From: Peptococcaceae bacterium BRH_c4b
GTDB lineage: Bacteria > Bacillota > Desulfotomaculia > Desulfotomaculales > Desulfocucumaceae
NCBI GenBank assembly: GCA_000961595.1
Contig: LADO01000059.1
Location: 1-64,000, forward strand
Reading direction: 5' to 3'
Length of the DNA: 64,000 nucleotides
Both the position numbers and the translations under genes were made by a program. The notes beneath the pieces are model-generated. The model was given only the letters and a program-made list of their open reading frames with translations. It was not told the origin of the DNA and searched no databases. Positions within the stretch are counted from its first letter, which is position 1; each line of letters opens with the position of its first letter. Of this stretch, positions 1 through 64,000 are shown piece after piece.

Positions 1-276
1 ATACAGAACATGGTAAAGAATCACAACCTGGCCAAAAGCATAACTGACGCTGGGTGGGGCGAATTTGTCTCGATGCTTTCCTATAAGGCTGAAAGTGCCG
101 GTAGGGAAGTAACAAAGGTAATTCCCCATGGCACCAGTCAGCAATGCAGTCGGTGCGGGAATATCGTTAAGAAAGACTTGTCCGTGAGAACTCATGTATG
201 CTCGTACTGCGGGTTGGTGTTAGATCGGGATCATAATGCAGCTATAAACATTTTGTATAAGGCGAAAGCCTCATAG
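1..276 (+). CDS. tnpB: TnpB (IS200/IS605 OrfB) C-terminal fragment
   Basis: C-terminal end of a TnpB protein, the RNA-guided nuclease of IS200/IS605 elements. The frame is open to the left edge of the window, so the gene is cut by the window and its start is not visible. The zinc ribbon is clear (CSRCG then CSYCG, two CxxC knuckles) and is followed by DRDHNAAINI, which carries the last RuvC-type aspartate of the family. It ends about 145 bases before the right end of the element. Whether the complete upstream gene is intact cannot be judged. Confidence 0.9.
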   Translation: MQNMVKNHNLAKSITDAGWGEFVSMLSYKAESAGREVTKVIPHGTSQQCSRCGNIVKKDLSVRTHVCSYCGLVLDRDHNAAINILYKAKAS

Positions 277-422
277 TTTGCAATAAAAATCTTGCCGCTG
301 GGACGGCGGTATATGCCTTGGGAGTTAGGTCCGTTGGGGCTTACGATGAACAAGGAACCTAATGAACTTCGCTATGCCCCTGGAAGCCTCTTCCTGAGCG
401 TAGCGAAAGGAGGGGTAGTTCA
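277..422 (+). mobile_element. IS200/IS605 right end, presumed omega-RNA region
   Basis: Non-coding tail of the IS after tnpB. Near its end, CCTCTTCCTGAGCGTAGCGA and the following AAGGAGG form a stem, and it finishes in GTAGTTCA, the usual kind of right end for this family. In this family the omega-RNA is made from the 3' end of tnpB plus the right end, and the first bases outside the element act as its guide. By that rule the guide here would start near position 423. The exact terminus is inferred, not proven. Confidence 0.6.
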
Positions 423-1010
423 CCCGCTGTATTTTCTTAACCTGAACTCCACACCCATTGAGTGAGCTATCTCCCTGCATTTCTCTATGTCCACCCCAGG
501 CCACTGCACCACGGAAAAAACCACCCGGGGGATATGCAGTTTGCATTCCCGGGCAAAATCCAGCAGGGCAGGGTAAGCCTTTGCACCCAGGGCAGGCCTA
601 CACAATTCCACGTACTTTTCCGGGGTATCAGCATTCAGGCTGATGTTAACAGTATCCACCAGCCCCCTCAACTCCACGGGCACATTCTTTCCCAACTGCA
701 GCGAAGCCTGGCCGTTGGTATTTACACGCAGCACCGCCCCCCGGGACTTAAGCTCAGCCGCCACTTCTTTTACCACATCAAGCCGCATGAGAGGCTCGCC
801 ATAGCCGCAGAAAACCACTTCTGAGTACCTGCCTGCGTCACCGGCGGACTTAATAATCTCTTCCGCTGCGGGTTCCTTTTCCAGCCACAGATTATAGCCC
901 ACGCCCTTTTCCGTTCTCCTGATGCAAAAAACACAGTTATTGCAGCAGCGATTGGTAACATTGATATACAGCCTGTCTCCGATTTCGTAGGTTAGTACTT
1001 GTCTATTCAA
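420..1010 (-). CDS. TatD-linked radical SAM protein
   Basis: Small radical SAM enzyme of 196 residues that resembles the TatD-nuclease-associated family; its reaction is unknown. The CX3CX2C cluster motif lies in TNRCCNNCVFC at about residues 19-29, followed by the glycine-rich FCGYGEP strand. The TTG start at 1010 has AAAGGTG in front. The stop codon (420-422) uses the last bases of the neighbouring IS200/IS605 right end, so the element inserted exactly at the end of the gene. The present C-terminus (KYSG) may therefore differ from the ancestral one by a few residues. No TatD gene is visible in the window. Confidence 0.8.
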   Translation of the reverse strand: MNRQVLTYEIGDRLYINVTNRCCNNCVFCIRRTEKGVGYNLWLEKEPAAEEIIKSAGDAGRYSEVVFCGYGEPLMRLDVVKEVAAELKSRGAVLRVNTNGQASLQLGKNVPVELRGLVDTVNISLNADTPEKYVELCRPALGAKAYPALLDFARECKLHIPRVVFSVVQWPGVDIEKCREIAHSMGVEFRLRKYSG

Positions 1011-1160
1011 AATAACACCTTTACCTTTCGTCTACCAGCTGATTGACATATTAACCATAATATGCTGTGTTTTATAAATCCGTATAAATATTAATGTTTC
1101 TGTCATAATGATAGCTGCAATACATACAATTTGGTATACAGACACCGGAGGTGAGTGATT

Positions 1161-1562
1161 TTGGGTTTTAGGATTCCTGATCCGGTACGCCCGTCATCAA
1201 TTAATTATAACTCAATAATCAAAGGAACGGTAATTTCCCTGGCCATTTCCATCGCCGGCAGCGCCCTGCTGGGCATGGCCTTTTATTTCACCGCCCTTTC
1301 CGAAAGCACCCTGCCCTGGTTTGCTTATGCCATGCTTTTTGCGGGTGTATTGTGTGGTGGCGGGATAGCAGCAAAAAACGCTGGTAACAAGGGGCTTTTT
1401 CACGGCATGGGGGTAGGCGTGACCTATTTTGTGCTAATAATGCTGATAGCTCTGATTTTCCTGCCTTCTCAGGCAACTTTTTTTACAGTGTTACTAAAAT
1501 TTATTATCGCTCTGGCCGGAGGGGCCGTGGGAGGTATTCTGGGAGTCGGGCTGTCCGATTAA
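1161..1562 (+). CDS. TIGR04086-type small membrane protein
   Basis: Integral membrane protein of about 133 residues with four hydrophobic segments, resembling the TIGR04086/YrzE family found in spore-forming Firmicutes. The function is unknown. I chose the TTG at 1161 because GGAGGTG ends 7 bases upstream; the in-frame GTG at 1155 sits almost on the ribosome binding site. It is followed at once by a strong hairpin terminator, so it appears to be a single-gene unit. Confidence 0.75.
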   Translation: MGFRIPDPVRPSSINYNSIIKGTVISLAISIAGSALLGMAFYFTALSESTLPWFAYAMLFAGVLCGGGIAAKNAGNKGLFHGMGVGVTYFVLIMLIALIFLPSQATFFTVLLKFIIALAGGAVGGILGVGLSD

Positions 1563-1573
1563 TTAAAAGAAAA

Positions 1574-1620
1574 CCACAAAAAGGGCTGGCAGCGAAAACC
1601 GCTGCCAGCCCTTTTTGTGG
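1574..1620. terminator. Strong bidirectional terminator hairpin
   Basis: CCACAAAAAGGGCTGGCAGC pairs with its complement across a short AAAAC loop, giving a stem of about 20 bp with A/T-rich flanks. It can end the 1161-1562 gene on the plus strand. A near-identical copy sits at 5395-5440, downstream of the selenoprotein gene. Confidence 0.85.
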
Positions 1621-1698
1621 CGGTCATATAAAATTTATTGGCTATTTTTTATAGTAACTTTAATGTTCAAGCATTCTTCAGACCGTCCACTACATCGG
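1574..1698. repeat. 125-bp direct repeat, left copy
   Basis: Nearly identical, by eye, to 5395-5518 in the same orientation. It comprises the terminator hairpin, the spacer GGCGGTCATATAAAATTTAT, and the last ~30 coding bases (minus strand) of the selenoprotein gene that is complete at the right copy. The left copy is therefore a duplicated, truncated gene end. It stops abruptly where REP sequence begins. Confidence 0.9.
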
Positions 1699-1786
1699 GA
1701 AATTCGGGGACGGTTCTTGGGAAATTCGGGGACGGTTCTTGAATTGAATCAGGAAATTCGGGGACGGTTCTTGAATTGAATCAGGT
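1697..1786 (+). repeat. Three tandem REP units
   Basis: GGGGACGGTTCTTG preceded by GGGAAATTC or AGGAAATTC occurs three times (about 1697-1719, 1719-1741 and 1752-1773), twice followed by AATTGAATCAGG. The same unit borders the RAYT transposase at 4440-4470 and, inverted, at 5344-5373. Confidence 0.85.
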
Positions 1787-1852
1787 GTTTTGAAACATTT
1801 TTGTATGTATTTTGAAATGTTAAAATATCTGTGACAGAGATTGTTAACCGGA

Positions 1853-2093
1853 TTTGGCTCCATCCCCATCCGTCTTGCAATCTCTGCGCCGATTTCCACG
1901 TCGAAGCCCGTTAGCTTACCGCTTTCCTTAAAATTAAAGGGTTTATACAAACCCATGGCATAGTTAAATTTGGGCTTTTCTGTAGTTGTGGGTGATTCCT
2001 TACCGCTGCCGGCAGTTTCTTTAGTACCACCGCACCAGTTAGTAAAAATACAGAAAGCATGGCCAAACCTGCTAGATAAAGCACTTTTTTCAT
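1853..2093 (-). pseudogene. Amino-acid ABC substrate-binding lipoprotein remnant
   Basis: N-terminal piece of a solute-binding lipoprotein. From ATG 2093 (GGGGG upstream) it reads MKKVLYLAGLAMLSVFLLTG, a lipoprotein signal peptide. The frame then breaks inside the lipobox: one frame gives LLTG-A, the next gives WCGGTKETAGSG and continues KFNYAMGLYKPFNF...GKLTGFDVEIGAEIARRMG, typical of amino-acid-binding proteins. Restoring one base near 2032-2037 would recreate L-T-G-C. Homology ends near 1853 and the rest of the gene is missing, replaced by AT-rich sequence and REP units. It is certainly non-functional. Confidence 0.75.
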
Positions 2094-2109
2094 ACACATA
2101 CCCCCATTT

Positions 2110-2976
2110 TCAGAATGCTCCCCCACTGAGAAGACTGCCCCTTCCGCGGGGTCTGACCCAGATGTTCATGTCTTCAAATTTACCGGCGATGTGACAATTA
2201 TTTATCAAGGTGCCGCGATACATATAACCCAGGCGGTGTAGCACTATATTCATACCGTAAGATGAAGCCCGGGCAAGGCTATACAGACAGCCTGTTCCCC
2301 TGGCCAGGCACATCCTTTGTATTCTCCGGATAAGCAGACTGTTAAATCCCATGCCCCTGAATTCCCTGTCCGTTGCGCAATTGGTTATTTCCACTCTTTG
2401 CTGGTCTTGCTGCATTTCTGCCGCAGCCACTGCGGCGATTTTTTCTCCACGGCAGACTAGCATGTATATATCTCCTTTATCCATGGCACGTGCCAGGTAT
2501 AGAGGATCGTATACAGGTGAGGGATAACTGGCGAAAACCTCTTGAAAAAGAGTTGCCATTTCCGTACAATCGCTTTTAGCTGCCAGACGCATTGTGAAAC
2601 CTGCCGGTAATTTTTTTTCCTCAACCCGCTTGTGTCTATGTATTTTCTTTAACATCTCCATCTCAGCATTGTACCCTAATGAAATCCCTCTTTCCGGTCT
2701 GGTAAAAGCAGCCAGAAAAAGTGCAGGTGTACCCCCGTAATATCCTTCTATCGTACCTTCTGCTACAAAGCCATTCCCTTGCAACCTTTCACCATCATCT
2801 TCCCTGGCAGGTAATATAATTTTCCCCATTCCTCTCTGCAGGGCCGTCTCCTTTAAAAAATTCTGTAAAGCTGCCGGATCTGCAGCATTGTACTCATTAA
2901 CCCATATCCTCGCACTGACATGCTCCAGTACTCCACTAATAAAGAATCCCGGCCCTTCATGACAGATATTAACCAA
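2110..2976 (-). CDS. ablB: Beta-lysine N6-acetyltransferase
   Basis: GNAT-family acetyltransferase of 288 residues. It is predicted to acetylate beta-lysine made by the upstream aminomutase, giving N-epsilon-acetyl-beta-lysine, a cytoplasmic compatible solute. The acetyl-CoA loop is visible in the C-terminal half (CATDREFRGMGFNSLLI), and the N-terminal half matches the AblB/YodP layout. It starts 12 bases after the end of ablA, so the two are almost certainly co-transcribed. The lipoprotein remnant downstream is a separate, decayed unit. Confidence 0.85.
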   Translation of the reverse strand: MVNICHEGPGFFISGVLEHVSARIWVNEYNAADPAALQNFLKETALQRGMGKIILPAREDDGERLQGNGFVAEGTIEGYYGGTPALFLAAFTRPERGISLGYNAEMEMLKKIHRHKRVEEKKLPAGFTMRLAAKSDCTEMATLFQEVFASYPSPVYDPLYLARAMDKGDIYMLVCRGEKIAAVAAAEMQQDQQRVEITNCATDREFRGMGFNSLLIRRIQRMCLARGTGCLYSLARASSYGMNIVLHRLGYMYRGTLINNCHIAGKFEDMNIWVRPRGRGSLLSGGAF

Positions 2977-2988
2977 TTGTATCCCCCC

Positions 2989-4200
2989 TCAGGCACGGGC
3001 TTTATCCAGGGTGGTGTCCAGCGTAACCGTACCGCCCTGCAGAAGCCCTGCTATGCCGATAGCGGGAGTCTTTTGCTTTTCCTCCTGCATACCCGGCTCG
3101 GTATACAAATAAATATTACCTTCGAAATTTCTCAGCACTATTTTGCCCAGTCCTTGTGAAAGAACATAATTAGGACCCAGGGGGATTTTACCGCCACCGC
3201 CCGGCGCATCAATCACGAAAGTGGGTATGGCCAGTCCGCTCGTATGACCACGTAAATTTTCAATAAGCTCTATTCCAGTGCTAACCGGTGTACGAAAATG
3301 CCCTATGCCCTCGCTCAGGTCGCACTGGTATAGGTAATATGGCCGAACCCTGTTTTTCAGCAGTTTTTGTACCAGTTGTTTCATTGTTTCAGGATTGTCG
3401 TTAATTCCCTTCAACAGCACCGACTGGTTGCCCAGCGGGATACCCGCCCTAGCCAGCCTTGCACAAGCCCTGGTTGCCTCCCGGGTTAATTCCCTGGGAT
3501 GATTAAAATGTGTATTAATCCAGACGGGATGATACTTTTCCAGTAGTGAGCAGAGTTCAGGTGTTATTCTTTGCGGCAGCACAACGGGTGTTCTGGTGCC
3601 AATACGTATAATCTCCACGTGACGAATCGATCTGAGTTTTTGAAGAATGTATTCCAACTGGTCATCGGTAAGAGTAAAAGGATCTCCTCCCGATATAAGT
3701 ACATCCCTGATTACCGGATTGTTTTTGATATAAGAAAATGCACGTTCCAACTGGGCTTTCGGCATTAAACTATCATTGTGGCCTGCTATACGACGGCGGG
3801 TACAATGCCTGCAGTACATAGAACAACAATCGGTAACCAGCAAAAGCACCCTGTCAGGGTAACGGTGAGTGAGACCCGGCACAGGCGAGTCGATATCCTC
3901 GTGCAAGGGGTCCCGCATGTCGCCACGTGTACTTACCAGTTCTTCCTGCCTCGGAACAGCCTGTAATCTTATCGGGCAGTCTCGTTCGGCCGGATGCATC
4001 AAACTTGCGTAGTAGGGTGTAATGGCCATTCTGAATCTTTTCAGACATGATTTAATGTCTTCCTTTTCACTTTCATTTAGATCAATAAAGTGGGACAATT
4101 CTTCCACTGAAGTGATTCTGTGGCTAATCTGCCATCGCCAGTCGTTCCATTTTTCCTCGCTAATTTTAAACTTTTCCAAATAACACCATGCACTATTCAA
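2989..4200 (-). CDS. ablA: Lysine 2,3-aminomutase
   Basis: Radical SAM, PLP-dependent enzyme that converts L-lysine to L-beta-lysine; 403 residues, close to the usual KamA/AblA length. The cluster motif CX3CX2C is in CCSMYCRHCTRRR (about residues 125-133), and the PLP-lysine motif PGGGGKIPL is near residue 325. I chose TTG 4200 because GGGAGGG lies just upstream; an in-frame ATG at 4245 has no such site and adds residues the family does not need. Pairing with ablB points to osmolyte synthesis and not to lysine fermentation. Confidence 0.9.
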   Translation of the reverse strand: MNSAWCYLEKFKISEEKWNDWRWQISHRITSVEELSHFIDLNESEKEDIKSCLKRFRMAITPYYASLMHPAERDCPIRLQAVPRQEELVSTRGDMRDPLHEDIDSPVPGLTHRYPDRVLLLVTDCCSMYCRHCTRRRIAGHNDSLMPKAQLERAFSYIKNNPVIRDVLISGGDPFTLTDDQLEYILQKLRSIRHVEIIRIGTRTPVVLPQRITPELCSLLEKYHPVWINTHFNHPRELTREATRACARLARAGIPLGNQSVLLKGINDNPETMKQLVQKLLKNRVRPYYLYQCDLSEGIGHFRTPVSTGIELIENLRGHTSGLAIPTFVIDAPGGGGKIPLGPNYVLSQGLGKIVLRNFEGNIYLYTEPGMQEEKQKTPAIGIAGLLQGGTVTLDTTLDKARA

Positions 4201-4424
4201 AGAATCCCTCCCATTATATAAACTATATAGTTTCATAACTGACAACTTATTATATCATTATGAGTTGTCTACTTCAATTTTCCTGTGAACCTCTATTCCT
4301 CAATATTTAGGCATTCTGATAAAATTACAGTAAATAACTGTAGCCAACTCATTATAAAAAAAAATTTCATAATTCAAAAAATTATATATAATAAATATTT
4401 TAAGGAGAACTTTATTCAAGGACA

Positions 4425-4470
4425 TAAAAAAACCGCCCCGGGAAATTAGGGGACGGTTCTTGAATTGAAT
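4425..4470 (-). repeat. REP unit that doubles as a terminator
   Basis: GGGGACGGTTCTTGAATTGA touches the stop codon of the transposase gene. Read on the minus strand, CCGTCCCC pairs with GGGGCGG and is followed by seven T residues, a Rho-independent terminator. It is one of two inverted REP units bracketing the gene. Confidence 0.75.
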
Positions 4471-5294
4471 TAGGTGTTTTTCAGCATTTTACACACCATC
4501 GACGGGGATATACCTCCTACCAGTTGTCCTATTTCCTTCAATGTCAGGCATGAATTTTTTCTCAGTTTTATTATCAGCTCTCTTTTTAATATTTTGTCAG
4601 TAGCAAGAGTGTCTATTCCTATTTCTACTGCCTGAAGTTCATTATTTACAAATTTCTGTGCAACTTCGTAAGATTCCAGGTAATTTCCATTCTCTTTCTT
4701 AATTATGATTTTATCCTCTTCAACGTCAATTACATCTGTTTTTGGCTCATACTTTAATACATAATCGTAATATTCCTCCATTGCCTGCTTCTTGTTGCTT
4801 GAGAATAAGCCCAGTATCCTTTCTGTATCAATCAAGCCACCTCTATAGTTTTCTTTTCCTAAATAATAATTATAACTGCTCCACTTATATTCCTGCGGTA
4901 TACTTACTATACCAGCTTTAACTGGATTGTTGTGAATATATGCACTCGCTGAAAGTAAATAATTGTCATCATTTATTACCTCGCTTTTAAAACGGTCCTG
5001 AAATAAGTGTCCTACTCTTGTGTATGTATTATTGAAGTAATATGCATAACTTATATTAATACTTTTTAGAACCTTTGATATGTCATTTCCATTGTCGTCA
5101 ATAAGTAAGTGGACGTGATTATCCATAAGACAATAGGCTTCCAGCCTAAAGTTATATTTTACCTTCATCCTGTAAATTGTTTCAAGGAATCTGATCCGGT
5201 CATCCTCTGATATAAATATATTTTTTCGTTCGTTTCCCCGCTGGATAATATGATATGTTAAAAACTCACCTTTACTCCTTGCTATCCTTGGCGT
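4470..5294 (-). CDS. REP-associated tyrosine transposase (RAYT)
   Basis: Y1/HUH-type transposase of the TnpA-REP family, which binds and processes REP hairpins as single strands. The HUH motif is in MDNHVHLLI, the catalytic-tyrosine helix in YIHNNPVKAGI, and the C-terminus (LTLKEIGQLVGGISPSMVCK) looks like a DNA-binding helix-turn-helix. The coding frame continues upstream of the first ATG (5168) as PRIARSKGEFLTYHIIQRGN..., the normal RAYT N-terminus, up to codon 5294-5292. That codon is ACG, where ATG is expected, 8 bases after AGGGGGTG. The start codon therefore seems mutated. REP units flank the gene in inverted orientation. Confidence 0.85.
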   Translation of the reverse strand, partial: TPRIARSKGEFLTYHIIQRGNERKNIFISEDDRIRFLETIYRMKVKYNFRLEAYCLMDNHVHLLIDDNGNDISKVLKSINISYAYYFNNTYTRVGHLFQDRFKSEVINDDNYLLSASAYIHNNPVKAGIVSIPQEYKWSSYNYYLGKENYRGGLIDTERILGLFSSNKKQAMEEYYDYVLKYEPKTDVIDVEEDKIIIKKENGNYLESYEVAQKFVNNELQAVEIGIDTLATDKILKRELIIKLRKNSCLTLKEIGQLVGGISPSMVCKMLKNT

Positions 5295-5343
5295 AAATCA
5301 CACCCCCTATATTGCTTGTAAGAATATCCTACCAGATCGATCT

Positions 5344-5373
5344 ATTCAATTCAAGAACCGTCCCTAAATTTCC
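5344..5373 (-). repeat. REP unit upstream of RAYT
   Basis: ATTCAATTCAAGAACCGTCC is the reverse complement of the REP at 4451-4470, so the transposase lies between inverted REP units, the arrangement called a REPtron. Confidence 0.85.
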
Positions 5374-5394
5374 TATAAATTTCCTAAGAAAACA

Positions 5395-5518
5395 CCACAA
5401 AAGGGCTGGCAGCGAGAACCGCTACCAGCCCTTTTTGTGGCGGTCATATAAAATTTATTGGCTATTTTTTATAGTAACTTTAATGTTCAAGCATTCTTCA
5501 GACCGTCCACCACATCGG
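5395..5518. repeat. 125-bp direct repeat, right copy
   Basis: Partner of 1574-1698. It includes a terminator hairpin (5395-5440) with one mismatch in the stem and the true 3' end of the selenoprotein gene. Because the gene is complete here, this is the original copy and the left one the duplicate. Confidence 0.9.
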
Positions 5519-5825
5519 AAATCATTTCCGACGACAGCCCGCCGTGGAAGCGTGGTTCCCCGTTGATTACAGTAAGGGGAAGCCTGACCCGTTGCAATAT
5601 TTCCGCTACCTTGGGATAATTTTTTAACTCCTCGGTGGCTACGTCTACAAAGGCCACTTCAATAGCGGCACCGTATTTGTCTTTCAGAGCCAGGCCGAGC
5701 TCTTCCGCGTCATCTTTCATGGTCTTTGCCGGTCCACATCCAGTGGAAGGGCCGCAGCCTCAGCCGCCGGAAGGCGCGGGGGCATTAACCCCAAATATGG
5801 TTACCTGAATTTTTTGCTCATCCAT
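5487..5825 (-). CDS. Putative selenoprotein, small thioredoxin-like
   Basis: The reading frame starts at ATG 5825 with GGAGTG 8 bases upstream: MDEQKIQVTIFGVNAPAPSG, then G, UGA at 5762-5760, then GCGPSTGCGPAKTMKDDAEE and on to the stop at 5487 (112 residues counting Sec22). Both sides of the UGA are coherent protein. The downstream part (EVAFVDVATEELKNYPKVAEIL...LPLTVINGEPRFHGG) has the beta-alpha pattern and LP-x-V-x-I-NG segment of small thioredoxin-fold proteins. Sec lies in a GG-U-GCG context among three cysteines, fitting a redox or metal-binding role. A hairpin follows the UGA, and selA/selB are in the same window. If UGA is not recoded, this is a broken gene, but the start and ribosome binding site look intact. 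Confidence 0.75.
5728..5762 (-). promoter_or_regulatory. SECIS-like hairpin after in-frame UGA
   Basis: Immediately downstream of the UGA (5762-5760), TCCAC (5747-5743) pairs with GTGGA (5737-5733) around the 5-base loop TGGAT. A lower GCC/GGC stem is separated by a 2x2 internal loop. The loop begins 17 bases after the UGA and has G in its second position. That matches the general form of bacterial SECIS elements as I know it: a short stem, a G-containing apical loop and 16-37 bases of spacing. Confidence 0.65.
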
Positions 5826-6116
5826 GTTAATCACACTCCAGATGTTTTTTTAAATGAATCATCTTATTATAAACTATTCTTGTCCCACTATTAACAAAAA
5901 AAACAGGGACATTATCCCCGGCCAGGCAAATAAACATGAAAGACAGGCCTAGCCACCCGTCTTCCAGAACCGCCTTATTTCCAAATTTTCTGCAGCAACC
6001 CCCGTAAAAACAACGGCAGCCTTACGAAATATACACGCAAGACATTTCACCCCTTTTTGGTGTTTACTCTCTATTAAATGTATTCACCCTACAAAAAAAT
6101 GTGTCAATGATTTTAA
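5826..6116. other. Intergenic region, no gene seen
   Basis: About 290 bases between pssA and the selenoprotein gene. It holds the selenoprotein ribosome binding site and presumably its promoter. I see no other open frame with a ribosome binding site and no strong hairpin. Confidence 0.5.
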
Positions 6117-6620
6117 TTATATTTTGGGAAATTTTAGCCTGCTCACCATCATAACTGCCAGGAGACCTACGATGAATGCGGAAACAGCACCAGGCAGGGA
6201 ACTGGCCCAAAACACCAGCAGGGCCACCAGAGAACCTGCTATGGTAATAGGTATGCCCACAAAATAGTCGGAAATGTTGAGCACGTTAAACCTGGCCAGC
6301 CGCAGGGCACCGCAAAGAACAAAGGCCATGGTGGCAATAATCCCCAGCATACCCAGATCCGCCAGTTGCCAGGCAAATACCAGAATGGCGGGAGCTACCC
6401 CGAAGGACACCAGATCTGCTAGGGAATCCAACTGCTTGCCGAATTCCGAGGAGGTTCCCATCTTCCTGGCAACCCTCCCGTCCAATCCATCCAGCACAGC
6501 CGCCAACAGAACCATTGCCGCACCGAGATGGTAGTTGTCCTGAAGGGTATAGATCAGGGCTGCCATGCCAGCCAGAAGATTGACGGAGGTTATTACACTG
6601 GGCAGCAGTTCTACTCTCAA
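6117..6620 (-). CDS. pssA: CDP-diacylglycerol-serine O-phosphatidyltransferase
   Basis: Membrane enzyme that makes phosphatidylserine from CDP-diacylglycerol and serine; 167 residues, several membrane helices. The CDP-alcohol phosphotransferase motif is complete at about residues 45-67: DGRVAR, eight residues, G, three residues, D, three residues, D (GKQLDSLAD). The TTG start overlaps the psd stop by 4 bases (TTGA) and has GGGAGG upstream, so the two genes are translationally coupled. With psd it supplies phosphatidylethanolamine. Confidence 0.92.
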   Translation of the reverse strand: MRVELLPSVITSVNLLAGMAALIYTLQDNYHLGAAMVLLAAVLDGLDGRVARKMGTSSEFGKQLDSLADLVSFGVAPAILVFAWQLADLGMLGIIATMAFVLCGALRLARFNVLNISDYFVGIPITIAGSLVALLVFWASSLPGAVSAFIVGLLAVMMVSRLKFPKI

Positions 6621-7258
6621 TGGTGTAACCTCCCGATAATTGTTTCCCCGCCCTTTACCTTGTCTCCAGGTTCTACTTCAACATTTATTTCCGGCGGTAA
6701 ATATAACTCGGTGCAGGAACCAAATTTTATCAAACCGAAACGCTGGCCCTGATCCAGATAATCACCAGTCTTTATGTAACATACAATCCTCCTGGCTATA
6801 AAACCGGTCACCTGGGTTACCATCAGCTTGAACTTGTCGGATTCTATACCAATAAAGTTTTTTTCATTTATTTCTGAAGCATGACTTTTAAAGGCTGGCA
6901 AAAATTTACCTGGACGGTAGTGGATATAGTTCACCTTTCCGGAAACCGGAGCCCGGTTGATATGTACGTTTAATATTGACAGAAAAATGCTGACCCTGGT
7001 ACAGTTACCACCCATAAAATTCTCTTCTTCAGTACGCTCCACCGCCATTACCACACCATCGGCTGGGGAAATCACCAAACCCTCGCCCCTGGGCACCCGG
7101 CGCCTGGGATTGCGAAAAAAATAGGCTGTAAAAAGAAAGAGTGAACCGGGCACAAAGCTGGCTGGTTTGTTGAACTGATATAAAAGCGCAGTCAGGACCC
7201 CCAAAAAAATCAAATAAGGCAAACCAGCCCTGGCTACGGGATAAATCTCCCTGTTCAT
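6617..7258 (-). CDS. psd: Phosphatidylserine decarboxylase proenzyme
   Basis: Short (PSD-A type) decarboxylase of 213 residues that converts phosphatidylserine to phosphatidylethanolamine. Two membrane segments at the N-terminus (YLIFLGVLTALLYQ; GSLFLFTAYFF) anchor it. The autocleavage site that makes the pyruvoyl group lies in KFGSCTELYLPPE near residue 183; the family usually has GST here and this protein has GSC, with the reactive serine kept. ATG 7258 has AGGAGG upstream. First gene of a psd-pssA pair. Confidence 0.9.
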   Translation of the reverse strand: MNREIYPVARAGLPYLIFLGVLTALLYQFNKPASFVPGSLFLFTAYFFRNPRRRVPRGEGLVISPADGVVMAVERTEEENFMGGNCTRVSIFLSILNVHINRAPVSGKVNYIHYRPGKFLPAFKSHASEINEKNFIGIESDKFKLMVTQVTGFIARRIVCYIKTGDYLDQGQRFGLIKFGSCTELYLPPEINVEVEPGDKVKGGETIIGRLHH

Positions 7259-7329
7259 TAAGAATCCTCCTGTTATTGTACAAAGCCTATTGTAACATTT
7301 TTTGTAATTGATTAGAAGAGTTTATATCT

Positions 7330-10137
7330 TCAAATGTCGAAAGCATTTAAATTATCAGGCGAATGTTTAAGCCAGGAGTCCACCTTTCTTGCCACCATGT
7401 CAGAGTCACCCCGAAAATGATTTTTAAGAGGCAATGAATTGAAAAACAATCTGCCGTAACGTTTGCTGAGTAGTCTGCCATCAAGCACCACCACTGCACC
7501 ACGATCCTTTTCTGTGCGGATTAGCCTGCCAAACCCCTGTTTAAAGCGTATAACAGCCTGGGGTAAACTATACTGGTAAAAAGAATTTATGCCCATGCTT
7601 TCCAGTTGTTCAAGCCTGGCCTCGATGACAGGGACTGATGGTGACTGGAATGGCAGCTTAACAATAACCACACAACTTAATGAAGCCCCAGGAATGTCAA
7701 CTCCCTCCCAAAAGCTTGAAGCACCGAATAGTACTGCCCTCTCCGTATTTTTAAACTCCTCCACCAGGCGCCACCTTCCACCATCTATATTATGCCCCAG
7801 CAGGCATACGTCCTGCTCTTCCAACATTAGTTTCATCTTTCTGTATGTCTCTTTTAAAACCCTATGGGAGGTGAATAGTACTAGCGTTCTACCACCCGCA
7901 GCAGCAATCAGATCCTTTAAAACATTAACCAGCGCGCCTACGTAATCCTTTTCCGGGGATTCGCCCTGCTGGGGAACTCCCCTGACCACACATAATAAAG
8001 ACTGCTCTTCGTACCGAAAAGGGGAATCCACCAGCTTTAGACAAAGCCTGTCCTGCTCTGCCATAACGAGCCCGATACCCTCCATATAATGTTTAAACTC
8101 TCCATTTACGGTAAGTGTGGCGGAAGTCATCACCACCGGTTTGTAATCTTTAAACAGACTGTTGTAAATTTCCTGATCAACTCTCACCGGCGTCGAATGA
8201 AGTGAGATCAAAGGATTGTCTTGCTCCCCTGCAGCCTCAGCCCAGTATACGTAATTATTATCTGAGCAGGAGAAATTAAACTCAATATCCGCGATCAGTC
8301 CTTCTCCTGCAGCAATAATCTTTTCCGTTTCCTCTGCCCTGGTTTCCCAAACGTTATCCAACACCAGCCAGGAAAGTATTATTTCGTGCAACTCCCTGAC
8401 CAGTTCCAAAAGAGAGCGTATCCTGAAAAGCAGGTTCCCGAATTCCCCCAGGGGCATATTTGATGCATCATGCAGCATTTCCCCCTTCAGCCGGCGGGTT
8501 ATTTTTGTACCCTCACCACCAGAACCGGGTGCCAGTGCACCGTAAAGAAGCCCAAAAAATAAATCCGACGCCTGGCGAACCAGTATCCGCTCATCCCTTG
8601 CCGCATTCAGATTATCCTGCCAGCGGCCAGCGTTTGAGGGCGGAACTGTATCCAACAGCCGTGTTAAAAGCTTTCCCACCGTATTCAGCCACCGCTTCAT
8701 ATCGTTTCTGGATACTACGGTGCTTAGCTGTTCCGTAGCAGCATCGTCAAGATGATGCGCTTCGTCCAGAATTAGGGGACCATAAGCGGGAAGCACCCTG
8801 TTTTCAGCCTTTACATCTGCAAAAAGTAAGGCATGATTAGTGATAATCAATCTGGCCGCTTCGGACCTTCGACGTGCCCTGCCAACATAGCATTCTCCCG
8901 CATACCAGTGGCACCGGGCACCAGCACAACTCTCGCTGTCCCCGCAAATACTCAGCCAGAACTCCTGCTCCGGACCTTTTATGTTAAGTTCCACCCTGTC
9001 GCCCTGGCTGGTGTCAGCCAGCCATACCAGAATCCTGGCCAAAAAAAAGGCCTCCAGGGGCGTCCAGTTTCTTTCGGACAGAAGAGCATTCCATTTCCGC
9101 AGGCAGATATAATTCTGCCTTCCCTTGGCCAGAGCTACGGGTATATCAAGTCCCAAAGTATCCAGCAGTAGAGGTATGTCTTTTGCCCAGAGCTGCTCCT
9201 GCAAATTGATAGTCCTGGTGGAAACCACCACCCTGCTGCCCCCTGAGGAAGCCCAGAGAACGGCAGGCATAAGGTAGGCCATGGATTTGCCGATACCCGT
9301 ACCGGCTTCCACCAGCAGAAGCTTATCCTCATTCATGGCAGCGGCCACCTCTCCGGCCATGTCGATCTGCTGCTGTCTCACCTCGTACCCCGGCAAGGCC
9401 CTGGACAGGGCGCTTCCCTGCCCCAGAAATTCTTTAACCCTGTCTGGCTCGACAAATCCTTTTTCTCCTTCTACTGAAGGCATCCAGTTGTGCTCGGTGT
9501 AAAAATTTTCAGATTTAGAAGTTTTGGTAGTGAAATTGTTCCAGGCTGAACCGGTGGCCAATGATTGTACTACCGGACCCCACGACGAGGCCGCCCGGGT
9601 TAAAAACGCCGCCAAAAAGGACAGTTTTTTAACATCCATAACCCTGAGCCGGTTTATAAGAGCTTCACACAGCAGGTGTGCTGCCATGGCGTCTTCCAGT
9701 GCCCGGTGGCTGACAGGCATCTCCACCCCCAGCATTTTGCATAATTCCCCAAGCCGGTATCCGGATGCTCCCGGCAAAACTATCCTGGACAGTTCAAAAG
9801 TATCGTAAATCGCACCGATCATCCTACAGTCTGCTACAGATTCTATAAACCTGCAGTCAAAAACCACATTATGCCCCAGTATGTTTTCTCCATCAATAAA
9901 TTTCAAAATTTCCGGTAATATTTCGGATATTTCAGGCGCCCCGGCCAACAGATCATCTTCAAGTCCGGTAAGGCGTCTTATCTTTACTGGCAGGCGTTGG
10001 TGGGGCCGCACCAGTGATTGATAGGTTTGTATAACCCGGCCGCCTTCAACCTTGACCAACCCTATTTCGATTAATCTGTCCCTGGCCGGATCAAGACCGG
10101 TGGTTTCAAGATCCATAGCCACATAGCTGTTAAACAA
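7330..10137 (-). CDS. dinG: DinG-family helicase with DEDDh exonuclease domain
   Basis: Two-part protein of about 935 residues. Residues 1-170 are a DnaQ-like 3'-5' exonuclease (YVAMDLETTGLD; GHNVVFD; HRALEDA). The rest is an XPD/DinG-type superfamily 2 helicase with Walker A AGTGIGKS near 280, four clustered cysteines (CGDSESCAGARCHWYAGEC) suited to a 4Fe-4S cluster, the DEAHH box, and C-terminal motifs including FGASSFWEGVDIPG and QGFGRLIR. The four cysteines suggest a true Fe-S helicase, unlike Firmicute relatives lacking the cluster. I chose TTG 10137, 8 bases after GGAG; in-frame GTG 10146 and ATG 10143 sit too close to it. Likely role: repair or R-loop/replication-fork processing. Confidence 0.92.
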   Translation of the reverse strand: MFNSYVAMDLETTGLDPARDRLIEIGLVKVEGGRVIQTYQSLVRPHQRLPVKIRRLTGLEDDLLAGAPEISEILPEILKFIDGENILGHNVVFDCRFIESVADCRMIGAIYDTFELSRIVLPGASGYRLGELCKMLGVEMPVSHRALEDAMAAHLLCEALINRLRVMDVKKLSFLAAFLTRAASSWGPVVQSLATGSAWNNFTTKTSKSENFYTEHNWMPSVEGEKGFVEPDRVKEFLGQGSALSRALPGYEVRQQQIDMAGEVAAAMNEDKLLLVEAGTGIGKSMAYLMPAVLWASSGGSRVVVSTRTINLQEQLWAKDIPLLLDTLGLDIPVALAKGRQNYICLRKWNALLSERNWTPLEAFFLARILVWLADTSQGDRVELNIKGPEQEFWLSICGDSESCAGARCHWYAGECYVGRARRRSEAARLIITNHALLFADVKAENRVLPAYGPLILDEAHHLDDAATEQLSTVVSRNDMKRWLNTVGKLLTRLLDTVPPSNAGRWQDNLNAARDERILVRQASDLFFGLLYGALAPGSGGEGTKITRRLKGEMLHDASNMPLGEFGNLLFRIRSLLELVRELHEIILSWLVLDNVWETRAEETEKIIAAGEGLIADIEFNFSCSDNNYVYWAEAAGEQDNPLISLHSTPVRVDQEIYNSLFKDYKPVVMTSATLTVNGEFKHYMEGIGLVMAEQDRLCLKLVDSPFRYEEQSLLCVVRGVPQQGESPEKDYVGALVNVLKDLIAAAGGRTLVLFTSHRVLKETYRKMKLMLEEQDVCLLGHNIDGGRWRLVEEFKNTERAVLFGASSFWEGVDIPGASLSCVVIVKLPFQSPSVPVIEARLEQLESMGINSFYQYSLPQAVIRFKQGFGRLIRTEKDRGAVVVLDGRLLSKRYGRLFFNSLPLKNHFRGDSDMVARKVDSWLKHSPDNLNAFDI

Positions 10138-10229
10138 TGACATCACTCCGCACTACGACCGTATATACCCGATAATTCTTTTTCATCCCTGTAAAATCCT
10201 GCTACGCACTATTTAGGCGCCTGTTCAAA

Positions 10230-10802
10230 CTAACTATTTTCGCCGGGCGGCCCTGCACCTGTACTGTTGTCACTTGCGTCGGCTTTAGCCTGGGACGCGC
10301 TATTTTTCATTTTCTCGTCCACCAGTCCCTGTACTAGACTGGACAGGGGCTGTAGTAACATGGCCAAATCTGCCTGAGTTTTGGCCTGGGTAGCGCCTGG
10401 GACAATAGTCTCACTGTTCTTACTGCTTAGTACCGAACCTACTGAATCAACGGCAAGCTGCACACTGGACGCCAGTATAGCCAATACTTGCCCGAAAACC
10501 TTAACCCCATGCACTATTTTACGCAGGGTCTTATCTAGCCCTTCGCCGCTTTGCGCCTCAATATCCCTGCTGCTGAACAATTTTTCCATACTCCGAGCCA
10601 TTACATCCAGTCTGTTGATCATTTCCTCCTCTTCCCTGCGCTTCTCATTCATATGTTCCAGCCCATCAGACAGCCGATCAAGAACTGTTAAAATTTTTTC
10701 AGTATGTTCATTATCAACACTTTCCTTTATTTGCAACTTTTCTATTTTGTTCAACAATTGCTCCAGTGTGCTGTTGAATTTTTCGTTAACGGGCGATTCC
10801 AA
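10230..10802 (-). CDS. Orphan coiled-coil protein A
   Basis: Protein of 190 residues, not recognised. The first ~100 residues are heptad-rich (LEQLLNKIEKLQIKE...MNEKRREEEEMINRL). A nonpolar segment follows (KVFGQVLAILASSVQLAVDSVGSVL), then LLQPLSSLVQGLV and a disordered tail rich in A, S and G. It has the same architecture as the protein at 11266-11931. TTG 10802 is preceded by AAGGGGG; the longer in-frame ATG at 10859 has no such site. It diverges from the small gene at 10967, with a 164-base shared promoter region. Confidence 0.65.
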   Translation of the reverse strand: MESPVNEKFNSTLEQLLNKIEKLQIKESVDNEHTEKILTVLDRLSDGLEHMNEKRREEEEMINRLDVMARSMEKLFSSRDIEAQSGEGLDKTLRKIVHGVKVFGQVLAILASSVQLAVDSVGSVLSSKNSETIVPGATQAKTQADLAMLLQPLSSLVQGLVDEKMKNSASQAKADASDNSTGAGPPGENS

Positions 10803-10966
10803 CCTTTTTCCCCCTTCCGTGCCGTTGTAGCGGGCAAGTGTAAGGCAAAGCGGTTCCATTTATATAATTTATGTAAAGAAAAATCCGGTAGACCATTTTT
10901 TTATTTGGGTACATATTCGCTACTGCTGTCATAAATATGAATATAAAAAATTAGGAGGCGAAAATA

Positions 10967-11197
10967 TTGGATAAACAAACCTTTGATCCCGGCAATTTGC
11001 CGGAACCATTTAAAAGCATGCTTCAAAACATGGATCCCCAGGCGCTCCAGCAAATGCTTGCCATGCTGGACCCCGAAACCCTTTCATCATTAATGAATTC
11101 TACTTTTGGCATGATTAAAAACCAGTTGCCCCAGGAGCAAGAGCAGGTTATGTCACAATTGCTGGAAAACATAATTAAACTAATGTCCAACAAATAA
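10967..11197 (+). CDS. Small orphan helical protein
   Basis: 76 residues, Met/Gln/Leu-rich and helical: FDPGNLPEPFKSMLQNMDPQ, then QQMLAMLDPETLSSLMN and LPQEQEQVMSQLLENIIKLM. No family recognised. TTG start with AGGAGGCG upstream. It lies between the two paralogous coiled-coil genes, divergent from one and convergent with the other, and has its own terminator. It may act with them, which is inference from position alone. Confidence 0.7.
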   Translation: MDKQTFDPGNLPEPFKSMLQNMDPQALQQMLAMLDPETLSSLMNSTFGMIKNQLPQEQEQVMSQLLENIIKLMSNK

Positions 11198-11209
11198 TAG
11201 CAAAAATTT

Positions 11210-11234
11210 AAGGGCTGCTCACGCGGCCCTTTTA
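11210..11234 (+). terminator. Rho-independent terminator
   Basis: AAGGGCTGC, loop TCAC, GCGGCCCTT, then TTATT, just after the small gene at 10967-11197. Confidence 0.8.
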
Positions 11235-11265
11235 TTGTTGTCGCCTTATATTTTCCCTAAACGCT

Positions 11266-11931
11266 TTACTCCGCCGGGGTCGCTTTTACAACAGGAGCTG
11301 TTATGCCCTCCCCCTGCGGCTCTTCCCTGGCCTGTGGCCGTGAGCTTTCTTTTTCTTCCACCCCGGCGGGAACTTCTTCTACGCCGGCGGGAACTTCTTC
11401 CACGGGCTTTACAGATTCACTGGATTTTTTACTGAGCAGGGCCTGAACAATGCTGTTCATGGGCTGCAAAATGGAAGATAAATCAAGACCCGGGGTGCAC
11501 CTGGCACCAACCTGGCTATCAGACTTCCCTGCAACTGCTTCTTCGTTTACAAACAATTTGTTTACGGAATCCATAATACCCTGAAACCCGCCGGCTACTA
11601 TCTCTATCACCTGGCCCGTCACCTTTGCCCCATTGGTAACCATTTTTAAAACATCAACCAGGCCGGCGCCTTCTGCTCCTCCCCGGCCACCCCCGGCAAT
11701 TACTTCCAACTTTTCATTGACTGTGGAAAATCTTTCCGCCAGAATCATTTCTCGGGCCCGTAGCCTCTCAAGTTCCACCAGTACCTCTGTCATCTTGTCC
11801 AGGGAGGCAACCGCCCGGGATGATTGGTCCATATTAAATGTTTTTTCCTGATGCAGTCGCTCTAAGTTATTTACCAAAAGATCCAGAGTTTCGCTTAGTT
11901 GCCTGCTGGACCCACTGATCATACTGCTCAC
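11266..11931 (-). CDS. Orphan coiled-coil protein B, paralogue of A
   Basis: 221 residues; paralogue of the 10230-10802 protein. Shared blocks are the heptad-rich N-terminal half, GAKVTGQVIEIVAGGFQGIMDSVNKLF (GVKVFGQVLAILASSVQLAVDSVGSVL in A) and SSILQPMNSIVQALLSKK (AMLLQPLSSLVQGLVDEK in A). The tail is acidic/proline-rich with the repeated unit VEEVPAGVEEVPAGVEEK. Function unknown. GTG 11931 follows AAAGGAT; ATG 11922 is an alternative start. Confidence 0.65.
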   Translation of the reverse strand: MSSMISGSSRQLSETLDLLVNNLERLHQEKTFNMDQSSRAVASLDKMTEVLVELERLRAREMILAERFSTVNEKLEVIAGGGRGGAEGAGLVDVLKMVTNGAKVTGQVIEIVAGGFQGIMDSVNKLFVNEEAVAGKSDSQVGARCTPGLDLSSILQPMNSIVQALLSKKSSESVKPVEEVPAGVEEVPAGVEEKESSRPQAREEPQGEGITAPVVKATPAE

Positions 11932-11983
11932 ATCCTTTGCAGTTATAACCGGCTCGTTATCCGGCTATAGCTCTTGGAGTAAA

Positions 11984-12005
11984 GGGCTACACATCAGTGT
12001 AGCCC
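11984..12005. terminator. Perfect hairpin, probable terminator
   Basis: GGGCTACAC, loop ATCA, GTGTAGCCC: a perfect 9-bp stem downstream (minus strand) of the small membrane gene at 12039-12230. On the minus strand it is followed only by TTTACT, so termination may be partial. Confidence 0.55.
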
Positions 12006-12038
12006 CATCCCCGCCTCCATAAAAAGTTTTTTGAAAAA

Positions 12039-12230
12039 TTAGCAGCATACGGCACAGCAGCAAAGAGCCAACCCTATGAAAATAATGGCACCGGCTATGC
12101 ATGGAGATATCCAACCGCACAGCAAAAGGGCGATGGCAAACAGGAAAAACAATAAACAAATCAGAAAAGCGCCAGAACTATGACCTCCAAAAAAGTCTTT
12201 CACCTTGGCAAAAGCGTCACTGTCACTCAC
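12039..12230 (-). CDS. Small Cys-rich membrane protein
   Basis: 63 residues: a short soluble N-terminus (SDSDAFAKVKDFFGGHS), two hydrophobic segments (FLICLLFFLFAIALLLCGWI; AGAIIFIGLALCCC) and the ending CCCAVCC with five cysteines. GTG start with GGAGGT upstream supports a real gene. No family recognised. The clustered cysteines at the membrane face could bind metal or be acylated; this is speculation. Confidence 0.6.
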   Translation of the reverse strand: MSDSDAFAKVKDFFGGHSSGAFLICLLFFLFAIALLLCGWISPCIAGAIIFIGLALCCCAVCC

Positions 12231-12488
12231 GTAAACTACCTCCTTCCAGAAATAATAAAAATTTTTCTTGAACGGTTCCGGGAACGTTCTAATTTAAAAT
12301 ATGATTTGATAACAGTATTTGTTACAAAGTTTTCTTCCCTGTTATATTGATTACAAAAACAGTGGCCCGGCTCATACAGCGTGCCGGATGCGTTCCAGGC
12401 TAGTGACTGGCATATGCAGGCGAAGGCGAACCGGGAGGTGTTTTGAACATATTTGTGTTAAAATATATAAAAATGCGGAGTTGGTATA

Positions 12489-13319
12489 ATGGAATATTTG
12501 CATAACGATATTGACAAGCCTAATAAACTACGGAAAAGTTCAGACGAGGAAGTGGAAGCAGCCGCAGGTCTCCTGGAAAGAATTATCGGCCCGGGATATT
12601 TCAAAAAGCAGGTTGAGCTCTTAAAGGAAAGCGATCCCATGGGCGCCGGCATGGGCCGTTATGGTCATCCTCCCTCCGTCAGCCCGCTGGCCTACATATG
12701 GCTAAAGGCCAGGGAAGAACTGATTTACGGTGAAATCGGCGGCGGGTTCAGGCCTGGCTATGCCTCGGCCAGACTGAGTGAACTGGGGAAAAATCTGGCC
12801 CTGCTGCAGCATCGGAATGACTTGGTGCAGATCATAAAACTACTGGCGCCAGAGGAAACCTTTGAACTGGCTGCACTTGCCCTGAATGTGGCCGCAGGCT
12901 GCCTGAAAATGGATCTGTTTGGCAATTTTTGCCCGGACCCTGATGTTAACCTTATCTGCTTTGAAATCAAAGACAAAGAAGCCGCCGGGATATATTGCTC
13001 TGTCTGGGACGCAGCCCGCCCGGCAGCAGGTGACAACATGGAACAAGCATTCCCCGCCATAACGCCGGGAAAGCCGCAGCTGGTTATTCTTTATGTAGGA
13101 GTAACAGCTGATAGAGATGTTAATTTGGAGGGTAGGCATCTATCCCAGACGGCACAACTTTGGTTGGCAGGCCCGGGAAGAACAGCAAAGGCGGTTGTGC
13201 TGAGCCAGGGGAGACTGGCCAGCGGAAAAAGCGGCCTGACCTTTTTTAGGCATTCTCATGTGATTAAAAATCCGGCTCCGGATGTAAAGTTTAATTTTGA
13301 AATTTATGTTCCTACTTAA
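12489..13319 (+). CDS. Hypothetical protein
   Basis: 276 residues, unrecognised. The N-terminal third contains EEVEAAAGLLERIIGPGYFKKQ and a Gly-rich stretch (GAGMGRYGHPP); the middle is helical (LNVAAGCLKMD); the C-terminal part alternates beta-strands (QLVILYVGVTADRDVN, AKAVVLSQGRLAS). No signal peptide or membrane segment. ATG with GGAG 9 bases upstream. It is preceded by ~180 bases containing a GC-rich stretch (12361-12440) with no homology I recognise. It converges with 13316-13567, overlapping by 4 bases. Confidence 0.7.
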   Translation: MEYLHNDIDKPNKLRKSSDEEVEAAAGLLERIIGPGYFKKQVELLKESDPMGAGMGRYGHPPSVSPLAYIWLKAREELIYGEIGGGFRPGYASARLSELGKNLALLQHRNDLVQIIKLLAPEETFELAALALNVAAGCLKMDLFGNFCPDPDVNLICFEIKDKEAAGIYCSVWDAARPAAGDNMEQAFPAITPGKPQLVILYVGVTADRDVNLEGRHLSQTAQLWLAGPGRTAKAVVLSQGRLASGKSGLTFFRHSHVIKNPAPDVKFNFEIYVPT

Positions 13320-13567
13320 TCGTCACATTCGCAGCGATGCTCAGTTATTACCGGCCTGAGGGCCAGGGCAGCCCTTTCACCCAGATTTCCCGGGCCGGGA
13401 AAAAAAACCCTTAAGGCGGTGGCCAGACCGTAAATCTGGCCGTGCATATAAGAAGTATACGCCTGTGCACCAGTCATCCGGCCAGCCTTCTGCAATGATT
13501 CCAGCCCCTCCAGGAGTTGACCCAGTAGTAATTCCCCGCGCCGGGTCATTTCAGAATCATAGTTCAT
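13316..13567 (-). CDS. Small hypothetical protein
   Basis: 83 residues, mostly helical (GELLLGQLLEGLESLQKAGRM), ending HRCECDD. No family recognised. Start ATG 13567 follows GGGTGATG. It sits 33 bases downstream of meaB on the same strand, so it may be the last gene of that transcript. Its stop overlaps the convergent gene by 4 bases. Confidence 0.55.
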   Translation of the reverse strand: MNYDSEMTRRGELLLGQLLEGLESLQKAGRMTGAQAYTSYMHGQIYGLATALRVFFPGPGNLGERAALALRPVITEHRCECDD

Positions 13568-13600
13568 TTTTCATCACCCTGATCTCAACAGTCTCCTACC

Positions 13601-14572
13601 CTATTTTTTTTGACCGCTGGCAATAACCATGTCCAAAATAAAAGAGGCCGCTGTGTAAGGGTCGGAATCCCTGTGGGCAACCTTATACAGCAATTCGTTA
13701 ATCCCTCCGGGCAGAGTCAGTTGCTTCCTGACTAGCTTTTGCCACTGATAGTCTACTATCTCCAGCACCTCAGCCCTGGCCCTCTCCTGTCTTTTCTTGT
13801 TTAGAAGATTCTTTTCATTTAGGAATTCCTGGTATTTACTTACAGCTTCCATCAATTGCGGTATACCGGTTCCCTGAAGATTCGACACCTGGATGACCGG
13901 TGGTCTCCACTCCTTTTTATCGCTCTGTAAGTCCAGCATCATCTCCACCTCGGTCGCAACCCGGTCGGCCCCGGGCAAATCAGCCTTATTAACCACGAAT
14001 ACATCGGCAATTTCCATTATACCCGCCTTGATAGTCTGGATTGAATCACCCGCGCCGGGGGTTAGAACCACCAGGATGGTATCAGCAACATTCATTATAT
14101 CCAGTTCTGCCTGGCCTACGCCCACAGTTTCAATGATTACCCAATTAAAACCAAAGGCATCCATAGCCTTGACAACTTCCTTGGTGTTCCTGGCCAGTCC
14201 TCCCAGACTGCCCCTGGTTCCCATACTCCTGATAAAAACCCCCTGATCGGTGGCATGCTCCTGCATTCTGATACGATCGCCCAAAAGCGCTCCGCCGGTA
14301 AACGGGCTGGTGGGATCAACCGCTACCACAGCTACGGTATCGCCTCTTTCTCGGAGAAAATGAGTAATTCTATCCACCAGCGAACTTTTTCCTGCTCCCG
14401 GTGATCCGGTCACTCCGATAACTTTGGCACTACCGGTTAATGGGTAGATATTTTTTATTAGTTCGTCTCTTTCCGGATCCTCATTTTCCAGTCTGGAGAT
14501 TATTCTCGCCAGTGCCCTGGTCTGCCTGTCTTTAAAACCCTGGATAAGCCCCTCCATGCTGTCTAAAGACAT
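13601..14572 (-). CDS. meaB: MeaB/ArgK-type GTPase, methylmalonyl-CoA mutase chaperone
   Basis: G3E P-loop GTPase of 323 residues that protects and reloads adenosylcobalamin in methylmalonyl-CoA mutase. Visible motifs: GVTGSPGAGKSSL (Walker A, ~54-66), VAVDPTSPFTGGALLGDRIRM, IETVGVGQAE (switch/Walker B) and VVNKADLPGADR (NKxD). Family length and order are normal. No mutase gene is in this window, so its partner must lie elsewhere; the gene implies propionate/succinate interconversion through methylmalonyl-CoA. ATG 14572 follows GGTGGGG. Confidence 0.9.
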   Translation of the reverse strand: MSLDSMEGLIQGFKDRQTRALARIISRLENEDPERDELIKNIYPLTGSAKVIGVTGSPGAGKSSLVDRITHFLRERGDTVAVVAVDPTSPFTGGALLGDRIRMQEHATDQGVFIRSMGTRGSLGGLARNTKEVVKAMDAFGFNWVIIETVGVGQAELDIMNVADTILVVLTPGAGDSIQTIKAGIMEIADVFVVNKADLPGADRVATEVEMMLDLQSDKKEWRPPVIQVSNLQGTGIPQLMEAVSKYQEFLNEKNLLNKKRQERARAEVLEIVDYQWQKLVRKQLTLPGGINELLYKVAHRDSDPYTAASFILDMVIASGQKK

Positions 14573-15066
14573 TTACCCCACCGCCTTATGAAATATTCAA
14601 AATAGATTGTATTTTATTCTTTCGCCAAAGCATTCGATATTCCTTTGTGGCTGAAACAGATCAGAAATAAAAACACACCTTCCTGCCAGACGGGCCGTCA
14701 TTAATGATTAACAGCCTTAAATCAGGGTTAATAAACCTTTTTTAACCCCTGAACGGTATATTCGTCCCTGTTCGCTGTAAAACATAACGACTTTCCGGGA
14801 AAAAGTAGGACAGTTGCCGGAATATTCTTTATAATCCCGTTCGATTTTAAAATATAACCACTGGCCGGATATCTCTTTTGCATATTTTATCTAATGATTA
14901 AAATGTATCTAACAGGCTGACAACAACCTAATCTCCTCTCCCTTTCTCCGCTGTATCTCAGATACAGCTGTTTTTTTTGTACCAGCCTCCATAGCGGCTA
15001 AGCGACAGCGATATATGGTAACTCCTTCCCGTCTCCATTTAGCCGGCCCCCTCTCTTTCATGACAT
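14573..15066. other. Gene-poor stretch with an orphan plus-strand terminator
   Basis: About 490 bases without a supported gene, AT-rich. It contains an imperfect inverted repeat near 14735-14765 (CAGGGTTAA ... TTAACCCCTG). It also contains a canonical terminator on the plus strand at 14950-14978 (GCTGTATC, TCA, GATACAGC, TG, eight T). No plus-strand gene lies upstream of that terminator, so a small RNA is possible. Confidence 0.45.
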
Positions 15067-15089
15067 AAAAAAACCGCCCTTCGGGCGGC
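15067..15089 (-). terminator. trxB terminator
   Basis: On the minus strand CCGCCC, GAA, GGGCGG is followed by seven T residues, about 65 bases after the trxB stop. Confidence 0.85.
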
Positions 15090-15155
15090 TCTCGGAACCA
15101 CATTTAGAACATTTGCATAGTTCCCGTCTATATTCATTACGAGAAATGATACAGG

Positions 15156-16070
15156 CTATCTTTCCAGGTATTTTTCCGCTGCCACCGCTGCAACGGCCCC
15201 GTCCGCAACTGCGGTTACAACCTGTCGCAACAGTTTTTTGCGAACATCTCCAGCCGCAAACAAACCCGGGGTAGAGGTTTGCAAATCATCATCGGTAATT
15301 ATATAGCCTTTATCATCCAATTGCACTAGTTCTTTCACCAGTTCAACACTGGGATCGTGTCCTATGTAAATAAAGACACCACCGGCAGCCAGTGATTTGA
15401 TAACACCGGTTCGGACATCCTTAACGTCAACTTCCGTAACCGTGGCATCTCCCTTTATTTCTTCTACCACACTGTGCCATACAAATTCAATCTTGCCGTT
15501 CTCCATTGCTTTTTGTTGCACATATTTGGTTGCCCGCAATTCTCCCCGGCGGTGTATAATATATACTTTCCTGGCAAACTTAGTTAGGAAGATGGCCTCT
15601 TCCACCGCGGAATCACCGCCACCTACCACTGCCACAACCTTATCCCTGAAAAAAGCGCCATCACAGGTGGCACAATAGGAAACACCACGTCCATGGAACT
15701 CATGTTCACCCCTGTAGCCCGGCATACGCGGTTTTGCGCCGGTGGCAATGATTACGGCCCTTGCCTTAATTTCCCCGTCGTCGGTGACAACTGTAAAGAT
15801 GTCATTCGTTTTCTGCAGTGATTCCACAGTGCTGAATTTGATTTCCATTCCGAAACGCTGGGCCTGGGTAAGCATTTGCGTGGAAAGTTCGGGGCCACCG
15901 ATGCCTTCAGGAAAGCCTGGATAGTTTTCTATATTATCCGTACTGGCTGCCAGCCCGCCCGGCATTGCCCTTTCCAGTAGCACTGTCTTCAGATCGGCCC
16001 TGGCCGCATATATCCCTGCTGCAAGGCCCGCCGGGCCGCCGCCAATAATCAGCACATCGTATATTTCCAT
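15156..16070 (-). CDS. trxB: Thioredoxin reductase
   Basis: FAD/NADPH-dependent thioredoxin-disulfide reductase of 304 residues, normal length. FAD motif IIGGGPAGLAAGIYAARA at 8-25; redox-active CATC at 133-136 (GVSYCATCDGAFF); NADPH motif VVGGGDSAVEEA; C-terminal FAD segment TSTPGLFAAGDVR. ATG 16070 has GGAGTG upstream. No thioredoxin gene is adjacent. Confidence 0.93.
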   Translation of the reverse strand: MEIYDVLIIGGGPAGLAAGIYAARADLKTVLLERAMPGGLAASTDNIENYPGFPEGIGGPELSTQMLTQAQRFGMEIKFSTVESLQKTNDIFTVVTDDGEIKARAVIIATGAKPRMPGYRGEHEFHGRGVSYCATCDGAFFRDKVVAVVGGGDSAVEEAIFLTKFARKVYIIHRRGELRATKYVQQKAMENGKIEFVWHSVVEEIKGDATVTEVDVKDVRTGVIKSLAAGGVFIYIGHDPSVELVKELVQLDDKGYIITDDDLQTSTPGLFAAGDVRKKLLRQVVTAVADGAVAAVAAEKYLER

Positions 16071-16214
16071 AGATTACACTCCTCGTATAGCGAATTTCCC
16101 GGTATATAGTATCTTATAATATGGCTTTAGTCAACAAAACATGGTGCTAACGGTAATGTACGGCTGTTCTGCAGTTTGTCCTAATACATTTTGGCATCCG
16201 CCAGCTTATAGGTC

Positions 16215-16967
16215 TCATCTACACTCATAACTTTTGCGGGCAACATAAAAATGCCTCCGGCTGCGCTGGTGAACATCGTTGAAGGTAAAGGCATCGTATA
16301 CTCCCAGCGTCTCAAATCCGGCTGCCGATAAAAGCCCTTTAATAAGCTCCGGTGCATAACCTCTTTCACAGTGTGTTTCTTTAAATCTGCGAAACAGCTC
16401 GCCTTCCCGCACAAATCCGGTGAGAGCCACCGACCACAAACCGTCTTCACGATTATGAACAGTTTCATATATTATAGTCAAATCCGGCTCTTCTATTACC
16501 ACCGGGCCGTCCGCTGTTGCACCTATCCAGCTTACCGCGTTCAAATCAAATATAAACAGGCCGTCCGGAGCAAGGCAGCTGCAAACGCAGCAAAATACCT
16601 TGGCAATATCTTCCTCCCGGATAATATAGTTCAGTCCATCATGAAAACAGGTGACCAGACCCACCGGTTCAGACATGGCAAACTCCCTTATATCCTTAAC
16701 CGTGAATTCTATATGCAATCCTTCCTGTCTCGTCTTGGTCCGGGCCTGTTCAATCATCTCCGCCGACAGGTCCAGGCCATAAGCCTTATAGCCCCTGCGG
16801 GCAAAGGGTATGATGGTGTTGCCGGTGCCACAGGCCAGATCAAGGACAGTACAGGGTTTGCAGGAAAATCTTTTCAATATGTCCTCAACATAATCTATCC
16901 AGCCCTCAAAATCAACGCCGGCCACCAGGTAATCATAAATATCAGCAAGGCCGCGGTACTGACCCAT
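16215..16967 (-). CDS. Class I SAM-dependent methyltransferase
   Basis: About 250 residues. The SAM-binding motif is VLDLACGTGNTIIPFARRGY, followed by GLDLSAEMIEQAR and a YxxLADIYDYL N-terminus typical of the generic UbiE/Tam-like methyltransferases; substrate unknown. ATG 16967 has GGAGGTGG upstream; a longer in-frame ATG at 17012 lacks a site. It is a single gene between trxB and the adk terminator. Confidence 0.8.
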   Translation of the reverse strand: MGQYRGLADIYDYLVAGVDFEGWIDYVEDILKRFSCKPCTVLDLACGTGNTIIPFARRGYKAYGLDLSAEMIEQARTKTRQEGLHIEFTVKDIREFAMSEPVGLVTCFHDGLNYIIREEDIAKVFCCVCSCLAPDGLFIFDLNAVSWIGATADGPVVIEEPDLTIIYETVHNREDGLWSVALTGFVREGELFRRFKETHCERGYAPELIKGLLSAAGFETLGVYDAFTFNDVHQRSRRHFYVARKSYECR

Positions 16968-17050
16968 GGCCACCACCTCCGCAAACAACATAGACGCACC
17001 GGGGCTTTTCATTCTGTTATATAGTGTCCTATGGACGGAAAGTTTACGTT

Positions 17051-17078
17051 AAAAAACCCCGGTTTAACCGGGGTTTTG
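17051..17078. terminator. adk terminator (bidirectional)
   Basis: AAAAAACCCCGGTTTAACCGGGGTTTT is a symmetric CCCCGGTT/AACCGGGG stem with A- and T-runs on both sides, directly after adk. Confidence 0.88.
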
Positions 17079-17082
17079 GATG

Positions 17083-17745
<663 letters not shown>

Positions 17746-17839
17746 TTACTTAATATTTCTGAGTTAACATTATATCATGGTTTGTCCTCCCGGGAAATAT
17801 TTGCCCAATAAAAAAACTCTGTACATTTTATTAAATAAG

Positions 17840-17880
17840 AAAAACCCGCAAAGCCCTTTTTTTAAGGCTTCATGGGTTTT
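17840..17880 (-). terminator. Terminator after split tRNA-Pro
   Basis: AAAACCC..AAGCC and GGCTT..GGGTTTT form an imperfect stem directly 3' of the tRNA-Pro 3' half on the minus strand, matching the arrangement at the intact tRNA-Pro(GGG). Confidence 0.7.
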
Positions 17881-17883
17881 TAG

Positions 17884-17946
17884 TGGTCGGGGCAACACGA
17901 CTTGAACGTGCGGCCTCACGGTCCCGAAACGTGCGCTTTACCAAAC
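17884..17946 (-). pseudogene. tRNA-Pro(CGG) 3' part, severed by integration
   Basis: Read on the minus strand from the shared core: D-loop end, anticodon loop TTCGGGA (anticodon CGG), CCGTG, variable region, T-arm GCACGTTCAAGTCGTG, acceptor half TGCCCCG, A, CCA. The partner 5' acceptor half CGGGGCA is not here; it is at 22979-22973, 5.0 kb away. One base at the top of the anticodon stem (T for G, next to the core) differs from the expected sequence. Joining this to 22979-22947 rebuilds a full cloverleaf. Confidence 0.85.
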
Positions 17947-19598
17947 GGTTCTATTTCACTACCCGTATTCACCACTTGATTGCTATGTTTTTGGAAGTTC
18001 TTTACGGTTATTTTGTAATTAATGTCAACGCCTTCTTTATTTACCACTATCTTGTCAATAACTTGATTCATCAAAGCTTTCTTTACATTCAAGTCACCCT
18101 GGTCATATCTTGTCATCCATGTATCCAAGCTGTTGTCAAGTGTCTCATAATCACTAACGACAATTTTTTCATTCTTAATCTCATCGTCTATATTTGATAG
18201 CTCGACTAATAATTCATCCATTTCAACTTGAAGCTCATTCAAGCTTTCCCTTAACTCAGCAGAAGTGTATTCACTCTTATTCCGTAAGGCTTTTGGAATC
18301 TCTTTCTTCAATGCCTTTATATCCTCTTGAATATCAACGAGTTTTTTTTCTTTTTCCTTCTTAGATTTGACAAGCTGTATTACATTTTTCTCTATGGAGT
18401 CCTTAAATTCCTTTGATAATTTTTTGTGCTGTTGCTGTTTGATAAACTTCTTGGTTTCTTGTTCTACTAGAATGTCTATTTTAGATGCGCTGTAAGTCTT
18501 CTGTCCCTCACATTCGATGCGACCACTAGCTGTACCAGAAGGGCATCTGTAACAGTCTTTAACATATACTGTCTTCTCTCCATCCTTCTTCTTATAGTTT
18601 TTGTAATTCGCCCACACGTTCATTTTGCTACCGCAATGACCGCAGTAAACTAATCCGCTTAACAGGACTCGACTTTGTGTAATTCCCATCCTTGGATTTT
18701 TGGTAGTCGTTTTCCTATTCTTCATTATCGTCTGGTTCTTCTCCCAAATTTCTTCTGGAATAATAACCAAATGCTCTTGCTTCTTTGACAGAAATTCTTC
18801 ATCACGCAATTTGCTGTCGAAGTGGAAATAGCCTTTGTACATAGGGTTATTCAATATGTACTGGATGCTCCTAAACGACCAACCATTTGGACTTTTAGCC
18901 TTATCTTTGTAGAGACTTTTATCATCGTTAAAGAGTGTTGCTATTGCTCTAGCACCCATGTTGCTCTCTATTGACAGGGTATAAATAGCTACGACTATCT
19001 CAGCCGTTTCGGGGTCAATTTCAAAATCCAAGATGTTTCTACCCTTATCATTAAGAGTACCGTTGTTGACCGTCTTATATCCATAGGGGATGGTCTTGTT
19101 ACCACCTCCCCTAAATTTACCCTTCTCAGTTAATTTAATATGGAAGTCAGTTGAGCGATTGGCGATTTTGATACTCTCATTTTCATTGTTCCAATACATA
19201 AAATAAGTCATCAACTTGTCTGTTTGGCTGGAATACTTTAGCTCTCCTTCTCTCACTGAGAGAACCCTGATACCTCTTTCAATCAAGTACTTGATGACCA
19301 TAGGGCTTTCTTCTGAGCTACGACCAATCCGGTCTGAATAGTAGACTACCAGCACATCAAAAGATTTCTTCTCTGCCATAGCTTTGATTTTCGTTAAGGC
19401 ATCCCTGTCAGCAACCTTTACCTTGAAACCGGAAACTCCACCCTCAACAAACTCTCTGAATTTTATTAAACCCTCACGCTCAATAAACTCATCGTTCAAT
19501 TCCCTTTGTGCAGGGATATCTTTGTCTTCCCCTGTAGTTTGTTTCGACGTGGAAGCTCTGACCAAGCTGATTGCCTTTAATCCTTCAACATTAAACAT
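17916..19598 (-). CDS. Large serine recombinase (integrase)
   Basis: 560 residues. N-terminal resolvase domain with the nucleophile in ISLVRASTSKQ (Ser16) and YYSDRIGRSSEE; recombinase domain with IPYGYKTV and NPMYKGYFHF; zinc ribbon (CGHCGSKM ... CYRCPSGTASGRIEC); long C-terminal coiled coil from about 385 to 480. ATG 19598 has GGGGGTG upstream. Its last codons read through the attachment core (EPFGKAH) into tRNA sequence (VSGP, stop in the tRNA). In the excised circle the frame would instead continue GDKTQPQFIVNV and run 22 residues past the core. It is the obvious mover of the element. Confidence 0.93.
   Translation of the reverse strand: MFNVEGLKAISLVRASTSKQTTGEDKDIPAQRELNDEFIEREGLIKFREFVEGGVSGFKVKVADRDALTKIKAMAEKKSFDVLVVYYSDRIGRSSEESPMVIKYLIERGIRVLSVREGELKYSSQTDKLMTYFMYWNNENESIKIANRSTDFHIKLTEKGKFRGGGNKTIPYGYKTVNNGTLNDKGRNILDFEIDPETAEIVVAIYTLSIESNMGARAIATLFNDDKSLYKDKAKSPNGWSFRSIQYILNNPMYKGYFHFDSKLRDEEFLSKKQEHLVIIPEEIWEKNQTIMKNRKTTTKNPRMGITQSRVLLSGLVYCGHCGSKMNVWANYKNYKKKDGEKTVYVKDCYRCPSGTASGRIECEGQKTYSASKIDILVEQETKKFIKQQQHKKLSKEFKDSIEKNVIQLVKSKKEKEKKLVDIQEDIKALKKEIPKALRNKSEYTSAELRESLNELQVEMDELLVELSNIDDEIKNEKIVVSDYETLDNSLDTWMTRYDQGDLNVKKALMNQVIDKIVVNKEGVDINYKITVKNFQKHSNQVVNTGSEIEPFGKAHVSGP
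17930..17946. other. Attachment site core, left (17-bp direct repeat)
   Basis: CGTGCGCTTTACCAAAC, identical to 22949-22965 in the same orientation. It spans the D-arm/anticodon-stem boundary of the split tRNA gene. To its left the sequence is tRNA; to its right it is the recombinase gene. Confidence 0.85.
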
Positions 19599-19659
19599 GT
19601 ATGCACCCCCTTAAAAATTGGTAGTGTGATAGAACCAATGGCAACAAAAATATACTAAC

Positions 19660-20148
19660 ATGAAAGAGGGTGCATGTCAACCTGCGCTGGCCTGTAGTAA
19701 CTTTATAGATGCTCCTGGTGGGTTTATACCTACCCCTGAAGGTTATATCCTTGGAGGCCACGCTATAACGGCTATAGGGTGGGACAATAACCTTACGCAT
19801 ACCTATCCTAATGGGGAGACTGAGAAGGGCTTTATAATCATTCTGAACAGTTGGGGTGAGGATTGGGGAGATAAAGGAATTGGGTACATCCCCTACAGCC
19901 TGTTCAACTGGAAGACAGACTTGGGTATGACCTTTGTAATAGAGATGTGGTCTGTTGTTGATTTGAATAATACTGTTAAGCATTACAAGGTTCAAATTGG
20001 TGCATTTAAACTATGTAAAAGTTCACTCCAGTTGGGTAAATTTGTAGGGGCTTTTTTGCTAATGCCAGAACCAACAAATATACCACAATTACCTTTCTTT
20101 AGCACATTTAGCAATAATGGGGGAAGCATATTTACCTCCTGCTTTTGA
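19660..20148 (+). pseudogene. Papain-like (C1A) peptidase, C-terminal fragment
   Basis: The catalytic His and Asn regions of a papain-fold peptidase are present (GGHAITAIGWDNN; GFIIILNSWGEDWGDKGIGYIP), but the N-terminal half with the catalytic Cys is absent. The frame begins within the domain just upstream of the recombinase start. After the domain comes HYKVQIGAFK, reminiscent of a SPOR-type repeat. A ribosome binding site upstream of ATG 19660 is not evident. It is most likely a remnant of a longer secreted peptidase gene cut by a rearrangement in the element. Confidence 0.65.
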
Positions 20149-20225
20149 ATACTCAAAAAATTGCCGTCTATATTTTACACTTATTCTTGATACACATGGA
20201 TATTTTACCATATTAACCTCTTGAA

Positions 20226-20259
20226 AAAAATAGGTAGGCATAATTACCTACCTATTTTA
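20226..20259. terminator. Bidirectional terminator 1 of the element
   Basis: AAAATAGGTAGGCATAATTA is followed by the complementary CCTACCTATTTT, giving a perfect stem with A- and T-runs. Confidence 0.8.
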
Positions 20260-20321
20260 TAACAGGATTTTCCTCCTATGTGTTGAATATAAAAGTAATA
20301 TTTTACAGCGTGGAGGTTAAT

Positions 20322-20855
20322 ATGCTTGAGTTTATGTCACAGTTAAGCTGGTTGTTTGAGGGCATAGTTACAGCGATACTCGTATTTTTCTTAACATCAT
20401 TGCATGATAAGAAGAAAGACAGAAAACGCAACATGAATTTGCTAACATCAGTTACATACGAGTTAATCTACAATTTAAGAAGATATACGGAATTTATGGA
20501 GGAAATGGATAAATGTGATAATATGGTTTTAATAAAACCACGATACAAGAACAAAGCTTGGGAAGAAACCAAGCATGAATTAGCATCATGCTTACCTCAA
20601 TTCGTCTTTAATGCCACAGAATCTTTGTATGAGGGGTTAGTAGAATTATCAGAATACAACGAAAAAGTTTTTTGTTGTACTCCAGAGCTTCATAAAACTC
20701 TGGTTGACACTAAGGAGAAATTATTAGAAAAAACTACCAGTTATTACTGTGTTTTAACAAAAATTAACTATGATATACATTCGCCAAAGGATATTGAAAA
20801 TTATAGTGAATTAATCCCAAGGAAAGTGATAAAAAAAGTAAGAAGCATGAAATAA
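20322..20855 (+). CDS. Membrane-anchored hypothetical protein
   Basis: About 177 residues from ATG 20322, chosen for GGAGGTTAAT directly upstream. One N-terminal membrane helix (LFEGIVTAILVFFLTSLH), then a basic patch (DKKKDRKRN) and a helical cytoplasmic domain with several cysteines. No family recognised. As cargo next to a restriction-like gene it could be a defence or immunity component, but nothing in the sequence proves that. Confidence 0.7.
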   Translation: MLEFMSQLSWLFEGIVTAILVFFLTSLHDKKKDRKRNMNLLTSVTYELIYNLRRYTEFMEEMDKCDNMVLIKPRYKNKAWEETKHELASCLPQFVFNATESLYEGLVELSEYNEKVFCCTPELHKTLVDTKEKLLEKTTSYYCVLTKINYDIHSPKDIENYSELIPRKVIKKVRSMK

Positions 20856-20890
20856 AGTGGGTAGGCATTAAGGCTACCCACTTTATTTTT
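20854..20890. terminator. Bidirectional terminator 2 of the element
   Basis: AAAGTGGGTAGGC, ATTAAG, GCTACCCACTTT, then ATTTTT. It has the same core (GGTAGGC) as the hairpins at 20226 and 22730. Confidence 0.85.
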
Positions 20891-21013
20891 CTGGTCGGAA
20901 TGATATACAAACAAATATCTTGCATATTTTGTCGAAATATTTATAAAGGAAATCTATATTATTAATCGAAAATAATTTTAAATATTCTGTTTTGGATTCT
21001 TTGGAGGCTATAT

Positions 21014-22680
21014 ATGAATAATTCCGAACAGCTACGAGCAATAGAATTTGAGAACATCGAACTAACCACTATCATTCAAAGGTTGGAAAATGGTCAATAT
21101 GCAATACCAGTATTCCAAAGAGACTTTGTTTGGGATAAAAGCAATATACGTGATTTATGGGATAGTATCTATAGACATTATCCCATAGGTAGTTTTTTAA
21201 TTTGGGAAACTGACGAGCAGTTACCAAGACACAGAAATATATTAAATATTGAACTAAAGGAAAATAGCAAAGGTAAATTTAACTATGTACTGGATGGACA
21301 ACAAAGGATAACTTCAATTATTGGTGCAGTTAAAGGCGCAAAGCGCAATAGGACTAGTTTTAAATTGTTTTTTAATATTTCAAAAGCCTATGAGATGTCT
21401 AAAAAAGACTTATTAGACCAAATTAGCAATAGTCCTTTTCTGACTGAGAAAGAATTAAAAGACTCCAGCAGTTCCGACCAAGTACTGCCTCTAGAAAAAT
21501 TACTGGATTTTGACTCTGCTATTTACAGAAACTTAAGCCAGATTAATTATGATTTGTCAGATTACTACTTGACTATTTCTGAAAAATTTAGAAAAGACTA
21601 CAAAGTTTCAGTATAAAGCTTAACAACATACCCATAGAGGAAATATGCGATATATTTACACGAGTAAACCAAAAAGGCAAGAAACTTAGTTTAGTTGACC
21701 TAATGGTTGCTAAAACTTATAAGCAAGATGAATTTTATTTACGGGATAACTTGGATGAACTTCAAGATTACTTACTTAAAGAAGATTACGATGGAATTGA
21801 TGAGCTGGTATTTCTACGTACAGTATCAGTTCACAAAACCCAAAAATGTTCAGAATCCGACATCTTAGATATTAAAAGTGATGATATTTTAGCTTTATGG
21901 GAAAAGACAACGACATCTATTATTCAGGCAACAAGACACTTAAAAGATGAAATAGGAATTACATCCCCTAAGATACTACCTTATTCAACAATGTTAGTTC
22001 CTCTTTCATATTTCTTTTTTAGATTAGGCAACAAAACTTTTCATGAAGAATATAAATCAGCCATTAATAAATGGTTTTGGCGAAGCAGTTTATCAGGTAG
22101 ATATCAAGCCCATACTAATGAAATAATTCATAATGATTGTTTATGGTTTGACGAACTAATACAAAACAAAACTTATGAACCTCGGGTTCCTAAGTTTGAA
22201 ATAAATGAAGAAACAATTTTAGAGACAGTGCTTAACTTAAATAATGCTTCCAGTAATTCTATCTTATGCCTTTTAGCATCTAAAAAGCCTATTGACTTTT
22301 ATAATCATCAAACAATTAAAATAAATGAGGTTTTAATTAAAGGTAAAAAAAGTGAATTGCATCATATATTCCCTAGAAATTCTAAAACAGGCAAAGAAAA
22401 TTCTAATAATATTGACAGTATAGCTAATATATGTTTTTTGCCAAGAGATACAAATAGATTATTCAGCAATAAAGAACCTAGCAATTATTTTTCTATATCT
22501 TTAAAAAATAATAGCATATACTTTCTGTCTGATTTAGAGACCCACCTAATTCCCCCATCAAATAATTCACCTATTTGGACGGACGAATATGATAAGTTTT
22601 TAAAACAGAGAGCAACCTTAATTAAAAATGAAATAAACAAAATTTTAGACTATCTAGAAATCTTGCCTGAAGATAATTAA
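21014..22680 (+). pseudogene. DUF262-HNH nuclease (GmrSD-like), frameshifted
   Basis: Frame 1 (21014-21616, 200 residues, GGAGG upstream) is the DUF262 half: YAIPVFQRDFVWD and the NTPase-like YVLDGQQRITSI. It stops at KVSV. The adjoining frame resumes at once with IKLNNIPIEEICDIFTRVNQ, KGKKLSLVDLMVAKTY and continues to 22680, ending in a His-Asn motif region (LHHIFPRN...NNIDSIANICFLPRDTN) of DUF1524/HNH type. Adding one base near 21612-21616 gives a single ~555-residue protein. This architecture is that of type IV modification-dependent restriction (GmrSD/BrxU-like). It is a recent single-base lesion, two separate chains, or a sequencing error. No slippery heptamer is visible. Confidence 0.75.
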
Positions 22681-22729
22681 ATGTTCATATGTACAATAAA
22701 GCAAACCATATGTAGTTAAGTTTAACGAT

Positions 22730-22770
22730 AAAAAGTGGGTAGGCGTAATTGCCTACCCACTTTTTATTTT
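22730..22770. terminator. Bidirectional terminator 3 of the element
   Basis: AAAAAGTGGGTAGGC, GTAATT, GCCTACCCACTTTTT. It separates the DUF262-HNH gene (plus) from the tRNA-Pro gene (minus). Confidence 0.88.
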
Positions 22771-22772
22771 AT

Positions 22773-22850
22773 TGGTCGGGATGACACGACTTGAACGTGC
22801 GGCCTCTGCGTCCCGAACGCAGCGCTCTAGCCAAACTGAGCTACATCCCG
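22773..22850 (-). tRNA. tRNA-Pro (CGG), intact, carried inside the element
   Basis: 78 bases with encoded CCA. Acceptor CGGGATG pairs perfectly with CATCCCG; D-arm GCTCAGTTTGGCTAGAGC; anticodon stem CTGCG/CGCAG around loop TTCGGGA (CGG); T-arm GCACG TTCAAGT CGTGT. The acceptor stem differs from the split host tRNA (CGGGGCA/TGCCCCG), so it is a different gene copy, not a shifted fragment. It lies 99 bases inside the right attachment core. Confidence 0.95.
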
Positions 22851-22946
22851 TAAGCAAAAATTATTATATCAATATTTTTTTCATGAAGCAAGGTTAAATT
22901 TTACCTTTCGAGTGACATTAACAATGAATTGGGGTTGTGTTTTGTC

Positions 22947-22979
22947 ACCGTGCGCTTTACCAAACTGAGCTATGCCCCG
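22947..22979 (-). pseudogene. tRNA-Pro(CGG) 5' part, severed by integration
   Basis: Minus strand CGGGGCATAGCTCAGTTTGG followed by TAAAGCGCACGG: acceptor 5' strand, D-arm and the 5' side of the anticodon stem. It then runs into element sequence (GACAAAACAC) instead of the anticodon loop. It complements 17884-17946 exactly. Confidence 0.88.
22949..22965. other. Attachment site core, right (17-bp direct repeat)
   Basis: CGTGCGCTTTACCAAAC, identical to 17930-17946. To its right is the tRNA 5' half and chromosome; to its left the element. Confidence 0.85.
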
Positions 22980-23039
22980 TTATTACTTGACGCAAAATAT
23001 TTTATGCAATATCTCACCACAAAAGTCAACGTGGAATTG

Positions 23040-23519
23040 TTACCAGACGGCTGTAAAGAACCAGATGATCATGCCTGCTTCCACCACCAGCTTTAGAACC
23101 GTACCGCCTGCCAGCCCCAGCAGCGTTCCGAACCCCACCCTGACCGCCCTGTCCAGGGGTTTTTTATCAATCAATTCTCCGGCCACCGCACCCAGGAACG
23201 GCCCCAGAATAATCCCCAGCGGGCCCAGCAGCAGTATGCCAAACACCAGCCCGGCTATGCCGCCCCACATAGCAGCCCGGGAGCCGCCGTATCTGTGCAC
23301 TCCCCAGGCGTTAGCGGCAAAATCAATAAAAAAAACCAGCGCTACGGCGGCAGCCTGCAATATAAAAAACCACAGCGACAGATTGTAAAAGCCGGTGAAC
23401 AGTCCGTATATAACCATGCCCAGAAAAATTAACGGCGCGCCAGGAAGCGCCGGCAGCACAGTGCCGGCCACTCCGGCGGCAAAAAACAAAATAGCGATAA
23501 TCATTCCCAGTATACTCAT
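23040..23519 (-). CDS. DUF456 membrane protein
   Basis: 159 residues with several hydrophobic, Gly-rich segments (GVAGTVLPALPGAPLIFLGMVIYG; GPLGIILGPFLGAVAGELI), the pattern of DUF456. Function unknown. ATG 23519 follows GGGGGAG. It would be the chromosomal neighbour of the tRNA-Pro gene before the element arrived. Confidence 0.85.
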   Translation of the reverse strand: MSILGMIIAILFFAAGVAGTVLPALPGAPLIFLGMVIYGLFTGFYNLSLWFFILQAAAVALVFFIDFAANAWGVHRYGGSRAAMWGGIAGLVFGILLLGPLGIILGPFLGAVAGELIDKKPLDRAVRVGFGTLLGLAGGTVLKLVVEAGMIIWFFTAVW

Positions 23520-23622
23520 CCCGGCTCCCCCTCGATGAGATTATAATATGCCCGGATATTGTTGTACTATTTTATAATTATTCCATCTTCTACGGGCTAT
23601 GCATATCTCCTGCGAAAAAATA

Positions 23623-23652
23623 GAAAAAACCAGTGAAATCTGGTTTTTTCTT
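23623..23652 (-). terminator. Terminator of the feo transcript
   Basis: GAAAAAACCAG, TGAAAT, CTGGTTTTTTC: an 11-bp stem just after the zinc-ribbon gene, functional on either strand. Confidence 0.82.
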
Positions 23653-23659
23653 AAATGAC

Positions 23660-23842
23660 CTATAGTTTGCCGTGATCATTCTTTGGCTTCGAATTGCTCG
23701 TGGCCATACATTTTTTACAGTTTCCGCTACATGAGCCGCAAGACAGTAACGGAGCCATGCAGCGGGGGCAACGGAACCCGGTAAACTGATCAATTTTGTA
23801 GCCGCATTGTTTACAGGTAATATAATCATTTTCCCTGTTCAT
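23660..23842 (-). CDS. Small zinc-ribbon/Cys-rich protein downstream of feoB
   Basis: About 60 residues from ATG 23842 (GGGGTGATACG upstream). CKQCG and CPRC form a zinc ribbon; then CGSCSGNCKKC gives four more cysteines. It lies 52 bases after feoB on the same strand and before the terminator, so it is likely part of the iron-uptake transcript. A role in handling iron taken up by FeoB is possible; no family assigned. Confidence 0.65.
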   Translation of the reverse strand: MNRENDYITCKQCGYKIDQFTGFRCPRCMAPLLSCGSCSGNCKKCMATSNSKPKNDHGKL

Positions 23843-23894
23843 TCGTATCACCCCAATGGTGCCAGGCACCCAACTTATAAACTTATTCTCTAAT

Positions 23895-25877
23895 TTATAT
23901 GCTATATCCAGGTTTCTTTCTGTGACAGGTCAACAGACGCAGCAGCAGAGCAACTCCTAAAGCAGACACCATAGCTGCAAAAGCCAGGATTAATGGGGTA
24001 TGTTGACTGTTTCCACCTGTGATCAGCCTGGATAATTGATTTATCAGTCCCCCGGTAAAAAACGCTGTTAATACACTGCCCCCCCAGATCCAGAGAGCCT
24101 CACCTCTGGAACGTTCTTTGAAAATTACCATGATGGAAGCAATGCAGGGAACAAATAGGGTAATCACTACCAGCGCCACCACCGTCTGCAAATGACCAAG
24201 GGAAAGGCTGCTTAAACCTGCCGCACCGAAATCCCGCCTTACCAGTCCCATCACAAAGGCGGTGGCGGCCTCGGGGGGAAGCCCCAGCCAGGCCACGGTC
24301 AGCGGTGCAAGCAAGCGCTGAATGTATGACAGCATGCCGGTTAATTGAAGTGCGCTGACGATCAGTGCGCCTGCAGCGAAAAGAGGAGCAGCCTCTTTCA
24401 GAAAGGCATATGATTTGATGCCCGTTTTACGAATTATATTTAACGGTCTGGGCAGCCTTAGCGGTGGCAAATCGATCAACAGATGCGAAGACTCACCCGG
24501 CAACATAGCGTTCAAGGCTGTCCCTGACACCACCAGCACAGCGAAAATAACCGTAACGTAGAGCAATACGTATTCGGGTCCCAGACCGGACAGCATACCT
24601 GCTATAACACCCAGTTGGGCCGAACACGGAATAGTAAGCCCCAGGAGAAAAATGGCGATTTTTTTCTCCCTGTCGGAGGCCAGCAACCTGGTGGTAATGG
24701 TGGCCATGGTCACGCAGCCGAAGCCAAGGATGATTGGTATCACACCCCGTCCGTTTAGGCCGACTCCCGTAAGCAACCGGTCCACCAGAGTGGCTATCCT
24801 GGGCAGGTAGCCGGAATCCTCAAAAAGGGCCAGCATAAAATAAAACGCTACCACCAGGGGCAGCAGCAGCCCCAGTAGATAGGTAAAGGTCATGGTCAGC
24901 AGCCCGAATTCGCCGGCAAGTATTGTACCGGGCAGGGAATTCAGGGGCATTATGTACCCCACCAGACTCCGCACAGCCGGCTCGAATATCCCGAGCATAA
25001 TTTCGCCTTCAGTTATGCCAACCACGGTGCCGGCCACAAAAATCCCCACGAATTTGTACATAGCCCACAGGCTGAATGCCAGTATGGGTATTCCGGTTAC
25101 CGGCCTGATCATCCAGCGGCTCAGCCGGGAGGCAAATCCACTGCCAGCGTACGTTTCCCTGACAACACTACTACAGATATTATTTACATGCATTCTTCTT
25201 TTTCTGTAGATTATCTCCCGGCTGTCCCCGGGCGCCATACCCCAACGCCCTGCCACTACCGGGTCGCCCTCAAGAATTAACAACGCCTCGCCCTGCGGTA
25301 CCCCATGCTCCAGACTCAAAGGTTCCAGCATTACTTGCAGTTCCGGTGTTTTATTGCCCGGGCGGGCTTCTATAAGGGAGGCTGCCAGCCTGTCAAAGCC
25401 TTTTTTCTTAATCGCCACTGTAGGTATTACCGGCACACCAAGCATATCAGCCAGCGCCTCAACGTCAATTTCCATGCCCAGCTTACCAGCTTCATCAATC
25501 ATATTTAGAGCCAATATAACCGGTATCCCGGTGTCGATAAGCTGCTGGGTCAGGAAAAGATCCCTTTCCAGGTGAACCGCAGACACCACGTTAATAACCA
25601 GATCCGCACCCAGGATAATATCCCTGGCCACAGTCTCCTCGTCGTTAAATGATGAAATCCCATATACCCCAGGGGTATCAAAAACGCTATAGGCGCCGTA
25701 CCTGCCGCAGGAAATTTCCAGAGTGGTGCCGGGATAATTGGATACATCCACGTATATCCCGGTGAAATGGTTGAAAAATACCGATTTACCCGTATTCGGA
25801 TTGCCTGCCAGCACTATTTTCTTTCTGCCGGTGTTCATTTCTTCCTTGTAATCAGAGGTTTGATGGCAACCTGACAT
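23895..25877 (-). CDS. feoB: Ferrous iron transporter FeoB
   Basis: 660-residue membrane GTPase for Fe(II) uptake. G1 GNPNTGKS at 25-32, G3 DTPGVYG near 68, G4 NMIDEA, then about eight membrane helices with the conserved GFGCVTMAT and IPCSAQLGV segments of FeoB. An N-terminal Cys/His (SGCHQ) precedes the G domain. ATG 25877 with GGAGGAAAG upstream. Follows feoA after 126 bases that contain a repeat. Confidence 0.95.
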   Translation of the reverse strand: MSGCHQTSDYKEEMNTGRKKIVLAGNPNTGKSVFFNHFTGIYVDVSNYPGTTLEISCGRYGAYSVFDTPGVYGISSFNDEETVARDIILGADLVINVVSAVHLERDLFLTQQLIDTGIPVILALNMIDEAGKLGMEIDVEALADMLGVPVIPTVAIKKKGFDRLAASLIEARPGNKTPELQVMLEPLSLEHGVPQGEALLILEGDPVVAGRWGMAPGDSREIIYRKRRMHVNNICSSVVRETYAGSGFASRLSRWMIRPVTGIPILAFSLWAMYKFVGIFVAGTVVGITEGEIMLGIFEPAVRSLVGYIMPLNSLPGTILAGEFGLLTMTFTYLLGLLLPLVVAFYFMLALFEDSGYLPRIATLVDRLLTGVGLNGRGVIPIILGFGCVTMATITTRLLASDREKKIAIFLLGLTIPCSAQLGVIAGMLSGLGPEYVLLYVTVIFAVLVVSGTALNAMLPGESSHLLIDLPPLRLPRPLNIIRKTGIKSYAFLKEAAPLFAAGALIVSALQLTGMLSYIQRLLAPLTVAWLGLPPEAATAFVMGLVRRDFGAAGLSSLSLGHLQTVVALVVITLFVPCIASIMVIFKERSRGEALWIWGGSVLTAFFTGGLINQLSRLITGGNSQHTPLILAFAAMVSALGVALLLRLLTCHRKKPGYSI

Positions 25878-25923
25878 TGTACTTTCCTCCAGAAACTTTT
25901 ATTTAAATCAGGTATTCAGAATT

Positions 25924-25999
25924 CAGTAGTCAGAATTATGAATACTTCGAGACGATAAACCGTTCTCTCATGCTGACTACTGACTACTGACTACTGACT
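25924..25999. repeat. CTGACTA tandem/inverted repeat between feoA and feoB
   Basis: CAGTAGTCAG near 25924 is mirrored by GACTACT repeated three times at about 25974-25998. It looks like a small inserted repeat and lengthens the feoA-feoB gap; a folded RNA here could affect feoB expression. Confidence 0.6.
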
Positions 26000-26003
26000 G
26001 ATA

Positions 26004-26222
26004 TCAGATTTCTTCAACTGCTATTTTTTTGGCCAGCGCTCTGCCAATGGCAATTTCCTGCCTCTTTTTTCTTATTACTACCGGTCCGGCCGGAACAATT
26101 TCACAGCAGTTTACAGTCTCACCTTCACATATACCGAGTCTAATACACTGATCCCTGACCTGCTCTGAAGGCATTGATATAATTCTACAGAGACAGCCTC
26201 TTTTAACCCTGTCCAAAGTCAT
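26004..26222 (-). CDS. feoA: FeoA, iron transport accessory SH3-like protein
   Basis: 72 residues with the FeoA SH3-like fold pattern (CRIISMPSEQVRDQCIRLGICEGETVNC ... IAIGRALAKKI). Works with FeoB at the membrane. ATG 26222 with GGAGGGG upstream. Directly downstream of two Fur boxes. Confidence 0.92.
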   Translation of the reverse strand: MTLDRVKRGCLCRIISMPSEQVRDQCIRLGICEGETVNCCEIVPAGPVVIRKKRQEIAIGRALAKKIAVEEI

Positions 26223-26242
26223 AATGGCACCCCTCCTTCGTA

Positions 26243-26304
26243 AATGATATTCATTATCATTGAGTAGTTAAAAAAATATAGCAGTGCATTGATAATGATT
26301 ATCA
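26243..26304. promoter_or_regulatory. Two Fur boxes upstream of feoA
   Basis: AATGATATTCATTATCATT (26243-26261) is a 7-5-7 inverted repeat. TGATAATGATTATCA (26290-26304) is the perfect 7-1-7 Fur core. Both lie 20-80 bases before the feoA start, so iron-repressed transcription of feoAB is strongly indicated. Box 1 is close enough to block the promoter. Confidence 0.88.
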
Positions 26305-26366
26305 CTACCATAATACCCTCCAAAATGCTTTTAGTCAATAGCAAATTTTTTCTGTTAAAAAGGCAT

Positions 26367-26386
26367 AAGGCGGATTACTCCGCCTT
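26367..26386 (-). terminator. Terminator of the Cys-rich small gene
   Basis: AAGGCGGA, loop, TCCGCCTT: an 8-bp stem, followed on the minus strand by ATGCCTTTTTAAC. It separates the small gene at 26440 from the Fur-controlled promoter. Confidence 0.7.
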
Positions 26387-26439
26387 AATTTACTTGATTT
26401 AGTAAATATTTTTTGCCTTAAACGCACAATGCCAAATGT

Positions 26440-26604
26440 TTATTTCGGACATTCCTCCGGGCTGCCTTCAACCGCGCAATCACTTGCCGAACTGGCGGAA
26501 GAAGCGCAGGAACTATCGGAAGAACTGCTGACAGAGTCGGTCAGGGTGGTGGATTCTTTACCGCAACCCGGGCCGGACTTGGTAGATTTACAATCCTGTG
26601 TCAA
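26440..26604 (-). CDS. Ser/Cys-rich 54-residue protein
   Basis: TTG 26604 has a perfect AGGAGGTGAT ribosome binding site. The product reads MTQDCKSTKSGPGCGKESTT, continues with a Ser-rich stretch (SVSSSSDSSCASSASSASDC) and ends AVEGSPEECPK: five cysteines in a Ser/Gly-rich, helix-poor chain. No family recognised. Metal binding is plausible. It has its own terminator, so it is not part of the feo transcript. Confidence 0.6.
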   Translation of the reverse strand: MTQDCKSTKSGPGCGKESTTLTDSVSSSSDSSCASSASSASDCAVEGSPEECPK

Positions 26605-26681
26605 AACAATCACCTCCTCGTTCAGTATCTTTCCCCGCTGAAAGATATAAAATCCCTGGCCGAGGTGACTATTTTTTCCAG

Positions 26682-27062
26682 CTACTCTATGTCCAGCAAT
26701 TTGAGCAACCTGTCCGCTGCCACCCTAGTGTTATGCAGTAGTTTGTCAATATCCTCTTTTTTGGCCTCATGAATATGCATGCCCACCGCCACACTCACCG
26801 GCTGGCCTGTGACTTTGGCCAGCAATTCCGCCACCGGCCTGGCAGCCTCGTCGTCTTTGTGTCCGGGCAGAGGCAGCACAGAGGTGGTACAACTGGTTAC
26901 GGAGGGGTCGGCAAGTCCTGGCCTGGGCAGGCTCACCACTACCGCTCCCAGGTGAGGCTTTTCGCCGCCCAAAATATTAACCAGTATACCGTCGCCGGTT
27001 GCTACTGCCCAAAGAAAAACCTTGTGTTTTCCCTCGCCTTCCTCAATATAAAAGTTTTTCAT
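26682..27062 (-). CDS. LpdD-like (prenylated-flavin chaperone-like) protein
   Basis: 126 residues, probably the LpdD-like family (chaperone domain linked to prenyl-FMN decarboxylases). The hallmark would be ILGGEKPHLGAVVVSLP and the SCTTSVLPLPGHKDDEAARPVAELLA segment. No UbiD/UbiX gene is nearby, so a link to decarboxylation is not supported here. ATG with GGGGGGAAG upstream. Confidence 0.55.
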   Translation of the reverse strand: MKNFYIEEGEGKHKVFLWAVATGDGILVNILGGEKPHLGAVVVSLPRPGLADPSVTSCTTSVLPLPGHKDDEAARPVAELLAKVTGQPVSVAVGMHIHEAKKEDIDKLLHNTRVAADRLLKLLDIE

Positions 27063-27110
27063 ACTTCCCCCCGCTGCCTAATCCGGCCTCACAATATTTT
27101 TACAAGTTCT

Positions 27111-28265
27111 TTACCGCCTTATAGCCATATTCCCTGATGTAAAGCCCTTCAGCTGCGGCCTTTCGGGAAGTCCCTTGTACTGAGCCAAAACTTTAAATAT
27201 ATTACCCATGCCCTCAGGCATGATTATTTTCTTCACCGCCATGGTTTCTTTCATGGCCTTTAGATCAAAGGAATAATTGTTCCGGCCGCCGATCATTTCA
27301 ATTATGCCCAGGTTAATTAAAAAGTTCATCTGATTGTTAAATCCAGCCTGCTCAAGCCCGAACCTTTCCCCCCATAGTCGCAGCGCTGAAAAGTTTACGT
27401 GAGCGGTAATGTCGCAGCAACCAGGCCGCTCCAGCGGGCTATCCAGCAGTCTGTGCTGGCTGTAGCAGCGCAGGGTGCCCCGGGGCCGCATGGGATTATA
27501 TAAATCCACCGTTGCGCCGCCATAGTCTATGGTTAGCAAAAATCCCCTGGACATATTTACGGCTACTTCTTGCAGCCATCCTTCCGCAGCCAGATTGATC
27601 TCTGCCGTCTGGCCCTCTTCCAGGGTGATCTCAAATAAATCATTATAATTTATCAACTCCCGGCTGGACAGAGGGCCTTCTTCCTCAATCAGCCCACTGG
27701 CAACGGGCTTTATATATAGCTCTTTCAGCTCTCCCCCGGTTTTTCTTATGCGGTGCACGGGAAAGGCATCCACCAACTCATTGGAAAAAACGCAGCCTGT
27801 TATACCGCCGGCGGGATTTATTTCTTCCAGCCGGGACACCCAGGCCACTTTGCCGGCCAGGCTAGTCTCGCTTTCCAGTTTTTTTTGCTGCAGTTCTCTC
27901 ATGGCAGGGCTTATCTCAATTATGTAATATTTTAGGCCTTCATAGGCATCCTGATGGTAATCCCGCAGGCGGGTCAGCACATCTACAGCCAGCTTTCCCT
28001 TGCCGGCACCGTATTCCACCATATGCCATTGCGGCGGGCTGCCCAGTAAGGCCCACATCTGGGCGAACTGCCCGGCCAGAGCGTAGCCGAACAGAGGGGT
28101 TACATCGGAACTGGTGTAGAAGTCACCCTCTATCCCAATTTTATTGTCCCCCCGCATGTAGTATCCGGCCTGCGGGTGATATAAAGCCAGATTCATGAAT
28201 TCCTTAAAGGTAACGAAGCCACTTCCGGCCACCTCTGTAAGAATAATTTTTTCAGGACTTTCCAC
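27111..28265 (-). CDS. NDUFAF7/MidA-type SAM-dependent methyltransferase
   Basis: 384 residues. N-terminal FVTFKEFMNLALYHPQAGYYM and GDFYTSSDVTPLFGYALAGQ are signature segments of the family. SAM-binding VEYGAGKGKLAVDVL follows, then CVFSNELVDAFPVHRI. In mitochondria the family methylates a complex I subunit; the bacterial substrate is not established. GTG 28265 with GGGAGTG upstream. 48 bases upstream of the previous gene on the same strand. Confidence 0.85.
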   Translation of the reverse strand: MESPEKIILTEVAGSGFVTFKEFMNLALYHPQAGYYMRGDNKIGIEGDFYTSSDVTPLFGYALAGQFAQMWALLGSPPQWHMVEYGAGKGKLAVDVLTRLRDYHQDAYEGLKYYIIEISPAMRELQQKKLESETSLAGKVAWVSRLEEINPAGGITGCVFSNELVDAFPVHRIRKTGGELKELYIKPVASGLIEEEGPLSSRELINYNDLFEITLEEGQTAEINLAAEGWLQEVAVNMSRGFLLTIDYGGATVDLYNPMRPRGTLRCYSQHRLLDSPLERPGCCDITAHVNFSALRLWGERFGLEQAGFNNQMNFLINLGIIEMIGGRNNYSFDLKAMKETMAVKKIIMPEGMGNIFKVLAQYKGLPERPQLKGFTSGNMAIRR

Positions 28266-28449
28266 GGATTTGGATCACTCCCTCTCAATTATTTTGCAGT
28301 TGACAATATATGAATAATTTTTTTATCAATTTTTCAATTTCCAGAAGGGATATACATAATCATTGCAGAAATGAAAAACAACAATTTTGCCTTTTGTATA
28401 CAATATAACGATCTTTTTTATTACAAATTCAGACATGAGGAGGAAAATT

Positions 28450-28890
28450 ATGTTTCCGCAACCAGTATCCCGGGGCAGAACTCTAATCGGGCGACTGCCC
28501 AAAGGCAGCGATCTTATGGCAGAGATAAACCGGCTATGCCATGAAGAGAACATTCGCCTTGGCAAGGTGCAGGCCATAGGCGCGGTTAGTAAGGCCATGG
28601 TTGGATTTTTCCTGCAGGAAAGCAGGGAGTATTTTTCCCTGGAGTTTGACTATTACCTTGAAATTATTAGTTTACAGGGAAATATCTCCATCAAAGATGG
28701 CGTTCCTTTCACTCACGCCCACATAGCCCTTATGAACAACGAGGGGAAAATGATTGGCGGCCATTTGATAGAAGGCACCGAGGTTTTCTCCTGCGAGTAT
28801 ATAATCAATGAGTATATGCCTGAAGAGGATAAAACATTCCACCGCGTTTTAGATGAAGAAACCGGTCTTTTCATGTGGCCCTTGAAATAA
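28450..28890 (+). CDS. PPC (DUF296) domain protein
   Basis: 146 residues from ATG 28450 (GAGGAGG upstream). Single plants-and-prokaryotes-conserved domain: GRLPKGSDLMAEINRLCHEE near the N-terminus and THAHIALMNNEGKMIGGHL, with the metal-ligand His pair (HAH) and GHL typical of the fold. DNA-binding or lyase-like role uncertain. Confidence 0.82.
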   Translation: MFPQPVSRGRTLIGRLPKGSDLMAEINRLCHEENIRLGKVQAIGAVSKAMVGFFLQESREYFSLEFDYYLEIISLQGNISIKDGVPFTHAHIALMNNEGKMIGGHLIEGTEVFSCEYIINEYMPEEDKTFHRVLDEETGLFMWPLK

Positions 28891-28921
28891 AGAGAACGTT
28901 GTTATCTAAAGCTCAAAGTCT

Positions 28922-29156
28922 GAGGCCGTTCAAAAACAAGCATGGCGCGAAAGGCGAAGCCGGACAGCACGGAGCGTACGGTTGGTCAAAGGTCAGGGGA
29001 CACACCTCCTTCGGAGGAATGTCCCCAATTATTACTGGTCGGCGAGCATTCGTTGGGGACATTCCTTCGAGTAATTTGTTAAGAGGTTAGAATTAAGGCA
29101 ACACAGAAGGTGTGTCCCCTTACCTTAAACGCCAGGCGCAGTTTTTCAACGGCCTC
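28922..29156. repeat. Palindromic MITE-like element, copy 1 (interrupted)
   Basis: Starts GAGGCCGTTCAAAAACAAGC and ends GTTTTTCAACGGCCTC, the two ends being inverted repeats (15 of 16). The same element, uninterrupted, is at 32601-32720 in the same orientation. Here the middle is replaced by a second, GGGGACACAC-type repeat. The right end abuts the selB stop codon. Confidence 0.88.
28996..29119. repeat. GGGGACACAC repeat pair nested in MITE copy 1
   Basis: GGGGACACACCTCCTTCGGA followed by GGAATGTCCCC is a hairpin. About 75 bases on come a shorter GGGGACATTCC and, inverted, GGTGTGTCCCC. The pair is arranged like a REPIN. Related units are at 44073-44149. Confidence 0.75.
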
Positions 29157-31067
29157 CTAGAGTGCGCGGCCGGGCAACCTTATATCACCTACTCTTCTGG
29201 TAACCTTCTCCCGGTCAAAAAATTCCAACAGGGGAAGGGCGTATTTTCTGGAAGTGCCCAGCAAATCCCTGGCCTCACCCACGGTAATTTGGCCTTTCTC
29301 CGCTAAAAAAAGCTGCATTTTTTCCCTGGCCTCACGCAGGGCGTCCGGATGAAAATAAAGTTCGTCGGCCACCTTCACCAGTGCCCCCCGGCGCAAAAAG
29401 TATTGCAGAATTTCCTGGTCCTGTCCCTTGGGCAGGGCCGTTTTACTTATCGCCTCAGCCCAGGCAGGCGGCTGGCAACCGTTAGCCTGGTATATTTTTT
29501 CAATGGCCTGCACAGCTTTACCGTAGGTATCCCCGGGTTCAGCCTTAAAGCCCGGCAGGGCAATGGAATTAACTCCTGCAACTATTTTCCCGTCATTCTC
29601 CATGATTTGCAGAAGAGCGTGAAATTGCTTCTGCCCCAGATTCGGAAACTTTCTCGAGCGCAACTCCTCCCTGTGAAAGCCTTCCCGCAGGGGATAATGC
29701 CCGTGATAAGCATTAACCAGCGCCGTTACTTCCCCGGTCCATTTCCCATAGGCAACAGAGGAAGCATAATATTTAACACCTTCGAAGACAGTTTGCACCA
29801 CTGTTCCGGAAGCCTCCAGCCCATCCAGGGCGTCTGCGGCTTCCTCCCTGGACAGCCCCGAAATATCCGCCAGTTCTCCGGCAGTCATCATACCCGGCTT
29901 ACTGTTAAGATACTGCCCCACCACTTCAGCGGGAGTACCCTTCTCCCTGGTGACCAGAGCGTTAATTACATCTTCCTTCATTCTTTTATGCTTTTTGGGA
30001 ACCGGTTCTATTATTCTGCCTCCGCCAATGGTTAGCATGGGAGAGTATGAGCGGATGACAAATTTGTCACCCCTGCCCGCTGCGGCATTTTCTTCAAGCT
30101 CCAGTTGGGCATATGCCTCCCCCCCGGACTCCAACTCCTCCCTGTCCAATAGCACCACACGTCCGAGTATTTCCGCTGTACCCAGATAAATTCTTACCCT
30201 GGCCCTGTTTTTTAATTCCTTGGCGTTTTTCAATAGGGAAAGCTTAACATCCATCCGCCGGGAGGGGCTGAGGCTGCCCGGCGAGGCCAGCAAACTGCCC
30301 CTGGGCACCTGCTGCACCTCCATGCCGGAAAGATTCACAGCCACCCTTTGCCCGGCCACGGCAGTTTCGACTTTACCACCGTGAACCTGTAAAGAGCGTA
30401 CCCTGGCCGTCAAGCGCCGGGGCAGGATATCCACATTTTCACCGACGCAGATTTGGCCTGATACCAAAGTACCCGTCACCACTGTGCCGAAGCCCGTAAT
30501 GGTAAAAACCCTGTCTACAGGAAGTCTCATGGCGCCGGATGCAGGTTTTTCAATCAGGTCGCCAGCCACCCGTGCCAATGTCTCTTTAAGTTCTTGCAAT
30601 CCCTGGCCAGTTACTGCAGAAACTTCCACCAGCGGAACGCCGGCCAGAAATGTGTCCTTTAAATAATCCTTTAATTCTTCCCGTACCAGTTCCAGCCATT
30701 CTTCATCAACCATATCTACTTTGGTCAGCACTACTATGCCCCGTTCGACCTGCAAGAGCTGGACGATATCCAGGTGCTCCCTGGTCTGGGGCATTACACC
30801 CTCGTCGGCGGCAACCACCAGCATGACCATGTCTATGCCGCCCACACCGGCAAGCATATTTTTGATAAACCTTTCATGTCCGGGTACATCCACCAGTCCC
30901 GCCTTTTTGCCCCCGGGCAATGCCAGGTGGGCAAAACCAAGTTCAATGGATATGCCCCTCTCCTTTTCTTCCCTCAGGCGGTCTGTATCTATCCCTGTAA
31001 GGGCTTTCACCAGAGTGGTTTTGCCGTGGTCCACATGTCCTGCGGTTCCTATAATAATGTGTTTCAA
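29157..31067 (-). CDS. selB: Selenocysteine-specific elongation factor
   Basis: 636 residues. EF-Tu-like G domain (GHVDHGKTT at 10-18; [12 protein letters not shown]), domains 2-3, then C-terminal winged helices that bind the SECIS hairpin ([41 protein letters not shown]). Delivers Sec-tRNA to UGA codons. TTG 31067 overlaps the selA stop by 4 bases (TTGA), so translation is coupled. Confidence 0.95.
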
Positions 31068-32500
31068 AACCGGTCCCCCCTGCTGTCCAGGGCTGCTGCA
31101 ATAGCCCCTGCCAGTATCATATCCTCACCCTTTTGTATAGTTCGCACGTCAATTAGTAACCTGTCTTCCTGCAGCCTGCCGATTACCGCCGGATCACCCT
31201 TTCTCAGCCGGGAGGCTAATTCGGAAACCGATATTGTCAGGGGATTTATAGCCACTATCCCGCCAGGCAGTTCCGCCGTGGGCATAGCCCCACCTCCCAC
31301 CGCGGAAGTCCCGGCTTCCAGTGTAATGACAGCCTTTTCACGGGAAGCTTCCTGGAGCAGGATAAGCAGTTCCCCAGCCCTTTTCATTAAATCATTGGCT
31401 TCTGCGCTCAGCATGCGCAAAGTGGGAACATTCCTCACGGCTGCCTCCGGATCAAGATACTCCCTGAGGGTGGCTTCCAGTGCCGCAATGGTCATTTTGT
31501 CTATACGCACAGCCCTGGTGAGTGGGTTTTTCTTCATTTCATCTATAAACTCTCTACGACCCACGATAATACCGGCCTGGGGCCCACCCAGCAGCTTATC
31601 GCCAGAAAAAGTGACCACATCGGCCCCGGCAGCCAACACCTGCTGTACGGTGGGCTCCGGCGGCAGCCCAAAACGGGCCATATCCACCAAAAACCCACTG
31701 CCCAGGTCGCTCATAACTGGCAAGCCTTTTTCCCGGCCAATCTCCACCATTTCTTCCACAGTGGTTTCCCGGGTAAAGCCCACAATCCTGTAATTGCTCA
31801 TATGGACATGAAGCAGCAGGGCAGTATTTTCGGTAATGGCCCTGCGGTAGTCATCGGGATGTGTTTTGTTGGTGGCTCCGACCTCCACAAGGATGGCCCC
31901 ACTCTGGGCCATGACCTCGGGAATTCTGAAGGAGCCTCCTATTTCCACCAACTGCCCCCGGGAAACAATCACTTCCCGGCTCCGAGCCAGGGAACTCAGG
32001 GCCAGCAGCACCGCAGCCGCATTATTGTTCACCACCAGGCAGGATTCAGCACCGGTAAGGCTGCGCAAAAGTTCTTCCACCACGGCATAGCGGGAACCCC
32101 TTTTCCCGCTTGCCAGGTTCATTTCAATATTACAGTAGCCCGAAGCCGCCATATGCACCGCTTCGATGGCCCCGGCCGGCAGCACGGCCCGGCCCAGGTT
32201 GGTATGCAGAACCACCCCGGTGCCGTTAATTACCCGGCGCAGGTTGGGCCGCAAGCGAAGAGCCAGGGATTCCAAGACATCCCCGGCCATCTCCGCAATA
32301 TGACATGCCCTGGTTTTTTCGCCTGCCGTCCCATCATCAGCCAGCAGTTGATTTCTTACCCTTTCCAGGGCCTCCCGGATCGATGCGACTACCAGTTCCC
32401 TGGGATAGGCATCCAGCATATCTTTTATCTCATTTGACCTGAGCACCTCATCCACCGACGGCAGAGTCCGGAGCAGCTCAGCTTTTCTATCTTCAATCAT
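31064..32500 (-). CDS. selA: L-seryl-tRNA(Sec) selenium transferase
   Basis: 478-residue PLP enzyme that converts Ser-tRNA(Sec) to Sec-tRNA(Sec). [17 protein letters not shown] near residue 95 and the PLP-lysine segment [16 protein letters not shown] are clear. ATG with GGAGG upstream. Operon selA-selB; neither selD nor the tRNA-Sec gene is in the window. A client is: the UGA-containing gene at 5487-5825. Confidence 0.95.
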
Positions 32501-32600
32501 AATGCGCCTCCAACATGTCCTACCGGTTTTACAACATTATATGGCAGCTTTTTACTCAAATGCAAGCAGGATTGCCGGGTAGTCCGCCAATACTGCATCA

Positions 32601-32720
32601 GAGGCCGTTCAAAAACAAGCATGGCGCGAAAGGCGAAGCCGGACAGCGCGGACGTACTGGAAGTACGTGAGCACTGGACGGCGAGCCTGACAAAGCCAGG
32701 CGCAGTTTTTCAACGGCCTC
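32601..32720. repeat. Palindromic MITE-like element, copy 2 (complete)
   Basis: 120 bases from GAGGCCGTTCAAAAACAAGC to the inverted end GTTTTTCAACGGCCTC. Internal arms also pair (GGCGCGAAAGGCGAAGCC with GGCGAGCCTGACAAAGCC), and there is a small palindrome ACGTACTGGAAGTACGT. No coding capacity; presumably moved in trans. Confidence 0.88.
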
Positions 32721-32775
32721 CTTGGTTGGCGATTTTTTTTCGCTGTGTTAGTATTATATAGTTGAGGTGAAACCT

Positions 32776-33369
32776 TTGGATTTAAAAGAAACGGCCCAGT
32801 ATATCATCGCTACCTATAAATACCCGGGGATTTATTTTCTTTTTATCATCGATACCATGGGAGTATTTCTGCCCTCCAAAACCATTCTTACCATTTGCGG
32901 CTTACTTGTGCAAAAAGGGCAGCTAGCCCTGCTGCCGCTATTTTTTTCCACCCTGGGAGGCAGCCTGACGGGGTTCTGCGCCAGCTATGTTATAGGTCTG
33001 AAAGCGGGTAAGCCTGTTTTGACCAGGTACGGCAAATACATTGCCCTCACACCGGACAGATATGAAAAGGCAGTGGCCTGGTTTTGCAGATACGGCCCTG
33101 CCTTCATATTAGCAGCTTATTTTACCCCCGGACTGAGGCATATCACACCCTATCTGGCTGGCATAACCAAAATGCCCTTCAGCAGAGTGATTTTTTACGC
33201 CTTCACCGGGGCCTCCCTGTGGATACTGACATTTGTCAGTCTGGGCAGGCTGTTGGGTAACATTGATATTACCCGTATTCTGCCGGAAGAGTATCTACCT
33301 GCCGCCGTATTGCTATTGCTGGCGGCCGCAGGGTTATATCTGGCAATAAAATATAAAAAGAAAAGATAA
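32776..33369 (+). CDS. DedA family membrane protein
   Basis: 197 residues from TTG 32776, 8 bases after GAGGTG; the GTG at 32767 overlaps the site. Several membrane segments with the DedA pattern (GGSLTGFCASYVIGLKAGKPVL; FTPGLRHITPYLAGITKMPFSRVIFYAFTGASLW), including the conserved F-x-R/PG-x-R region. Probably a flippase-type transporter (undecaprenyl phosphate or phospholipid). Confidence 0.87.
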   Translation: MDLKETAQYIIATYKYPGIYFLFIIDTMGVFLPSKTILTICGLLVQKGQLALLPLFFSTLGGSLTGFCASYVIGLKAGKPVLTRYGKYIALTPDRYEKAVAWFCRYGPAFILAAYFTPGLRHITPYLAGITKMPFSRVIFYAFTGASLWILTFVSLGRLLGNIDITRILPEEYLPAAVLLLLAAAGLYLAIKYKKKR

Positions 33370-33412
33370 ATGTTATAAAGCTAGGTTATGCCAAAACAAT
33401 AACAGCATCTAC

Positions 33413-34480
33413 TTAGAACGTCTTTATTATACTGTAGTCAGTGGTCCTCTGAGCCGGTATATAACCGGCATCCCTGATACAGCGTATTATTTCCTCCAGC
33501 GCAACCCGGTAGGTTACCCCCGCCGCCCTGACCACATTTTCCTCCAGCATGGTGCTGCCGAAATCATTGGCCCCGAAGCATAGCGCCACCTGGGCCAATT
33601 TGGCCCCCTGGGTTACCCAGGAAGCCTGCAGGTTGGGAACGTTGTCCAGCATGATCCTGGCGGTGGCCAGAGTGCGCAGGTAGTCCGTGCCAGTGGCCGT
33701 GGTACCTCCCAGCTTTGTATTCCTGGGCTGAAAGCTCCAGGGAATGAAGGCTGTGAACCCCCCTGTAAGATCCTGGGCCTCCCTGACCCTGACCATGTGC
33801 TTGATCCTTTCCTCCGGCGTTTCCAGATGGCCGAACATCATGGTGGCGGTGGTCTTCATGCCCAGGCGGTGGGCCTGGTGCATTACCTCCATCCATTCTT
33901 CCCAGGTGATTTTATTGGGACTGATGGCCTTTCTTACACGGTTTGCCAGTATTTCCGCACCGCCGCCGGGCAGGGAATCAAGCCCCGCATCCTTTAACGC
34001 AGATAGTACCTCAACTACTGTTTGACCGGAATTACGGGCCATATGGACTATTTCCGGGGGAGAGAAGGAATGAATATGAATATTAAAGCGCTCCTTGATA
34101 GAGCGCAACATGGTCAGGTAATATTCAAACCCCAGGCTGGGGTGCAGGCCGCCCTGAATTAACAGTTCGGTGCCGCCCACTGACACAGTCTCCTCTATTT
34201 TCGCAAACAGTTCTTCTTCCGGGATAACATAGGCTTCCGGGTCCTCAGGATCCCGGTAAAAGGCGCAAAATTTGCAGCGGCACTGGCAAACATTTGTGTA
34301 GTTTATATTCCTGTCGATAATAAATGTAACTGTGTTTTCCGGATGCAAACGCTTGCGGACGGCGCCGGCGGCTGCTCCCAGGGCTAATAGGTCTGCATGT
34401 ACCAGAATATCCAGCCCCTCCTCCGGGGTCAGCCGGCCTCCTTCCATAGCCTTGTGCAGAAAACGTTCCGTGTCAGTCAT
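33413..34480 (-). CDS. mqnC: Cyclic dehypoxanthinyl futalosine synthase
   Basis: Radical SAM enzyme of the futalosine menaquinone pathway that cyclises dehypoxanthinyl futalosine. CX3CX2C in NVCQCRCKFCAF; IQGGLHPSLGFEYY; MFGHLETPEERI; FIPWSFQPRNT, all typical. About 355 residues. I chose ATG 34480 with GGGGTG 6 bases upstream over GTG 34489. Last gene of the mqn operon, overlapping mqnA by 8 bases. Confidence 0.94.
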   Translation of the reverse strand: MTDTERFLHKAMEGGRLTPEEGLDILVHADLLALGAAAGAVRKRLHPENTVTFIIDRNINYTNVCQCRCKFCAFYRDPEDPEAYVIPEEELFAKIEETVSVGGTELLIQGGLHPSLGFEYYLTMLRSIKERFNIHIHSFSPPEIVHMARNSGQTVVEVLSALKDAGLDSLPGGGAEILANRVRKAISPNKITWEEWMEVMHQAHRLGMKTTATMMFGHLETPEERIKHMVRVREAQDLTGGFTAFIPWSFQPRNTKLGGTTATGTDYLRTLATARIMLDNVPNLQASWVTQGAKLAQVALCFGANDFGSTMLEENVVRAAGVTYRVALEEIIRCIRDAGYIPAQRTTDYSIIKTF

Positions 34481-35321
34481 CCTTTTCACCCCATACGGAC
34501 AGCTTTACCCTCTCTTCGATCAGCCCGCTTTTGTATGCGTAATCATAAAAAGTCAGCAGGCCGCGCCTGTAACCGGGAGAGAGACTGTGCCTGATAATTT
34601 TGAAGTAATCCTCCAGCACGGGATATGAAAGTCCGGTCAGGCGGTGGGCCTTCTTCAGCAACAGCTCCGGTTCGGCCATGGACATCTTCCTGGACTGCTG
34701 CAGGGTACGTGAAAGATCCTTTACCTTTCCCGGCTGTTCCCTGGCGATTTCCTTTCTCACCACCCATATGGCGTAGATCATTCGTTCGCCGGTGAATTCC
34801 TTCCACGCTTCTCCAAGATCTGTAACCAGTATCTTCCATCCTTCATTGATCACCTTACGGTGGGCAAGCATGGCATCATCACCTATAAGCAACGCTCCTT
34901 CTCCATCTTCCAGCATGCTTAGCAAGTCGGGCCGGGCCGGGCAAAGCTCCACGACTACGTGATAATAGTGTTCAAAAAGTATTTTCAACAGCGCCACCGA
35001 AGTGGCCGAGGATGTGGTTACGTATACTTTTTTACCTTCCAGTTCGGTGATGGGCACCTTACTGAAAAATAAAATGCTGGCTACCCGCCCTTTGGAGCTA
35101 ATCGACAATTTAGGTATAATGGTGCATTTTTCCGGGTTGCGCGCGTATTCAATTGAAGATATCGGTGTAACGTCCAACTCCCCGTTTAGGAACAGGCGGT
35201 TTAACATGGTTGGCGTACCTTTAACCAGTTCACCGTCAAAAGGAATCAGACCATTCTCTATGGCGTTATATATCGGCAGGCAATTTAGATACTCCACCTG
35301 CCCCAAGCGAAGACCAGACAC
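34473..35321 (-). CDS. mqnA: Chorismate dehydratase
   Basis: First enzyme of the futalosine pathway (chorismate to 3-enolpyruvylbenzoate); periplasmic-binding-protein fold without a signal peptide. LGQVEYLNCLPIYNAIE at the N-terminus, GTPTMLNRLFLNGELDVTPISSIEYA and YVTTSSATSVALLKIL fit. GTG 35321 has GGGAGG 7 bases upstream. Follows mqnE by 2 bases. Confidence 0.93.
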   Translation of the reverse strand: MSGLRLGQVEYLNCLPIYNAIENGLIPFDGELVKGTPTMLNRLFLNGELDVTPISSIEYARNPEKCTIIPKLSISSKGRVASILFFSKVPITELEGKKVYVTTSSATSVALLKILFEHYYHVVVELCPARPDLLSMLEDGEGALLIGDDAMLAHRKVINEGWKILVTDLGEAWKEFTGERMIYAIWVVRKEIAREQPGKVKDLSRTLQQSRKMSMAEPELLLKKAHRLTGLSYPVLEDYFKIIRHSLSPGYRRGLLTFYDYAYKSGLIEERVKLSVWGEKDD

Positions 35322-35323
35322 TG

Positions 35324-36424
35324 TCAACCCTCCCTGATAACATTGTACAGCGTGTCTCTCTCCACCGGCAGCCTCCCGGCCACCTTAATCATTCTGATCA
35401 TCTCCGACCGGGTCAGGCGCTGGTCGGTTTCAGCGCCGGCATCATGTGCGATTTTTTCCTCCTCCACAGTCCCGTCCAGATCGTCAACACCAAAAGATAG
35501 TGAAACCTGAGCCAGCTTGGGGCCGATCATAATCCAAAATGCCTTAATGTGGTCAAAATTATCCAGCATCAGCCTGGCCACCGCCAGCATCTTCAGGTCA
35601 TCGAAACCTGTGGTGCCGGATATGCCCGGTCGTTCCAGCATGGTGTTTCTGGGATGAAAGGCCAGGGGAATAAAGGTGAGAAAGCCGCCAGTTCGGTCCT
35701 GCAATTCCCTCAGCCGGACAAAATGGTCAACTCTTTCCTCTATGGTTTCCACATGACCGTAAAGCATGGTGGCGTTGGTGCGCATACCCAGGGAATGAGC
35801 TGCCGCATGAACTTCCAGCCAGCGTTCCCCGCTTATCTTCTTAGGACAAATCAATTCCCTGACCCTGGGAGCAAACACCTCCGCGCCCCCACCGGGCAGA
35901 GAGTCCAGCCCGGCCTCCCGCAAAGTCACCAGTACATCTCTTAATGACATATTGTTGGTTTTGGCCAGGAAGTCTATTTCTACCGCAGTTAAAGACTGTA
36001 TTACCGCTTCCGGCAGTGCCCTGCGTAACCGGCGTATCATTTCCAGGTAATAATTCAGTTGCAGATTATCGTTAAGGCCACCCACCACATGGATTTCACT
36101 TATGCCCCTGCCCCGGCAGTCCAGGGCTTTGGCTTCAATTTCATCCAGGGTCATGAGATATGCGCCGGGGTCGCCGGCATGCCTGCCAAAAGCACAGAAC
36201 TTGCACCTGTTGACACATATATTGGTATGATTTATATGCCTGTTTATTATATAATAAACCCTGTCGCCGTTTTTACGGCGCCTGACCTGATCAGCCATCC
36301 TGCCCAGGGCCAAGAGGTCATGGGTTTTGAAAAGCCGTACTCCGTCCTCAAAGGAAAGCCTTTCTCCCCTTTCCACCCGCTCTGCTATGTCGGAAAGTTC
36401 GCTGTTCTGATCAATCCAGTCCAA
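35324..36424 (-). CDS. mqnE: Aminofutalosine synthase
   Basis: Radical SAM enzyme joining the mqnA product to SAM to give 6-amino-6-deoxyfutalosine. CX3CX2C in NICVNRCKFCAFGR; EIHVVGGLNDNLQLNYYLEM; LYGHVETIEERVDHF; 366 residues. TTG 36424 with GGGGAGG upstream. Homologous to mqnC, two genes downstream. Confidence 0.93.
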   Translation of the reverse strand: MDWIDQNSELSDIAERVERGERLSFEDGVRLFKTHDLLALGRMADQVRRRKNGDRVYYIINRHINHTNICVNRCKFCAFGRHAGDPGAYLMTLDEIEAKALDCRGRGISEIHVVGGLNDNLQLNYYLEMIRRLRRALPEAVIQSLTAVEIDFLAKTNNMSLRDVLVTLREAGLDSLPGGGAEVFAPRVRELICPKKISGERWLEVHAAAHSLGMRTNATMLYGHVETIEERVDHFVRLRELQDRTGGFLTFIPLAFHPRNTMLERPGISGTTGFDDLKMLAVARLMLDNFDHIKAFWIMIGPKLAQVSLSFGVDDLDGTVEEEKIAHDAGAETDQRLTRSEMIRMIKVAGRLPVERDTLYNVIREG

Positions 36425-36457
36425 TAGACCGGCCTCCCCTCATTTACCCAAATACAC

Positions 36458-37348
36458 TTACCTGAATAGTCTTACAGGAAAAAATATATCCAGTACGGTA
36501 AATGCAAACATCAGCACGCTCAGGGCACCGTTAAGATTAAAGAAGGCCACCCCGGCCCGGGAAAGATCGTCCGGCCTGACCAGGGAATGCTGATACATCA
36601 GTAAGCCCACAGACACCGTCAGGCCGATAAGGTAAAGCACTCCCAAATCAAGCAATACGCCCACAGCCAGAAACAGTAGCGGGGCCACCATATGAAATAC
36701 AGATGATATGACCAGAGCTTTTTTAATGCCAAACCGGGCGGGTATTGAATAGATTCCCTCACTTCGGTCAAAATGATAATCATCGCAGGCGTAAATTATA
36801 TCAAATCCTGCTACCCAGAACAGCACACCGGCGCACAACAGCAGCGGCGCCAACTCAAACCTGTCCGAAATGGCAATCCAGGCTCCCAGAGGCGCCAGCC
36901 CCAGGGCAAGACCAAGAAACAAGTGGCAGGTCCAGGTAAACCTTTTGGTATAAGAATATAGCACCAGCACCGTCACAGCCACTGGAAAAAGACGGAAAGC
37001 CAGGGCACTTAACTGACTGGCTGAAAACAATAATAGTACAAATGAAAGCGCCACATAAATCCATACCTCCCACACCGGGAGCAGCCCCCTGGGCAGTGCC
37101 CGGTTGACGGTGCGGGGGTTTTTGGCATCTATCCGGCGGTCAATGATACGGTTTAAGGACATGGCGGCGGTCCGGGCACCCACCATGGCCAGGGTAATCC
37201 AGAGTATATCCTGACCCGGAGGGATACTTTTCCCCACCAATAGAGCTCCCAGATAAGCAAAGGGCAGGGCAAAGATGGTGTGCTCAAACTTAATCATTTC
37301 CATGAATGTCCCAACTTTAGCCAGGGCCATAGGATGCCCACTTCCCAT
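36458..37348 (-). CDS. mqnP: UbiA-family prenyltransferase (menaquinone)
   Basis: 296 residues, multi-helix membrane prenyltransferase. First Asp motif region NRIIDRRIDAKNPRTVNRALP and the second, YACDDYHFDRSEGIYSIPARFG, are intact. In this operon it most likely attaches the polyprenyl chain to the futalosine-derived naphthoate. Start uncertain (ATG 37348 or 37330). Between mqnE and menG. Confidence 0.9.
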   Translation of the reverse strand: MGSGHPMALAKVGTFMEMIKFEHTIFALPFAYLGALLVGKSIPPGQDILWITLAMVGARTAAMSLNRIIDRRIDAKNPRTVNRALPRGLLPVWEVWIYVALSFVLLLFSASQLSALAFRLFPVAVTVLVLYSYTKRFTWTCHLFLGLALGLAPLGAWIAISDRFELAPLLLCAGVLFWVAGFDIIYACDDYHFDRSEGIYSIPARFGIKKALVISSVFHMVAPLLFLAVGVLLDLGVLYLIGLTVSVGLLMYQHSLVRPDDLSRAGVAFFNLNGALSVLMFAFTVLDIFFPVRLFR

Positions 37349-37364
37349 CCACTAATTTTTTAAT

Positions 37365-38090
37365 TCAAACCACCGTTCCCACATGAACAGTTACTATGCC
37401 GCCTGTTAGCTCGTAATAGCGGGCATCCTTCAGCCCTTCCTCCTCAAACATATCCCTTATTACAGACTGGTGCGGAAAGTCTTTTAAGGAATTGGGGAGG
37501 TAACTGTACGGGCCTTCCTTCCCTATACCCAGGCGCCCCAATAATGGTACCAAACGGTTGAAATAAAGATAGTAAGCCTGCTTGAATACCGGAGCACTTG
37601 GTTTGGACAGCTCAAGGTTGACTACCTTACCACCAGGCCTTACTACCCTGGACATTTCACTGATGGTCTTCCTTATGTCCGGCACGTTGCGCAGGGCGAA
37701 ACCTATGGTGCAGCAGTCAAAGGTGCTGTCCCCAAAGGGCAGGTCGACGGCATTGCCCTGCACCAGTTCTATATTGTCCCTGAACGGAGTCTTTTTAATG
37801 TTATCTACAGCCACGGCCAACATTTCCTCACAAAAATCAAGGCCCACCACCTTGCCCCGGGGCCCCGCCGCCCTGGCCTGCTCAATGGTGAGCATGCCGG
37901 TGCCGCAACATATGTCCAGGCCCTTACCACCGGGTTGCAGGCCTGATTTCGATACTGCAAAAGTCCGCCAGTATTTGTCCCGGTTAAAACTCAGAGTTGT
38001 GTTGAGCAAATCGTATCTGTGCGCGATACTTGCAAATATATGGTGTACATACTCTTCTTTGCTTTTGTATTGATTCGGGATTTGTACCAT
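37365..38090 (-). CDS. menG: Demethylmenaquinone methyltransferase
   Basis: UbiE/MenG methyltransferase, 241 residues: VHHIFASIAHRYDLLNTTLSFNRDKYWR, GLDICCGTGMLTIEQA, TIGFALRNVPDIRKTISEM. Adds the final ring methyl group. ATG 38090 chosen for AAAGGAG upstream (an in-frame ATG at 38108 lacks one). Immediately downstream of the polyprenyl-synthase-like gene. Confidence 0.93.
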   Translation of the reverse strand: MVQIPNQYKSKEEYVHHIFASIAHRYDLLNTTLSFNRDKYWRTFAVSKSGLQPGGKGLDICCGTGMLTIEQARAAGPRGKVVGLDFCEEMLAVAVDNIKKTPFRDNIELVQGNAVDLPFGDSTFDCCTIGFALRNVPDIRKTISEMSRVVRPGGKVVNLELSKPSAPVFKQAYYLYFNRLVPLLGRLGIGKEGPYSYLPNSLKDFPHQSVIRDMFEEEGLKDARYYELTGGIVTVHVGTVV

Positions 38091-38111
38091 GGATGTCTCC
38101 TTTCCCAACCG

Positions 38112-38891
38112 TCACCCGACCATTCTTTCCAATGACACCTCACGGCGCAGGAAAAGCCCGACCAATTCCTTCAGAGCCGTACGGTTGGGTCCCGGAGGCA
38201 GTTTATCCAGTTCCGGCAAAGCCTCCCGGAGGTATACCACCGCCTGCTCCTCAAAACTGTTACCCTGCTCCATGAGACCCAGGGCGATACCGAAACTTAC
38301 GCCGAACCGGCCCAAAGTTTCCTGCTGTTGCCCACCGGCTCCATTCAGCCTGGCCCCCAGGCGGCAGCAGCTGGCCAGCATTTCCGCTGTTTCCTTGCGC
38401 ACCAGTTCGCGGCCCGGCGAGGGGTTTATACCGGTTGAGCCTGAATTCCTTAGCCTGATAACGCCCCCTTCGTTAATTACACATATCATTTCCGCAAGGG
38501 GGCGTAGATAATCCACTATACCGGCGTCGCACAGTGAGGTGAAGAACCTGCCGTAAAAATAGTCACCTACCAGTACCGGGAACTGGCAGCCGTCCCTGGG
38601 ATCCCCGGTGGGGGCCTGCGTAATTTCTATATCCTCGTTAATACCTTTATGGATGCAGGAGGCCAGGTATATATATTGCAGAACACCAGCCAAAGATATA
38701 ACCCTGTCCGTTATTTTGCCGAACATACCCGCGGACAATATGACCAGCACCGGGCGCAGTATACTGTTCAGCTGACAGAGTTCCAGGTGGGCAAAATCCC
38801 CGAGATAACCCGCCTTTATATTAAAATGCCTGTTCATGTTTCCCTGTACTTTTTTCAGTTCTTCCTTGATCGGATATATCACCTGTTTCAA
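38112..38891 (-). CDS. Polyprenyl-diphosphate-synthase-like protein without Asp-rich motifs
   Basis: 259 residues, shorter than the ~320 of active enzymes. The fold is recognisable (LNSILRPVLVILSAGMFG for the usual KR-RP segment; GCQFPVLVGDYFYGRFFTSL for the GDYLLA-like segment). However, the first DDxxD is replaced by ASCIHKGINEDIE, and the second DD region has FGVSFGIALGLMEQG with no Asp pair. It is therefore probably non-catalytic, possibly a regulatory partner of an active synthase elsewhere. First gene of the menaquinone operon; TTG 38891 with GGGGGAG upstream. Confidence 0.75.
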   Translation of the reverse strand: MKQVIYPIKEELKKVQGNMNRHFNIKAGYLGDFAHLELCQLNSILRPVLVILSAGMFGKITDRVISLAGVLQYIYLASCIHKGINEDIEITQAPTGDPRDGCQFPVLVGDYFYGRFFTSLCDAGIVDYLRPLAEMICVINEGGVIRLRNSGSTGINPSPGRELVRKETAEMLASCCRLGARLNGAGGQQQETLGRFGVSFGIALGLMEQGNSFEEQAVVYLREALPELDKLPPGPNRTALKELVGLFLRREVSLERMVG

Positions 38892-38976
38892 TAAGTCTTC
38901 TCCCCCTTTATGCTTAACTCAATATATATTTCGTTGCGGGGGTTTGATTTCCTGCCCTCCACGGGAAATTTGGCCT

Positions 38977-39026
38977 AAAAAGCAATGAGCCCTGCTTCTC
39001 TTTTCCAGATAAAGCAAGGCTCATTG
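38977..39026 (-). terminator. speD terminator
   Basis: AATGAGCCTTGCTT and AAGCAGGGCTCATT pair on the minus strand, followed by GCTTTTT. Confidence 0.8.
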
Positions 39027-39061
39027 ATATGGTATTAACCCGGTACTAATAAACATCCCTC

Positions 39062-39445
39062 CTATAGATTCACAGCTGACTTTTCAACTACCTCCAGAGG
39101 AACTATGCCACGCTTGGTTTCTTTGGCGCTTATATGTTTGGCGCAGAATTTTTCCTTAAGATAGTTGCAGGCGTCCCAAGGGTCCACTTTGTCACCACAG
39201 GTGAATACGTCCACAGCCGCATACCCCAGTTCCGGCCAGGTATGGATAGCCAGATGTGATTCAGATATTACCACCACACCACTAATCCCTTGAGGGCTGA
39301 ATTTATGGAATACACATTCTCTAACCTCGGCCCCGGCCTCGAGTGCCGCGTTTACCATTATTTTTTCAACTTTCTTAATGTCGTTGAGAATGTCGAACTC
39401 ACATCCATAGATTTCAGCCAAAACATGGCGGCCCAAAGGTTTCAT
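39062..39445 (-). CDS. speD: S-adenosylmethionine decarboxylase proenzyme
   Basis: 127-residue class 1B enzyme giving decarboxylated SAM for spermidine synthesis. Self-cleavage site is E62-S63 in [13 protein letters not shown], with the catalytic His68 and the [10 protein letters not shown] segment. ATG with AAGGGGG upstream. No speE or other polyamine gene is adjacent. Confidence 0.94.
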
Positions 39446-39475
39446 TTAAATTATCTTCCCCCTTATATGAAAAAG

Positions 39476-39517
39476 TGTTGGAATTGGCTCCCCCGTTGAG
39501 GCAAGGCCGATTCCAAC
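39476..39517 (-). promoter_or_regulatory. Hairpin in the speD leader
   Basis: GTTGGAATCGGC pairs with GCCAATTCCAAC around a 17-base loop, ending at CACTTTTTC about 20 bases before the speD ribosome binding site. It could be the terminator of the upstream hydrolase gene or an attenuator in the speD leader. No known riboswitch class recognised. Confidence 0.5.
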
Positions 39518-39614
39518 CAAAATCAATTTTAACATAATATCAAAGTTTGTCAACAAAATTTTGGCTCTGCTGTAATAGACTCCCCGTTAGGCCCGGAGCG
39601 GGCTTAACCTCCTA

Positions 39615-40385
39615 TTACGCACCTATTTCAGTAGCCCCGCGCACCCTGTTGGATAGCCTCCCCAGGCCCTGTATTTCCACCTCCACCAGGTCACCGGAAC
39701 ACATGGGTCCCACCCCGGAGGGTGTACCGGTGAGTATTACGTCTCCCGGGAAAAGAGTCATTATTTCCGATATAAACGCGACCAGTTCCGGAACCTTAAA
39801 AATAAGGTTTGAGGTGGAGGAATTTTGTTTTATTACACCGTTTAAATACAGTTTTATGTCCAGTTTTCCAGGATCAATGTCAGTTACAATATATGGTCCC
39901 AGCGGTAAAAATGTGTCAAAGGATTTGCCTCTGGTCCACTGGCCGTCCTTTTGCTGTAAATCCCTGGCCGTTACGTCGTTGGCGCAAGTATAACCGAATA
40001 TGTAATCAGCAGCCGTGGAAGCGGATACACCGCGACACTCTTTCTTAATTACAACGGCAAGCTCGGCTTCGTAGTCAACCCTGCGGCTGGAGCGGGGGTA
40101 CTCTATAAAATCACCGCAGCCTATTACCGTGCCGGAAGGCTTAATAAACAACACCGGCGATGAGGGAATATCGTGGCCGAACTCCTTTATATGATCCATG
40201 TAATTTAAACCCACGCAGACGGCCTTGCCGGGCTGGCATGGAGACAAAATTGTCAGGCTATTAAGGGCATGTCTTTTTTCTGTCTGTATCTCCGGATTAA
40301 ATATATCTGCAAGCTCAAAAACCGTATCGCCCTCCAGACGACCGTAAAAAACCCTTTCATTGCTGCTGAAACGTCCCAGTTTCAA
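39615..40385 (-). CDS. Fumarylacetoacetate hydrolase (FAH) family protein
   Basis: 256 residues. GLNYMDHIKEFGHDIP, SGTVIGCGDFIEYPRSSRRVDYEAELAVVI, GYTCANDVTARDLQ and LTGTPSGVGPM mark the FAH fold with its metal-binding Glu/Asp residues. Likely a 2-oxo-acid hydrolase/decarboxylase; exact substrate unknown. TTG start with GGAGGG upstream. Confidence 0.88.
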   Translation of the reverse strand: MKLGRFSSNERVFYGRLEGDTVFELADIFNPEIQTEKRHALNSLTILSPCQPGKAVCVGLNYMDHIKEFGHDIPSSPVLFIKPSGTVIGCGDFIEYPRSSRRVDYEAELAVVIKKECRGVSASTAADYIFGYTCANDVTARDLQQKDGQWTRGKSFDTFLPLGPYIVTDIDPGKLDIKLYLNGVIKQNSSTSNLIFKVPELVAFISEIMTLFPGDVILTGTPSGVGPMCSGDLVEVEIQGLGRLSNRVRGATEIGA

Positions 40386-40397
40386 GCCATCCCTCCG

Positions 40398-42647
40398 TTA
40401 TATCTGTTTCTTCGTTTCCATTTCACCCAGCACCAGATAGATTAGCGGCGGGGCACCGAAGACCATGGTGGTGGCGGCGGCAACTACCCCCGAATCGTTA
40501 AATATAAGGGCTACAATACTACCCACAATGACGCCTATAAAGCCCCTGTACAGACACGGATATTTCGCTTTGACAGAGGCCATCACCCCTATCGGCCGGT
40601 AAAAGAGCAGGGCCAGGCTGCCCAGGCTGGCCAGAAAAATTCTGCTCCAAATGGTGTATTTAATTAACTTGATACTCATCTCCGATTTTCTTATTATTAT
40701 TTTACCTATTTCACCCAGCCCGCCAGCCGCAATTGTGCCGGCCGCCCTGCCCATATGACTCTGTGCATCCACAGGACGTCTTATATCATAAAGGATAAAG
40801 GCAGTAGCCAGCAAAAACACCCCTGCAGCCACCAGCAGTATGGTTTTCATGTTAAAACGCACGCCCGCCAACAGTAAAAAGGTCACCAGAAAAGCAGAAG
40901 CTGAAGCTATAGTGCCTCCTACATTGGTGCCCAGCTGTGGTGCAGCCATGGTGTATACGGACAGCATAAAAACCGCGGCGGAAACGGGCAAAAGTATTTT
41001 TTTGTAATTCGTCAGCACCGTGAACAGCGAACTCACTCCCACGATTAGCGAGCCTATTAATATACCCATATACTCGTTGCCCATGCCATAAAAACGTGCG
41101 CCAACTATGGGGTCATAACCCAGTACTGAGGTCTTTTGCAGGGGCGAGCCATTAAGGGTATCCAGCAGCAACGCCCCTGCCGTAGCCAGGCAGATCAAGG
41201 TAAACGGGTCAAAACCAAATCTCTGCAGCAGTAGGATTAACATAGTCAGCAGTACGGTTATGATAATTAACTGCAGTCCCAGCGCAGCCAGCCCCGGCTG
41301 GGGCAAAAGGGGCAACAGAAGATATACCAGCGGCACCACCATCACCGATAGCAAGAACGGCTTAAGGTAATCCCTAACTTTCAGACGCCAGAGTATAAAA
41401 AACAACGATAACAGCATCAAAATCAACTGGTAAAAAACATATCCCTTCTGTAAATACGGCCTGGCATCATAGGTCAGTACCAGTTGCCGGTTCATGGCCA
41501 GCAGCGAAGGCAAAGTATTCCCGGCGGGAATGAACTTCATCGCCCTGCCGTTGATGGTCTGGGGAGGTTTAAGACCGAGGAAATCAAGTACCGTGGGAGC
41601 AATATCCGTATTGAGCACCACCCCTGTCCTTCTGGTGGTGGGCGACGTCAAATAACCCTGTTTTACCCCTGCCCCGTAAGCCACAATGGGGGTCATCCTG
41701 TCGATACTCTCTGCATCCTGCCAGGGTGTGGGAACCACCACCAGCAGCAGGTCCCTATCAAAATTCATTTCCCGCATCAGATTACCCAGAAACCCGTCAA
41801 TGTTTATTATTGTTTCCCGGCGCAGAACCTCCAGTCGTTCCGGCAGCATATCATCTTTGGCATAATAGAGTCTGCTGATATCTCCCAGATCTATGACTGT
41901 AAAATCAGTTCTGGGGGGTAACTCTCTATACCCCTCTAACATCCGCTGGTAATCAGTCCTGAAACCACCCACAAAACTCAAATCCCCGGTCAGGACATCC
42001 CCACCTATTTTTCCATAATCAACCAATCCGTTTTCATCCATGGCTATATTGAGGGCCTGACGGCTAAGCCTGTTATAAACGTCTGAATTACCCAGCACAG
42101 CGGTTTTCTTCCCCGCACTATGTAAAGCCCTGCCCAGGACTCCGGGCTCCGCTGTATAGTGAAGATCCCCGTTCATACTTATCAATCTGGCAATGCCCAC
42201 CTGAACCAGCGAGCCCGGGTAGGGCTTAATGCCTGTACGCTGAAAATACTCATCTGAGGCTGTGCCCTGTTCCAGCCTGGTTTCCGCCTTATAGCCTATT
42301 CCCGAAGCATCATAGCCCTTTAGATGGGCGCCGCCCCCTATGGATACATAAGTGCTTTCCGGGTTAACCCCAGCCGCGGTGTTGTAATTCATCAAGGCCA
42401 TAGCCCCGCCCCCGGTAATCTTGTTCAGGTTGCCTGGCAGTGAGCCGGACAAATCCGCCAGCCGGAGCCGGTCTATCACCAGCATCACCACCCTGCCGGG
42501 TTCTTGAGCAGGCTTAATATTGAGTGCCTCCTCCGCCGACGGCGGCAGGGCGTTAGATATAGCCGGCTGGTAGGAGGCTGCTGCCTGAAAAGGTGTACTC
42601 AGCATGTAGATTGCAGCCATTATGCAAAACAAAGCATTTTTATACAT
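40398..42647 (-). CDS. Alkaline-phosphatase-fold membrane protein
   Basis: About 749 residues. N-terminal signal peptide, then an extracytoplasmic domain of ~370 residues with alkaline phosphatase superfamily traits (RVVMLVIDRLRLADL; NPESTYVSIGGGAHLKG; LLLVVVPTPWQDAESIDRMTPIVAYG; TDIAPTVLDFLGL). About ten membrane helices follow, from RPYLQKGYVFYQLILMLL onward. Substrate unknown. ATG 42647 with GGAGGATATTG upstream. It lies just downstream of a glycosyltransferase gene, so it may act on a cell-surface glycan or lipid-linked intermediate. Confidence 0.75.
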   Translation of the reverse strand: MYKNALFCIMAAIYMLSTPFQAAASYQPAISNALPPSAEEALNIKPAQEPGRVVMLVIDRLRLADLSGSLPGNLNKITGGGAMALMNYNTAAGVNPESTYVSIGGGAHLKGYDASGIGYKAETRLEQGTASDEYFQRTGIKPYPGSLVQVGIARLISMNGDLHYTAEPGVLGRALHSAGKKTAVLGNSDVYNRLSRQALNIAMDENGLVDYGKIGGDVLTGDLSFVGGFRTDYQRMLEGYRELPPRTDFTVIDLGDISRLYYAKDDMLPERLEVLRRETIINIDGFLGNLMREMNFDRDLLLVVVPTPWQDAESIDRMTPIVAYGAGVKQGYLTSPTTRRTGVVLNTDIAPTVLDFLGLKPPQTINGRAMKFIPAGNTLPSLLAMNRQLVLTYDARPYLQKGYVFYQLILMLLSLFFILWRLKVRDYLKPFLLSVMVVPLVYLLLPLLPQPGLAALGLQLIIITVLLTMLILLLQRFGFDPFTLICLATAGALLLDTLNGSPLQKTSVLGYDPIVGARFYGMGNEYMGILIGSLIVGVSSLFTVLTNYKKILLPVSAAVFMLSVYTMAAPQLGTNVGGTIASASAFLVTFLLLAGVRFNMKTILLVAAGVFLLATAFILYDIRRPVDAQSHMGRAAGTIAAGGLGEIGKIIIRKSEMSIKLIKYTIWSRIFLASLGSLALLFYRPIGVMASVKAKYPCLYRGFIGVIVGSIVALIFNDSGVVAAATTMVFGAPPLIYLVLGEMETKKQI

Positions 42648-42672
42648 CAATATCCTCCATTTGAATATACCC

Positions 42673-43809
42673 CTAATTCATCCCGCCGAAGGCTTCCAGA
42701 TACAGCAGCTCCGTCTTCCTGACCATTTCGCTAACGGAAAAACATCCCTGCACCCGCCTGCGCCCTGCCAGCCCCATGTCCCGGGCCGCATCGGGATTTG
42801 CAAGCAATTTTTTCACAGCACCGGCCAGGGCACGCTCATCCATTGCCGGGACCAGCAATCCGGTTTTACCGTCCTCCACGGCTTCGGGTACGCCTCCCAC
42901 GGAAGTTGCCACCACGGGGCAGGCTGCGGCCATAGCCTCCAGTATAATAAGTGGCAGTCCCTCTGTAACCGAAGGCAGCACCAGTACATCCAGACAGGTT
43001 AATATTTTATCGACATCCCTCCGGTGACCGGCAAAGATAATTCTTTCCCCCAGCCCAAGCTTTGCAGCTTCCGCCTCCAGTTCCTCCCGCAGGGGCCCGT
43101 CCCCCACCACCAGGAAATTTATCCCCGGCTCGCGGCAAAGTATGGCGGCAGCTTTAACGAAATAAAGCACACCCTTCTGGGGCGCCAGCCTGGCCACCGT
43201 GCCCACCACCTTCTTCTCCGGGTCCAGGCCGAGGCTTTTGAGGACTTCATTCCGGGGCTGTGCTGTTGTATATGGGGCGGGATCAATGCCGTTGTATATA
43301 GTTATCACCTTACCCGGAGTTATCCTTTCCCTTTCCAGCAATTCTTTTCTGAGAACGCCGGAGACTGTTATAATCTTGTTGGTATACCCCGCCAGGAACC
43401 GCTCGATCGCAGCAAGAACATTCTTTTTCCAACCGGGCCATTCCTCATAAAAAACGGAATTATGGGCGGTAAAAAAGACGGCAGGCGTTCCCGCCAGCCT
43501 GGCAGCCACCCGGCCCACCAGGGCAGCCTTGGAACTGTGGGCATGTAAAATATCTATTTTGTTGTATTTGAGCAAACTCATTATTGATTTTATTGTCTTC
43601 AAATCCCTGGCCGGCGATAGTTCCCCGATCAGTGGAATAGTAAAAACATTGATGCCCAGTCCGGCCAGTTCCTCAGCCATCTCCCCCGGCGGGCATGCCG
43701 CCATGGGCTCAAAAACAGTCCTGTCGGCATGTCTGATTAGCGATATAACATGATTTTTCATTCCTCCCGCCGCAGGACGAATGACATGCAATATTTTTAT
43801 CCCGGTCAC
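42673..43809 (-). CDS. GT4 family glycosyltransferase
   Basis: 378 residues, GT-B fold. HVIRPAAGGMKNHVISLIRHA at the N-terminus; donor-binding GTVARLAPQKGVLYFVKAAAIL; PSVTEGLPLIILEAMAAACPVVAT with the EX7E motif. Cytoplasmic; acceptor unknown. GTG 43809 with GGGGTGCG upstream. Co-oriented with the phosphatase-like membrane gene 25 bases downstream. Confidence 0.9.
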   Translation of the reverse strand: MTGIKILHVIRPAAGGMKNHVISLIRHADRTVFEPMAACPPGEMAEELAGLGINVFTIPLIGELSPARDLKTIKSIMSLLKYNKIDILHAHSSKAALVGRVAARLAGTPAVFFTAHNSVFYEEWPGWKKNVLAAIERFLAGYTNKIITVSGVLRKELLERERITPGKVITIYNGIDPAPYTTAQPRNEVLKSLGLDPEKKVVGTVARLAPQKGVLYFVKAAAILCREPGINFLVVGDGPLREELEAEAAKLGLGERIIFAGHRRDVDKILTCLDVLVLPSVTEGLPLIILEAMAAACPVVATSVGGVPEAVEDGKTGLLVPAMDERALAGAVKKLLANPDAARDMGLAGRRRVQGCFSVSEMVRKTELLYLEAFGGMN

Positions 43810-43861
43810 CGCGCACCCCTTAATTAATAAACGTTCTGAAGCCCAGATATAAGTGAGCCTT

Positions 43862-43963
43862 GGGTTCGGAAGGGGTTATTCCCCTACCGAACCCTTAGAG
43901 CGAACTTAGTTCGAGCTTTACGGCCTGTTGATCCCCGACCTTCGAGGACGGGGTCTTACAGGC
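43862..43963. repeat. Two tandem long hairpins
   Basis: GGGTTCGG-A-AGGGG / CCCCT-A-CCGAACCC (43862-43893), then GCCTGT...CCCCG / CGGGG...ACAGGC (43923-43963) with an inner CCTTCGAGG stem. No gene. It may be the end sequences of an IS200/IS605-like element left without a transposase, or a structured RNA. Confidence 0.55.
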
Positions 43964-44072
43964 TGTTAGCGAGATAAAACCTTTAAAATTTCTATAAAAA
44001 AAGAATTATACCTGCAAATCTATTATATTTTACCAATATAATCTTACCCTACATACATCCGGACAAAGGAAA

Positions 44073-44149
44073 GGGGACACACATCTATTCAGAGGAATGG
44101 GGACACACCTCTCTTTTGGGTCTAACTCTGGGGTCGGAGGAATGTCCCC
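44073..44149. repeat. GGGGACACAC repeat units
   Basis: GGGGACACACATC...GAGGAATGG, GGGGACACACCTC...GGAGGAATGTCCCC: two units related to the repeat nested at 28996-29119. Second dispersed REP family in the window, distinct from the GGGGACGGTTCTTG family. Confidence 0.75.
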
Positions 44150-44187
44150 AATAATAGAAGCGGGCGCATGCGCCCGCTTCTATTATT
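44150..44187. terminator. 38-bp perfect palindrome
   Basis: AATAATAGAAGCGGGCGCA followed by its exact reverse complement, no spacer. It overlaps the stop codon of the 51-residue gene at 44183-44338 and could act as its terminator or as a cruciform. The repeat at 44073-44149 abuts it. Confidence 0.8.
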
Positions 44188-44338
44188 GCTCTACCGGTTT
44201 TTCGGCGTCTTCCAGGCTGGAAGCGCTATCCCCGGGTTTACGGTTTTTCAGTTTTTGCTTAAGGAAATATTCCTCAACTTCCAGTACGGCTGGCGGGTTG
44301 GTGTTGATATTGATATCGGACGGATCCTTTGAAATCAT
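44183..44338 (-). CDS. Small hypothetical protein downstream of ferredoxin
   Basis: 51 residues from ATG 44338, with GGAGTGATG upstream: MISKDPSDININTNPPAVLE, then VEEYFLKQKLKNRKPGDSAS and an acidic end. Polar, no cysteines. It follows the ferredoxin gene by 16 bases on the same strand, so it is probably co-transcribed. Function unknown. Confidence 0.6.
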   Translation of the reverse strand: MISKDPSDININTNPPAVLEVEEYFLKQKLKNRKPGDSASSLEDAEKPVEQ

Positions 44339-44354
44339 ATCATCACTCCGCGCT

Positions 44355-44543
44355 TCAGTGCTCTTTAATGGCATTGGTTGGACAGCCCTCCAGCGCTTCA
44401 TGGGCCTGGTCTTCCATGTCCCCCGGTACCTCGGGGGCTACAGCCGCAGCCTTTTCATCGTCGTTCCAATCAAAAACGTCCGGGCACACATCCACGCAGG
44501 CGCCGCAACTAATGCATAAATCCTGGTCAACCTCTACTTTCAA
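44355..44543 (-). CDS. 4Fe-4S ferredoxin
   Basis: 62 residues with a single cluster site: CISCGACVDVCP and a distal GCPTNAI, the pattern of monocluster (Thermotoga-type) ferredoxins, with an extra Cys in the first motif. Low-potential electron carrier. TTG 44543 lies 6 bases after GGAGGTGA; in-frame GTG 44552 overlaps that site. Confidence 0.88.
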   Translation of the reverse strand: MKVEVDQDLCISCGACVDVCPDVFDWNDDEKAAAVAPEVPGDMEDQAHEALEGCPTNAIKEH

Positions 44544-44759
44544 CTCCGTCACCTCCTAAATTTCGGACTAGCTTGGGTATACATTGAAAAAGAACCGGTA
44601 TTATCACCGGGACAACTATAGTTTACCTGTTGATATAATAAATTATGCCGGTAATAGTAAATTTTTCAGCAAAAAATAATTAGATTTCCCCGTCCGGACT
44701 TGACAGTCCGACCCGGAGTTATAATAATTGCATAGAAAACTTTATTACGGAGAGATTAT

Positions 44760-45314
44760 ATGACGGCCAAAAATAATAACAACCTGCCCGGTTCGCTGAA
44801 TAAAAAAGGGGTCCGGCTGTGGTTCTGGCTGATGATTATCGGCCCGGCGCTTTTTTTATTATATTTCTTTTTATTTAATAACTCCTCGTCCACCCGGCAA
44901 ACTGAAAAATACCCGCTGCCCTCCTCCCCCGCGGATATCGGAAGCACACTTTCCCTCGATAATAGCGAATATACCGTTGGTCCAGACAAGAAAATTTACA
45001 TTGCCGAAGAATTACGCCTCGGCAACAACACCGTGGCCGCAGAAGCGGGACTGAACTTCATAATAGTTCCATTACTACTCCCAGGCAGGGTGCCGGATCC
45101 AAAACCGGAAAACTGGTGGCTGCAGGACGGGAAGGGGATCCGCTATCCCCTTCTAAAAATAACTGCCGTCAACCCAGCCGTAGCCACCGGCAATGACGGG
45201 GTATCCGGCATCTCCGAGGAAAAATTCCTTATTTACAAGGCCCCTAAAAAAACCGCTGCCTTTTACGTTGTGTTCCTGCAGGACAAGACCATGCTGGCCT
45301 GGAAAGTAAAATAA
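44760..45314 (+). CDS. Membrane-anchored hypothetical protein
   Basis: 184 residues. One N-terminal membrane helix (LWFWLMIIGPALFLLYFFLF) then an extracytoplasmic domain rich in beta-strands (STLSLDNSEYTVGPDKKIYI; NWWLQDGKGIRYPLLKITAV), similar in look to DUF4352-type Ig-like lipoproteins, though not assigned. ATG with GGAGAG upstream. Single gene, converging with the ferritin-like gene. Confidence 0.7.
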   Translation: MTAKNNNNLPGSLNKKGVRLWFWLMIIGPALFLLYFFLFNNSSSTRQTEKYPLPSSPADIGSTLSLDNSEYTVGPDKKIYIAEELRLGNNTVAAEAGLNFIIVPLLLPGRVPDPKPENWWLQDGKGIRYPLLKITAVNPAVATGNDGVSGISEEKFLIYKAPKKTAAFYVVFLQDKTMLAWKVK

Positions 45315-45327
45315 ATTCATTCTAAAA

Positions 45328-45852
45328 CTAAATAATAACGTCCCCCGGCGATATGTTTGGGCTTCCGATACCGGTAGCGTTTAGTGTGTATAGATAATTC
45401 CACTTGGCGGCGTGCTTCAGCTCATCGGTATATATTTCGGTAACCATGTTTCTGAAAGGTAAAAACCCCAGCCCGAATAATATCTGGCGATATTTTTCCA
45501 CCGCCCCCAATTCACCGAACAAAGCCCTCCGGATTCCATCCAGGTAGCTTGCAGGCGGCTGAAAGGTCATGCCTGGCACCGGAGGTATATCCAAACCAGT
45601 CAGTTCGTAATATATTTCCCGGAACATTTTATTATGCTTTCTCTCGTCGTCTCTTATCGACGCTATGATTTCCCTTTGCTCTTCGGTAGGCGCCAGACTC
45701 AGTAAATAGTCGTAGAATAGTTCATCTTCCCTCTCGCTCTGGACAGACTCGACTATCAGCCGCAAAGCGTTAGGGTACGCATTTTCCGTGTAATACATAT
45801 GTGTGGGATAATATTTATAATTCATACCCAATTGACATTTTTCATCAGACAT
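45328..45852 (-). CDS. Ferritin-like domain protein
   Basis: 174 residues from ATG 45852, 9 bases after GGAGGTGGT. Four-helix pattern with two E...ExxH-like sets: SEREDELFYDYL...RDDERKHNKMF and GELGAVEKYRQI...TDELKHAAKWNYL, enough ligands for a di-iron site. Possibly an oxygen/peroxide detoxifying or spore-coat-type ferritin-like protein. Confidence 0.75.
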   Translation of the reverse strand: MSDEKCQLGMNYKYYPTHMYYTENAYPNALRLIVESVQSEREDELFYDYLLSLAPTEEQREIIASIRDDERKHNKMFREIYYELTGLDIPPVPGMTFQPPASYLDGIRRALFGELGAVEKYRQILFGLGFLPFRNMVTEIYTDELKHAAKWNYLYTLNATGIGSPNISPGDVII

Positions 45853-45916
45853 ATACATACCACCTCCTAAATGCATATTATGCAACGGGTATTGCCATTG
45901 CCACAATATGTCAGGT

Positions 45917-47053
45917 TTATGAAGGTGGTATTGTCAGCACCTGCCCAGGATAAATCAGGCCTGGCTCCCTGATGTTATTCTCCTGCATAATTTTAACTGC
46001 AGTGGTCGCAAACCTTCCGGCTATCAGCCAAAGCGTATCGCCGGGCCGGACGGTATATGCCACCCCTGCAGCCACATTGTCAACGCTGATCAGCTGTAGA
46101 ACACCGCGGACGGTGCCCAATGCCAGCCTCCCGCTGCCGGCATCCGCCAGGCTGTATACCGGTTCACCATTATGGACAGCCCGATCCGGCTCCTGCTGCA
46201 CAGGAAAACCAAAAATAAAAACATATCCGCCCGGCGTGCCGGCCGCCAGGCTGAACCCACGGCTTACAGACGCCAGGGCAGATACGGCTGAACCCAGCAC
46301 GGAAGTTGTGAGGATTGTCTTTAATTCACTTCCAGTGACTGCAATAATACGTACCCGGCCGTCACCTCCACCCAGCGCCAGGCCTTCCGTAAAATTACCC
46401 GCTACCAGCAGCATCGGACGACCCGGTAGGTTCTCCAATGCGGGGCCCTCAGCAAATCCTTCCTCAGTTAGAAAATATATGACAAGCCCGGATATATCCC
46501 CGTCCCAGTATAACACCGCTATGCCCGGGCCCCCGGAAGACCGGAAAATTTCCACCTGCACAGGGCGGCCGGGCACCAGCCGTATGCCGGCCAGTTCCAG
46601 GCGCAGACTATCCTCCTGCCCCGCCAGCCTGTACACGTAAATATTTTCAGTGCCCGAGGCAGCGCCGGCTATCTCCTGTCTACCGTCCCCGTCCAGGTCA
46701 CCAACAGCAAGATCCGTAAACCGGGCCCCGGGCTCAGGATCTGTCCGCCCGAGCAATTGCAACGAGCCCTGGCGGAAACCCCATAACGTAATCCGGTCTT
46801 CCGACCCCAGTATGATACTGTCCCGTCCGGTAACCGGCAGTCCCACCGCCAGACTGAGAACCTCCCGCTCTGCCTCCGCAGTGGCTAAAATTCGGTATAC
46901 AGAATCCTCAGGGGTATATATAGATACCGTTTTCCCCATAGCCACCGCTATTTCGATGTTATCCCCGGATATTTTTCCTGCTGCCACCAATACCGGACTG
47001 CTGTCCAGCCTGGTTTGCCAGACAACCCCCGGCCCGTTAAAATCGGCTGCCAC
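45917..47053 (-). CDS. Beta-propeller-like protein with C-terminal LysM
   Basis: 378 residues. Repeated FG-GAP-like strands (AVGDLDGDGRQEIAGAASGT; LVAGNFTEGLALGGGDGRVRI; LADAGSGRLALGTVRG) suggest a propeller. The last ~50 residues are a LysM domain (YTVRPGDTLWLIAGRFATTAVKI, PGLIYPGQVLTIPP) that binds peptidoglycan. No obvious signal peptide, which with the spore-former context suggests a spore-surface protein; this is inference. Confidence 0.82.
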   Translation of the reverse strand: MAADFNGPGVVWQTRLDSSPVLVAAGKISGDNIEIAVAMGKTVSIYTPEDSVYRILATAEAEREVLSLAVGLPVTGRDSIILGSEDRITLWGFRQGSLQLLGRTDPEPGARFTDLAVGDLDGDGRQEIAGAASGTENIYVYRLAGQEDSLRLELAGIRLVPGRPVQVEIFRSSGGPGIAVLYWDGDISGLVIYFLTEEGFAEGPALENLPGRPMLLVAGNFTEGLALGGGDGRVRIIAVTGSELKTILTTSVLGSAVSALASVSRGFSLAAGTPGGYVFIFGFPVQQEPDRAVHNGEPVYSLADAGSGRLALGTVRGVLQLISVDNVAAGVAYTVRPGDTLWLIAGRFATTAVKIMQENNIREPGLIYPGQVLTIPPS

Positions 47054-47129
47054 CGGCTAAGCCCCCCTGTTTATTATTTATAACAGGTTATGCCGGCCCC
47101 GGCGGTATATTTCCGGAATGAATTAATTT

Positions 47130-48131
47130 TTAACCACGCCTGGAGGTTACCACAGGGGGATTGTCCAGAGCGTTGCGGCTTGAGGCAAACTGCATGAGTT
47201 TTTCATAGTCCTCTATCTCCGCAGAAGTAAAATCCTTGAACAACTTACTGACATCATCCCGCACTGCGGCGCAGTATCCACTGACATGGTGATTAATTGC
47301 CGCCTGGGCGGCTGTTGTTAGAACCCCCACAATCTCGCCGTCGCTAAAAACTATTTTACTTACCTGTCCCGGAGGTTCTTGGGCCATGCGCTGTACAGGG
47401 CGCGGGGGGATAGTAAAACCTTCATCCTTGAGCATATTTTCCAGGCGTTCCATCTGCGGCAGGGTCACTTCGTACAACCCACTTTTTAATAATCCTTGAA
47501 GATCCCGGTCTTTCGTATTAGCCAGATAGGTTTCCAAGTTTACCATACTTACATGCCTGGCCCCCAGTTCCTCCCAGAGCATAAATACCTCGCCCATGTT
47601 AAGGCTGTCATCCCGGGCCGTGGCTAGCGGCGGACTTTCAAACACATGCCTCCCGACGGCCAAATCCATCAGCAGTCTGTATGCTTGCATCCCTTCAAAC
47701 AGCAGGCTGATAAATATTTTGCGCACCGGCTGCCTGGTGAAGGCCCCAATGGCCCTGGCATCCTGATAAAGTATGATTTGCGCCCAGGATATTAAATTTC
47801 GAATTACTTCATCATCTGTCAGCTTCACTTCCTGGCCCGCCCCGGGTTCGCCCTGCAATGTCTTCGGGGAAGAACGGGGCGGAACGGTAAAACCCTCTTC
47901 CTTTAATACTATCTCCAGGCGGTTAACCCTGGTAAGATAAGTTCCTTTGACCAGCCCCTTCAGTACGACATGCAACTCGCTGTCCTCGGTGTTCATCTGG
48001 TAAGTTTCCAGCACGGATATAATCTTATGACTCACAGTCAGTGTTTCCCAGAGATAGTATATTTCACCAGTATGCAACGGCTTTTCGTTTCCGGGCTTGT
48101 TGAAGGGAAATATTTTTTTCATTATTTTCAT
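47130..48131 (-). CDS. DUF3231 protein, two domains
   Basis: 333 residues, two tandem DUF3231 (ferritin-like helical) units: LHTGEIYYLWETLTVSHKII...EGFTVPPRSSPKT, and LNMGEVFMLWEELGARHVSM...EGFTIPPRPVQRM. The repeated HxGExxxLWE start and EGFTxPPRP end show internal duplication. Function unknown; typical of spore formers. ATG with GGGGGCG upstream. A single-domain relative is at 52782-53288. Confidence 0.87.
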   Translation of the reverse strand: MKIMKKIFPFNKPGNEKPLHTGEIYYLWETLTVSHKIISVLETYQMNTEDSELHVVLKGLVKGTYLTRVNRLEIVLKEEGFTVPPRSSPKTLQGEPGAGQEVKLTDDEVIRNLISWAQIILYQDARAIGAFTRQPVRKIFISLLFEGMQAYRLLMDLAVGRHVFESPPLATARDDSLNMGEVFMLWEELGARHVSMVNLETYLANTKDRDLQGLLKSGLYEVTLPQMERLENMLKDEGFTIPPRPVQRMAQEPPGQVSKIVFSDGEIVGVLTTAAQAAINHHVSGYCAAVRDDVSKLFKDFTSAEIEDYEKLMQFASSRNALDNPPVVTSRRG

Positions 48132-48241
48132 ATGAACGCCCCCTTGTGTATAGAACTCATGCTAATGTGTTTCACCTATTATGCCCCTGTTACATAGCAA
48201 TAATAGCGACCCCTTTAAAAACGTTTTTTGTTTCAATGCAC

Positions 48242-48412
48242 TCAGTAGCTTGTTCTGAAAAAAAGGCTATAAACAGACAGGGCCAGCGTAAAGGCCGCCA
48301 GTAAAAACACCCCTATGCCCCCCCCGCGGTTACCCTGGCGCCAGGCCCACAGACCATAGCTAAAAGTGTAATAGGTGATGGCCACGGGCACAATCATAAG
48401 CAAAAAATCCAT
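48242..48412 (-). CDS. Small two-helix membrane protein at the end of the ger operon
   Basis: 56 residues from ATG 48412 (GGGCGGGATG upstream): MDFLLMIVPVAITYYTFSYG, then LWAWRQGNRGGG and IGVFLLAAFTLALSVYSLFF. Two membrane helices with a short basic loop encoded by a run of eight G. It lies 48 bases after gerC on the same strand. Size and topology match the small D-subunit genes found with some ger operons. The G8 tract could slip and shift the frame. Confidence 0.65.
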   Translation of the reverse strand: MDFLLMIVPVAITYYTFSYGLWAWRQGNRGGGIGVFLLAAFTLALSVYSLFFRTSY

Positions 48413-48460
48413 CAATACATCCCGCCCATGATATATTTTTAGTACATTGCCATTTATGCG

Positions 48461-49702
48461 CTACATAGTGGGCTTGACAGTTTTCAGCTGCAGGCCCGTC
48501 CGCCTGATTTTAACATTGACCTTTATATTCACCTGGGCATCGGGGTATTTATCATGCCAGTTATATTTATCCCACTCCCCCACGGTTAAATACTTCCGTT
48601 TGGCGTACTGCCCGAAACCGAATGAATCAATGCGGAATTCGTCCTGGCTGCGGCTTACCAACTCCTGGCATTTTTCCGTTATCAGGCGGGCGATTTCTTT
48701 TTCCAACACCTTTTTCAGTTTAAGGTCCTCATAATTGATGCCGCTGGGTACCCCTACAAGGGAAGGCTCCTGAAAAAGTTCCACATCAATGACCGGCGCC
48801 TCCCCGCTGGCTGACGTCTTGATCACGGGCCGCCTGGCCTGCCGCAGGGTAAGCCCTATAACATGGCCGGGCCTCTTGGGATCGTCTATGACCATGAAGG
48901 ACTGTTGCATTTCCCCCTTAAGCATGAGCAGGTATCTGGACTCGTCTCCGGTGAGTTCGCCCACCATTTTGTCCCCGGAGAATACAGCCGTCCCCAGGAA
49001 CTGAGCGGTGACCCCGGAGGCGGGAAGGTCCCCCGCCAAATAATCCCCCAGGCTATCGACCTGCGACTTTGCCGGCGCGCCCAGGCCTTTTTCGTTAATT
49101 CCCACCAGGGGGACCACGGGTTCCTTACTGTGGGTTTTGGTACTCTCGTAAAAATCGGTAAAATGGGCGGTAGGACCAAGCCCGTGCAGCCTGGTCAGAC
49201 TGGCAACTATTTCATAGTGCTTGGCCGGGCTCACCTCAAGCTCCAGCTTGTCTCTTTCCATGAAATCCCTGGCCGTGCCCCGGCAGACAAAAACAAAGGC
49301 CGTACCTCTGGTTTCCCTGAAACGGTTAAGCGGCTGCATATATCTGGCCAGCCCCTCCCTGGCTGCCTCCTCGGAAAAAATAAAAATTTTATTGTGCAGC
49401 AACGATATATCCCTGCTACGGACGACGTTTAACAGGTGAAAGGCAGCTACGGGCAGCGGCGCATCCATAGTGGTAAATAAATAAGGTTTTTCCTGGTCGC
49501 CGCCGCCCCCGCCACCTCCTCCGGCCGCGCCGGCTATTACCTTTGGATTGGCAATCTGGAAAGTGACCCGTACATTTTCATTCTTCCCCTTGTCGAAACC
49601 CATGGCCAGTACCAAGGCCGTCTGGTCAGTTTCCTGACTCCCCCAGCAACCGGAAAGGAATATTATTACAGCAAGCGCAAACACAAGTTTAACGGTTTTC
49701 AC
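48461..49702 (-). CDS. gerC: Spore germination lipoprotein, Ger(x)C family
   Basis: About 413 residues. Signal peptide with lipobox (KTVKLVFALAVIIFLSGCWGSQETDQ), then the GerC domains (ALVLAMGFDKGKNENVRVTFQIANP; a Gly run GGGGGGG near residue 60). C-subunit of a germinant receptor in the spore inner membrane. GTG 49702 (GGAGGAGGGAG upstream) overlaps gerB by 4 bases; a longer in-frame start at 49774 would bury the signal peptide. Confidence 0.92.
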   Translation of the reverse strand: MKTVKLVFALAVIIFLSGCWGSQETDQTALVLAMGFDKGKNENVRVTFQIANPKVIAGAAGGGGGGGGDQEKPYLFTTMDAPLPVAAFHLLNVVRSRDISLLHNKIFIFSEEAAREGLARYMQPLNRFRETRGTAFVFVCRGTARDFMERDKLELEVSPAKHYEIVASLTRLHGLGPTAHFTDFYESTKTHSKEPVVPLVGINEKGLGAPAKSQVDSLGDYLAGDLPASGVTAQFLGTAVFSGDKMVGELTGDESRYLLMLKGEMQQSFMVIDDPKRPGHVIGLTLRQARRPVIKTSASGEAPVIDVELFQEPSLVGVPSGINYEDLKLKKVLEKEIARLITEKCQELVSRSQDEFRIDSFGFGQYAKRKYLTVGEWDKYNWHDKYPDAQVNIKVNVKIRRTGLQLKTVKPTM

Positions 49703-50790
49703 TGCTCCCTCCTCCTCCTCCTTAACCTGTCCACCGCCAGCACCACCATGGGCAGGATAAATGTGGGAATCCAAGCGTAGGTGCGAAGGTATTCGGATTC
49801 AAGTATTACGACGCTGGGCATGTCCGGGGGCAGCAGACTGGCAATGAAAATGATTAAACCCAGGGGCCAGATAAAGGGCCGGTAATCCGAAAGCTTTAAT
49901 GTTCCGGCCAGGGCTATGGAAGCGGCGTATAGGGTGATTGAAATTTTAATCATGACGATATAACCCCAGATAATTATAAAAATGGCTTCTATGCGCTGGA
50001 AAAACCTGCCCAGGTAGATGAGACTGCTCAGTCTGTAAAAGGGCAGGGTACTTTCCGAGGCGGTTCTCCAGTGCAGCACGAGGACGAAAGCCAGTTCTAG
50101 TATAATCAAATAGGCAAAACCCATCAGCACACCCCTGGCCACTGCCGGCGCATACAGCTTTCCTGAAGCAAAAGAGTTGATAATAACGGCCGCAATAAGA
50201 GCTTCCGAAATCACCCCGGTAAACAAACCGCCCTGCACAAAGACCTGATAAGGTCCGATGCCCAGCAGAGGGAATATATTGTTTATGTTAAAAAAGGGGT
50301 ACAGGCTCGTTAGCAGCAACACTATACCCCCCAGCACGAAGGGGTAGGTTACCCGGGCTGAGCGGGCCAGCGCCTCTACGCCCACATAGGCGCCCAGCAT
50401 GGCGGTTATGATAAAACCAATGCTGATCACGCTGACGGGGGTGCGGGGCAGCGCCGCTATAATCATGGCCTCGCTGAATATCCTGGTAAATGTAATCCCG
50501 ACACTGAGAAAAAATACAATATAGATTATGTTCACCAGAGTTCCCGCCACCTGCCCCAGAACATCCCCGGTTATTTCAACAATTGTTTTGCCCGGGTGGG
50601 GCTTTAAAAGGAGCCAGATAAAAAAAACCTGCAGCAGGGCCAACAGCAGGCCCGGCAGCGGGGTGAGCCAGGCCGCGGGGCCTGCCAGTTCCACCAGACT
50701 CCGGGGAAAGGTCATGAAAATCCTGGCCATGTTGGACAGAGCGAGCAGCACCACCGCCTCGGCCAGACCGAATTTAATCTGACCGGCCAT
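49699..50790 (-). CDS. gerB: Spore germination protein GerB (amino-acid permease-like)
   Basis: 363 residues, ten or so membrane helices, of the endospore-germination permease family (LALSNMARIFMTFPRSLVELAGPAAWLTPL near the N-terminus). Forms the germinant-binding B-subunit. ATG with a GGGGGGGCGGG leader, overlapping gerA by 17 bases. Confidence 0.93.
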   Translation of the reverse strand: MAGQIKFGLAEAVVLLALSNMARIFMTFPRSLVELAGPAAWLTPLPGLLLALLQVFFIWLLLKPHPGKTIVEITGDVLGQVAGTLVNIIYIVFFLSVGITFTRIFSEAMIIAALPRTPVSVISIGFIITAMLGAYVGVEALARSARVTYPFVLGGIVLLLTSLYPFFNINNIFPLLGIGPYQVFVQGGLFTGVISEALIAAVIINSFASGKLYAPAVARGVLMGFAYLIILELAFVLVLHWRTASESTLPFYRLSSLIYLGRFFQRIEAIFIIIWGYIVMIKISITLYAASIALAGTLKLSDYRPFIWPLGLIIFIASLLPPDMPSVVILESEYLRTYAWIPTFILPMVVLAVDRLRRRRREQ

Positions 50791-52588
50791 TATTCCCGCC
50801 CCCCCTCTTTACCCAACCTCTGGAAATGCGGGGCGCCCTGCGGACATCCTGCGGATTGTCGTAATCAGGACGCTTCTCATGCAAGAACAAGGGGAGCCTG
50901 TATACAACATCATAGCCCAACTGGGTCCTGGGACCGGAAGGGGAAAGATAAGGCACGCCAAAAGATTTCAAGTTGGTAGTAAACAATATTTGCACGAACA
51001 GCCCTATGGTAATGCCAAAAAAACCCATCAGAGCCCCCAGTATGATATAAAAAAAGCGGTATATCCTCAGGGTGAAGGCCAATGCAAAATTTGGCACTGC
51101 AAATGAGGAAAGACCCGTTACGGCCACCAGCACTACCAGTATAGGACTCACTATGTTGGCCTGCACCGAGGCCTGCCCCAGAATAAGGGCGCCCACAATA
51201 CCGATGGTTGTGCCGATGACGCCGGGAATGCGGACTCCGGCCTCCCTGACCAGTTCAAAAGAAAATTCCAACAGCAGCAATTCCACCACCGAGGGAAAAG
51301 GCACCCGCTCCCTGTTCCCGGCTATGGCCAGCAACAGTTCCGTGGGGATCATCTCCTGGTGGAAAAGAACGATGGACAGATAAACACCTGGCAAAAGAAA
51401 GGATATGTAAAAGGCCAGCAGCCGGACATACCTTGTAAATGTACCGTACTGCCACCTCAGGTAAGACTCTTCACCCGTATGCAGCTGCGAATACATAGTG
51501 CAGGGCACCACCAGTACCTGCGGGCTGCCGTTCACCAGTATGGCCACCTTGCCTTCCGCCAGGAAGGCGGCCACCCGGTCCGGCCGCTCGGTGGCTATAG
51601 TCTGGGGATTCAGGTTGTATGGGCTGTCCTCAATCATTCCTTCCAGCATGCCACTGTCCATCATGAAATCTATTTTAATGCTTTTTATCCGGCGTTTGAC
51701 CTCTTTTACCAGATCGGCATTGGCTAAATCCCGCAGGTACATGATAGCCACATCATTGGGCAGTCTTTCACCCACGGTAAACATCTCAGTGGTAAGTTCC
51801 CCGCTCCTGGCATGTTTCCGGATCAGCGCGGTATTTACCCTGAGTATCTCCCCGAAACCTTCCTGGGGACCCCTCACGGTCTGCTCCGTATTGGGTTTAT
51901 CCACCGCCCGGTGCTCAATACCTTTGGTTTCCACCACCAGTGATCTGTCCGAGCCCTCAAAAAAGAAGGCGGAATCTCCTGAATTAACCCCCTTCAGAAC
52001 ATCTTTAAAGTGCTCAACCTCCTGCACCTGATTACCCGGCAGCAGGTTTTCCTTAACAAAATCGGCAATCCGGCCTCCCGGCCTTCCGACTCCGGAAAAA
52101 AGCATCAGCGACTGCAGCAGATGGTTGATAATCGCCTTGTCCACCAGACCATCCATAAAAACAAGCATTGCCTTTATCCCAGGCACGGTGCCCAGTTCAA
52201 ATTCCCTTACCACTACATCCTTGTTTACCGGCAGGCCGTAGAGAGTTTCTATTATTTTGCGGTTAGATTCCAGATCGTTAGTTATTAACCCGTCATTTTG
52301 CGCCATCTTCCCGGGGACGGCAGCTTTTTTTTCACCGCGGGGAGATGTCTTTCTAATCCGGCGGCGGCCGGTACGTTTCTTTTCACCAGCCTCCCTTCCG
52401 GCGGAAGCCTCAGCGATATCGCCCTTTTTTTCTTCGTCCGCACCACTTTTATTATCCTTTTCACCGCCCGCCCGGGAGTCCTGCCACGCTTTTTTCTCCG
52501 TGGGATTTTCCTCCAGCACAAAACTCTCATCTTCTTTATTTTCTTGGTAAGTTAATATTTTCATAATCTGCGGCAATATTTTATTCAT
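50774..52588 (-). CDS. gerA: Spore germination protein GerA
   Basis: 604 residues. A long charged N-terminal extension (about residues 15-95, Lys/Glu/Arg-rich) precedes the GerA domain (REFELGTVPGIKAMLVFMDGLVDKAII; LNPQTIATERPDRVAAFLAEGKVAILVNGSPQVLVVP). Membrane helices follow (YISFLLPGVYLSIVLFHQEMIP; LGQASVQANIVSPI). A-subunit/channel of the germinant receptor. The upstream ribosome binding site is weak; operon order is gerA-gerB-gerC-small gene. Confidence 0.93.
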   Translation of the reverse strand: MNKILPQIMKILTYQENKEDESFVLEENPTEKKAWQDSRAGGEKDNKSGADEEKKGDIAEASAGREAGEKKRTGRRRIRKTSPRGEKKAAVPGKMAQNDGLITNDLESNRKIIETLYGLPVNKDVVVREFELGTVPGIKAMLVFMDGLVDKAIINHLLQSLMLFSGVGRPGGRIADFVKENLLPGNQVQEVEHFKDVLKGVNSGDSAFFFEGSDRSLVVETKGIEHRAVDKPNTEQTVRGPQEGFGEILRVNTALIRKHARSGELTTEMFTVGERLPNDVAIMYLRDLANADLVKEVKRRIKSIKIDFMMDSGMLEGMIEDSPYNLNPQTIATERPDRVAAFLAEGKVAILVNGSPQVLVVPCTMYSQLHTGEESYLRWQYGTFTRYVRLLAFYISFLLPGVYLSIVLFHQEMIPTELLLAIAGNRERVPFPSVVELLLLEFSFELVREAGVRIPGVIGTTIGIVGALILGQASVQANIVSPILVVLVAVTGLSSFAVPNFALAFTLRIYRFFYIILGALMGFFGITIGLFVQILFTTNLKSFGVPYLSPSGPRTQLGYDVVYRLPLFLHEKRPDYDNPQDVRRAPRISRGWVKRGGGNNGRSD

Positions 52589-52781
52589 TTATGAACGGCA
52601 CGGCCTTTCGGATTTTTTACTATTGTTACCACCGCCGGTTCATTTATGTAGCAACATAAATCTTTTGAAAATGCTGATTAAATAAATACAGCAATAAAAG
52701 GGACAACCTCTTTTTTTCACGTATAATATGTCAATTTATTGAAAACAATTAACGCATAGCAATTTATGGGAGGCTATGTGT

Positions 52782-53288
52782 ATGGATTTAACCGGTATTT
52801 TTACAAATCACCAGCCAAAAGAAAAAATCAATTGGGGGGAAGCTATTGGTTTATGGGATATTGGCCGCTTTAAAGTAATAGGGTTAACCATATCCGAGAT
52901 ATTTTTAGCCCAGGCAAAAGATGTGGATTTGAAAAATTCCTTAAATCTGGGAATAGAAATGTTAATTATTCCTCATATTGAAAAAATACAAAGCTTTATG
53001 CATAAAGAAGGGCTGGAAGTTCCTGCAGTCCCACCACGAAAAAACCTCGATATTGTCGGAAAACAGATTGAACCGAATACTTTTATCCAGGATGATGAGA
53101 TTGCCAACAGCATAAGAGAAATTTATAAATTCGGCTTATCACTGGATATGAGAGGATTGTCAGAGTCATCAAGAGATGATGCAAGAGAGCTTATCTGGGG
53201 AATTCTTTCCGATGACTACAAGGGTTATGATGCAATGGTAAAGCTTCACAGGAAAAAGAATTGGCTAGTTCCTCCCCCTACTGTATAA
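52782..53288 (+). CDS. DUF3231 protein, single domain
   Basis: 168 residues: INWGEAIGLWDIGRFKVIGLTI, EGLEVPAVPPRKNLD, DDARELIWGILSDDYKGYDAMVKL. It is one unit of the domain seen twice at 47130-48131. ATG 52782 with GGGAGG 8 bases upstream. Divergent from the ger operon. Confidence 0.85.
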   Translation: MDLTGIFTNHQPKEKINWGEAIGLWDIGRFKVIGLTISEIFLAQAKDVDLKNSLNLGIEMLIIPHIEKIQSFMHKEGLEVPAVPPRKNLDIVGKQIEPNTFIQDDEIANSIREIYKFGLSLDMRGLSESSRDDARELIWGILSDDYKGYDAMVKLHRKKNWLVPPPTV

Positions 53289-53759
53289 AAATCATGGAGT
53301 ATTGTTAATGTATGTTTTATCTGTCTGGATTTATCAACAAAGTGTCGGAATTTAGACCGGCGCTTTTTATTTTCCAGCCAGACGCCGATTTCAACCCCGA
53401 TATTTTTTATCCTTCAGAGAAAACCTTCCTGAAAATTAAAGAACAACAAACTTCTAAAAAAGTCTTTTTGCAAGCATAAAGCAGGCTGAAAATAATTTAC
53501 TGTTTTATATTCCGACATTTTCTCCAAAGGAAATTTGTGATTACCCGTCAAATAAATTCAAAAGTAAAAAAATTATTTTATTGCTTATGGGCTTAATTGC
53601 TTGCTGTCTTGATGTTGCTGCAGTATTTTAACAGTGCCCCGGCAACATTCTATTTTTTTGATAATACCTGAAAAGGTGCGGCTACTATGGTGATTTCCGG
53701 TAAGTAATAGAAATTATTATTGTTTCACTTAAAAAAACAAGGGGGAGAAAAATTTAGTC
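53289..53759. other. Gene-poor leader of the CheB-CheR gene
   Basis: 470 AT-rich bases. A 55-codon frame (53312-53479, MFYLSGFINKVSEFRPALFI...) is open, but its nearest GGAG is 12 bases upstream, so I do not call it a gene. TGTCGGAAT (53342) and ATTCCGACA (53511) form a distant inverted repeat. Otherwise nothing recognised. Confidence 0.4.
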
Positions 53760-56700
53760 ATGAAGTTTTCAGGTAAGGAAATCATTATCAAAAACAAAAA
53801 ACGAAGGGTTCTTTATTTTAATAAAGTCAATGAAAAAAACCGCAATATTTTAACGCAGCATACTGAAAAGCACGCCGGTGATTTAAAGAAGCTTTTTCCG
53901 ATTGTCGGTATCGGGGCTTCCGCCGGGGGCTTGAACTCTTTTATGCGATTACTTGAGAATTTGCCCATTGACACCGGTATGGCCTTTGTGATAATTCAGC
54001 ACCTGGATCCCAAGCATAAGAGTGAGTTAACTGATATCCTTGCCAAAACAACTAATATGCCTGTTCATGAGGTGAAGGATAGTATGGTTGTGCAACCGGA
54101 CCATGTCTATGTTATTCCACCTGACAAAGAACTGGCTGTTGAAAACGGAATTTTGAACCTTATGCCCAGGAAAGATACGGCAAAGCGGCATATGCCAGTT
54201 GATACCTTCCTGGAATCGCTGGCGAAGGATCAAGGTTCTACGGCAATAGGAGTGATCTTATCGGGATCTCAATCAGATGGTTCCCGTGGGTTGCAAGAGA
54301 TCAAGAACATTGGCGGCATAACCTTTGCGCAGACTCCAGAATCATCAAAACATGACGGTATGCCGTGCAGTGCCATTGCTACAGGTGACGTGGATTTTGT
54401 GCTGCCACCGGAGGAAATTGCCTTTGAACTGGCAAGGATCGCCCGTTCTGGTGCATGCAACGACAGTGGGGCAAAAAAAGATGAGTTATTTTCCGACGGC
54501 TCCGCAGAATTAGAACAGATTTTTGCTTTGCTGCAAGCCGCCTGCAAGATTAAATTTGCCGATTATAAACAACTGACTGTTAAACGGCGCATTTTGCGGC
54601 GCATGGACCTGCACAGGATGGAAAAGCTGCATGACTATGTTGATTATCTTAGGCAAAACCCTGCAGAAGTCAGTGCTTTGCATCAGGACATTCTTATCAA
54701 TGTCACCAACTTTTTTCGGGACCCTTTAGCATTTGAGACCTTAAGAAGCATGGTTTTTCCAACCATCATGAAAAACAGGGCGTCTGATGATGCGATCAGG
54801 GTTTGGGTGCCGGGGTGTTCGACTGGTGAAGAGGCTTATTCAATCGCCATAACCCTGCTGGAGTATTTGGGAGATAAAGCCGCCGTCATGCCCATAAAGA
54901 TTTTCGCCACGGATGTTAATGAAACGGCCATTATAAAGGCCCGAAAAGGCATATATCCCAAAAGTATCAAGGCTGATGTTTCTACGGGGCGGCTTCGCAG
55001 TTTCTTCACCGAGATGGACAATGGCTACCAGATTTGCAAAGCAGTTCGCGATATGTGCACTTTTGCCAGGCAGGATATTGTCAATGACCCTCCTTTTTCC
55101 CACCTGGATCTGATCAGCTGCCGGAATGTGATGATTTATCTGGGACCTGTTTTACAGAAGAAAATGTTTACAATCTTTCATTATGCACTCGAGCAAAATG
55201 GATTTCTCATCCTGGGAACATCGGAGTCAGTTGGCATATATGCGGATTTGTTTGGTCTGGTAGACAAAAAATATAAAGTTTATGCTAAAAAGGCCGTACC
55301 AACCCCGTCAGCATACAGTTATCCTGCCAAAGATTTTGCTGCGACGTTAGCCGACACCGTTGGGGATAATTATCAGGGCGGCCTTGCCGCAGGAAAGAAA
55401 ATAGATGTGCAAAAGGCAGCCGAACGTATCGTGCTGAGCAGATATGCACCAGCCGGGGTCATTATCAACAGTACGCTGGAGGTTATACAGTTCCGCGGGC
55501 GCACCGGTTCTTATCTTGAACCTGCCTCAGGAACACCGAGCCTGAACCTTTTGAATATGGCCAAGGAAGGCTTGTTACTGGAGCTGCGCGCAGCCATTAT
55601 CCAGGCCAAGAAGGAAAACGCTCCTGTTAGAAAGGAAGGTTTGCGCATCGTTAATGGTAGTAATTCCAAACACGTAAACGTTGAAGTGACTCCAATCGAT
55701 GTGCCAGACAAAAAGGAGCGTTACTTTCTGGTATTATTTGAAGATGTTGTTATGCCTGCCACCTCAGGAATGAAGGATGTCGCCAGCGCTGGTGGGCAGG
55801 GGCAGGTAAAACTGCAGAATGAAAACCAAGAGATTATTAACTTAAAGCATGAACTTGCCGCCTCCAAAGAGTATATTCAAACCATGTTTGAACAGTATAA
55901 ATCCGTCTATGAGGATCTTATGGCCGCTAACGAGGAAATACAAACCAGCAACGAGGAATTGCAAAGCATAAATGAGGAACTGGAAACCGCCAAAGAAGAA
56001 CTCCAGTCGGTCAATGAAGAGTTGATAACTTTAAACGAGGAAGCGCAGAACCGCAACCAGGAATTAAGCAACAGCAACAGCGACTTGCAAAATTTGTTCC
56101 GCTATATTAATATTCCCGTTGTTATGCTGGACCATGATATGCATATCCGGCGTTTTAACTCAGAGGCGGAAGCATTATTAAACCTGATCCCCACCGACGT
56201 TGGACGGCCCATCAGCAATATCAATCCAAATGTCATCGTGCCGGACCTTGAGCGGGTAGCGCTGGAAGTGACAGACACCCTCAACAGCACGGAGCAGGAA
56301 GTGCAGGACCGCTGGGGTCTCTGGTATTCCATGCAGATACGCCCTTACAGGACTATTGATAACAAGATTAACGGTGTAGTAATATTTTTCGTCGATATAA
56401 ACACCATCAAGAACGCATTTACACTATCCCAGGAAGCCCGCGAGTATGCCGAGGCAATTGTGGAGACGGTACGGGAACCCCTCCTGGTCCTCAACAATGA
56501 ATTGCAGTTGGAATCAGCTAATAAAGCTTTTTACCAGACCTTTCAGGTTACACCGGAAGAAACAAAAAACAGGTCTGTTTTTAATCTGGGTAGTGGACAG
56601 TGGAATATCCCCAGATTACAAAACCTTTTAGAGGAAGTTCTAAGCAGAAATACTGTTTTCAGTAATTTTGAGGTCGATTACGAGTTTCCCCACATCGGTC

Positions 56701-56837
56701 GCCGGACGATGCTGGTCAACGCCCGTCAGATCCATAGCCAAACAAGCGAAATGAAATTAATTTTGATGGCCATTGAAGACATTACCGAGGGTGTTGTGGC
56801 AGTTAAAAATACGGCCGAACTTTCATTGGATGACTAG
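53760..56837 (+). CDS. CheB-CheR-PAS fusion signalling protein
   Basis: 1025 residues. CheB methylesterase domain (~48-235) with the catalytic triad regions GASAGG, QHLDP and LSGSQSDGSRG. CheR methyltransferase (~250-520) with NVTNFFRDPLAFE, VPGCSTGEEAYSIA and CRNVMIYL. Coiled coil of NEELQSINEELE repeats (~700-780), then two PAS domains (LFRYINIPVVMLDHDMHIRRFN; EAIVETVREPLLVLNN). No kinase domain; the partner kinase follows 32 bases on. No receiver or chemoreceptor gene is near, so the target is unclear. ATG with AAGGGGGAG upstream. Confidence 0.92.
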   Translation: MKFSGKEIIIKNKKRRVLYFNKVNEKNRNILTQHTEKHAGDLKKLFPIVGIGASAGGLNSFMRLLENLPIDTGMAFVIIQHLDPKHKSELTDILAKTTNMPVHEVKDSMVVQPDHVYVIPPDKELAVENGILNLMPRKDTAKRHMPVDTFLESLAKDQGSTAIGVILSGSQSDGSRGLQEIKNIGGITFAQTPESSKHDGMPCSAIATGDVDFVLPPEEIAFELARIARSGACNDSGAKKDELFSDGSAELEQIFALLQAACKIKFADYKQLTVKRRILRRMDLHRMEKLHDYVDYLRQNPAEVSALHQDILINVTNFFRDPLAFETLRSMVFPTIMKNRASDDAIRVWVPGCSTGEEAYSIAITLLEYLGDKAAVMPIKIFATDVNETAIIKARKGIYPKSIKADVSTGRLRSFFTEMDNGYQICKAVRDMCTFARQDIVNDPPFSHLDLISCRNVMIYLGPVLQKKMFTIFHYALEQNGFLILGTSESVGIYADLFGLVDKKYKVYAKKAVPTPSAYSYPAKDFAATLADTVGDNYQGGLAAGKKIDVQKAAERIVLSRYAPAGVIINSTLEVIQFRGRTGSYLEPASGTPSLNLLNMAKEGLLLELRAAIIQAKKENAPVRKEGLRIVNGSNSKHVNVEVTPIDVPDKKERYFLVLFEDVVMPATSGMKDVASAGGQGQVKLQNENQEIINLKHELAASKEYIQTMFEQYKSVYEDLMAANEEIQTSNEELQSINEELETAKEELQSVNEELITLNEEAQNRNQELSNSNSDLQNLFRYINIPVVMLDHDMHIRRFNSEAEALLNLIPTDVGRPISNINPNVIVPDLERVALEVTDTLNSTEQEVQDRWGLWYSMQIRPYRTIDNKINGVVIFFVDINTIKNAFTLSQEAREYAEAIVETVREPLLVLNNELQLESANKAFYQTFQVTPEETKNRSVFNLGSGQWNIPRLQNLLEEVLSRNTVFSNFEVDYEFPHIGRRTMLVNARQIHSQTSEMKLILMAIEDITEGVVAVKNTAELSLDD

Positions 56838-56869
56838 ACAAAATAACGCATTAGCCGAGGAGGTATATT

Positions 56870-58063
56870 ATGCTACGATTAGTAAGAAATACTAAATGCA
56901 CGAGAATCCGGTCCTCCAGGACTTTGCATTCTATCGACAAAATCCAACGGCTGATGGATGAGCTGGACGCTCAGCAGCTCGACATGGAGATGCAGTACCA
57001 GGCGCTGCAAGAAGCCCTTGAAGAGTTGGAGGTATCCAGGAACCGCTATGCGGAGCTTTATGATTTTGCCCCGGTGGGCTATATCACATTAGATTACAAG
57101 GGCTGCATACGTGAAATCAACCTGACTGGCGCAGCGATGATAGGCAAGGAGCGAACCCGGTTAATAGGCACCCCTATGTACGTTTGTGTGGTTAAAAGCG
57201 ATATTAAGATGTTTATGGACCACTTGCGGCGCTGTAAGCGCACAGGAGAAAAGGTAATCACGGAGTTGGGCCTCGCTGTGAAGAATGGCGCAACGATCCA
57301 GGTGCAACTGCTAAGTGTACCTCTTCAAAGCGCCGATGGTCGGACCCTTCATTTTAAGACTATTATCAGCGATATTACCGAACGTAAATTAATAGAAAAA
57401 GAACTATCCCGCCTGGAACGGTTGAATATTGTTGGGGAAATGGCTGCCAGCATTGCTCACGAAATAAGAAATCCAATGACCACAGTGCGTGGTTTTTTGC
57501 AAATATCTAAGGGAAAAAGCGAATATGCCCATCAAGAGGAATACTTCGACATAATGATTAATGAACTGGACCGGGCCAACGGTATTATTACGGAATTCCT
57601 TGCACTGGCCAAGAATAAGGATGTACATATGAGCTATCAAAACCTCAATACAATAATCGAATCTCTCTATCCGTTACTTCAAGCCGATGCGCTTGCTGCC
57701 GAAAAAAATTATAATATGGAACTGGGGACTATTCCGAAGTTAATGGTAGACGATAAAGAAATTCGTCAGCTTATTCTTAATCTTTTTTGCAACGGCCTGC
57801 AGGTAATGGCACCCGGGGGAAACCTGGCCATAAGAACGTTCGTGGATGGTGAAACGGTGGTGTTAGCCGTTCAGGATCAGGGAACAGGAATCCCTTCCGA
57901 TGTTCTGGAAAGACTCGGCACTCCTTTCCTCAGCACCAAAGAAAATGGTACCGGCTTGGGTCTTGCGGTATGTTATAGCATAGCAGCCAGACATAATGCT
58001 ATGATCAAGGTAGACACCGGCCCAGATGGAACCACATTTTTTGTTCTGTTCAGGTTGATGTGA
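56870..58063 (+). CDS. PAS sensor histidine kinase
   Basis: 397 residues, soluble (no membrane helix). A short coiled coil, a PAS domain (~60-175; AELYDFAPVGYITLDYKGCIREIN), HisKA with His197 in SIAHEIRNPMTTVRGFLQ, and HATPase (LILNLFCNGLQVM; DQGTGIPSDVLERLGTPFLSTKENGTGLGL). The DHp/ATPase style resembles sporulation kinases (KinA/KinE type), so Spo0 phosphorelay input is possible. No adjacent response regulator. ATG with GAGGAGG upstream. Confidence 0.92.
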   Translation: MLRLVRNTKCTRIRSSRTLHSIDKIQRLMDELDAQQLDMEMQYQALQEALEELEVSRNRYAELYDFAPVGYITLDYKGCIREINLTGAAMIGKERTRLIGTPMYVCVVKSDIKMFMDHLRRCKRTGEKVITELGLAVKNGATIQVQLLSVPLQSADGRTLHFKTIISDITERKLIEKELSRLERLNIVGEMAASIAHEIRNPMTTVRGFLQISKGKSEYAHQEEYFDIMINELDRANGIITEFLALAKNKDVHMSYQNLNTIIESLYPLLQADALAAEKNYNMELGTIPKLMVDDKEIRQLILNLFCNGLQVMAPGGNLAIRTFVDGETVVLAVQDQGTGIPSDVLERLGTPFLSTKENGTGLGLAVCYSIAARHNAMIKVDTGPDGTTFFVLFRLM

Positions 58064-58207
58064 ATTGGTAGCAGGATCAAGGATTGTTGGGAGCAGCAAC
58101 ATAAATCTTTTGAAAATGCAAATAATAGATTGATGACCGGTAACGGAAGAGCGACTGCAAGAACGCTGCTATGTGGAATTTTGTCCGGCATGGAACGGAG
58201 GTGACCC

Positions 58208-58678
58208 GTGGTCTGGTTAATAGCATTTGTTTTCAGTTGGGTTATTTTTGCAATATTTGTTGACATGAAGAGACTCAGATTTACCATATACGGGGGTATA
58301 ATAACCGTCATCATGGGCACCGTGGTTGACTGGGGCGGGCGTGAACTGGGGCTTTATAGATTTAACGATAATATAATTAATTGGGCCCACAACTCATTGT
58401 TTTACATCTTCGGCCCGGTGCTGACCATGGGCGTGCTCTTTTTCCAGTTTCTTAATAGGGACAAAAGGATACAGGCAGTCAATATCCTTATTTTTTCCCT
58501 GACCTACCTGGCTATGGAATACCTCACTGTTAAAACCGGGACGGCTGCATATCAGCACTGGCACTACCTGGCCAGCTTTTTTATTGATCTGCTGGTCTTC
58601 TCCACCCTTAGTTATTACGGGGAAATTATTATGGACATACTGGAAGGCAAAGGAACATTTTTACACAGCAAAAGATGA
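58208..58678 (+). CDS. CBO0543-type membrane protein
   Basis: 156 residues, about five membrane helices (VWLIAFVFSWVIFAIFVDM; IYGGIITVIMGTVVDW; FYIFGPVLTMGVLFFQF; LASFFIDLLVFSTLSYYGEI). The ELGLY and NDNIINWAHN region fits the CBO0543 family of spore formers, function unknown. GTG 58208 with GGAGGTGACCC upstream. Confidence 0.8.
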   Translation: MVWLIAFVFSWVIFAIFVDMKRLRFTIYGGIITVIMGTVVDWGGRELGLYRFNDNIINWAHNSLFYIFGPVLTMGVLFFQFLNRDKRIQAVNILIFSLTYLAMEYLTVKTGTAAYQHWHYLASFFIDLLVFSTLSYYGEIIMDILEGKGTFLHSKR

Positions 58679-58697
58679 GGATATGGAGGCTGCTGTG

Positions 58698-58796
58698 ATG
58701 AGTATTTTTCTTTACGCTATATTGCTCGGGCTGGTGGCTGTGTTCTTCAGCTTGTGGCTGTTGTATGTGAAGCGCCTGACCAGAAAAGGCAGCTAG
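58698..58796 (+). CDS. Single-helix membrane microprotein
   Basis: 32 residues from ATG 58698, GGAGG 8 bases upstream: one hydrophobic helix (MSIFLYAILLGLVAVFFSLW) and a basic tail (KRLTRKGS). It starts 20 bases after the CBO0543-type gene, so probably the same transcript. Function unknown. Confidence 0.5.
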   Translation: MSIFLYAILLGLVAVFFSLWLLYVKRLTRKGS

Positions 58797-58813
58797 GAGG
58801 CCGCTCTCAAAAC

Positions 58814-59104
58814 TTAATCGCCGGACCGGGAGCCCGGATCAGCATTTTCCGTAACATCCGTATCAACACTGGAAATATATTTTTCCTGCCTGGCAACCAT
58901 AATTTTATTTATGGGAAAGGGCTTGGATTCTATTGCCAGTATTTCCCGCTGCAGCACTATACCATGGCTTTCCTCTTCGTCCCTCAGCTTTTTGAAAAGC
59001 TCCCTGACTGAAGGGTTAGCCATCCCCAGCATGGAGTCATTGTAAAACCTCTGGCTGGACAGTTTGTCCTGCATGATATCGTAAAGAAGATCTTTTATAT
59101 TCAT
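58814..59104 (-). CDS. Small rubrerythrin-like helical protein
   Basis: 96 residues. Two helices with a half di-iron pattern (SSQRFYNDSMLGMANPSVRE; LFKKLRDEEESHGIVLQREI), then a disordered tail with acidic end. It would need to dimerise to complete a site. ATG with GGAGGGGAAGG upstream. Converges with the 58698 microprotein. Confidence 0.6.
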   Translation of the reverse strand: MNIKDLLYDIMQDKLSSQRFYNDSMLGMANPSVRELFKKLRDEEESHGIVLQREILAIESKPFPINKIMVARQEKYISSVDTDVTENADPGSRSGD

Positions 59105-59149
59105 TGTTGCCTTCCCCTCCGCATTGCTCCTTGATCCCGGCTGACAGAT

Positions 59150-59365
59150 CTATTTAACATTATGGTTGTTCATTTCCGCCTTGAGCATAGAAAGATGTGT
59201 TTCACTGGTTTTAACAAAATCATTAAACATTTTCTTTAACCGGCGGTCAGCCATATTTTCCGCCAGGGCCAGAAATTTTGCCCGCCTGTGCTGCTCTCTT
59301 ACTACGGCCTGTTTCAAGGCGACCGTGAGCAGTTCCTTGTCGTTCAAACTGGATCCGGCCGGCAT
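59150..59365 (-). CDS. Small helical protein, ferritin-like half
   Basis: 71 residues, two helices: LLTVALKQAVVREQHRRAKF and FNDFVKTSETHLSMLKAEMN. It has the look of the neighbouring 58814 protein and precedes it by 45 bases on the same strand, likely one transcript. ATG with GGAGGTGAT upstream. No family assigned. Confidence 0.6.
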   Translation of the reverse strand: MPAGSSLNDKELLTVALKQAVVREQHRRAKFLALAENMADRRLKKMFNDFVKTSETHLSMLKAEMNNHNVK

Positions 59366-59553
59366 ATCATCACCTCCGAAGATTATTATGGATTATTTTG
59401 CTTAAAATAATAAAATGTATTCCTGGAAAATTTAAATTACAGGATACCCCTCATGCCGGCAGCGAGACAATACTTTTGATTTATCGATGAACGGCAGAGG
59501 CAGTGATACCCTGTATGGCGCATTATAAAATTTTTTTACGGTGGTGTTACAAC

Positions 59554-60636
59554 ATGAAGGTAGCGGTCATTGGAGCGGGCATAGCAGGAATGGCCTGTGT
59601 GCACGAATTGGAAAGGTATGGTATCGAATCGGTTATCTTCGAGCAAAAAAAACAGTCGGGGGAATTGTTTGACCATAGTGCCGCTACCCTGGAAATGTTC
59701 ACCCGACCCTATGATCCGCTGGAATATCTGATGAGTGATTTCAATATTTCAATTAAACCTTTGCAAAATTTAAATTCCATTATCATGAATTCACCTTCCA
59801 AAAAGGAAACAGTAAAAGGCAACCTGGGTTACCTTATCCTCCGGGGGCAGCATTACCCCTCGGTTGAAACGCAGCTTTACAGCAGCATTAAAAGCAAAGT
59901 TTATTTCAATACCCGGGCGGATTATAGTCAACTCGCCCGGGAATATGACCATGTAGTGGTGGCCAACGGCCAGCATGATATAACCATGACCATGGGGTTG
60001 TGGTCTACAATATATCAAACCCATATAATAGGGGCAAACGTGCTCGGAGAATTTGATGTTAACACAATGATCATGTGGATTAATACTCGTTTTGCCAAAA
60101 GCGCCTACGCTTACCTTACACCCATGGAAAAAAACAGGGCTTTCCTGGGTCTGGTGGTGCCCAATTCCACACCGGATCAAGCCAGGGAATACTGGAAACT
60201 GTTTTGGGAAATAGAAAAGCATCCCTGGGACATAGTATATGAGGCTATGGTGCAGCATTCTTCCGGCTCCGTATATCCCCACCAGATTGAGAACATTTTG
60301 CTGGCGGGAACCGCCGGCGGGTTCCTTGAGCCCTTCCTTGGTTTCGGTATGCTGTCCTCGGTGCAAAGTGGCGTACTGGCCGGGCGTGCCATAGCTACCG
60401 GAAAAAAATACGAGGACTTACTTCTGCAGTTAAAAGAAGACATGAAACATTCCCTGGTATTCAGGGAATTGCTTGCAAGTCTGGGAAATGCCGAAATGGA
60501 CCGGCTGGTAGCCGCTCTGGGCACACCGGGAATCAAACAGTTTGTATACAACACCAACATCGACCTGGTCAGAATAACCACCGCCATGGTGGGGAAAATT
60601 CGAAAGTACTTACATATAACAAATCGGGAGGGTTAA
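59554..60636 (+). CDS. FAD-dependent oxidoreductase (geranylgeranyl-reductase-like)
   Basis: About 360 residues. Rossmann FAD motif VAVIGAGIAGMACVHELERYG and VIFEQKK at the N-terminus; YDHVVVANGQ mid-way; FAD-contacting NILLAGTAGGFLEPFLGFGMLSSVQSGVLAGRAI at the C-terminal third, as in geranylgeranyl reductases. Substrate unknown; an isoprenoid or lipid double bond is plausible. ATG 59554 with GGTGGTG upstream; a longer in-frame start at 59503 lacks one. Confidence 0.8.
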   Translation: MKVAVIGAGIAGMACVHELERYGIESVIFEQKKQSGELFDHSAATLEMFTRPYDPLEYLMSDFNISIKPLQNLNSIIMNSPSKKETVKGNLGYLILRGQHYPSVETQLYSSIKSKVYFNTRADYSQLAREYDHVVVANGQHDITMTMGLWSTIYQTHIIGANVLGEFDVNTMIMWINTRFAKSAYAYLTPMEKNRAFLGLVVPNSTPDQAREYWKLFWEIEKHPWDIVYEAMVQHSSGSVYPHQIENILLAGTAGGFLEPFLGFGMLSSVQSGVLAGRAIATGKKYEDLLLQLKEDMKHSLVFRELLASLGNAEMDRLVAALGTPGIKQFVYNTNIDLVRITTAMVGKIRKYLHITNREG

Positions 60637-60692
60637 CCGTAAATAACCTATTGGATTCCAAGGGGACTTTCTTACCTGGCTTCCTAAAAAAT

Positions 60693-60732
60693 AAAACCCG
60701 TAAAGCCATTTTTATCTGGCCTTACGGGTTTT
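60693..60732 (-). terminator. tRNA-Pro(GGG) terminator
   Basis: AAAACCCGTAAGGCCA and TGGCTTTACGGGTTTT pair on the minus strand just after the CCA end. Copied in inverted orientation at 63392-63431. Confidence 0.85.
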
Positions 60733-60739
60733 ATTTAAC

Positions 60740-60817
60740 TGGTCGGAGCGACACGACTCGAACGTGCGGCCTCTACCACCCCAAGGTAGCGCTCTAGCCA
60801 AACTGAGCTACGCCCCG
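60740..60817 (-). tRNA. tRNA-Pro (GGG)
   Basis: 78 bases with encoded CCA. Acceptor CGGGGCG/CGCTCCG (one G-U pair); anticodon stem CTACC/GGTAG around loop TTGGGGT (GGG); T-arm GCACG TTCGAGT CGTGT. Its 3' end, terminator and ~15 further bases recur inverted at 63353-63452. Confidence 0.95.
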
Positions 60818-60922
60818 ATGTCTTACCGGCAAAGATTATTGTACATTTTTATTGGCCGCAAGTCAAGGCGGGGGAATAAAAATGCCGGTGGAAATTTATT
60901 CGTCATAGTATGGGGCTTCCCA

Positions 60923-60954
60923 TAAGCATACAGTTTTAGCTTGTCAAGGTGTAT
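60923..60954 (-). pseudogene. 32-bp fragment of the gene at 63704
   Basis: TAAGCATACAGTTTTAGCTT and the next 12 bases match 63894-63925 with one difference, same orientation. On the minus strand it encodes IHLDKLKLYAY, the start of the 63704-63961 product. A leftover of a second gene copy. Confidence 0.7.
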
Positions 60955-60980
60955 GGCGTAGCGGTCATATAATTATGTAT

Positions 60981-61529
60981 TTATTTAGTTCTAATTTCTA
61001 ACCATGAATTCTCATACACTTTATAATCTGATTCGCTGAAAAGTACAAAACGCACCTCTTTGAAGCCAGGATATAAACTCACAAACTCGTTTACGGTTCG
61101 AAGGGCAATCAGAGACGCACGTTTCACAGGAAAACGGTAAGCACCAGTACTGATTGAAGGAAAAGATATTGAGTGGATGCCATGTTCTTTAGCCAGAGAC
61201 AAGCTATTAATATAGGCACTGCGAAGAAGATCATCCTCTCCTCTAAGACCCCCAAACCATATCGGTCCGACTGCATGAATAACATATTTAGACTTAAGAC
61301 GTCCTCCTCCAGTAATAACGGCATTGCCTGTGTTACACTTTCCTTGCTGAACACGTATCAACTTGCACTCTTCGAGAATCTGTGGGCCTCCTGCACGATG
61401 AATAGCGCCGTCAACACCTCCCCCTCCCAACAGCTCCGAGTTGGCTGCATTTACAATAGCTTCTGTATTCTGTTCGGTTATATCTCCCTGAATAATCCTT
61501 AATAAGGTCTTGCTTGTAAAATCTTCCAT
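60981..61529 (-). CDS. Macrodomain protein (ADP-ribose/O-acetyl-ADP-ribose hydrolase)
   Basis: 182 residues, YmdB-like macrodomain. IIQGDITEQNTEAIVNAANSELLGGGGVDGAIHRAGG and SISFPSISTGAYRFPVKRAS carry the ADP-ribose-binding loops and catalytic Asn/Asp region. Predicted to remove or hydrolyse ADP-ribose derivatives. In a toxin/defence-like islet it may counter ADP-ribosylation; that is inference. Confidence 0.9.
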   Translation of the reverse strand: MEDFTSKTLLRIIQGDITEQNTEAIVNAANSELLGGGGVDGAIHRAGGPQILEECKLIRVQQGKCNTGNAVITGGGRLKSKYVIHAVGPIWFGGLRGEDDLLRSAYINSLSLAKEHGIHSISFPSISTGAYRFPVKRASLIALRTVNEFVSLYPGFKEVRFVLFSESDYKVYENSWLEIRTK

Positions 61530-61612
61530 ACTCCAATCACCATTCCTTTCTCCTTTCGGATGCCCCTGCCTTCAGGTAACCTTTTAGAGGAGTGGAGTGG
61601 GGTGGTTGACCA

Positions 61613-62005
61613 TTAGTAATCTGATGTACTTTTTTCCACAGAATTAGCAAGTCTTTTATCCGCTGTCCAGAACTCGCAGTCCTCTCCGTTTTGTCTCGAA
61701 ATAATTTCCGCCACAGCCAAATAAGCTGCATCATAAAGGGTAGGAAGTTTTTCTTTATCTGCAATCCGCCAAGCCGCCCGCATTACAACCACATCATTTA
61801 TAAAGGTTAATACTCCAAAACTATTAAAGGTTTCCCAAGCAATTTCGGCCTGTTCCGAACTTATTAGTTTTCTTGCTACTTTATTTCTTAGCACCGTCCC
61901 AACTTCGGCCCAGGCAAAGTCAGGTAGAACAACCGTCATTCTCTCGTTTATCACTTCTCCATCAACGCCGAAGCTTCTTCGCTACCCTCTTCATTTACCA
62001 GAAGC
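61613..62005 (-). pseudogene. PIN-domain (VapC-like) toxin, frameshifted
   Basis: Frame 1, upstream: LLVNEEGSEEASALMEK then two stops. The next frame resumes INERMTVVLPDFAWAEVGTVLRNKVARKLI ... TLYDAAYLAVAEIISRQNGEDCEFWTADKRLANSV, the PIN RNase core including the conserved D-A-A-Y-L-A and T-A-D-K-R-L. The usual first strand with the catalytic Asp (VVDAS) is missing, and a frameshift lies near 61955. It is inactive; no antitoxin gene remains beside it. Confidence 0.75.
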
Positions 62006-62489
62006 AGTTGGCAACATTTCAAAACATCTCGTATTCTGAATATGTATCAAACTTTCACAACAAGCGTACTGTTGAAAGACTGATACAACTTCACAGATGA
62101 CCGGTAGGACCGGGCCTCCCCTTTCCGGCCAGACGCCAAACGGCTGGATGTAATGTCGGCCAGCGATAGGAGCAATATACCCGGTGCTTCCTCTCCTGCC
62201 CTGACGAAAAAGCGGCGGACCGCCCGGGATGTGGGGGAGCCGGCTGCTCAGTCTAAACCTGTCGGCCACTTCTACGACCACAGGCACACCTGCATGGTGG
62301 TGACCATAAAAGAAATACACTAAACTATCCTATAATATATCAGGAACTACAAATTTTTTTTACAAAAACAAACCCGTACGTAGATGTACGAGTTAGTTGT
62401 TCTCATGGAGAAAATTTCTCACTGATTGCGCAAAAACCCAACCTGTGGTCTGTCTGTGCTGCAGTTTCAATTCCCAGAGCAGTTCAGGT
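62006..62489. other. Unassigned stretch in the islet
   Basis: 480 bases. A 109-codon open frame on the minus strand (61991-62320) reads like low-quality translation (Gly/Pro/His-rich) and has no ribosome binding site. I take it as decayed sequence. Nothing recognised. Confidence 0.4.
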
Positions 62490-62813
62490 CTATTTTGCCA
62501 ACTTTTCCAGTCTGGCAACCTTGGACACAAGATAACCGGTATCTATTTCAATATTGTCAAGCCGTTCATCCATGTTCTTCTGGAGATTAATAATCTGGTC
62601 TCCGCGTAAGCTAAAGGCGTCAAAGAGGGCTTTAATATCTTGATTCAGACTATTTTCCATGCGAGATTGATTCTGTTCTAGGTTTTCGACTTGTTGATTT
62701 AGTGTTTTTAATTCACCTGAAAGATTCTGGAAATGCTTAATTACCAGTTCTTGAAACTGTTTTTGTTCTTCTAAACGCTGCAGTACAAACTCTTGATATT
62801 TTTCGTTGTCCAT
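62490..62813 (-). CDS. Coiled-coil hypothetical protein
   Basis: 107 residues from ATG 62813 with AAAGGAG upstream. Almost entirely heptad repeat (LQRLEEQKQFQELVIKHFQN; LNQQVENLEQNQSRMENSLN; LDNIEIDTGYLVSKVARLEK). No family assigned. Small proteins of this type often accompany mobile elements; here this is only context. Confidence 0.65.
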   Translation of the reverse strand: MDNEKYQEFVLQRLEEQKQFQELVIKHFQNLSGELKTLNQQVENLEQNQSRMENSLNQDIKALFDAFSLRGDQIINLQKNMDERLDNIEIDTGYLVSKVARLEKLAK

Positions 62814-63076
62814 GGGTTCGTTCTCCTTTCGGTTAACGGCCAGCGGGTATCGTCGGATATTTTGTTTTCGGACAGCAGACCCTGAAAGCCTTGCGTCCCA
62901 AGGGCTCTGGAGCAGTTTTACGAGCATCTTCCATAACTGCCATCATTTCTTTCATTTTACAGCAATGTATTATCATAGTAAACCCCGCAGGTCTCGTTAT
63001 ACATTGATTTTAAAAGTCGAGCAACCCCGGGGGTTTTTGCACACCGACGATGCTCGATTTTTTGCTCCTACTCTTT

Positions 63077-63232
63077 TTATTTATACTCAATCTCTTCATT
63101 GTACAATCTATACCATAACTGTACTGTTTCAATCATCTGCTGCCTCAGCCAGACCGACTCCATTACCTCTGCGGAAGATCCAAAGGAGAGCACCCATTTG
63201 GCAAAGTTGTGAATACCCAGTATCACCGTGCC
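63077..63232 (-). pseudogene. WYL-domain regulator, C-terminal remnant
   Basis: VILGIHNFAKWVLSFGSSAEVMESVWLRQQMIETVQLWYRLYNE is the end of a WYL transcriptional regulator (the W-LSFGS-AEV-x-WLR motif). Everything upstream of it is missing; the tRNA-derived repeat begins about 120 bases away. Confidence 0.7.
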
Positions 63233-63352
63233 TGACACCGGACAACACTTCCCGGGTAGGGCCGGACACACCCGGCCTTAACTCCAGGTGGCAGTAATTA
63301 AAAGTACCTGCAGTACCATCACAGATATCAAAAATCCTGACACTACCCGGAT

Positions 63353-63452
63353 TGCTCAAGTCGTGTCGCTCCGACCAGTTTTATTCTTAACAAAACCCGT
63401 AAGGCCAGATAAAAATGGCTTTACGGGTTTTAATTTTTTAAGAAGCCAGGCA
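63353..63452 (+). repeat. Inverted copy of the tRNA-Pro(GGG) 3' end and terminator
   Basis: AAGTCGTGTCGCTCCGACCA (T-arm half, acceptor half, CCA) at 63358-63377, then the AAAACCCGTAAGGCCA terminator hairpin and GAAGCCAGG. It matches the reverse complement of 60675-60764 closely. No 5' half of a tRNA is present. Confidence 0.9.
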
Positions 63453-63464
63453 AAAAAATTCCAG

Positions 63465-63704
63465 TTACTTGGAATCTAAAAACTTAAAGAAATCCTCCTC
63501 GTTGGCAAAGCCCAGGTCCTTAACTATTTTATTGAATGTCCCGCTGGGGATATCCCTTCCTTCGACATGAACGTGAATGGAAACCTGGCGATATTCTCCT
63601 TGCGGGTCAATGCCTGCCCAAACAAAACTGTTACCGGTTTTTCTTTGCACCAGGCCCATTTTCTTGCACACCATAATAAATACCCTGAAGCTGCAAGTAC
63701 CCAT
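63465..63704 (-). CDS. HicA-like toxin
   Basis: 79 residues. VCKKMGLVQRKTGNSFVWAGIDPQGEYRQVSIHVHVEGRDIPSGTFNKIVKDLGF has the HicA dsRBD-like layout: two strands, the His strand (normally S-H-H), then the -DIPxGTLxxIxKxxG helix. The usual GSH catalytic His is not obvious (GNSF). Its ATG overlaps the upstream gene's stop by one base. Probably the toxin of a toxin-antitoxin pair. Confidence 0.65.
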   Translation of the reverse strand: MGTCSFRVFIMVCKKMGLVQRKTGNSFVWAGIDPQGEYRQVSIHVHVEGRDIPSGTFNKIVKDLGFANEEDFFKFLDSK

Positions 63705-63961
63705 CAGTTACTCCCGAATAACAACCGTTTAATCTCATCCCTGTTCTGGCAGTGGGATATGCGTAATACATACGGATACTGCTCCTTCCGGTCAGGAACG
63801 TTAAGAAAAAGACCCAGACGATCAATATAATCACTGATGTAATCTATAACTAAATCAATTAATTGCTCTGTTGCTTCTTCCACTGTATCTGCGTAAGCAT
63901 ACAGTTTTAGCTCGTCAAGGTGTATATTATGGGTCATCGTCTCGTCATCTAAAAAAACCAC
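63704..63961 (-). CDS. Partner (antitoxin-like) protein of the HicA-like gene
   Basis: Up to 85 residues (LDELKLYAYADTVEEATEQLIDLVIDYISDYIDRLG...KRLLFGSN). ATG 63937 is an alternative start, and the frame is open to the edge of the window, so the true start is undecided. Not recognised as a HicB fold; role inferred from the one-base overlap with the HicA-like gene. Confidence 0.6.
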   Translation of the reverse strand: MVFLDDETMTHNIHLDELKLYAYADTVEEATEQLIDLVIDYISDYIDRLGLFLNVPDRKEQYPYVLRISHCQNRDEIKRLLFGSN

Positions 63962-64000
63962 AGGTTTAAAAGAATATGCTTTGAGGATGTCCTGTAATAA

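Follow-up and report, generated by a model that had tools for sequence, protein, structure and literature searches.

The element described here, a small integrative element or prophage remnant, has very probably used a serine integrase to break the single-copy tRNA-Pro(CGG) gene of its host, and has replaced it with a complete gene of its own. It occupies positions 17930-22965 (~5 kb) of the stretch of DNA that was analysed, a 64-kb piece of the genome of Peptococcaceae bacterium BRH_c4b that we refer to as the window. The GC content of the element is 34.5%, compared to 48.2% in the rest of the window.

The host gene lies in two parts on the reverse strand, the 5' part at 22949-22979 and the 3' part at 17884-17946, and each part includes one copy of a 17-bp attachment core, CGTGCGCTTTACCAAAC. 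In the whole window this core occurs exactly twice, at 17930-17946 (left copy) and 22949-22965 (right copy). Both copies are identical and read on the forward strand, and no inverted copy was found in the 64 kb. When the outer flanks were joined through the core, ARAGORN called a 77-nt tRNA-Pro(CGG) with a fully paired 7-bp acceptor stem, while neither half was called as a tRNA when it was submitted separately. A split tRNA-Pro(CGG) with an identical 17-bp core and two incomplete halves, as claimed in the preliminary description, is thus confirmed. The same description had placed the break near the anticodon, with no rebuilt 3' end. Indeed, the gene is broken and its 3' end is not rebuilt, but the position can be given more precisely, since the core spans the region from the D-loop to the anticodon stem. 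Neither element junction holds a complete host tRNA, and the short core does not rebuild the gene, which rules out ordinary, tRNA-restoring integration. Loss of the element had also been expected to heal the host gene. The joined halves are called as tRNA-Pro(CGG), but mismatches at two stem positions (13-22 and 31-39) are present in the joined gene, and healing on excision may therefore be imperfect after drift. Upstream of the 5' half the host promoter is still present (TTGACT-17-CATAAA, 23001-23029, reverse strand). Since the blocks TTGACTTT and TGCATAA in this upstream region are invariant in five genomes, we regard the split gene as the resident copy.

An intact 77-nt tRNA-Pro(CGG) gene adjoins adk in two relatives, G007 and G003. 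In G007 the order is DUF456, tRNA and adk within a total of ~1.4 kb, with less than 300 bases separating the two protein genes. That the gene is whole at the same place in both genomes argues that the split in the window is not due to chance. The comparison set held one genome per species, and these empty-site relatives are related to the window at the family level only, with flanking proteins 71-86% identical, unlike the nearly identical flanks of the tRNA-Val case described below. As anticipated, relatives with the same neighbours have one intact tRNA-Pro(CGG) at this site and not two. A BLAST search of the genome to which the window belongs revealed three complete tRNA-Pro genes, namely TGG, GGG and the carried CGG gene, which is the only intact CGG copy found. 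Neither a relative with both tRNAs at the locus nor a redundant CGG gene, either of which would have spoken against the preliminary description, was recovered. CCG accounts for 36% of the proline codons when 29 long host ORFs of the window are counted.

Two further relatives show disturbances at the same gene. In G002 (L101:8077-8105, corresponding to C148:23076-23104) other DNA interrupts tRNA-Pro(CGG) after GAGCGCA, an independent break at nearly the same base as in the window. No replacement tRNA was present before the contig end, and BLAST found no intact tRNA-Pro(CGG) in this genome. In G004 a contig (L107:1-38, C46) starts within the anticodon of the same gene, and adk lies on a different contig without the tRNA 3' half; the site may be occupied or rearranged in this genome too.

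The intact tRNA-Pro(CGG) that had been reported within the right end of the element was called by ARAGORN at 22773-22850 on the reverse strand (78 nt; Rfam tRNA, 62.8 bits). It is of the same isoacceptor as the broken gene, with the host promoter and 5' half 97 bp upstream of it. A candidate promoter of its own, TTGCTT-17-TATAAT, can be read at 22863-22891 on the reverse strand, with an equivalent, TTGCAT-17-TATTAT, in the metagenomic contig L140 that is discussed below. Either this promoter or that of the host could drive the carried gene. A strict consensus promoter scan of positions 22600-23200 was empty and called neither of the two, so that the promoter assignments rest on conservation and on reading of the sequence. 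Directly downstream of the carried tRNA is a terminator-like hairpin (22727-22768) that resembles a second one in the element. These two similar hairpins (GTGGGTAGGC...GCCTACCCAC, 20850-20888 and 22728-22767) match their own reverse complements at 87-90%. The carried tRNA is 91% and the joined host tRNA 90% identical to the G007 gene. This near-equal likeness suggests a related host as the probable source of the carried copy, and it also means that sequence similarity alone cannot tell which copy is foreign. In the region corresponding to the core the carried tRNA reads GTTTGGCTAGAGCGCTGCG and differs from the attachment core GTTTGGTAAAGCGCACG, a change that would fit protection from further integration.

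The integrase gene (17916-19598, reverse strand) encodes 560 aa in the integrated state. Its ORF is intact, with the N-terminal resolvase, recombinase and zinc ribbon domains of a large serine integrase (Pfam Resolvase, Recombinase, Zn_ribbon_recom; PHROG integrase), and a coiled C-terminal region was read from the sequence only. The last codons are read from the 3' half of the host tRNA, giving the tail ..GKAHVSGP. When the element ends were joined in silico, the integrase grew from 560 to 578 aa and ended in GDKTQPQFIVNVTRKVKFNLAS (...KTQPQFIVNVTRKVKFNLAS). The detached gene end lies at 22881-22948 on the reverse strand, and in the reconstructed circle the carried tRNA starts 30 bp past the integrase stop. 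The same arrangement was found in L140 (IMG/VR contig IMGVR_UViG_3300025534_000028), whose integrase is 48% identical to that of the window and forms a clade with it (support 99). Its C-terminus, YKTQPQNFIINVTRNVKFSIAS (...KTQPQNFIINVTRNVKFSIAS), matches the circle form of the window integrase, and a tRNA-Pro(CGG) follows 32 bp past the stop. The gene content of L140 is phage-like; reading of its ORFs gave several DNA methyltransferases and an N-acetylmuramoyl-L-alanine-amidase-like protein. The L140 attP region does not contain the 17-bp core of the window. The matching detached C-terminus and adjoining tRNA in a separate contig point to an attP within the integrase gene and to a tRNA that is element cargo, and this match is the strongest evidence for both. 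Both the reconstructed circle and the gene order of L140 add weight to the earlier view of the tRNA as a passenger of the element. Large serine integrases are characterized by a directional reaction of attP with attB around a central dinucleotide; dyad symmetry at the attP of the element is weak (13/23, shuffle p ~0.045). Integrase scans of the genome contigs gave no matches, searches at order and class level returned no close relative, and all matches to the window integrase in phage and plasmid collections were below 30% identity.

These observations suggest the following course of events. The integrase of this element would recombine the host's single-copy tRNA-Pro(CGG) gene with attP, which is placed in the terminal part of the integrase gene. 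The insertion would cut the host gene between the D-arm and the anticodon stem, where the short core does not rebuild it, and would exchange the last residues of the integrase for a short tail from the host tRNA. The carried tRNA, located just past the integrase gene in the circle, would thereby come to lie 97 bp downstream of the host promoter and 5' half. Transcribed from its own promoter, by read-through from the host promoter or by both, and charged, the complete carried tRNA-Pro(CGG) would compensate for the broken gene, and its altered anticodon stem would probably make it a poor attachment site.

The remaining cargo is small. A papain-like C1 peptidase gene fragment (19660-20148, forward strand) matches Pfam Peptidase_C1 over residues 33-74 only and is probably decayed. 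It is followed on the same strand by an ORF for which profile searches gave no family (20280-20855) and by a gene of the GmrSD_N (DUF262) type (21014-22680; E 1.5e-25). The latter is frameshifted between 21616 and 21703, and both pieces match one PADLOC model, PDC-M55C. No phage structural genes were seen in the 5-kb element.

A parallel case was found for tRNA-Val(GAC). In the single-contig genome G475, a 2-kb element consisting of an integrase and a tRNA-Val(GAC) lies between the two halves of the host tRNA-Val(GAC), of which one reads GATCTGTTAGCTCAGCT.. and the other ..TTGACAGGGTAGGGGTCAGTGGTTCGAGCCCACTACAGATCA. The integrase is missing from five relatives (G520, G505, G496, G527, G177), and these have an intact tRNA-Val(GAC) in nearly identical flanks. 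This type of integrase occurs in 12 genomes and is interrupted by stops or frameshifts in nine of them, and all 12 have a carried tRNA-Val(GAC) that was called as intact. A full-length host-type tRNA-Val(GAC) was found in none of these occupied genomes, the next match being tRNA-Ala(GGC). Of the tRNA genes typed in G475 (96/101), six are Val(TAC) and a single one, the carried copy, is Val(GAC). In G543, an integrase remnant (C11:315858) and the carried tRNA-Val (C11:380001) lie 62 kb apart, which shows that the tRNA persists after the element was split.

A further group concerns tRNA-Ala(GGC). In several genomes the 3' half of the host gene supplies the last codons of the integrase, which then ends in ..GRAHRWQR; upstream of it and on the opposite strand there is an intact tRNA-Ala(GGC). 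In G518 the host 5' half lies at a distance of ~4 kb, and in L147 and L148 it lies 100-106 bp upstream of the carried tRNA. L165, L172 and L179 carry tRNA-Lys(CTT) in addition to tRNA-Ala(GGC). In L165 (G528; 1228-1391 and 3145-3309) a host tRNA-Lys stands directly behind the broken tRNA-Ala, and the element hence seems to replace an operon. Of this arrangement, seven viral contigs (L197, L198, L200, L201, L205, L209, L213) show the integrase followed by tRNA-Ala. One of them, L201, is a 349-kb IMG/VR contig (IMGVR_UViG_3300024999_000029) with an integrase of this group and tRNA-Ala(GGC) 17 bp further on (10001-11828). The integrases of the Val and Ala systems are more distant from that of the window than the L140 integrase is, and outside the Val group, G518 and the window itself, only one end of many loci was seen. 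We also considered a universal rule of promoter capture, as a spacing of 50-106 bp separates the host 5' half from the carried tRNA downstream of it in L147/L148 and in a large part of the Val group. It was dropped as a rule because the G518 tRNA is ~2 kb from the 5' half and because the window and L140 have promoter candidates of their own.

Some further observations concern single loci. In L150 (17857-18144, G326) the first 24 nt of tRNA-Ala are repeated twice more, ~106 bp apart and in a row upstream of an intact tRNA-Ala(GGC). These repeats look like possible scars of stacked insertions, and L150 suggests that self-protection by an altered core is not general. In L195 (11600-11674) the C-terminal region of the integrase contains the tRNA core as SYSGRAP and continues for another 21 aa, so that L195 apparently represents an attP form. 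The stop in L194 is at the same position. On the Ruminococcus albus plasmid pRUMAL02 (L295, ~7700-7780), a related integrase is followed by an apparent tRNA 3' half with a GTT anticodon (Asn-like).

Other explanations of the locus were weighed against replacement. The host might have had two tandem tRNA-Pro(CGG) genes, of which the element broke one, the carried copy being an ordinary neighbour. This would agree with the carried tRNA being as similar to the host tRNA of relatives as the joined gene is. However, relatives have a single tRNA at the locus, the carried copy sits between the two cores, and the restored integrase frame ends 30 bp before it, as is the order in L140. On the basis of synteny and the reconstructed circle we reject tandem host tRNAs, and we give this reading almost no probability. 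It is also very unlikely that the carried tRNA serves translation of the phage or element, or evasion of a tRNA-cleaving defence, with an incidental match of the isoacceptor. Phage tRNAs are often explained in this way (discussed in PMC10865867), but CCG codons are few in the element (2.3 per 1000 vs 15.8 in host ORFs). Moreover, the carried isoacceptor is that of the broken gene for Pro, Val and Ala alike, and tRNA-Lys is also carried where a host tRNA-Lys follows the broken tRNA-Ala.

More thought has to be given to a dead, fixed remnant, in which the tRNA was replaced once, the integrase is inactive and the remainder has been domesticated by the host. The decayed cargo, with its frameshifted GmrSD-like gene and peptidase fragment, points in this direction, as does the Val group, where integrases are mostly dead and the tRNAs persist. 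On the other hand, the ORF of the window integrase is unbroken and retains all three domains, and the two end copies of the core have not diverged. We therefore consider this state possible, although on balance doubtful.

Replacement of the host tRNA by the carried copy is well supported. That the carried tRNA also acts as a kind of addiction factor is plausible. This idea is favoured by the Val group, where carried tRNAs have stayed intact in genomes with broken integrases, a pattern that fits a carried copy which could not be dropped once the host gene was broken. Strict essentiality of tRNA-Pro(CGG) is disfavoured, since G002 seems to have lost this tRNA. Furthermore, tRNA-Pro(UGG) can often read CCG. 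The case for dependence is weaker for tRNA-Pro(CGG) on both grounds, as no intact CGG gene was found in G002.

Classical tRNA-targeting islands and prophages use a tyrosine integrase and carry the tRNA 3' end, so that the tRNA is rebuilt. The window element shares with them the tRNA gene as attachment site and a core made of tRNA sequence, but here the gene is cut between the D-arm and the anticodon stem, and the element brings a complete second gene instead. Tycheposons of Prochlorococcus, which are tyrosine recombinase elements, resemble the window element in being mobile, tied to tRNA genes and carriers of tRNA sequence. The closest known system is tRNA-dependent lysogeny in the tyrosine-integrase actinobacteriophages Fionnbharth, LeBron and Gaia, where a core of 8-17 bp at a tRNA gene does not rebuild it and a phage tRNA of the same isotype complements the loss (PMC10865867). 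In the window, too, attB overlaps a host tRNA gene, a short core of 17 bp does not rebuild it and a tRNA of the same isotype is carried. The published definition further includes a temperate phage and a phage tRNA that is needed for a viable lysogen; for the latter, the Val group gives indirect support. The differences are that the integrase belongs to the serine family, that hosts are outside the Actinobacteria and that some elements are only 2-5 kb in size. In addition, the Fionnbharth tRNA gene overlaps gene 37 and has its own tested promoter, whereas here the integrase gene contains attP and is followed closely by the tRNA. Streptococcal serine-integrase ICEs in rumA also have attP inside the integrase gene, with direct repeats of 2-21 bp (PMC4701971). 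As in the window, their integration exchanges the 3' parts of the target and integrase genes, but these ICEs insert into a protein gene and bring no substitute for it. Replaced tRNAs have also been noted in Sinorhizobium (PMC11476347). The principle has thus been published for tyrosine integrases (PMC10865867). In the open-access literature, no paper was found to describe a serine integrase together with a split tRNA and a carried replacement, and within that literature the combination appears to be new.

Judged from the sequences compared, the window element appears to belong to a recurrent serine-integrase counterpart of tRNA-dependent lysogeny that acts on tRNA-Pro, tRNA-Val and tRNA-Ala. 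We lean toward the broader view that serine integrases specialised on breaking and replacing single-copy tRNA genes form a widespread clade in Bacillota and their phages. Its members would have attP in the integrase end, carry a whole tRNA or tRNA operon and have their C-terminus rewritten by the same integration that puts the host tRNA out of use. The element could not be lost once the carried tRNA is the sole copy, and the foreign tRNA would be kept as a gene of the host after the death of the integrase. For genome engineering this calls for caution, because integrases of this group may destroy a single-copy tRNA gene unless a replacement is supplied. For the biology of these elements, the data suggest that gene-destroying integration with a carried tRNA has arisen with serine integrases too, and outside the Actinobacteria. 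It would offer a direct route by which foreign copies replace host tRNA genes, and a simple means by which an element makes its own loss costly; such an element may be hard to lose.
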